Source: a virus
Virus record (IMG/VR): IMGVR_UViG_3300044302_003458
Coordinates: 1-25,226 of that record
Strand: one strand, 5' to 3'
Length of the DNA: 25,226 bases
Shown here: positions 1-25,226 of the stretch, in pieces
Numbering within the stretch: the first letter of the stretch is position 1
Layout: every line of letters begins with the position of its first letter
Translations under genes and position numbers: made by a program
Notes under the pieces: model-generated
Database searches by the model: none
What the model was told of the DNA's origin: nothing
The model's input: only the letters and a program-made list of their open reading frames with translations

Positions 1-750
1 GTAGTAGGAGTCCTGAGTCAGCCAGTTCAATCCCCGTTCCAGGGTCAACAATCGCAGATTCAGAGTCCACAATATACCCAGGCGAATTACGGACAACCCA
101 GTCCCCAGGCTATGCCTCAATCGGCTCCGCAGACTTGGCAAGCCAACCAGATCTCATCGCCCAGTTATTCCCAACCCTCTTCGACAATATCAGGGCCAGA
201 AGCTCAGGTAATGAACGCGGAAGTGGACGGAGCGATAGCGGATTATTACGATCTAAGCAACGAGTCAAGGGAAGTGATTCAAGCGTTCGGGATAGAGGCA
301 CCAGCGATACTAAATCAGTACGCGGTAAATCTAGAAGGAATGCTCGATAGTGCCGTTGAATGGGGATATCAAGCATCAGATACTATACAAGGATATGCAA
401 AATTTGCTGTTCAAGAACATCAAGAAAATAATGCATATAACGAGATTCTTACCAATCCAGATGTTTTAAGTGATTACACTTTAAAATTCTTCGGACCACA
501 AGGACCTCATCCTGTTTATGAAAATGCAGAAGATCTAGGAAGTAAAGGATATCCAACAGCTAATACTAATGCTATGGCTCAAGTGGGACAAAACTTCCCA
601 GCTCCTCCAGCTGCCGCTGCACCACAGCAACCAGAAAACTTCTGGGGCAACTTTAACGAGCAAATGGCAAGAGACCCACAGAATGCATGGAAAGTTCTAA
701 ACCAAGCAGCTCCTAACACAGTGCAAAATAAACTTTTTGTAATGGAGTAA
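1..750 (+). CDS. Scaffold-like protein, 5' partial
   Basis: The frame is open from base 1 to the TAA at 748-750 with no start codon in the window before the Met at 112, so the gene almost certainly begins upstream. About 249 residues are visible. The first ~65 residues are rich in Pro, Gln and Ser (low complexity), followed by an acidic, probably helical middle and an Ala/Pro-rich tail ending in LFVME. I recognise no catalytic motif. The position two genes before the probable major capsid gene, together with the acidic low-complexity composition, suggests a capsid assembly scaffold. That is inference from gene order, not homology. The first ~360 bases are clearly richer in G+C (near 45-53% in sampled lines) than the rest of the gene (about 30-35%), with a matching change in codon choice. 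Confidence 0.5.
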   Translation, partial: VVGVLSQPVQSPFQGQQSQIQSPQYTQANYGQPSPQAMPQSAPQTWQANQISSPSYSQPSSTISGPEAQVMNAEVDGAIADYYDLSNESREVIQAFGIEAPAILNQYAVNLEGMLDSAVEWGYQASDTIQGYAKFAVQEHQENNAYNEILTNPDVLSDYTLKFFGPQGPHPVYENAEDLGSKGYPTANTNAMAQVGQNFPAPPAAAAPQQPENFWGNFNEQMARDPQNAWKVLNQAAPNTVQNKLFVME

Positions 751-756
751 AAAGAT

Positions 757-1272
757 ATGCCAGTACAAAGACAAGGTTTCCATTTAGCAGGAAAATGGTT
801 AAATGACGCTGGTAAGAGTCCTTTGTATTCAGGCTTAGGGTATGGAGCAGCCGCTGCTGGAGCCGCAACTTTAGGAAACATAATTTCTGGAGAAGCGGGT
901 AGAGAAGGCAGTGGTCGCTTGGCCCTAGAAGCTCTGGGAGCAGGAGCTTTAGGAGGAATATTAGGTTCTCGGATGCCTACATTAAGAAAAAATGTACCAG
1001 ATACTCGACGAGAAATTAGAAAACACATGCAAGAAAATCCAAATACTGCATATGATGGTTTGTTTACCGAAACAGGACCACCTAAAGCTTCTCATTACAA
1101 AGGAGCACGTTATGCAATAGGAGGAATTGGTGGTTTAGCCGCAGGTGGCTTAGGAGGCCAAATAGGAGGAGGTAATGCCAACATAGGAAATATGCTTGGT
1201 ATTGCAGGGATGCAACAAAACACAATTGTTGATCCCGAAGCATACGGTTCTAGTAATTTAAGAGTCTATTAA
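757..1272 (+). CDS. Glycine-rich small virion or membrane-active protein
   Basis: The product has 171 residues and starts at ATG 757 with GGAG about 10 bases upstream, 6 bases after the preceding stop. Three segments consist almost only of Gly, Ala, Leu and Ile: residues ~28-48, ~57-71 and ~118-138. The last is a glycine-zipper-like run. Between them is a basic stretch with TRREIRKHM. Glycine-zipper segments are typical of proteins that insert into or cross membranes, so a minor virion protein released at DNA entry is possible. A head-morphogenesis role is equally possible from its place between the scaffold-like gene and the capsid gene. I do not recognise the family. Confidence 0.55.
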   Translation: MPVQRQGFHLAGKWLNDAGKSPLYSGLGYGAAAAGAATLGNIISGEAGREGSGRLALEALGAGALGGILGSRMPTLRKNVPDTRREIRKHMQENPNTAYDGLFTETGPPKASHYKGARYAIGGIGGLAAGGLGGQIGGGNANIGNMLGIAGMQQNTIVDPEAYGSSNLRVY

Positions 1273-1412
1273 TTGTGTATTTAGCACAAGAAATAAACCT
1301 TACTAAGTAATAAATTACTGACTGTTAGAATTTAAAGTTAGATAAGGCATGCTCATGTCTGACTCTTTCACCCGATAATTACAAACTTCAGACATTGGAG
1401 GAATAAAAACAA
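1273..1412 (+). promoter_or_regulatory. Capsid gene leader with inverted repeats
   Basis: This 140-base gap is the longest in the virion block and sits directly before the probable major capsid gene. It holds three inverted repeats: TTGTG/CACAA at 1273-1289, AGTAAT/ATTACT at 1306-1319, and a bulged ten-pair hairpin at 1336-1364 (AGTTA-GGCAT pairing with ATGTC-TGACT). A strong ribosome binding site, GGAGG at 1397-1401, precedes the GTG start at 1413. A promoter for high-level capsid expression is expected here, but I see no convincing -35/-10 pair. Confidence 0.4.
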
Positions 1413-2567
1413 GTGTTTATTGATAACGATTTTCCAAAAATCTTAGGTGCGGAACTTTATAGACCGCATCCTGGATACATTGCAGAGATGGCAGTCGAAC
1501 CAGTAGTGGTACACGACTTTACTCGCCAACCTGGACAAACAGTTCAACTAGATCGTTACAAGTTCTGGGGATCTCCTGGTACAAAGGACAGCCGTGAGCG
1601 TGTAGCTGATCAAACTATTGGTACAGCCAATAGCCGTAACATCACAAAGGAAAAGGTTCTTGTAGTACTTAAAGAGTACACAGGTCCTGCAGATCCTGGT
1701 GATGCTACACAGTCAAGTACATTCAAGATTGCAAGAGAAACTCTTGTAACAGCTCAGCGTCTGCTTCTTGACACAGGGAACCTTAACATGTTCCATCAGT
1801 CAATTGGTAGTCTTACTCTTCTTGATGACTACAGACGTTGGAGAGATAGAGTATTCATTGATGAACTAGCTAAAGCAGAAGCCAATGGTGCTGCTTCTAC
1901 TAGCCAAGGTGGATATTATTTTGCAGATGGTAAAACTAAAGATGCAAATGGTCGTATCTCATATAGTGCTACAGAGATTACTAATACAAAACAGCAGTTC
2001 TCTGTTAAGACTGACCTTTTAAATATCGTTAAGGACTTACGTAAGCGTAATGTTCCTACTTATGCAGACGGTTTATATCGTTGCATATGTGACCCAACAT
2101 TCATGATGCACTTACGTCGTGACTCTGACTTCAGAGAAATCGCACGTTATGCAGGTGCTCCTGGTCAAGGAATGTACATGGGCAACCCCATGATTCCTAA
2201 CAACTCAAGCTTCTATCAGGGACCACAAGCTGGACAAGCTTACTTCCTTGCTGGTGAGCCTGTAATGCCAACAGGTGTACAGTTTGAAGGTGTCAAGTTC
2301 TTCGAATCTACAAACTTCCCAACTAAGAACATTACTGCTTCTTATAACGGTGGTGGTGCTTATGCTTCTAAAGAAGTTGCTCAAGGATACTTCTTCGGAC
2401 CTCAAGCAATTGGTGTTGGAATCGGTGGACCAAATGCACAAGTTCTCATTAACAATAATGATGACTTCTCAAGATTCATTATCTTGATATGGCAGTTATA
2501 TGCTGGTTTCGAAATCCTTAATAAGGACTTTGTAACAACAGGATTTAGTTTCGTAGCTGATTCTTAA
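1413..2567 (+). CDS. Probable major capsid protein
   Basis: The product has 384 residues and starts with GTG behind a good ribosome binding site (GGAGG, 11 bases upstream). Residues ~40-100 contain a GQTVQLDRYKFWG-type beta segment and a TIGTANSRNITKEKV segment. Residues ~125-160 carry TGNLNMFHQSIGS followed by LLDDYRRWRDRVFIDEL, a pattern I associate from memory with N4 gp56-type capsid proteins. The length fits an HK97-fold coat protein. Codon choice is more C-rich and uniform than in neighbouring small genes, as expected for the most abundant virion protein, and the long leader with hairpins also fits high expression. It follows a scaffold-like gene and precedes a second abundant-looking virion protein. 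The capsid role is quite likely; the family assignment is less certain. Confidence 0.72.
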   Translation: MFIDNDFPKILGAELYRPHPGYIAEMAVEPVVVHDFTRQPGQTVQLDRYKFWGSPGTKDSRERVADQTIGTANSRNITKEKVLVVLKEYTGPADPGDATQSSTFKIARETLVTAQRLLLDTGNLNMFHQSIGSLTLLDDYRRWRDRVFIDELAKAEANGAASTSQGGYYFADGKTKDANGRISYSATEITNTKQQFSVKTDLLNIVKDLRKRNVPTYADGLYRCICDPTFMMHLRRDSDFREIARYAGAPGQGMYMGNPMIPNNSSFYQGPQAGQAYFLAGEPVMPTGVQFEGVKFFESTNFPTKNITASYNGGGAYASKEVAQGYFFGPQAIGVGIGGPNAQVLINNNDDFSRFIILIWQLYAGFEILNKDFVTTGFSFVADS

Positions 2568-2609
2568 TTCTCAGATTAATTAATAAATAAATACTCATTG
2601 GAGAAATAA

Positions 2610-3428
2610 ATGGCTTACTTGTCTTCTAAAAAGATCTACCCTGGAAACTGGGCAGAACCGTTAAACGGTTGGTATAAAAATATTGACACAAACGACGACG
2701 ACACAAATGACAAGTCATCAGGCGGTCCTACCGCTGTGTTGGCTGTCCCTGGTTGGAAGTATTTCCAACAGCGTGGTTATGCCGAAGTCACTGGTAAAAA
2801 AGCAGCTAAGTGGAATGCAGCTGATGTAATTGTTCCTTCTCCTTATAGGAATGATGACACACGTACAGATATCACAGGAATGGTTGTAGCAGGTTCTGCT
2901 GGAACTCCTTCTTATGTTTATCGTGCTGCTGCTTCTGTAGCTGACGGCTGGGGAGATGGACGTGTTGCATCTGGTGTATATACAGATACAGGAAACGTTA
3001 TCTCATTTGGACGTAGTAATGGTGGAGCACCAACAGACGCTACTGTTGTAGCTGAAGAATGTGCTCAAGCAAACATTGCATCAACAGTAGATGGAACTAC
3101 TGATGGTGGTGCTAACGCTATCTTCTTTGCAGGTGGAACTGGTGCAACCAGTACTCTACCTATTTACTTTGCAAGTGGTACAGCTGCTGGTGGTGCGTTG
3201 AATGATTCAACATCTCATTATCAAGTAGCTGCAGACACAACTTGGAAAGTATTTACCAAGGATGGTGCTACAGGTACATCTGTTGCTGATGGAGTATATC
3301 TATCAGATGCAGACGTAGATGCTGGAAACAAAGGATACATCGTTGTTGAAGTATGTTACATACAAGCAGACGATGCTCCTGGTTATGCAGATATTGAACA
3401 GTACTTAGATAACCGTACTGTTTCTTAA
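2610..3428 (+). CDS. Virion protein, possible capsid decoration protein
   Basis: The product has 272 residues and starts at ATG 2610 with TTGGAG about 7 bases upstream. The N-terminal ~40 residues contain a tryptophan-rich segment (YPGNWAEPLNGWYKN) and an Asp/Asn-rich stretch. The rest is rich in Gly, Ala, Thr, Ser and Asp with no predicted membrane segment, a composition typical of beta-rich surface proteins. Codon use matches the preceding capsid gene, suggesting similarly high expression. An abundant protein encoded directly after the coat gene is often a head decoration or fibre protein. No domain can be named, so the specific role is inferred from position only. Confidence 0.5.
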   Translation: MAYLSSKKIYPGNWAEPLNGWYKNIDTNDDDTNDKSSGGPTAVLAVPGWKYFQQRGYAEVTGKKAAKWNAADVIVPSPYRNDDTRTDITGMVVAGSAGTPSYVYRAAASVADGWGDGRVASGVYTDTGNVISFGRSNGGAPTDATVVAEECAQANIASTVDGTTDGGANAIFFAGGTGATSTLPIYFASGTAAGGALNDSTSHYQVAADTTWKVFTKDGATGTSVADGVYLSDADVDAGNKGYIVVEVCYIQADDAPGYADIEQYLDNRTVS

Positions 3429-3443
3429 TTTTTGAGTTAAACT

Positions 3444-3470
3444 AGGATCAGAAAGTAACATTCTGGTCCT
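3444..3470 (+). other. RNA hairpin abutting the next start codon
   Basis: AGGATCAGAA (3444-3453) pairs with TTCTGGTCCT (3461-3470) through one G-U pair, giving a ten-base-pair stem with a 7-base loop. The 3' arm ends one base before the ATG at 3472. There is no following T run, so this is not an ordinary intrinsic terminator. No Shine-Dalgarno sequence is visible for the downstream gene. It could be an RNA processing or attenuation element separating highly expressed capsid genes from the next gene. Confidence 0.55.
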
Positions 3471-3471
3471 A

Positions 3472-3888
3472 ATGACTACTCTTTTTAAACATAAAAAAAC
3501 GGGTGCAAGAGTAAAAGTAATAAGTGAATTAGACAACGGCGACTGTTTTATGGTTGAAGACCAGGACAGTCGCACTTTTTATGTTTACAAACATGAACTA
3601 GAAGAAGATTCAGCAGCAACAAAAAAAGTAAAAACATTACAAATTAAAGATAAAGCTGCTAAAGAAGAACCTCGTGATTTTCCTCCAGAAACAAGATTAA
3701 ATGTAAATGGAGCAACAGCACAAATGATTGCTGATCATATAAAAGGAATTGGTCTTAAAACTGCTCGTGAAATTAAAGATATTCAAATGTCATTATCAGG
3801 TGAGAAATTTGCAAATCTTGAACAATTAAGACAAATAAAAAGAGTTGATTGGGATTCTGTTTTTGCTGCAGATTTAATTAGAGTATAG
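3472..3888 (+). CDS. Helix-hairpin-helix protein in virion cluster
   Basis: The product has 138 residues. Residues 1-45 form a small beta-rich domain (FKHKKTGARVKV...DSRTFYVYKHELEE) that looks like an SH3/KOW-type barrel. A charged linker follows. Residues ~75-138 read as a helix-hairpin-helix unit of the ComEA type: LNVNGATAQMIADHIKGIG, then KTAREIK, then a second FANLEQLRQI hairpin. HhH units bind DNA backbone non-specifically. In this place, between capsid and small structural genes, a role at the DNA-filled head, for example at the packaged DNA end or connector, is plausible but unproven. The start lies one base after a hairpin and has no clear ribosome binding site. Confidence 0.6.
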   Translation: MTTLFKHKKTGARVKVISELDNGDCFMVEDQDSRTFYVYKHELEEDSAATKKVKTLQIKDKAAKEEPRDFPPETRLNVNGATAQMIADHIKGIGLKTAREIKDIQMSLSGEKFANLEQLRQIKRVDWDSVFAADLIRV

Positions 3889-3911
3889 TTTCTATAGAGA
3901 TATTATTTAAC

Positions 3912-4028
3912 ATGCCTTCAGGACCTGGAACCTACGGATCAAAAGTTGGAAGACCTGCAAAGAAGACGACTAAAAAAACAACAGCTAAAAAAAGTCCTAC
4001 AAAAAAAAGTACAAAGAAAAGTTATTAG
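3912..4028 (+). CDS. Small Lys-rich basic protein
   Basis: The 38-residue product begins MPSGPGTYGSKVGRPAKK and continues as a Lys/Thr/Ser tail with TKK repeats. The N-terminal PGTYGSKVGRP signature followed by a lysine tail resembles tiny basic proteins I remember from other marine phages, so I consider it real despite its size. The tail suggests binding to DNA or acidic partners. A packaged-DNA or head-assembly role is only a guess. It sits 23 bases after the HhH gene. Confidence 0.65.
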   Translation: MPSGPGTYGSKVGRPAKKTTKKTTAKKSPTKKSTKKSY

Positions 4029-4063
4029 ATTTAAAATAAAAGATAAGTTTAGCGAGATGATAA

Positions 4064-4525
4064 GTGCAACTATCTGACTTTGATAAAAGTAGGGTTAGAT
4101 ACCATTTAGGGTATTTTACTGTTTCTGTTCCAGCTGGTGATTATGCCCGATTAGAAGAAGGCATGAATACAATTCCAGATTCTTATTTTTATGACAAAAT
4201 AACTGTTCAAATTGGACGTTGTGATACCGCTGAAAAGAAAACTGAAGTAGCAACTTCTCCATCAACAAGATTGGAAAGTATTGCTGGTGACGTTGATAGA
4301 ACAATTAAATCAAGTAATGCACAGGAAGCATTAAAAGTATGGGATGATATTTATCTTTATGAAACAAATAGGCTTGCTGGTATCTTGTATGTACCTAATT
4401 TTAAAGATCCTGAACAAGCAAGATATAGATACGATAGATCTGGAGCAGAATTTATCGAAGCATTACCAGGACCTGCGGATACAGCTGTAGGTTCTCGTAT
4501 AGTTTTATCAGAATCATGGAGATAA
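4064..4525 (+). CDS. Conserved-looking phage protein, possible head-tail connector
   Basis: The product has 153 residues and starts at GTG 4064. The N-terminus (DFDKSRVRYHLGYF, then VPAGDYARLEEGMNTIPD) looks like a compact alpha/beta domain, followed by helices containing EALKVWDDIYLYETNRLAGILYVPN. No membrane segment or enzyme motif is visible. Size and position among small virion genes would suit a head-completion or adaptor protein, a class that rarely shows recognisable motifs. Function is inferred only from context. Confidence 0.5.
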   Translation: MQLSDFDKSRVRYHLGYFTVSVPAGDYARLEEGMNTIPDSYFYDKITVQIGRCDTAEKKTEVATSPSTRLESIAGDVDRTIKSSNAQEALKVWDDIYLYETNRLAGILYVPNFKDPEQARYRYDRSGAEFIEALPGPADTAVGSRIVLSESWR

Positions 4526-4528
4526 AAA

Positions 4529-4705
4529 ATGAATTGGGCAATGGATAAAGGTTATTCAAATTTATTTAAAGGAGCACAAAATCGTAAATTTAATTTTGAA
4601 GATTTTATGCGATTACAAAAAGATCCAAGTTTTTTATTTAGTGACATATTAAATAAATATTCTCCTGGTTTTATAGAAGTACAACAAAAATTTGGAGTTG
4701 CATAA
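4529..4705 (+). CDS. Small hypothetical protein (58 aa)
   Basis: ATG 4529 begins three bases after the previous stop, and the gene ends in TAA 4703-4705, whose last base is the first of the next ATG. The product is hydrophilic and aromatic-rich (NLFKGAQNRKFNFEDFMRLQ, then SFLFSDILNKYSPGF) with no membrane segment. The coupled TAATG junction and codon use like the neighbours support a real gene. I do not recognise it. Confidence 0.6.
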   Translation: MNWAMDKGYSNLFKGAQNRKFNFEDFMRLQKDPSFLFSDILNKYSPGFIEVQQKFGVA

Positions 4706-4842
4706 TGCCTTTAATACAATTAGCTGGACAAGGACAATGGGGAAATATATTAAAAGATCAATTAACAAAAAATGAAATAGGCGAAGAAAAACATATTCTT
4801 AAAGAAGGTAAAGACGCAGAAAAAAAATTTAAAAAAAGATAA
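4705..4842 (+). CDS. Small basic hypothetical protein (45 aa)
   Basis: The start ATG overlaps the last base of the preceding stop (TAATG), so translation is probably coupled. The product begins MPLIQLAGQGQWGNILKDQL and ends in a very Lys-rich helix (EGKDAEKKFKKR). The short hydrophobic N-terminus plus charged tail is typical of tiny phage accessory or head proteins, but no function can be named. Confidence 0.55.
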   Translation: MPLIQLAGQGQWGNILKDQLTKNEIGEEKHILKEGKDAEKKFKKR

Positions 4843-4887
4843 ATAAATAATTAGCAGTATAATTAAAGAAAATTAATGTGAATAAAA

Positions 4888-5685
4888 GTGTCATCAACTT
4901 CTACTAATAAACAACCTCTTTTAGTTGATAGACCTCTGTTTGATTCGGTAAGAATAACAACTCAAACTGTTGGTCAAGAATCTACAAATACTTTATTTGT
5001 TCAAGGTGGTCAAGCTCCATCAATTCTTGTTGATATGGATGCTTCTTTAAGTGAAGATAATAATAATGGAGGGGTTGTTGATGCAATACAAATTACTAGA
5101 AATGATTTTTATCGTGGAAATGATTACGTTTTAGATTCAACAACATCAGGAACTGCGGCAAGTTTTGTAAGTGGACAAATTATTTATGCTAAAGATTCTC
5201 AACAATCAGCAGTTACAGCAGTTAAGAATGCAGGTAATAAGTATTACAAATTTATTGGATCAACTCCTGTAACAGGTTTAATCAGTGCTTTTGATTTTAC
5301 TAATACAGCTACAACAACTGGTTATACAGATTTAGGTCTTACTTATGGAAAACAACCCGAAGTAACTTTTGTGTTTTATCAAACTCGTGGAACAACAACA
5401 CCTATTCCTGCTTCTGGTGATTACAATATTTTATTTGCTAAAACAGTACCAGCTGAAACTAGAGTATGTGATTGTGCAGATGTCATGCCTCATTTAGCTA
5501 CTCCAGGAGTGCATTCTGCTTATGCATCTTCAACAGGAGACACTAGAGCTGGATTACCTATAAGAAATAGAGGTGTTTATTTAGAGCGTGGAGATCGTAT
5601 TTATGTAGGTGTTTACGCAGAAGGTAACAACAATGCTGGTTATGCAGCAGGTGCAAACGTGAGTGCTCAAGGTGGATTCTTCTAA
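4888..5685 (+). CDS. Putative virion structural protein
   Basis: The product has 265 residues and starts at GTG 4888. An ATG at 4876 in the same frame is followed at once by TGA, so it cannot be used. The protein is rich in Thr, Ser, Gly, Asn and Asp with regular beta-strand patterning (RITTQTVGQ, ILVDMDASL, PEVTFVFYQTRGT) and no membrane segment. It carries CDCADVMPHL near residue 195 and ends in a glycine-rich GAN...QGGFF tail. Composition and position suggest a virion surface, head or tail protein. The last 23 bases overlap the next gene in another frame. Confidence 0.5.
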   Translation: MSSTSTNKQPLLVDRPLFDSVRITTQTVGQESTNTLFVQGGQAPSILVDMDASLSEDNNNGGVVDAIQITRNDFYRGNDYVLDSTTSGTAASFVSGQIIYAKDSQQSAVTAVKNAGNKYYKFIGSTPVTGLISAFDFTNTATTTGYTDLGLTYGKQPEVTFVFYQTRGTTTPIPASGDYNILFAKTVPAETRVCDCADVMPHLATPGVHSAYASSTGDTRAGLPIRNRGVYLERGDRIYVGVYAEGNNNAGYAAGANVSAQGGFF

Positions 5686-5974
5686 AGCTAAAAAAGCGGT
5701 AAGAGCCGCCAAACTCCATAAAGATAAAATGGCTTGCAATAAGCCAAAGAGAACTTCTGGTCACAAAACAAAATCACATGTAGTTAAAGCATGTTCAGAT
5801 GGTAAAGAAAAAATAATTAGATTTGGTCAACAAGGTGTAAAAGGTGCAGGTAAAAATCCAAAAACTGCAAAAGACAAAGCTAGAAAAAAATCTTATTATG
5901 CAAGACATAATGCTCAAGATTCTAGTCCTGACAAAATGTCAGCTAGATATTGGTCACATAAGGTTAAATGGTAA
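5663..5974 (+). CDS. Small basic conserved phage protein (RFGQ...ARYW type)
   Basis: The 103-residue basic product overlaps the end of the preceding gene. Either GTG 5663 or GTG 5672 could start it. From about residue 50 it has a distinctive pattern: KIIRFGQQGVKGAGKNP, a KARKKSYYARH segment, and MSARYWSHKVKW at the very end. I recall this pattern from short proteins spread across many marine phages and some large viruses, with no assigned function. The high Lys/Arg content and conserved aromatic residues suggest nucleic acid or protein binding. It is followed directly (TAAATG) by the next gene. Confidence 0.65.
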   Translation: MLKVDSSKAKKAVRAAKLHKDKMACNKPKRTSGHKTKSHVVKACSDGKEKIIRFGQQGVKGAGKNPKTAKDKARKKSYYARHNAQDSSPDKMSARYWSHKVKW

Positions 5975-7516
5975 ATGAATTCATTTGGATCTTTTTCAGC
6001 TTTTGATCAAAAGTCAAAAAATAATAATTATAAATTTAAACCTATTAAAAATGAATTTGGAGGAAGTAGTCCTGAATCCTTATATACAATTAATAGAGAA
6101 TCATGTTGGGCAAGATGGAGAAGAGGCTTTGAATTAGCTACAGCGTCTTTATATCATAATTCCTTTGATTATCCCTTTACATATAAAATACCTCTTCCTA
6201 CAGGCGTTCCAGGAGCCTCTGGCAATGCACCAGCTATACCTGGAGTATTTAGAGGATTTCCAACACAGAATAAAGAATTAGGAGTTCATTGGGCAGGTGT
6301 TCGTGTAGCAGGAAGTCTTCGTTTTGATAATGTTTTAGATAATAGTAATGTTCCTGCATCTATCTCTTCTGTAACTGAAGATGATGAATTTTGGTATGTA
6401 CAATTAGCTGGAACATGGAATGCTAGTAATCAATTACCAGCTCCTTTGTTTATACCAATTGCTGGTACAGCTGGTATTAAACCTACAAATGGAGAAGTAA
6501 TTGAAGATCGTATTATTGAACCTCAAGGAGTTCCTATAACTAGAAGTACGATTAATCCAAATACACAAACTAGATATGGATATGTGCAAGCTGTATTAGC
6601 TGATGTAAACCAAAATACAGGTTTATTAACTCTAAGAAAACGTGGATCAGTTGAAGCTACTCCAGACCAAGTATTAGTTACTCCAGCGACCAGACCTCCT
6701 AATGTCGGTAGATATTTTATGACAGGTACTCGTTATTACTGTACTTGTCAGGATTTTACTCGTCGTCAATACGCTTATACCTCAACACTGTTGGGTAAAA
6801 GGTCAGGTCCACAATTTCCTAGAACAAGCGTAGCGACATTAAAACCTGGACGTTATGAAGTTATGACGGAAGCAGGTAAAGTTGCTAACCAAGCAATGAC
6901 TAATGCGTTAACAAACAGGCAATTAGAAATTGTTGCACCTACTCTTGAATATGAAATACCACCAACTACTGCTGCGACAAGTAGTACAAAGATAGGAGCC
7001 ACTAGAGATAACCCAGGTGTGTTTAGTGATTTTGGTGGTGTATATCTAAGAAGTGGAGCTGATCCTTCTCTTCCAGGTGCAAGATCTGAAGGTTTACCTG
7101 ACTTTGAAGACTACAAAGCAAAAGATAATGTAATTACATCTTTAACAGATAGATGGAGTCCAACTTTAGATGAATTTAGATATTGCAAACATATCTATTC
7201 AATGAAATATGAAGAAGGTGTGTTTCCTCCTGAACCATCTGATATTCCAGTAGAAATACGTGATATTACTAAATGGGAACAGGATTTAGTAAAAAAAGTA
7301 GAAGAAGATCAACAAAATGCAGCCATTAATATCAATAGATATGGGTTGGCTTATATGGATATTCCTCCTTTTAATTGTCAATCACCAATTATGATTCAGA
7401 TGATGCAAAAGTTATTTAATATTCCTTCTAGCTTTGTGTTGTTACAGAATTTCACTATGTATGATAAAGATGGTCGTGCATATGTTCCTTCTCAAGGTGG
7501 AACTCCAGGCTTATGA
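5975..7516 (+). CDS. Large virion protein with a split SWIM-like CxC...CxH motif
   Basis: The product has 513 residues and starts immediately after the preceding TAA. The first ~170 residues carry a CWARWRRGFELA helix and a Pro/Gly-rich stretch. The centre reads as beta-rich virion protein (GYVQAVLADVNQNTGLLTLRKRG). Residues 252-262 read TRYYCTCQDFT, and residues 402-410 read RYCKHIYSM. Together Cys256, Cys258, Cys404 and His406 give the CxC...CxH order of a SWIM zinc finger, but with about 145 intervening residues instead of the usual short spacer. The PPFNCQSP segment near the C-terminus adds another Cys. No membrane segment or enzyme motif is seen. A tail or head structural role is inferred from context, and the stop overlaps the next ATG (ATGA). 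Confidence 0.55.
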   Translation: MNSFGSFSAFDQKSKNNNYKFKPIKNEFGGSSPESLYTINRESCWARWRRGFELATASLYHNSFDYPFTYKIPLPTGVPGASGNAPAIPGVFRGFPTQNKELGVHWAGVRVAGSLRFDNVLDNSNVPASISSVTEDDEFWYVQLAGTWNASNQLPAPLFIPIAGTAGIKPTNGEVIEDRIIEPQGVPITRSTINPNTQTRYGYVQAVLADVNQNTGLLTLRKRGSVEATPDQVLVTPATRPPNVGRYFMTGTRYYCTCQDFTRRQYAYTSTLLGKRSGPQFPRTSVATLKPGRYEVMTEAGKVANQAMTNALTNRQLEIVAPTLEYEIPPTTAATSSTKIGATRDNPGVFSDFGGVYLRSGADPSLPGARSEGLPDFEDYKAKDNVITSLTDRWSPTLDEFRYCKHIYSMKYEEGVFPPEPSDIPVEIRDITKWEQDLVKKVEEDQQNAAININRYGLAYMDIPPFNCQSPIMIQMMQKLFNIPSSFVLLQNFTMYDKDGRAYVPSQGGTPGL

Positions 7517-7743
7517 GTAATCCTGAATTCGGAGATATTGTTGATAGTAATTTTGTTTATTCTGATACACAACGTAAAATAAGATATTTAGGAGAAAGTA
7601 AAATTCATTACAATGGAGAACCAGCTACATATCATGCAGGTGATGTAGTTCATTTACCTTATACAGCAGGAGAAACTTCTACAATTAGTGCAATAGGATT
7701 AGCATGGTCGGGTTTTGCAAATGGAGTGAAACCTGCAGAATAA
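7513..7743 (+). CDS. Small hypothetical protein (76 aa)
   Basis: The ATG overlaps the preceding TGA (ATGA), indicating coupled translation with the large virion protein gene. The soluble product is rich in beta-prone residues (KIRYLGESKIHYNGEPATYHAGDV) with no membrane segment or known motif. It is the last gene of the virion block before psbA. A small accessory virion role is a guess from coupling. Confidence 0.5.
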   Translation: MSNPEFGDIVDSNFVYSDTQRKIRYLGESKIHYNGEPATYHAGDVVHLPYTAGETSTISAIGLAWSGFANGVKPAE

Positions 7744-7764
7744 AGTTATTAATTGTATAGTTAT

Positions 7765-7790
7765 GTTAAGCCTTTTGTTGAAAGGCTAAC
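7765..7790 (+). other. Hairpin in the psbA leader
   Basis: GTTAAGCCTTT (7765-7775) pairs with AAAGGCTAAC (7781-7790), ten base pairs with one bulged A and a five-base loop. No T run follows, so strong intrinsic termination is not expected. It lies between the last virion gene and psbA and may be a processing site or mRNA stabiliser for psbA. Confidence 0.5.
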
Positions 7791-7811
7791 AAACGTCCTT
7801 ATATTATTAAA

Positions 7812-8897
7812 ATGGCTACTGCTATAGAAGTCAGGGAAAAAAATTCCTTGACTGGCTGGCCTGAGTTTTGTGAGTGGGTTACATCTACCAATAACCGCAT
7901 TTATGTGGGTTGGTTTGGTGTATTAATGATCCCTTGCTTACTAACAGCAGCTACATGTTTCATAATCGCATTTATTGCGGCACCACCTGTAGATATAGAT
8001 GGAATTAGAGAACCAGTTGCAGGATCATTCCTGTACGGAAACAACATCATATCAGGAGCAGTCGTACCGTCCTCAAACGCAATCGGTCTTCACTTCTACC
8101 CAATCTGGGAAGCTGCAACCCTCGACGAGTGGTTGTATAACGGAGGACCATATCAACTCGTTGTATTCCACTTTCTCATCGGTATCTCAGCTTACATGGG
8201 ACGACAATGGGAACTTAGTTATCGACTAGGGATGAGACCCTGGATCTGTGTTGCTTATTCCGCACCAGTATCAGCCGCTTTTGCTGTATTCCTCGTCTAT
8301 CCTTTCGGACAAGGATCATTCAGTGACGGTATGCCTCTTGGCATTTCAGGCACGTTCAACTTTATGTTTGTCTTTCAGGCGGAACATAATATCCTCATGC
8401 ATCCATTCCACATGGCAGGTGTGGCGGGTATGTTTGGCGGTGCTTTGTTTAGTGCTATGCATGGTTCACTGGTTACATCTTCACTTATTCGTGAAACTAC
8501 AGGATTAGAATCACAGAACTATGGATACAAATTCGGACAAGAAGAAGAGACCTATAACATCGTCGCAGCCCATGGCTACTTCGGACGTCTTATCTTCCAA
8601 TACGCCTCCTTTAACAACTCTCGTAGTTTACATTTCTTTCTTGCTTCTTGGCCTGTTATTTGCATCTGGCTTACCTCAATGGGTATATGCACCATGGCCT
8701 TCAACTTGAATGGTTTTAACTTTAACCAATCTGTAGTTGATAGTTCAGGTAAAGTGGTACCAACATGGGGAGATGTTCTTAATAGAGCAAACCTTGGCAT
8801 GGAAGTAATGCACGAGCGTAATGCTCACAACTTCCCACTTGATTTAGCAAGTTCTGAATCAACTCCTGTTGCTTTAATTGCTCCAGCTGTAGGTTAA
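7812..8897 (+). CDS. psbA: Photosystem II reaction centre protein D1
   Basis: The full-length D1 protein has 361 residues (hosts about 360). It binds the photosystem II cofactors and is the subunit replaced most often under light stress. Numbering here is shifted by +2. All key residues are present: tyrosine Z is Tyr163, manganese-cluster ligands are Asp172, Glu191, His334, Glu335, His339 and Asp344, and Ala346 is kept at the C-terminal processing site. His192 pairs with tyrosine Z, His200 binds P680 chlorophyll, His217 and His274 bind the non-haem iron, and Ser266 lies at the QB site. The residue equivalent to 130 is Gln (Gln132), the D1:1 form. The 240s region reads [13 protein letters not shown], where host D1 usually has RETTETESQNYGY. 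Parts of the gene are richer in G+C than the flanking phage DNA, consistent with host origin. It is a single uninterrupted reading frame without intron. Confidence 0.98.
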
Positions 8898-8916
8898 ATA
8901 TCCTACATAATTTGAT

Positions 8917-8946
8917 AAGCCTCTCTTAACGGGAGGCTTTTTTTTT
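8917..8946 (+). terminator. Intrinsic terminator after psbA
   Basis: A GCCTCTC arm pairs with GGGAGGC (one G-U pair) across a short loop and is followed by about nine T residues. It starts 19 bases after the psbA stop and would end the psbA transcript. Confidence 0.9.
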
Positions 8947-8986
8947 GAGCATCTTTTAATACAATAAATATAAATACAATTTAGAT

Positions 8987-9193
8987 ATGGATAAAGAAGA
9001 CGTTAAAAGACTAATTGATAGATCTATTGAAATTGCAATAGATAAACATAACAAGACTGCAACAGTCATTAGTGCAATTCTTGGTTTCTTTTGTTTAGCT
9101 GCGTTTGTTGACGGTTTATTCCGAGTTCTTGGTAAAATACCTCCTTTCCTTGGATTAGATGTAAATATAATTCCTAGTCTTATAGGACAATGA
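8987..9193 (+). CDS. Small single-pass membrane protein (68 aa)
   Basis: The product starts MDKEDVKRLIDRS with a charged amphipathic helix. One strong transmembrane segment follows at residues ~24-47 (TATVISAILGFFCLAAFVDGLF), then a hydrophobic, proline-containing tail. Its size and topology would suit a holin-like or inner-membrane accessory protein, but no family is recognised and the endolysin gene is 5 kb away. It is coupled to the next tiny membrane protein by an ATGA overlap. Confidence 0.65.
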   Translation: MDKEDVKRLIDRSIEIAIDKHNKTATVISAILGFFCLAAFVDGLFRVLGKIPPFLGLDVNIIPSLIGQ

Positions 9194-9291
9194 GTGAGTT
9201 TGCTTATGTTTTTGCATGGTCATATTTAACAGGATTTTTATTAGTATTAATTATTAAATTTATTATTGATAATGATAAGGATGATAATTAA
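9190..9291 (+). CDS. Tiny membrane protein (33 aa)
   Basis: The ATG at 9190 overlaps the preceding stop (ATGA) and the frame ends at TAA 9289-9291. The product is almost entirely one transmembrane helix (WSYLTGFLLVLIIKFII) followed by an acidic, lysine-containing tail (DNDKDDN), predicting N-out or N-in single-pass topology. The coupling to another membrane protein gene suggests they act together. A lysis accessory role is possible but not shown. Confidence 0.55.
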   Translation: MSEFAYVFAWSYLTGFLLVLIIKFIIDNDKDDN

Positions 9292-9363
9292 GAAACTGTC
9301 TCATTAAGTATTTATATCTATGGATTTAATGCTAGATTCAAATTTAACAAGTAATTAATTAAA

Positions 9364-9729
9364 ATGATTAAATCATTTCTTAGTGTAGCTGCTGCAAGTG
9401 CTCTTGCGGTTCCTTCTGCTTTTGCTGGTGTTTATATAAATGCTGAATCAAACGATGGATATACAGGTTCTGACTACACAGGTAGAACTATAGATCTACA
9501 TGTTGGTTATGAAGGTTCTATTAGTAAAGTTGATTACTACATTCAAGGTGGTCCTGCTTTTACAGCAGTAGCTGATGTAGATGGTACAAATTCAAGTATA
9601 TCTGGCAAGATTGGAGGTACTTTTAATGTATCTGAAAAACTTGGTATCTATGGTGAGTTTTCTGGTATTTCTATTGAAGATGCAGATAATAACTATGGAA
9701 CAAAAATAGGAGCTAAGTATTCTTTCTAA
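9364..9729 (+). CDS. Secreted outer-membrane-type beta-barrel protein
   Basis: The product has 121 residues with a clear Sec signal peptide: MIK, then a hydrophobic Ala/Leu/Val core, then cleavage after SAFA near residue 21. The mature part has alternating polar and hydrophobic strands (RTIDLHVGYEGSISKVDYYIQGG, SISGKIGGTFNV, LGIYGEFSGISI, TKIGAKYSF) and ends in Phe, the usual C-terminal signature of outer-membrane barrels recognised by BamA. About 100 mature residues would make a very small barrel or a partial one. I recall similar short secreted proteins in cyanophages without known function. Possible roles are altering the host surface, blocking superinfection or aiding lysis. It is followed by its own terminator. 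Confidence 0.72.
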   Translation: MIKSFLSVAAASALAVPSAFAGVYINAESNDGYTGSDYTGRTIDLHVGYEGSISKVDYYIQGGPAFTAVADVDGTNSSISGKIGGTFNVSEKLGIYGEFSGISIEDADNNYGTKIGAKYSF

Positions 9730-9753
9730 GTTTTTAAATTAAAACTTTTATTA

Positions 9754-9781
9754 AAGCCCTTGCTATAACAAGGGTTTTTTT
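9754..9781 (+). terminator. Intrinsic terminator after the outer-membrane-type gene
   Basis: CCCTTG (9757-9762) pairs with CAAGGG (9769-9774) over the loop CTATAA, followed by seven T residues. This separates the preceding gene from the hli pair. Confidence 0.88.
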
Positions 9782-9816
9782 ATTACTTTTTTGTTAGTAG
9801 GGATAACTACCTAGTA

Positions 9817-9844
9817 CTTAACAAAACTTAATGTAATATATAAA
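9817..9844 (+). promoter_or_regulatory. Candidate hli promoter region
   Basis: CTTAACAA at 9817-9824 is followed 15 bases later by TATAAA (9839-9844), which ends 19 bases before the first hli ATG. The TTAACA could act as a -35-like element with slightly short spacing. CTTAACAA occurs again, in both orientations, upstream of the HTH gene at 10232-10450. The region follows a strong terminator, so a new promoter is expected somewhere in 9782-9863. The exact element is uncertain. Confidence 0.3.
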
Positions 9845-9863
9845 GAAGCAAATTCTTATTCTC

Positions 9864-9971
9864 ATGACTCCTGAAGCAGAAAAGTTTAACGGTTGGGCAG
9901 CGATGATTGGTATCGTTGCGGCTTTCGGTGCATACGCAACAACTGGACAAATTATTCCTGGTATTTTTTAA
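9864..9971 (+). CDS. hli: High-light-inducible protein, short form
   Basis: The 35-residue single-helix protein has the chlorophyll a/b-binding-like core: EKFNGWAAMIGIVAA at residues 6-20 and TTGQIIPGIF at the end. Hli proteins bind chlorophyll and carotenoid in the thylakoid and dissipate excess energy, and phage copies protect photosystem II during infection. Trp replaces the usual Arg after NG, a variant I recall as common in short cyanophage Hlis. It lies after a terminator, and its stop TAA is immediately followed by the ATG of a second hli. The product ends after the helix, so it must dimerise to form a binding site. Confidence 0.92.
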   Translation: MTPEAEKFNGWAAMIGIVAAFGAYATTGQIIPGIF

Positions 9972-10166
9972 ATGAATTCTCACGTAATTACTGAATACGG
10001 CAAGCAAAACATTTTTGCAAAAGAAACAAAACCGTATATAGATAAGACTTATAAAGGATATATTGTAGAAGCCGAACGACTTAATGGGCGTTTAGCAATG
10101 ATTGGTATTGTTGCTTTATTAGGAGCATATATTACAACTGGACAAATTATCCCAATGATCTGGTAA
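9972..10166 (+). CDS. hli: High-light-inducible protein, long form
   Basis: The product has 64 residues. A variable ~30-residue stromal N-terminus is followed by the canonical motif EAERLNGRLAMIGIVALL (residues 33-50), with the Glu/Arg pair and Asn that bind chlorophyll, and the C-terminal TTGQIIPMIW. The gene starts directly after the stop of the shorter hli, and their 3' halves are similar in DNA sequence, pointing to tandem duplication followed by divergence. Together the pair would give homo- or heterodimers in the thylakoid. A bidirectional terminator follows. Confidence 0.95.
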   Translation: MNSHVITEYGKQNIFAKETKPYIDKTYKGYIVEAERLNGRLAMIGIVALLGAYITTGQIIPMIW

Positions 10167-10200
10167 GATTTGTTTGGATTGCTAGTCCGATGGTTGAATA

Positions 10201-10230
10201 AACCTCAGTATTGCACTACTGGGGTTTTTT
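10201..10230. terminator. Bidirectional terminator between convergent genes
   Basis: CCTCAGTA (10203-10210) pairs with TACTGGGG (10217-10224) and is followed by six T residues on the + strand. Read on the - strand the same stem is followed by TTTATT. It sits between the rightward hli pair and the leftward HTH gene and could end both transcripts. Confidence 0.85.
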
Positions 10231-10231
10231 A

Positions 10232-10450
10232 TTATCCAGCTATAGCAAGTTTTTCTTGACTAGCTAATGCTTTTTTAATGTTATTGATATTCCATCTAAA
10301 GCTTCTACGAGAACGTGTTTCAGGAAAAGCAGCATAATGTGGACCAAGCTTTAAAGTTCCATCATCTCTATATTTGAATAATGTCTCTTTATCAATGCCC
10401 AGAGCTTCATAAGCCCGACGGGTAATAACCCATCCATTTGCTTTTTTCAT
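10232..10450 (-). CDS. Small helix-turn-helix DNA-binding protein
   Basis: The 72-residue basic product begins MKKANGWVITRRAYEALGID and continues KETLFKYRDDGTLK, which reads as a MerR/excisionase-type winged helix-turn-helix (recognition helix near residues 20-30). An Arg/Ser-rich beta turn (ETRSRRSFRWN) and a C-terminal helix follow. Proteins of this size and pattern serve as excisionases or transcription regulators in phages, and no integrase lies in this window. It faces the hli pair across a shared terminator. Its upstream region holds repeated GTTAAG elements that could be its own operator. Confidence 0.65.
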   Translation of the reverse strand: MKKANGWVITRRAYEALGIDKETLFKYRDDGTLKLGPHYAAFPETRSRRSFRWNINNIKKALASQEKLAIAG

Positions 10451-10584
10451 TTGTTAAGAAGAACAACTAATGTTAAGACTATTAAAACTTAATAATTTGT
10501 CAATAGGCTTAACAATATTTTTATGTCTATATTTTATCTGTGTGATTTAGGTGAAATTAAAATTAATTAACTGCATATATAAGT
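10451..10584. promoter_or_regulatory. Divergent intergenic region with GTTAAG repeats
   Basis: This 134-base gap separates the leftward HTH gene from the rightward HNH gene, so it should hold at least one promoter in each direction. TTGTTAAG occurs at 10451-10458, TGTTAAG at 10471-10477 and the reverse form CTTAACAA at 10508-10515. They may be binding sites for the HTH protein. A CATATATAAG element lies just before the HNH start. No clear promoter pair can be assigned. Confidence 0.35.
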
Positions 10585-10899
10585 ATGTTCAACTGTGAGA
10601 ATGAACCTCTTGCTTTACTTGTTGAACTTACTCCGAAATTAGCGAAAAAACGATATAGAGATTCTATTTATGAAGCATGGGAACATAAATGTGGATATTG
10701 TTCTGCACCAGCTACTTCTTTAGATCATATTATTCCAAGGTTTAGTTCAGGTTCTGGTTATAGATATAATCTTTTACCAGCTTGTAGAAGTTGTAATGCA
10801 AACAAAGCAAGTTCTTGTATGGAAGATTGGTATCTTAAACAAGATTTTTTTACAAATGAAAGACTGAAAAAAATAAAAGTATGGATGTCAGATACTTAA
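10585..10899 (+). CDS. HNH endonuclease
   Basis: The 104-residue product has a complete small HNH domain. Zinc ligands come as two pairs, Cys36-Gly-Tyr-Cys39 and Cys67-Arg-Ser-Cys70. The ββα-metal core is LDHIIPRF (Asp47, His48), then Asn62 in YRYNLLPACRSC, then CNANKAS with Asn71 and Lys74. Such free-standing HNH nucleases in phages are usually homing endonucleases or packaging-associated nucleases. The gene stands alone between a regulator and the next virion block, with no intron or terminase beside it, which favours a homing endonuclease. No additional DNA-binding repeat is present. Confidence 0.88.
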   Translation: MFNCENEPLALLVELTPKLAKKRYRDSIYEAWEHKCGYCSAPATSLDHIIPRFSSGSGYRYNLLPACRSCNANKASSCMEDWYLKQDFFTNERLKKIKVWMSDT

Positions 10900-10933
10900 T
10901 AAAAGCTATATTTAAAATACTTATTAATTAACT

Positions 10934-11386
10934 ATGTCAACAACAGAAGAACGTTTAAACGATAACGTAAAAAGAGATGAATTAATTAATGAATGTTGTG
11001 GTAATAATGAATCAGCTAAAGAATATATCTATTTATTATGTGCTGCTTTAAGAGTTTGGGATGATGTATATGATGAAGATTATCCCGTAACTAAAGATGA
11101 TATTACAAATACTTATAAAATATTATTTATTTCATTACCTTCTAATAAATTTTTCAAAGAGAATCATGATTTATTATTTGGTCAACATTTAGTTTTATAT
11201 AATCAATGGATTGCTTCTAATAGATGGTTAAATGGTAATAAATTAGAACAAATGTATGCACATTTTTATAAAGAAGGTTTTAATGAAATAGCTCCTTTAG
11301 TAGCTTTCTTAACACAAGGTCAAGCTAAAATGGAAGAAGTTTCATTAAAACTTCGAGAAAGTTTTAAATCAGAAATAGGAGGTTAA
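10934..11386 (+). CDS. Conserved phage protein with LRVWDDVYDED motif
   Basis: The 150-residue helical soluble product has a notable segment near residues 38-48, LRVWDDVYDED, then a KDDITNTYKILFISLPSNKFF stretch. I recall an analogous pattern (RVWDDLxDxD, then LPxNPFF, then an LxxQW region) in a family of phage proteins encoded near internal virion proteins, of unknown function. The acidic cluster might bind metal, though this is a guess. It is the first gene of the 10.9-15.6 kb block and lies four bases before the large virion protein gene, whose AGGAGG ribosome binding site lies inside this gene's end. Confidence 0.55.
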   Translation: MSTTEERLNDNVKRDELINECCGNNESAKEYIYLLCAALRVWDDVYDEDYPVTKDDITNTYKILFISLPSNKFFKENHDLLFGQHLVLYNQWIASNRWLNGNKLEQMYAHFYKEGFNEIAPLVAFLTQGQAKMEEVSLKLRESFKSEIGG

Positions 11387-11390
11387 GCAA

Positions 11391-14300
11391 ATGGGATGGT
11401 GGGGAGGCGGCGGCGGCGGAGGAGGCACACCAGCTGATCCTGTTGGTGATTATAGAAGAACTAGAGAAACAGCATATCAAACCTGGAAGAATGCAGAATC
11501 TACTCATAAAGGAAATGTAGACAGTCTTGGTAATTTTGGATTATCTTATGATACAAATAATAAAAGGTGGAATACTATAAATGAAAAAGAAGATCATGCC
11601 ACAATAGCTAATTCTCCTCTTTTAGAAATTAAACCTACAAATCAAAAAGAAAAAGAGCTTTGGATTAAATGGCAACAATCCTACGATAGATCGTACAATG
11701 AGTATAACAACGCACAATTAGAAGGCCGTGGAGAATGGCATCAGGAAGGCACGTTCTCACCAAGTAATCATATACCAAGGGATGGCGATAGATGGGGATG
11801 GATATCACTTGGTAAAGACCCTAAGTCTTATACCGCTGCAAGACAGATAATAAGATTAGTATCTGAAGCTACAGGAGATCGTAGACCTTTTGATAATGAT
11901 TATTTTGATCAGAGTTATGGTCATGGCTTTTGGGGAAATGAAAATGCTATGAAAACAGATTGGGATGCACAAAAATTAGAAAATCAAAAAGTTGGTATAG
12001 ATAATGAATATAATCAAAAATGGAATGTTATAACAAATAGAATTAATGATACAAATGTAGAGTTAAATAATAAAAACGCAGCAAAAAATCAAGCTTATAA
12101 CAAAATTAAACAAATATCTAACAGAACACAAGGAAGTGATTTTTTACAACAAAGAAATAAAATTATAGATGAAGCCAAACCAATTTTACAAAATGCTGGT
12201 TTTACCAATGCACAAATAAATGGATTAGCAATAGGTGCTAATGACCAATTTAAAAGTTTTTATCGAACAGAAAAATTACGAAAATGGGATAGTAATCTAG
12301 CTCATCCTATACCTGGACCTACTGGCTCTACGTTTGATGGAGAATATTATTTAGGACAATCTCCAGCTGCTCAAAATACGTGGAATGATGCAGTAGCAAA
12401 TGATGATATTGATATAACAGAAAGATATACTAACGCTAATACTTTTGCCTTACAGCATTGGTCAAATCAAGGTAAAAATTTAGGTTTAAGAGCTTATGCT
12501 CCAACAGATCCAACAGCAGCAACAGGATATGAAGAAATCACTACAGATGCTGATGTACAAGCTGCACGTGATAGACAATTAGGACTTACTACAGATGCAG
12601 ATGGTTTTATAGATAAAATTTTAAATATTCCTTATGTAGCAGGAGAATATGATAAAGCTAGTTCAGATGAAGGTGATGATTATTGGAAAGAATTAGGTGA
12701 TGAATGGAATTTAAACGAAAAAAATCCAGATGAATTTGTTGCTTTATTTAGATTATCTGAAAGAGATGAAGATAAAAGTATTTCTTTTTTACATAATCTA
12801 AATAATCCTCAATATAATAGTGGTATTAGTGAATTAGAAGATGCTGTTATGGTAGCAGCAGGTGATAAAGCCAGAGTAGATATACAAAAATTTGGAAATT
12901 TAACTCAAAACGTATTAAAAGAAACAATTTCAGAAATAAAAGAAGCAAAAGAAAAAGAGAGTTTTTTAGGAACAATAAAAAACTTTGCAGGATATGGAGA
13001 AATTATGGATATAAATAAAAGTTTATCTAATTCTTTATTAGGTGATTTAAACAAAGGAGGATACTTAAATTGGATGGGAGGAGAAACTACACGAGATGCA
13101 TTAGAACAATCAATGGAAAATATTACAGGTGTAAGAAATAATGTTACTCATAATTGGCAAAAATGGTATGACGAAGAATTAAAAACTAAATATGAAGCAG
13201 GAGGTACTTTTTATAAAGGAGAAGACGATCCTGCAACAGAAGAAGATGAAAGAGAAAGTTATGAAATAGACGCTGAATTTGGAAGAGCTTTTATCGATGA
13301 ATATTTAACAAAAAGATTTGATCAATCAAAATCAATGAATGAATTTGTTGAATATTTAGACGTTAGAGATTCAGAAAAAAATCCATTTCAAACAATGGAT
13401 ATGTTAAGTGCATTAAATTTACATGCGAAATTAAAAGCAGACGAATGGCAAGCTATAAGAAAAGAAGAAATTGATAATGGTCAAGCAGATAGACATTTTG
13501 ATGCTCAATTTTATTTAAATCCTTCGTCAGGTGAAGAAAATATTGGAAAAACTTCAGATTATATAAAACAATCAGAAAGAATACAAAAAGATTTACAAGC
13601 AGCAAAAACTACTCCTGATGAATTAATAGATCCAAATTTACCTGCTTTAGGAACATGGAGACAACAATTATATAAATATGGAATAGATGTTAATGATCAA
13701 ACAGTAGGAATAAATGGTTTATCAGTAGGTGAAAATAATTTTGCAAAAATGCATTTTGATATCGTAGGTCAAAGTAAAGGTTATGATGCAGCAGAAGATT
13801 ATTTAAATCCAAGTGCAATTAGAAAACATGTATATGAGAATATATTGCCTGAATTAGATGATGAAGCTATAGAACAAGGAACAATTTTTGGACAATTTAT
13901 TACACCTTCAGAATTTGCAGATGATGCATTAGAAGGAGTTGATCCAAATGTACCAGAGAGTTGGCAAACAGTATTAAATGAAATGGAAGATAGAGGAGAG
14001 ATAGATAGTGCAGAAGAGTGGAATGGTACATATGACGATCTTAAAGAAATGATTATGGAAGTTATGAGAACAGGTTCTGCACAACAAATTAGAGAAAATA
14101 TAAAATATTTAAATGAAAAACGTAAAAGACCAACTCAAAAAGAATTAGGTGTTCTTTATATAGAACGAGAATCAGATTATAAACCAGAAAAATTAGAAGG
14201 TAAAACAGCTTTATTTAAAACTTTTCAAAATGCAGGATTTCAAGGAAGTGAAGAAGATTTTTATGGAGACTTTTTTCCAGATTTAAATATAGAAGATCAA

Positions 14301-14561
14301 AAACTATTAACAGCAGCTGGAGAGAATGAAGGTCTAAGTGGATTTATGGATATGGATTTTAATGACCCATTTGCTTCCTTTACTCAAATTAGTGAATTTA
14401 TGAAAGATGATGAAGATGATAATGAAGAAGAAGAAGAAAATAAAAAACAAGGAAGTAGTTATTTTGATTTAAGTGTTGATGATGATAATGATTGGGATTA
14501 TAAAAAAACAAAGACTAAAAGTACTTTTGGCAATTTCTCTAAACTTTTCAATAAGGATTAA
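11391..14561 (+). CDS. Large hydrophilic virion protein (1056 aa)
   Basis: ATG 11391 follows a strong AGGAGG. The N-terminus MGWWGGGGGGGGTPADP is a tryptophan plus polyglycine run, after which the protein is almost wholly hydrophilic and probably helical (many Lys, Glu, Asn, Asp, Trp, Tyr). No transmembrane helix, signal peptide, lysozyme or peptidase motif is evident. The last ~55 residues are extremely acidic (DDEDDNEEEEENKK, then SVDDDNDWDYKKTK) and end in a basic LFNKD. Length, hydrophilicity and position just before the endolysin suggest an internal virion or ejection protein, or a tail assembly protein. It lacks the long hydrophobic helices expected of a tape-measure protein, which argues against that reading. 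Function is inferred. Confidence 0.6.
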   Translation: MGWWGGGGGGGGTPADPVGDYRRTRETAYQTWKNAESTHKGNVDSLGNFGLSYDTNNKRWNTINEKEDHATIANSPLLEIKPTNQKEKELWIKWQQSYDRSYNEYNNAQLEGRGEWHQEGTFSPSNHIPRDGDRWGWISLGKDPKSYTAARQIIRLVSEATGDRRPFDNDYFDQSYGHGFWGNENAMKTDWDAQKLENQKVGIDNEYNQKWNVITNRINDTNVELNNKNAAKNQAYNKIKQISNRTQGSDFLQQRNKIIDEAKPILQNAGFTNAQINGLAIGANDQFKSFYRTEKLRKWDSNLAHPIPGPTGSTFDGEYYLGQSPAAQNTWNDAVANDDIDITERYTNANTFALQHWSNQGKNLGLRAYAPTDPTAATGYEEITTDADVQAARDRQLGLTTDADGFIDKILNIPYVAGEYDKASSDEGDDYWKELGDEWNLNEKNPDEFVALFRLSERDEDKSISFLHNLNNPQYNSGISELEDAVMVAAGDKARVDIQKFGNLTQNVLKETISEIKEAKEKESFLGTIKNFAGYGEIMDINKSLSNSLLGDLNKGGYLNWMGGETTRDALEQSMENITGVRNNVTHNWQKWYDEELKTKYEAGGTFYKGEDDPATEEDERESYEIDAEFGRAFIDEYLTKRFDQSKSMNEFVEYLDVRDSEKNPFQTMDMLSALNLHAKLKADEWQAIRKEEIDNGQADRHFDAQFYLNPSSGEENIGKTSDYIKQSERIQKDLQAAKTTPDELIDPNLPALGTWRQQLYKYGIDVNDQTVGINGLSVGENNFAKMHFDIVGQSKGYDAAEDYLNPSAIRKHVYENILPELDDEAIEQGTIFGQFITPSEFADDALEGVDPNVPESWQTVLNEMEDRGEIDSAEEWNGTYDDLKEMIMEVMRTGSAQQIRENIKYLNEKRKRPTQKELGVLYIERESDYKPEKLEGKTALFKTFQNAGFQGSEEDFYGDFFPDLNIEDQKLLTAAGENEGLSGFMDMDFNDPFASFTQISEFMKDDEDDNEEEEENKKQGSSYFDLSVDDDNDWDYKKTKTKSTFGNFSKLFNKD

Positions 14562-14614
14562 AACCTTATTTATTTAAATAGTGTGTATATTAAAGGTATT
14601 AAGTATGATTTTTT

Positions 14615-15289
14615 ATGTCTGATTTATCATTAGTTGTTAATTTAATCAGAAAATATGAAGGATTTAATGAAAAAGCATATCCAGATCCGTCTACAGGAAA
14701 GAGTCCATACACGATAGGTTATGGGACACAATATTATCCAGATGGAGCACCTGTTAAACAAGGTCAAAAATGTACAAAAGAAAAAGCTTTAGAATATTTA
14801 TTTACTGAAATAGAAATAATAAATACAGAATTATCTAAATTAAATTTAGGACTAGATTCATATATGAAACAAGCTTTAATTTCTTTTATTCATTCAGTAG
14901 GATGGAAATCTTTTTTATATAGTCAAATTATTGATTGTATAGAAAATGAAAATTTTTCAGGTGTTTGCGACGAAATTAGTAGATGGATTTTTGATGAAGA
15001 TTATAAAGTTATAGGAGGATTATTAGATCGAAGAAAAGAAGAAATTAAATTATTTTTAACTGAGCTTAATAAAAATGAATGGAAAAGTAATCATCTTTTG
15101 TTAAATTGTTTTAGCAATTTTAATGGAAATATGGATCAAATCAATGCAATAAATAAATTAGAAGAAAAAATCAATCCTTATATACTTAGTGATTTTGTAA
15201 ATAATTATACATTTAATAATTCTTTTTCAATAAATTACGATGAAATAGATTTTGAAGATGATTTTTCATCAGTAACTTTAAGATTTTGA
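14615..15289 (+). CDS. GH24 endolysin (T4-lysozyme type)
   Basis: The product has 224 residues. The N-terminal ~150 residues match the glycoside hydrolase 24 family, which cleaves the peptidoglycan glycan strand. Glu15 in the KYEGF motif, Asp24 in YPDPSTGK and Thr33 in YTIGYGT form the Glu-Asp-Thr catalytic set, in the order seen in T4 lysozyme (Glu11, Asp20, Thr26). Later hallmarks are LISFIHSVGW and LLDRRKEEIKLF. No signal sequence or N-terminal anchor is present, so release would need a holin. Residues ~155-224 form an extra C-terminal region (NYTFNNSFSINYDEIDFEDDF) not typical of the family. An acidic tail is unusual for a wall-binding domain. Confidence 0.92.
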   Translation: MSDLSLVVNLIRKYEGFNEKAYPDPSTGKSPYTIGYGTQYYPDGAPVKQGQKCTKEKALEYLFTEIEIINTELSKLNLGLDSYMKQALISFIHSVGWKSFLYSQIIDCIENENFSGVCDEISRWIFDEDYKVIGGLLDRRKEEIKLFLTELNKNEWKSNHLLLNCFSNFNGNMDQINAINKLEEKINPYILSDFVNNYTFNNSFSINYDEIDFEDDFSSVTLRF

Positions 15290-15307
15290 TTTAGAATAAA
15301 ACAAATA

Positions 15308-15610
15308 ATGAAAGATAAAATGTCTCATCCCACAAAAGAAGGAGAATTTATACTTCCTTTAGAATTACAATTCTCTATGCGTAAAGCAGAGATGAACGCC
15401 CAAGAGATGACATGGGAACAATTATATGGTGCTTTAATTAATTTATATTACCAACGTTTGATGGAATGGCATGCAGTTAAATCTTTAATGACAGAAGAAA
15501 ATATCAATATAGATTTTAGTATTCCTACAGATATAGAATTAAAAAAACTAGCTGATCAATTTAATTTAATAGATGAAGACGATGAGGAAGATCCTTTTCA
15601 AGCAATCTAA
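15308..15610 (+). CDS. nblA: NblA-like phycobilisome degradation adaptor
   Basis: The product has 100 residues. NblA is a small helix-loop-helix adaptor that links phycobiliproteins to Clp protease and triggers phycobilisome breakdown. Residues 14-61 align without gaps to the NblA pattern: FILPLELQFSMRK, then MTWEQL and LINLYYQRL, then VKSLM. Key positions kept are the Leu-Glu-x-Gln-Phe start (18-22), Glu37, Leu39, Gln49 and Lys58. Normal NblA is about 60 residues. Here a 40-residue acidic C-terminus (ending DEDDEEDPFQAI) is added. Starts at 15308 or 15320 are both possible, and no ribosome binding site is evident. It ends convergent with the DUF3310 gene, sharing three bases at the stop codons. 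A weaker alternative is a generic phage helix-loop-helix protein. Confidence 0.68.
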   Translation: MKDKMSHPTKEGEFILPLELQFSMRKAEMNAQEMTWEQLYGALINLYYQRLMEWHAVKSLMTEENINIDFSIPTDIELKKLADQFNLIDEDDEEDPFQAI

Positions 15611-15948
15611 CCTAATAGTTTATTTAAATACCATTTAGCTTTTTTTAAAGATTCAATTCCTCCTTTGTGTTTTTCTCTCCATAGATATTTAATAATATTT
15701 CCTTTTAAATAACCACGAAATTCTTCAGCACTAAGTTGAGCTTCAATAGCATCAATACATTCAATACTTCCAGCAGCATAGTGTATTGGTCTATCTACAT
15801 TATCAAATTGATGAAAATGAGTGTCTTTTTCGTCCATTTGATTATCAATAAATTTAGTAATATTTTCCCATTTTAAGGGAGATTCTTTAGTTATTTGATA
15901 TATATCAGTAACTTCATTTTTTTCTGCTTCTGGACCAGCCATACGCAT
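15607..15948 (-). CDS. DUF3310 protein
   Basis: The C-terminal half of this ~113-residue product matches DUF3310 (phage nucleotide-kinase-like family of unproven function): RPIHYAAGSIECIDAIEA, GYLKGNIIKYLWR, then KGGIESLKKAKWYL. I start the gene at the Met at 15948. The frame stays open upstream to 16182, but that extra stretch uses G/C-ending codons unlike the phage, while an overlapping frame there uses normal AT-ending codons. No Shine-Dalgarno sequence is visible before 15948, so translation may depend on the upstream gene. The stop overlaps the nblA-like stop tail to tail. Confidence 0.8.
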   Translation of the reverse strand: MRMAGPEAEKNEVTDIYQITKESPLKWENITKFIDNQMDEKDTHFHQFDNVDRPIHYAAGSIECIDAIEAQLSAEEFRGYLKGNIIKYLWREKHKGGIESLKKAKWYLNKLLG

Positions 15949-15965
15949 TTTAGGAGAAGTCTCGT

Positions 15966-16334
15966 CTATGCGGTCAAACCACGTCTCATTAGAGATTGTT
16001 TGAACATCTCTTCTGATGGTTTCCCTAGTGATACCAGAAGTTTTGGAGATTTTGGAGATGAACCTAGATATTGGGAAGAATCTTCTAGGGATGGAATATA
16101 TCCTGTCAATCCAACTCTTTGGCTTTTGTCTCTTTTGTTTGCTTCTATCGTTAGATTTTCTCTTCCCATTCCTGATTCGCATGCAGTTAATCCACGATTA
16201 TACTGATCATAGAGAGGAACATCATTATTTTCATTACTTATTGGTTGTCCAAAATCTTCTATTGATAAAGAAGGACAATCAAGTTCATCAATAAAATTAC
16301 CTAAGAACTTACTTTTAGATGCGTATCCAGCCAT
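15966..16334 (-). CDS. Hypothetical protein (122 aa)
   Basis: The soluble product begins MAGYASKSKFLGNFIDELD and is polar and rich in Ser, Gly and Glu, with no motif or membrane segment. It overlaps a second open frame on the same strand, but this frame has mostly A/T third positions like known phage genes, so I take it as the real one. It ends 17 bases before the DUF3310 start and probably forms a two-gene leftward unit with it. TATAAT lies only four bases before its ATG, too close for a normal promoter unless the message is leaderless. Confidence 0.6.
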   Translation of the reverse strand: MAGYASKSKFLGNFIDELDCPSLSIEDFGQPISNENNDVPLYDQYNRGLTACESGMGRENLTIEANKRDKSQRVGLTGYIPSLEDSSQYLGSSPKSPKLLVSLGKPSEEMFKQSLMRRGLTA

Positions 16335-16376
16335 GGGATTATACGATTCTTGATGTATTTCTTTTACAATATTATC

Positions 16377-16760
16377 ATGGCAAGATTCTATGATTCAACT
16401 TACGATCCTCAAAAGGATTCAGGTACTTCAGGGATTGAAGTAACAGATTTAAATCCTGAAAAAGCTTATGATACAGACTTACGTAGAGTTGATCCTGATC
16501 TAAGAGATGATTTAGGAAAAAATGAAAAACCAGATAAAGTTGCTAGATTCACAAAAGCTGTAAAAATAGCTAATGATTATAAACAAAGAAGAGGAATTGC
16601 TGAACCAACATTAAATGGAAAAACACCTATAACAAAAGCAGTTATAAATGGTGTTGAATTACCTAGTTTAAGAGGAAGAAATTATGGAGATCCAGGTGCT
16701 GGAGCCACTGAATATGCACATAAACCTAAATCTGGTTTTGGTACTTTTTATAATTTCTAG
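16377..16760 (+). CDS. Hypothetical small protein (127 aa)
   Basis: The frame opens at TTG 16350, but the natural start is ATG 16377 (MARFYDSTYDPQKDSG), since the upstream residues are out of character. The soluble, charged product has KVARFTKAVKIANDYKQRRG in the centre and a Gly/Arg-rich end (SLRGRNYGDPGAGATEY...GFGTFYNF). It is the only rightward gene in a leftward neighbourhood and its last 35 bases overlap the end of the Wzc-like ATPase gene on the other strand. The function is unknown; a small virion protein is possible. Confidence 0.6.
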   Translation: MARFYDSTYDPQKDSGTSGIEVTDLNPEKAYDTDLRRVDPDLRDDLGKNEKPDKVARFTKAVKIANDYKQRRGIAEPTLNGKTPITKAVINGVELPSLRGRNYGDPGAGATEYAHKPKSGFGTFYNF

Positions 16761-17448
16761 AATTAAGAATCAAGGCTGGAATAAAAAGATTTCTTTTTAA
16801 ATTGTTTCGTATAATTCTATTGAATTTTGTATCTGTTAAATTATTTTCGTGTACTAACATAAGTAAAAGATCTATTTCTTTATAAAATTGAGGATAAAAA
16901 TCTACTTTAGATAAGGGACATAAATCATAAATAATTAGATCTATATTTTTTAATTGATGTAGTCTTTGATTAAAAAGATTTATATTATCTTTTTTTAAAA
17001 TTTTTGTATCTAAATTGTTTTTTCTAATTCCTGCAGTAATAATTTTAAAATTATTATTAATTGAATGTATTGCTTTTTCTATAGGTATATTTTGATCATT
17101 TAAAAGTTCACATAAACCAAAAGTATTTTTTATATTTAAACGAGTATGTACATGTGTTCTTCTTATATCTCCATCAATTAATAATACTTTTAAATTCAAT
17201 GAAGAAAAAATTTTTGCTAATATTATATTTATTAAAGATTTACCTTGATTACTAAAAGGACTTGTTATTGATAAAATTTTAATTGGATAAATTTTATTTA
17301 TCAAAAAAAACAAATCATATATAAAAGAAAAATCTTTTATAGGAATATTATTTAATTTTTTAATTATAGATTTGTTTTGTTCTCTTGCATCTTTAAAAGG
17401 TTCTAAATAAGGAATTGATCCAATAATAGGAATATTATACTTTTGCAT
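16726..17448 (-). CDS. Wzc/CpsD-like (BY-kinase or ParA family) P-loop ATPase
   Basis: The product has 240 residues from the ATG at 17448, chosen over an open frame to 17583 because the extra part runs inside dcd and lacks pattern. Features follow the cytoplasmic domain of bacterial tyrosine kinases in order: PIIGSIP near the start, Walker A TSPFSNQGKS (62-71, Lys70), Walker A' LLIDGDIRR (89-97), GLCELL (111-116), Walker B IIYDLCPL (172-179, Asp175) and PALILN (224-229). BY-kinases (Wzc/CpsD) phosphorylate themselves on C-terminal tyrosines and control capsule export. This protein has only Tyr233 and Tyr236 there and no membrane domain. A ParA/MinD-type ATPase is the main alternative. It is the last gene of the leftward operon and overlaps dcd by 14 bases. 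A DNA or capsule-control role is inferred. Confidence 0.62.
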   Translation of the reverse strand: MQKYNIPIIGSIPYLEPFKDAREQNKSIIKKLNNIPIKDFSFIYDLFFLINKIYPIKILSITSPFSNQGKSLINIILAKIFSSLNLKVLLIDGDIRRTHVHTRLNIKNTFGLCELLNDQNIPIEKAIHSINNNFKIITAGIRKNNLDTKILKKDNINLFNQRLHQLKNIDLIIYDLCPLSKVDFYPQFYKEIDLLLMLVHENNLTDTKFNRIIRNNLKRNLFIPALILNSRNYKKYQNQI

Positions 17449-18022
17449 ATACAACTTTTTTAGGTTGATTTTGATATTTACCTTTACGATCTTTATAACT
17501 AACTGAACAAGATTTTCCACGGAAAAATAATAATTGTATGATACCTTCATTTGCATAAATACGATTAAATAATCCTGTTGCATTATTAATTTGTAAAGTT
17601 AAATATCCTTCCCAACCTCCTTCTGCAGGTGTAATATTGCAATGAATTCCTGAACGTGCATAACTTGATTTACCCGCTGGAATTACGGTTATATCTTCTG
17701 GTAAATGTAAACGTTCTTCTGCAACACACAAAGCATAGCCATAAGGAGGAATCATAAAATAGGTACCCTTTTCATCTTCTTTTAATTCTGTTTCTTTTAA
17801 TATGTCAGAACTAAAATTCTTTGGGTCACAATCGCCTCTTGAAGGTGTACCAAATATCAAACATTGCTTAGGAGATAAACGTATATCATAACCATAAGAA
17901 CCTAGACCATAACTAAGTATTTTACGTCCGTTTTCTTCTCTAACTACATGATCTGTAAAAGGAGCAATTAATTTATCACCTAAAGATAAAGCTTTGATTT
18001 CCCAATCACAAAGAATGCTCAT
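17435..18022 (-). CDS. dcd: dCTP deaminase-like protein
   Basis: The 195-residue product matches the trimeric dCTP deaminase/dUTPase family, which converts dCTP to dUTP for dTMP synthesis. Visible marks are LSYGLGSYGYDIRLSP (36-51), AGKSSYARSGI (116-126, with the substrate-binding Ser-Ser and Arg123), GGWEGYLTLQINN (135-147), IYANEGIIQLLFF (155-167) and SYKDRKGKYQNQ near the end. The residue at 144 is Gln (codon CAA), where the general-base Glu of deaminases normally stands in the LTLEI motif. The enzyme may therefore be inactive or altered. The gene is fifth in the leftward operon and its 3' end overlaps the Wzc-like gene. Confidence 0.93.
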   Translation of the reverse strand: MSILCDWEIKALSLGDKLIAPFTDHVVREENGRKILSYGLGSYGYDIRLSPKQCLIFGTPSRGDCDPKNFSSDILKETELKEDEKGTYFMIPPYGYALCVAEERLHLPEDITVIPAGKSSYARSGIHCNITPAEGGWEGYLTLQINNATGLFNRIYANEGIIQLLFFRGKSCSVSYKDRKGKYQNQPKKVVYAKV

Positions 18023-18055
18023 AATTTTCTAGTCAGTTTTATCAGTATAAGAATG

Positions 18056-18643
18056 TCAACACAAAATGCGACCTTTTTCAGAATAAATTTCAATAAATCT
18101 TTCAGTCATTTGTGTTGGGTTATTAATAGGAGGTAAATAAACTAAAAAAGAAGTACAAGTTTTATGTTTTGTTATACCTTTACTAGTATTTTTTATTAAT
18201 AAAGGAGCTGTTTTTAAAATACAAATAGGAAAATCAAATATTTTTTGTTCATAACGAATCATGTCAGGACAATTTGTAAAATATAAACCTTGTTTTATAT
18301 CACCTGACAACCATGAATTATATAATTTTCTAAACCATACAGCATGTGATGAAACTAATGTAGGAGAGGAAGCTCTTGTCATCTTCCATTTATCATTTTT
18401 TTTATCCCAGAAATATGCTCCTCTGGGTGGAAATAAATAAACATTTCCATACCATTGTTGACAATTTAATCCATCATCAGAAGGACATAAATAATTAGTT
18501 GCTTCTACATATTTATTTGCAGTTTTAGAACTAGCAACATCTAAATCTATTCCTTCTAATAAAGCATGTGCTGAAGCAACTAAATCATAATTAGTTATTA
18601 ATTCTAAATCTTCATTTCTTTTTCTAACATCATGTATAGCCAT
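18056..18643 (-). CDS. Phage adenine-methyltransferase-like protein, motif altered
   Basis: The 195-residue product resembles the phage DNA adenine methyltransferase (Dam_phage) layout: IDLDVASSKTANKYVEA (32-48), SDDGL (55-59), WYGNVYLFPPRG (64-75) and a C-terminal half with TCTSFLVYLPP. The usual catalytic motif NPPYG reads FPPRG here, losing both the Asn and the Tyr, so classical N6-adenine methylation is doubtful. I remember similar FPP-containing proteins in cyanophage genomes with no proven activity. The gene lies two bases downstream of the preceding gene in the leftward operon. It could be a DNA-binding or repurposed methyltransferase fold. Confidence 0.5.
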   Translation of the reverse strand: MAIHDVRKRNEDLELITNYDLVASAHALLEGIDLDVASSKTANKYVEATNYLCPSDDGLNCQQWYGNVYLFPPRGAYFWDKKNDKWKMTRASSPTLVSSHAVWFRKLYNSWLSGDIKQGLYFTNCPDMIRYEQKIFDFPICILKTAPLLIKNTSKGITKHKTCTSFLVYLPPINNPTQMTERFIEIYSEKGRILC

Positions 18644-18645
18644 TA

Positions 18646-19029
18646 TTATGGAGTAATTTCATCATAGTCAATTTCAAAATAACGCATTCCTTGTTGATCA
18701 TTAATTACATAACCAGCTTTAGAATCAGGATCTATTTTTTGAGCCGCTTCTATAATTCTACGAAAACTTTCTACAAGATCATCATTAGAGTTTCTTTCTG
18801 CATCTTCTTTAGCTGAATTTAATTCTTCTAACGTTAAATAGAACATAGATTTATCTTTTATATTTGGTTGAAATACCATTACACCTGGACCTTCTAAAGC
18901 CCATAGTTTTGTATATTGCATACCCATATCACCCAAAATAAATTTGATAGTGGTATCTAACATTTGTGCTTTTTTTTCATCTACTTCAGGTCCAAGAATA
19001 GATGCTAATAAACGTTCTCTTCTATTCAT
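18646..19029 (-). CDS. Hypothetical protein (127 aa)
   Basis: The soluble product begins MNRRERLLASILGPEV with a helical N-terminus. The centre reads as beta strands (KLWALEGPGVMVFQPN, then SMFYLTLEELN), followed by a charged helix (SAKEDAERNSNDDLVESFRRIIEAAQ) and an acidic end. No known domain is recognised. Its start overlaps the preceding stop by four bases (ATGA) and its stop lies two bases before the next ATG, so it is translated as part of the leftward operon. Confidence 0.55.
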   Translation of the reverse strand: MNRRERLLASILGPEVDEKKAQMLDTTIKFILGDMGMQYTKLWALEGPGVMVFQPNIKDKSMFYLTLEELNSAKEDAERNSNDDLVESFRRIIEAAQKIDPDSKAGYVINDQQGMRYFEIDYDEITP

Positions 19030-19487
19030 TTTTTTAATAATCCTTGTTTTGATAATGAGTCTAAAAGTTTAGGCATAGGTTGGTATAAAACAACCATTTT
19101 GCCAAGGACACCTCGTTTTTTAACAAGTTTTCCTTCTTTATCTCTTAGTTTATCGAATTCTCCTGAACGTATCAAATATTCAGCAACACAACGCAGTCTT
19201 CTTTTTAAAGGCAATTCTGCTTGTGGAAATTTTCCACAGATAGTATCAGGTGTCATATCTTTAAATGCAATTCTTAAACGATTAGCTAAAGTCATATTTG
19301 AATTAGCATCTTCTTCTTCATAGTTTTTTATATTTTCTAAATATCTTTTTAAAATAGAATCATTAAAAGAACCATAGGGAGGAATAAAATCTTTAACTTG
19401 TTTAATTAAAGATTCAGATAAAAGATCTGTATAGTTTTTAATCGTTACTTCTGAGATATTTATATTTTTAAAGCGATGAGCCATCAT
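19026..19487 (-). CDS. Hypothetical protein, possible winged-helix fold
   Basis: The product has 153 residues starting MMAHRFKNINISEVT. The C-terminal ~50 residues contain LRCVAEYLIRSGEFDKLRD followed by a turn and RGVLGKMVVLYQP, which looks like a recognition helix plus beta wing, but I cannot assign a family. The rest is helical and charged. Both ends overlap neighbours by four bases, showing tight translational coupling within the leftward operon headed by an HTH gene. Confidence 0.5.
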   Translation of the reverse strand: MMAHRFKNINISEVTIKNYTDLLSESLIKQVKDFIPPYGSFNDSILKRYLENIKNYEEEDANSNMTLANRLRIAFKDMTPDTICGKFPQAELPLKRRLRCVAEYLIRSGEFDKLRDKEGKLVKKRGVLGKMVVLYQPMPKLLDSLSKQGLLKK

Positions 19488-19909
19488 TCTAATTTTCCAA
19501 TAGTTGTAGTTTTATACATAGGAGATGCTTTTTTCCTATAATCTTGGTTTTCCATTTTGCGATTTTTTGCAAAAGATTGAACTAAAGAATTCCATGGAAT
19601 CCTAATGATTGCTTTTCTTGTTGGATTTGGAGATGCGTTAACATAATGGATACCTTCTATCCAACCTTTATCAGGAGTTTTTCGACCCAATGCCATCCAA
19701 TTTCTTAAGGTTTGATCAGAAACATGTAATCTTTTAGCACATTCTTCAGTCGATATGTATTCATCAGTAAAAGCTGAAGGATCTAAAACATCAGTTTCTC
19801 CTTTAGAATAACGTGTATGCCAAATAGAAGATAAAATATTTTTTATTCCTTTTAATTCCCAAGCTATATCTTCAAGACCTTTTCTAATTCCAACCTTCAT
19901 AATGAGCAT
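19484..19909 (-). CDS. HTH DNA-binding protein heading the leftward operon
   Basis: The product has 141 residues, with alternative starts at Met1 (19909) and Met4 (19900). Residues 51-75 read EYISTEECAKRLHVSDQTLRNWMALG, an excisionase-type (HTH_17) helix-turn-helix, followed by a basic WIEGIHYV...RKAIIRIPWNSLVQSF segment likely completing the domain. The N-terminal ~45 residues form a helix without clear function. As the first gene of a compact operon, next to a 16-base palindrome, it is a good candidate for the operon's autoregulator, although an excisionase or small-terminase-like role cannot be ruled out. Confidence 0.7.
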   Translation of the reverse strand: MLIMKVGIRKGLEDIAWELKGIKNILSSIWHTRYSKGETDVLDPSAFTDEYISTEECAKRLHVSDQTLRNWMALGRKTPDKGWIEGIHYVNASPNPTRKAIIRIPWNSLVQSFAKNRKMENQDYRKKASPMYKTTTIGKLE

Positions 19910-19918
19910 TTCTCTTTA

Positions 19919-19934
19919 TTAGATGCTAATCTAA
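19919..19934. promoter_or_regulatory. Palindromic operator candidate
   Basis: TTAGAT GCTA ATCTAA is an inverted repeat with perfect six-base arms and a four-base spacer. It sits in the 44-base gap between the leftward HTH gene (start 19909) and the rightward gene at 19954, where a divergent promoter must lie. It fits an operator for a dimeric regulator, most simply the adjacent HTH protein. Confidence 0.5.
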
Positions 19935-19953
19935 TTATGAATATTTTGCTTAA

Positions 19954-20301
19954 ATGGATTCTCAATTTCCTTCAAATCAACCACAAGTACCAAATCAAAT
20001 TCCTCCTGCTCAGGAACCAACACCAAATCAAATACCTCCTATTCCAGAACAAGTACCAAACAGATTAAGTTTAGAACAAATAGAAGGAATGAAACGGCTT
20101 GCAAAAGAACAAGCTATTCAACAAGTTATAAGTCAAAGAACTTATCAAAATGAACCTAAAATAGTTTATGTAAGAAGAAATCTTACTATTGCTGAATTAA
20201 TTTTAATATTTATTATTTCTACTGGATTAGTATTTGGAGTACAAGTTGGATGGAATGTTATAAATAATTATTTACCTAAAATTGAAATCAAAATGAATTA
20301 A
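19954..20301 (+). CDS. Proline-rich single-pass membrane protein
   Basis: The product has 115 residues. The first ~37 residues are rich in Pro, Gln and Asn with a repeated PNQIPP(A/I) unit. A helix (LEQIEGMKRLAKEQAIQQV) follows, then a basic KIVYVRRN segment, and a transmembrane helix at residues ~78-98 (TIAELILIFIISTGLVFGVQ) leading to a short tail. Positive residues before the helix suggest the N-terminus is cytoplasmic. I recall similar proteins at the start of cyanophage fibre modules, without known function. The gene is divergent from the HTH operon. Confidence 0.6.
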   Translation: MDSQFPSNQPQVPNQIPPAQEPTPNQIPPIPEQVPNRLSLEQIEGMKRLAKEQAIQQVISQRTYQNEPKIVYVRRNLTIAELILIFIISTGLVFGVQVGWNVINNYLPKIEIKMN

Positions 20302-20353
20302 ATAGATAAGATTAGCAATTTATAATAAAGTATAAGGCTTATAAGTATAAATT

Positions 20354-21283
20354 GTGGCAAACAGAAGAATTAGTGAACTTCAAGAAATAGCAGGATTAAC
20401 TTTAGCTGATGCAGATTTATTTACCATAGTACAAACAGCAGAAGTTGACCCTGCGATTAAAAATAAAAAACTTACCATATCAGGAACAAAAGCATATTTA
20501 AATGTTTATTATCTTCCAAAAACGGGAGGAACAGTAAGTGGAAATGTAATTATACAAGATGATTTAACAGCTTCAGGAACAACTAGTTTAAATATTATAA
20601 ATTCAACAGGAACTGCTACTCTTCAAGCAGTAATTGTAAAAACTAATTTAACAGCAACAGGAACAATAAGTGGTACAACAATTACAGGTACATATATAAA
20701 AGGTACAGTAATAAGTGGACAAACTATTAGCGGTCTTACTGTTACTGGTAGTGTAGGTAATTTTACAGCTATAAGAGGAGCTACAATTTCTGGATTATCA
20801 ATAACTGGAAGTACAGCTAATTTCACTAATGTAACTGCTCAAGATTTTACTGTTGAAGATGATTTTATAGTTGCAGATGATGTAACCATAAGTGGAGATA
20901 CAACAATACTTGGAACTCTTACTGGAAATACAGTTACAGGAACTTCTTCTTTATTTACAAACGCAACAGCTACAAACATTACAGGTACAACTGTTACAGG
21001 TACAACAGCAAACTTTACTAATATTAATGCAGTTGACCTTAATGTATCTGATGATGTAGTTATTACAGATGATTTAACGGTTACAGGAACAATAGAAGGT
21101 AAAGGAACAATTTCTGGAAATACATTAACAGGAACTGTTGGTCAATTTACAAATTTAACAGCTACAAATATTACAGGTACAACTTTAATTACAGGTACAA
21201 CAATCAAAATGAGTGGAGATACAGTTGCCACACAAACTTACGCAACTGATACTTCTATTATTTTCGGAATTGCTCTTGGATAA
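20354..21283 (+). CDS. Tail fibre-like beta-repeat protein
   Basis: The product has 309 residues from GTG 20354. An N-terminal ~50-residue region (RRISELQEIAGLTLADADLF) resembles the virion-attachment region of many phage fibre genes. After it comes a long series of short Thr/Gly/Ser/Ile repeats of the kind TISGTTITGT and TANFTNI, most likely a trimeric beta-solenoid shaft. A DDF...DDVTISGD unit occurs twice (near residues 174-188 and 230-240), suggesting internal duplication. It heads a cluster of three fibre-type genes and probably forms part of the adsorption apparatus. It lacks an obvious receptor-binding tip or peptidase domain. Confidence 0.75.
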   Translation: MANRRISELQEIAGLTLADADLFTIVQTAEVDPAIKNKKLTISGTKAYLNVYYLPKTGGTVSGNVIIQDDLTASGTTSLNIINSTGTATLQAVIVKTNLTATGTISGTTITGTYIKGTVISGQTISGLTVTGSVGNFTAIRGATISGLSITGSTANFTNVTAQDFTVEDDFIVADDVTISGDTTILGTLTGNTVTGTSSLFTNATATNITGTTVTGTTANFTNINAVDLNVSDDVVITDDLTVTGTIEGKGTISGNTLTGTVGQFTNLTATNITGTTLITGTTIKMSGDTVATQTYATDTSIIFGIALG

Positions 21284-21327
21284 GGCAGCGTAAAATAGTA
21301 GATAACATGATAGGACTTTATTAATAA

Positions 21328-21708
21328 ATGGCTCGTTTTATCTCGGTCATCAGAAAAGATATTTCTAATACTTCTGGTTCACCGACAGCAATCATTACAG
21401 GATCAACTAATTCTAGCGGTGTTCCAGCTTCTACATACGGCGTTGTTCTTAGTATTTTAGCTTCTAATAAAAATGCAAACTCACAACATGTAACTGTTCA
21501 ACTAATTAAAGCAGGTGGAACAGGAAGTGAAGTTGTTGGTTCATTAATAACTTCAGGAATTATTCCTAGTCAATCTTCTTTGGAATTTATGACAGGAAAT
21601 AAAATGATTGTTGAACCAGGAGATTGGATAAAAGCTTATGCAACAGCTGCAAGTGCAATAGATATAACTGTTTCTTATATGCTTAACCCTCAAGACACTT
21701 CTATTTAA
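21328..21708 (+). CDS. Small fibre-associated virion protein
   Basis: The 126-residue beta-rich product (MARFISVIRKDISNTSG; later VVLSILASNKNANSQHVTVQLIKAG; IVEPGDWIKAYATAASAIDITVSYM) reads like a compact jelly-roll or Ig-type sandwich. It lies between two fibre genes, 3 bases before the giant fibre gene, and could be an adaptor or accessory fibre protein. Ribosome binding near its start is weak. There is no named family. Confidence 0.6.
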   Translation: MARFISVIRKDISNTSGSPTAIITGSTNSSGVPASTYGVVLSILASNKNANSQHVTVQLIKAGGTGSEVVGSLITSGIIPSQSSLEFMTGNKMIVEPGDWIKAYATAASAIDITVSYMLNPQDTSI

Positions 21709-21711
21709 ATC

Positions 21712-24700
21712 ATGGGATACATAGGAACGCAAGCACCAAGATATTCTACTCCTGTAGAAACATCTGATATTAATAATCAAGCTGTAACTGCAGTTAAATT
21801 AAGTGCAGGTGGAGGTAGTGAAGGACAAGTTTTAGAACTAGATTCAAATGGAAATTTAATCTGGGCAGCTGATGCTGAAACTATTTATCCAGGTGCAGGT
21901 ATTCCATTAAGTACAGGTTCAGCTTGGGGAACAAGTTTTACTGCTCCTTCTAGTGCTTTAGTTGGTTTAACAGATACACAAACTTTAACAAATAAAACAT
22001 TAACAGCTCCTGTTATTAATAGTTTAAGTACTTTATCTGTAGTTAATAATGTTGTAGTAGGTGGAGATTTAACAGTTAATGGAACTACAACAACAATAGA
22101 TTCTCAAACACTTTCAGTAAAAGATAAAAATATAGAAATGGGAGTCGTATCTTCTCCCAGTGATGCAACAGCAGATGGTGGTGGTTTAACTTTAAAAGGT
22201 GCTACAGATAAGACATTTAATTGGGTTGATTCAACAGATGCATGGACTTCTTCTGAACATATAAAACTTGCTAGTGGTAAAACATTTATTGGAGATGGAT
22301 CAACTTTAACTGCATTAAATGCATCTAATTTAGGATCGGGAACAGTAGCTACTGCAAGACTTGGTTCTGGAACAGCTTCTAGTTCTACTTTTTTAAGAGG
22401 AGATAATAGCTGGCAAACAATAGATTTAACAGCTTTAAATGCTAGTAATTTAACTTCTGGAACAGTACCAGATGCAAGATTTCCAGCAACACTTCCAGCA
22501 GCTAGTGGAGTTAATTTAACTGCATTAAATGCAAGTAATATTTCATCTGGAACAATTGCAGCAGCTAGAGTTCCTACATTAAATCAGAATACAACAGGAA
22601 CTTCAGGTGGTTTTACAGCAGGATCAGCATCTAACCTAAATTCTGGAACTCTTTCTAATGATCGACTTCCAGTTACTGTAGATGTCACAGCATTAACTGC
22701 TACGACTACTACAGTTACAACTTCTAATGCAACATCTTTTGTAGGAAGTGGTGCTTTACTTACTTCGCTTCCAGCAGCTGAATTAACTGGAACTGTAGGA
22801 ACAGCAAGATTAGGTTCTGGTACGGCTTCCTCATCAACTTTTTTAAGAGGTGATAACAGTTGGGCTGTTGTTGGTGGAGGTTTATCATTTGAATATGATT
22901 CAACTGCATTGAATATAGTAATAGGAGACTCTCAAGCAGGGGGAAATTTAATTGGAGGAAGTGCAAGTAATACAATTATTGGTTACGATGCCTCGTCTAG
23001 CAATACAAATACAACCCATATGACAAGTATGGGGTATGAGGTTGGTAAAAGTAATACTGGCAATCATAATACTTTGTACGGTTCAAAAGTTTTAAGTGCA
23101 TCTGGAACTGGAGGATATAACAGTGGGTTTGGAACTTTTACACTGCAACTGGCAACAGGTTCAAACAACTGTGCTGTTGGATATTATGCTTTAAGAAACG
23201 TAACAAGTGATAATTCAGTAGCTATTGGTTATCAAGCTTTAAAAGCTTGTACTACAGCTACTGGTCTTGTAGCAGTTGGTAAAAATGCAGGTCTAAATAT
23301 AACAACTGGTCCAGAAAATACAATTGTTGGAACAACTGCTGGAGATGCAATAACTACTGGAGGTTATAACTCAATCTTTGGATTTGATGCTGGAACAGTA
23401 ATCACAACAGGTATTAGTAATTCTTTATTTGGTGTAAACGCAGGTAAAGCAATTACAACAGGTGATAAGAATGTATGTATAGGTCACAATGCTGCTAATG
23501 GAGATATAACAACAGGTGATAATAATATTGTTATTGGTTATGACACAGAACCCAGTTCAAATAGTACAAGCAATGAGATAACACTAGGCGATACAAATAT
23601 AACTAAGTTTAGAATTCCAGGACTTAACTTTAGTATTAAAGATAGTACAGCTACAAACGACTACGTTTTAACTGTTGATGCAAACGGTGATGCAGGTTGG
23701 GAAGCTGTTGCTGCCGCTGGTACAGGTGAAAAATATGTCAATTTTTATGCTAGTGGATCTCTTTCTAATACTGGATGCACTACAGCCGCAGGTTATCAGG
23801 CAGGTAATGCTTTAGCTAGTGGTGAAGATGAAAATACTTTCTTTGGATGCGAGGCTGGTAAAAGCGTTACGACTGGTACTAATAACACCTTTATAGGAGC
23901 AAAAGTTGCTGAAGCTGTAACTACTGGAAGTCATAATACAGCTATTGGTAGAGATGCTTTTAAAGTCGCTACTACAGCAGAAGCTAACGTAGTTGTAGGT
24001 GGTAACTCTGGTGATTCAATTACGACAGGTAATGATAATACTGCTGTTGGTTACTTATCTTTAGCAGCGAATACGACAGGCTTACAAAATTCAGTATTTG
24101 GTAAATGGGCGGGATATGCCATTACTACAGGTCAACGCAATACAGCGATAGGTGTTAATGCTTTTAAGACAGCTACTACTGCAAATTACAGTACAGCTAT
24201 TGGTGCTGAAGCTCTGCAAAATGGAACTGCCAGCAATGCTGTAGCTGTTGGATTTGAAGCTTTAAAAAATGCAACAAATGGTGATAATGTTGCTGTTGGT
24301 TATGGAGCTGGAAAAGCAAATACTTCTGGAAATGGAAATACTTTTGTAGGAAGTTTATGCGGAAATACAGTAACAACTTCAGGAGATAATTCTGCTTTCG
24401 GTGCTGATGCTTTTAGAAATGGTACTGGTACTAATAATACAGCTGTAGGTCATTCAGCTCTCAAAGCATGTACAGGTACATATAATGTTGCGATTGGAAA
24501 AGGAACAGCACAAAGTTTAACTAGCGGTGGATATAGCGTATTTTTAGGTAAAGATGCAGGAGGAGGAGCTACTGTTACTGGTAATTACAATATAGGAATT
24601 GGTAATCATGCTTGTTATTCATTAACGAGTGGTAATAATAATAATTCCATTGGAGCTGACTCATTATTAAGTATTACAACAGGAAGTAATAATAGTGGTT

Positions 24701-25226
24701 TAGGCATGGATGCTTTAAGAGCAGTTACAACAGGAAGTAATAATATTGGTTTAGGAAAAGATGCAGGAAGAAATATAACTACTGCATCAGACAATATAGC
24801 TCTTGGTTATCACGCTTTATATAACGTAGTAGATGGTGGTGAAAATATAGCTATTGGTAAGGAAGCTCTTTTTGGTCTACCTACTGGTAATGAAAACCAA
24901 GGTAACGTAGCAATAGGTAGTGAAGCTCTTACATCTCAAACTACAAACGACTTTAGATACTTCGTAGCTATTGGTCATCGTGCTATGAAGGACTATAACT
25001 ATGCTGCTGCAAATAGTGGATCAACTGCTGTTGGAGCTTTTGCCATGCAAAATGTTACGACTGGAGATCGTAACGTAGCTTTTGGTAAAAACTCTTTAAA
25101 TGATTGCACTACAGGAAGTTATAACGCTGTCTTTGGTACTTACACAGGTCAAGAAATAACTACTGGTAGTCATAACACACTGCTAGGTATGTATGCAGGT
25201 AGATATATCACAACAGGTGGCAGTAA
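21712..25226 (+). CDS. Giant repetitive tail fibre, 3' partial
   Basis: The frame opens at ATG 21712 and stays open to the window end (at least 1171 residues), so the 3' end is missing. Residues 1-400 contain fibre repeats such as TALNASNLxSGTV and two copies of GSGTASSSTFLRGDNSW. From ~404 begins a long run of ~14-residue head repeats of the YadA/Hep_Hag kind (NTAIGxxAxxxxTTG), which fold as left-handed trimeric beta rolls. Near residues 623-668 a stretch ITLGDTNITKFRIPGLNFS...GDAGWEA interrupts them, and a second run of repeats follows to the edge. In related fibres this stretch usually stands near the end, so the protein appears to hold two head modules. Receptor recognition is the likely role. 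Confidence 0.85.
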   Translation, partial: MGYIGTQAPRYSTPVETSDINNQAVTAVKLSAGGGSEGQVLELDSNGNLIWAADAETIYPGAGIPLSTGSAWGTSFTAPSSALVGLTDTQTLTNKTLTAPVINSLSTLSVVNNVVVGGDLTVNGTTTTIDSQTLSVKDKNIEMGVVSSPSDATADGGGLTLKGATDKTFNWVDSTDAWTSSEHIKLASGKTFIGDGSTLTALNASNLGSGTVATARLGSGTASSSTFLRGDNSWQTIDLTALNASNLTSGTVPDARFPATLPAASGVNLTALNASNISSGTIAAARVPTLNQNTTGTSGGFTAGSASNLNSGTLSNDRLPVTVDVTALTATTTTVTTSNATSFVGSGALLTSLPAAELTGTVGTARLGSGTASSSTFLRGDNSWAVVGGGLSFEYDSTALNIVIGDSQAGGNLIGGSASNTIIGYDASSSNTNTTHMTSMGYEVGKSNTGNHNTLYGSKVLSASGTGGYNSGFGTFTLQLATGSNNCAVGYYALRNVTSDNSVAIGYQALKACTTATGLVAVGKNAGLNITTGPENTIVGTTAGDAITTGGYNSIFGFDAGTVITTGISNSLFGVNAGKAITTGDKNVCIGHNAANGDITTGDNNIVIGYDTEPSSNSTSNEITLGDTNITKFRIPGLNFSIKDSTATNDYVLTVDANGDAGWEAVAAAGTGEKYVNFYASGSLSNTGCTTAAGYQAGNALASGEDENTFFGCEAGKSVTTGTNNTFIGAKVAEAVTTGSHNTAIGRDAFKVATTAEANVVVGGNSGDSITTGNDNTAVGYLSLAANTTGLQNSVFGKWAGYAITTGQRNTAIGVNAFKTATTANYSTAIGAEALQNGTASNAVAVGFEALKNATNGDNVAVGYGAGKANTSGNGNTFVGSLCGNTVTTSGDNSAFGADAFRNGTGTNNTAVGHSALKACTGTYNVAIGKGTAQSLTSGGYSVFLGKDAGGGATVTGNYNIGIGNHACYSLTSGNNNNSIGADSLLSITTGSNNSGLGMDALRAVTTGSNNIGLGKDAGRNITTASDNIALGYHALYNVVDGGENIAIGKEALFGLPTGNENQGNVAIGSEALTSQTTNDFRYFVAIGHRAMKDYNYAAANSGSTAVGAFAMQNVTTGDRNVAFGKNSLNDCTTGSYNAVFGTYTGQEITTGSHNTLLGMYAGRYITTGGS
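22921..25226 (+). repeat. Degenerate coding repeats (head-roll units)
   Basis: The DNA repeats roughly every 40-50 bases with variants of ACAGGTAATAATACTGCTATTGG-like words (for example around 23440, 23500, 23880, 24020, 24700 and 24740). They encode NTxxGxxA...TTG units. The repeats are imperfect, which limits but does not exclude slippage or recombination between units. Confidence 0.75.

Follow-up and report, generated by a model that had tools for sequence, protein, structure and literature searches.

A tail-less BY-kinase domain, probably derived from host Wzc, in an S-EIV1-like cyanophage

Introduction

In firmicutes, the juxtamembrane segment of the BY-kinase system belongs to CapA, a separate activator of the kinase CapB, and the penultimate phenylalanine of CapA touches the nucleotide (PMC3795738). 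Staphylococcus aureus CapB has an EX2RX2R motif and a C-terminal Y-cluster and forms octamers, in which the two motifs each account for roughly half of the interface (PMC3795738). CapB2 without the Y-cluster can still phosphorylate CapO, and autophosphorylation of BY-kinases is thought to free active monomers (PMC3795738).

The Wzc proteins of Prochlorococcus and Synechococcus are one-chain polysaccharide co-polymerases of ~780 amino acids. In Synechocystis, deletion of Wzc changes both the amount and the composition of polysaccharide, and truncation of its Tyr-rich tail raises capsular polysaccharide by 19%; a Tyr tail is not universal among Wzc proteins (PMC6562117).

Here we describe a homologue of the Wzc catalytic domain, named BYK in this work, on a viral contig. 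The DNA analysed, referred to as the window, is the whole 25.2-kb viral record IMGVR_UViG_3300044302_003458 (25,226 nucleotides), for which an original prediction made from the sequence had proposed a phage-encoded BY-kinase. We found no phage-borne BY-kinase domain of this type in the annotated phage records or the open-licence papers searched. The homology to known BY-kinases is clear, and what appears to be new is the phage carrier together with the core-only architecture.

Results and discussion

The phage and the gene neighbourhood

The window represents part of the genome of an S-EIV1-like cyanophage. Among annotated phages, Synechococcus phage S-EIV1 (KJ410740) is the closest to the window and has the same gene order of lysozyme, small genes and dCTP deaminase; the psbA gene of the window, most like that of Prochlorococcus, identifies it as a cyanophage. 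The psbA gene (7812-8897, plus strand; 94% to Prochlorococcus at the amino-acid level) and a short high-light-inducible-like gene (9972-10166, plus strand) both lie in the structural-gene region. BYK is the final gene of a minus-strand block that runs from 19909 to 16726, and is inserted between the first and the last of the following genes:

16377..16760, plus strand: conserved hypothetical phage gene, convergent with BYK
16726..17448, minus strand: BYK, BY-kinase (Wzc catalytic-domain) homologue of 240 amino acids, assigned from profiles, PDB match and predicted fold
17435..18022, minus strand: dCTP deaminase, directly upstream of BYK, its 3' end overlapping the BYK start by 14 nt

The BYK frame starts with the ATG at 17446-17448 and is intact over 240 codons. 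Base composition is extreme, with 19% G+C overall and 8% at third positions; the chance of 240 open codons at 19% G+C is about 1e-11. A longer start (285 amino acids, from 17583) is disfavoured because it would overlap deeply into the dCTP deaminase gene. BYK and dCTP deaminase are likely co-transcribed. Promoter and terminator sites in the scan were no more numerous than in shuffled sequences, and PADLOC made no call for the BYK protein.

S-EIV1 belongs to the same lineage but has no BYK, and its convergent gene directly abuts, with an overlap, the end of the dCTP deaminase gene; the two genes also abut in most relatives. Seven further S-EIV1-like contigs (L073-L079) hold a different conserved 65-amino-acid ORF at this junction, which therefore is a variable cargo spot.

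Two other minus-strand genes nearby deserve mention. The most conserved neighbour (18056-18643) encodes a 195-amino-acid protein with at least 323 relatives in viral contigs; it has no Pfam family, and phage DNA methyltransferases match it weakly (phrog_111, 2.6e-6). At 15607-16334 lies a DUF3310 protein, labelled 'nucleotide kinase' in phage-family annotation; another open frame on the minus strand (15966-16334) overlaps this gene, and the profile test covered the DUF3310 frame only.

Homologues in related phages

Viral contigs were scanned with the BYK protein, the family alignment and relatives as queries. An independent contig, L002, encodes the same protein with 1 nt difference. Four distinct phage versions emerged in all (window/L002, L027, L030 and L031), L084 being equated with L027 from protein comparison alone. 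They are about 30% identical to one another, except for one pair at 89%, and all four occupy the junction between dCTP deaminase and the convergent gene. The presence of the same gene at the same junction in L002 rules out contamination or a chimeric contig, which is also contradicted by the diverged copies in L027, L030 and L031. The gene is phage-encoded, as had been proposed.

Its distribution is patchy: 4 of 78 S-EIV1-like contigs with a readable junction carry it, and over the available bases it was found nowhere in S-EIV1 or in 12 larger S-EIV1-like records. A tblastn search of annotated phages gave no cyanophage match; the 'phage' matches that it did return belong to Staphylococcus, Listeria, Acinetobacter, Moritella or faecal contigs and look like host DNA. 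Three other viral-contig matches (L306-L308) have the usual EX2R-type motif and Tyr-bearing C-termini and, judging by these features, look like ordinary bacterial-type kinases. The viral structure library BFVD held no comparable fold.

A gene of ~150 amino acids and unassigned family accompanies the phage versions. Located far from BYK in the window (10934-11386), it stands between dCTP deaminase and the kinase gene, directly before the latter, in L027 (7314-7754), L030 (1654-2112) and L031 (2842-3300). The copies are ~40% identical, and the placement of the gene suggests gene movement or co-inheritance.

BYK groups with BY-kinases

Among NCBIfam profiles, BYK matches the BY-kinase models TIGR03018 (1.4e-16) and TIGR01007 (2.8e-15), whereas the best MinD model reaches 1.2e-3. 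The TIGR01007 scores are 56 bits for BYK and 91 bits for L027 (9e-26), against an NCBI curated cut-off of 108, and all BY-kinase profile scores of BYK lie below their curated cut-offs. As the scores are significant yet under these cut-offs, we regard BYK as a divergent member of the family. The profiles of its phage relatives likewise favour BY-kinase models. In Pfam, only the generic AAA_31 and CbiA families pass the cut-off for BYK. The nearest PDB sequences are S. aureus CapA1-CapB and CapB2 (3bfv, 2ved), with CapA1-CapB at 1.4e-10 in an alignment that begins at BYK residue 4.

An AlphaFold2 (AF2) model of BYK, built from a 47-sequence alignment that included host Wzc domains, has a pLDDT of 91, and its predicted fold is that of the BY-kinases, shared with S. 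aureus CapA1-CapB and CapB2. The best 50 Foldseek matches of the model are all BY-kinases. On a second alignment, structural Z scores of the predicted fold are 22-26 to BY-kinases and at most 15.9 to MinD/ParA proteins; the top match is to the kinase domains of E. coli Wzc and Etk (3la6, 3cio), with a Z of 26.1 over 231 residues. Residues 1-53 of the model align structurally with BY-kinases only, and not with MinD/ParA. A model of the L030 homologue, which like that of BYK derives from an alignment containing host Wzc sequences, gives predicted Z values of 23-29 to BY-kinases versus at most 15.7 to MinD/ParA.

A partition protein of the ParA/MinD type was therefore rejected, with profile E values 12-13 orders worse than those of the BY-kinase models and the lower Z scores given above. 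Host MinD was also considered as a source of BYK: picocyanobacterial TIGR01007 matches of ~270-290 amino acids, called MinD by eye from length and sequence, fail to match the phage protein in BLASTP. Profiles, PDB sequence search, tree (below) and predicted fold agree on a BY-kinase-like protein, as the original prediction held. We looked for the two observations that would speak against it, a better ParA/MinD match and a structure without the BY-kinase arrangement, and found neither.

A catalytic core with a built-in activator strand

Re-reading the sequence located every motif of the original prediction at the residues named, including PIIGSIP (residues 7-13), PALILN (224-229), Tyr233 and Tyr236. 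The main elements of the protein are as follows:

17407..17430, minus strand: activator segment, residues 7-14 (PIIGSIPY), juxtamembrane/beta-A, equivalent to the C-terminal end of CapA in the 3bfv alignment
17290..17340, minus strand: helix of residues 37-53, KDFSFIYDLFFL; the host Wzc counterpart carries QEAFRN (EX2R) with ring contacts, a motif lost in BYK
17236..17265, minus strand: Walker A, residues 62-71 (TSPFSNQGKS), catalytic Lys70 kept
17158..17184, minus strand: Walker A' (DxD), residues 89-97 (LLIDGDIRR), Asp92 and Asp94 kept
16924..16938, minus strand: Walker B, residues 171-175 (LIIYD), Asp175 kept; the DTPP that comes next in hosts is DLCP
16729..16761, minus strand: C-terminal end, residues 230-240 (SRNYKKYQNQI), where host Wzc goes on into the Tyr-rich tail

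The Walker A (GK[ST]), DxD and Walker B aspartate are all present in BYK and its phage homologues: Gly69-Lys70-Ser/Thr, Asp92, Asp94 and Asp175 are kept in all four phage proteins, and Gly69 and Lys70 are invariant across 88 host and 4 phage sequences. BYK shares with Prochlorococcus and Synechococcus Wzc the catalytic domain, these Walker motifs and the juxtamembrane segment, which is retained with changes (PIIGSIPY in the window, PxLGxIPY in hosts). In the BYK model PIIGSIPY contains a predicted strand at residues 8-12, corresponding to P-L-L-G-x-I-P-Y of the host, and a similar helix-strand (alpha-A/beta-A) arrangement is predicted for L030.

Compared with these Wzc proteins, BYK and the other three phage versions lack the periplasmic Wzz domain, both membrane helices, the ~40-residue linker, the QEAFRN (EX2R) motif and the C-terminal Tyr tail. 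The chain is thus not a full Wzc, which would combine Wzz and two membrane helices, but a 240-residue soluble domain alone, and its description as a stand-alone protein stands. The host tail has a median length of 72 residues with a median of 6 Tyr, and in 81 of the 88 cyanobacterial Wzc it contains three or more Tyr. EX2RX2R is found in none of the four phage proteins. BYK has the same losses when set against E. coli Wzc and Etk, and lacks both oligomerization motifs of S. aureus CapB. The full EX2RX2R is found in 0 of the 88 cyanobacterial Wzc and its EX2R half in 73, which makes the loss of EX2R less informative than it would be in proteobacteria. In L030 the homologue stops at the equivalent of E. 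coli Wzc residue 699, ahead of the tyrosine tail.

These features bear on two further proposals. BYK had been likened to the split CpsD partner that needs a host activator; however, a CpsD/CapB-type catalytic domain lacks the activator segment, whereas the phage chain carries PIIGSIPY as a CapA-type activator strand in cis, and its nearest cyanobacterial relatives are one-chain Wzc proteins. BYK is better described as a one-chain Wzc trimmed to its catalytic core with the juxtamembrane activator segment retained. The two C-terminal tyrosines had been suggested as autophosphorylation sites. The letters are real, but Tyr233 and Tyr236 occur in the window version only and are conserved in none of L027, L030 and L031. 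Since all four phage versions are without the Tyr tail and the EX2R motif, autophosphorylation at these residues seems unlikely from the sequence comparison.

Several residues that are near-invariant in hosts have changed, namely Pro98, Pro177, Asp184 and Gly194 in the window and Arg96 in L030 and L031, and BYK may therefore have weak activity or none. Conservation is higher in the ATPase core than in the kinase-specific parts.

Origin from host Wzc

In searches of whole cyanobacterial genomes, the top matches of BYK fall in the Cyanobiaceae, a family searched around a Prochlorococcus genome. The very best are Wzc proteins of 782-788 amino acids in genomes of 1.6-1.7 Mb (E 2.6e-28), and identity between BYK and its best host matches is 32-37%. 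Most host Wzc frames span 740-830 amino acids. Within one genus, which we take to be Prochlorococcus because the family search began from a Prochlorococcus locus, a profile of the phage family matches full-length Wzc in 40 of the 266 genomes, with E values as low as 3e-53. Sequence similarity thus points to the full-length (~780 amino acids) Wzc of Prochlorococcus and Synechococcus as the closest cyanobacterial kin.

The tree separates a group of 4 phage and 62 Cyanobiaceae sequences from 26 other cyanobacterial Wzc, with support of 97.2/99. The phage clade itself has support of 59.6/98 (SH-aLRT ~60) and long branches, which leave its exact branching uncertain; a single capture is for this reason likely but not proven. 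The origin comparison covered cyanobacteria, plasmid records and the PDB, non-cyanobacterial donors being sampled through the latter two, and the top-listed plasmid match (E 7e-12) is itself cyanobacterial. Taken together, BYK is very probably a host-derived, tail-less BY-kinase domain. Both host Wzc regions that we examined contain Wza-type polysaccharide export genes; in addition, several glycosyltransferases are encoded in one and a DSP-type phosphatase in the other.

Selection on the kinase gene

Selection was assessed on one sequence pair, L030 and L031, whose kinase genes differ at 51 nucleotides (25, 3 and 23 at first, second and third codon positions), with 30 amino-acid changes and an omega of ~0.4-0.5. 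So few replacements arose in 0.25-4% of neutral simulations, depending on the assumed transition bias. Four neighbouring genes of the same pair have 3 replacement versus 28 silent changes, and the kinase gene is faster (Fisher p 7e-7). The omega and the Fisher test together indicate a gene that is maintained yet changes much faster than its neighbours. Either weak constraint or a conflict with a variable target in the host would fit this.

Possible function and alternatives

We suggest that BYK began as the cytoplasmic catalytic domain of a picocyanobacterial Wzc, which was acquired by the forebear of a small group of S-EIV1-like marine cyanophages and trimmed to a soluble protein of ~240-270 amino acids. 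BYK would fold as a constitutively monomeric, ATP-binding Wzc-like domain with its activator strand in cis, would be produced alongside the phage nucleotide-metabolism genes, and would lack normal autophosphorylation ability. In infection, it may engage the host Wzc machinery. The simplest route would be mixing with host Wzc kinase domains so as to block or unbalance ring assembly or the phosphorylation cycle; alternatively, BYK might phosphorylate these domains in trans. The outcome would be altered polysaccharide export and an altered cell surface, from which the phage might plausibly gain superinfection exclusion or a saving of carbon.

A soluble captured Wzc catalytic domain that modulates host Wzc and polysaccharide export is the best explanation we can offer, and we judge its chances to be evenly balanced. 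That the target is the host Wzc/polysaccharide system falls slightly short of an even chance. More tentatively, the tail-less, ring-incompetent domain could be a trans-acting effector by which lytic cyanophages control host polysaccharide export in infection, either as a dominant-negative subunit or as a monomeric tyrosine kinase with constitutive activity, and conflict over the host surface would drive its fast evolution. Wzc was detectable in only ~15% of the searched genomes of the genus presumed to be Prochlorococcus, so that the proposed partner may be missing from some hosts.

Three alternatives are possible, ordered here from the strongest to the weakest. Without ring and tail, BYK might mimic the dissociated, active form of a BY-kinase and be a free, constitutively active tyrosine kinase with substrates other than Wzc, for example UDP-sugar dehydrogenases. 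We consider this unlikely. It would suit the retention of all catalytic residues, the built-in activator strand, the phosphorylation of CapO by CapB2 without its Y-cluster and the release of active monomers attributed to autophosphorylation (PMC3795738). However, the window version is degenerate after the Walker B aspartate and in the GxxPPDP loop, the substrates are putative, and fast protein change suits a binding role equally.

The better conservation of the ATPase core, the restriction of above-threshold Pfam matches to AAA_31/CbiA and the grouping with nucleotide-metabolism genes would also be expected of a repurposed P-loop ATPase that has ceased to be a kinase and, much like a MinD/ParA-like switch, now has an unrelated role in the phage. 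This is rather improbable, as BY-kinase profiles and folds clearly beat those of MinD/ParA, and the activator strand, useful in a BY-kinase context only, has been retained. A decaying, host-captured passenger gene with little present function is more doubtful still: although the low G+C content, fast protein change and patchy occurrence described above are in its favour, all four diverged frames are intact with their catalytic residues kept, second codon positions are nearly frozen (3 of the 51 changes), and omega is below 1, with a fraction of 0.0025-0.04 of neutral simulations as low. A ParA/MinD-type partition or site-determining protein, which would share the deviant Walker A P-loop superfamily and account for the weak ParA and MinD model matches, is highly improbable given the E values and Z scores above, the alignment of residues 1-53 with BY-kinases only and the failure of host MinD-type proteins to match in BLASTP.

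On the preferred reading, a captured Wzc domain that modulates host Wzc, BYK may interfere with the host cell surface instead of acting as an ordinary autokinase. If functional, it would give a lytic phage a means of influencing, from within the cell, how the host surface is assembled, and would be a naturally occurring 'core only' BY-kinase with which to study why the Tyr tail and the ring are needed. Host polysaccharide and surface genes reportedly decide which phages infect Prochlorococcus, a finding ascribed to Avrani et al. in 2011.

Elsewhere in the window, the product of the gene at 9364-9729 (plus strand) is a beta barrel like the outer-membrane proteins of cyanophages (Pfam Phage_OMP, PF24653, E 1.5e-39); it has an apparent signal peptide and is a further phage product that may touch the host surface.
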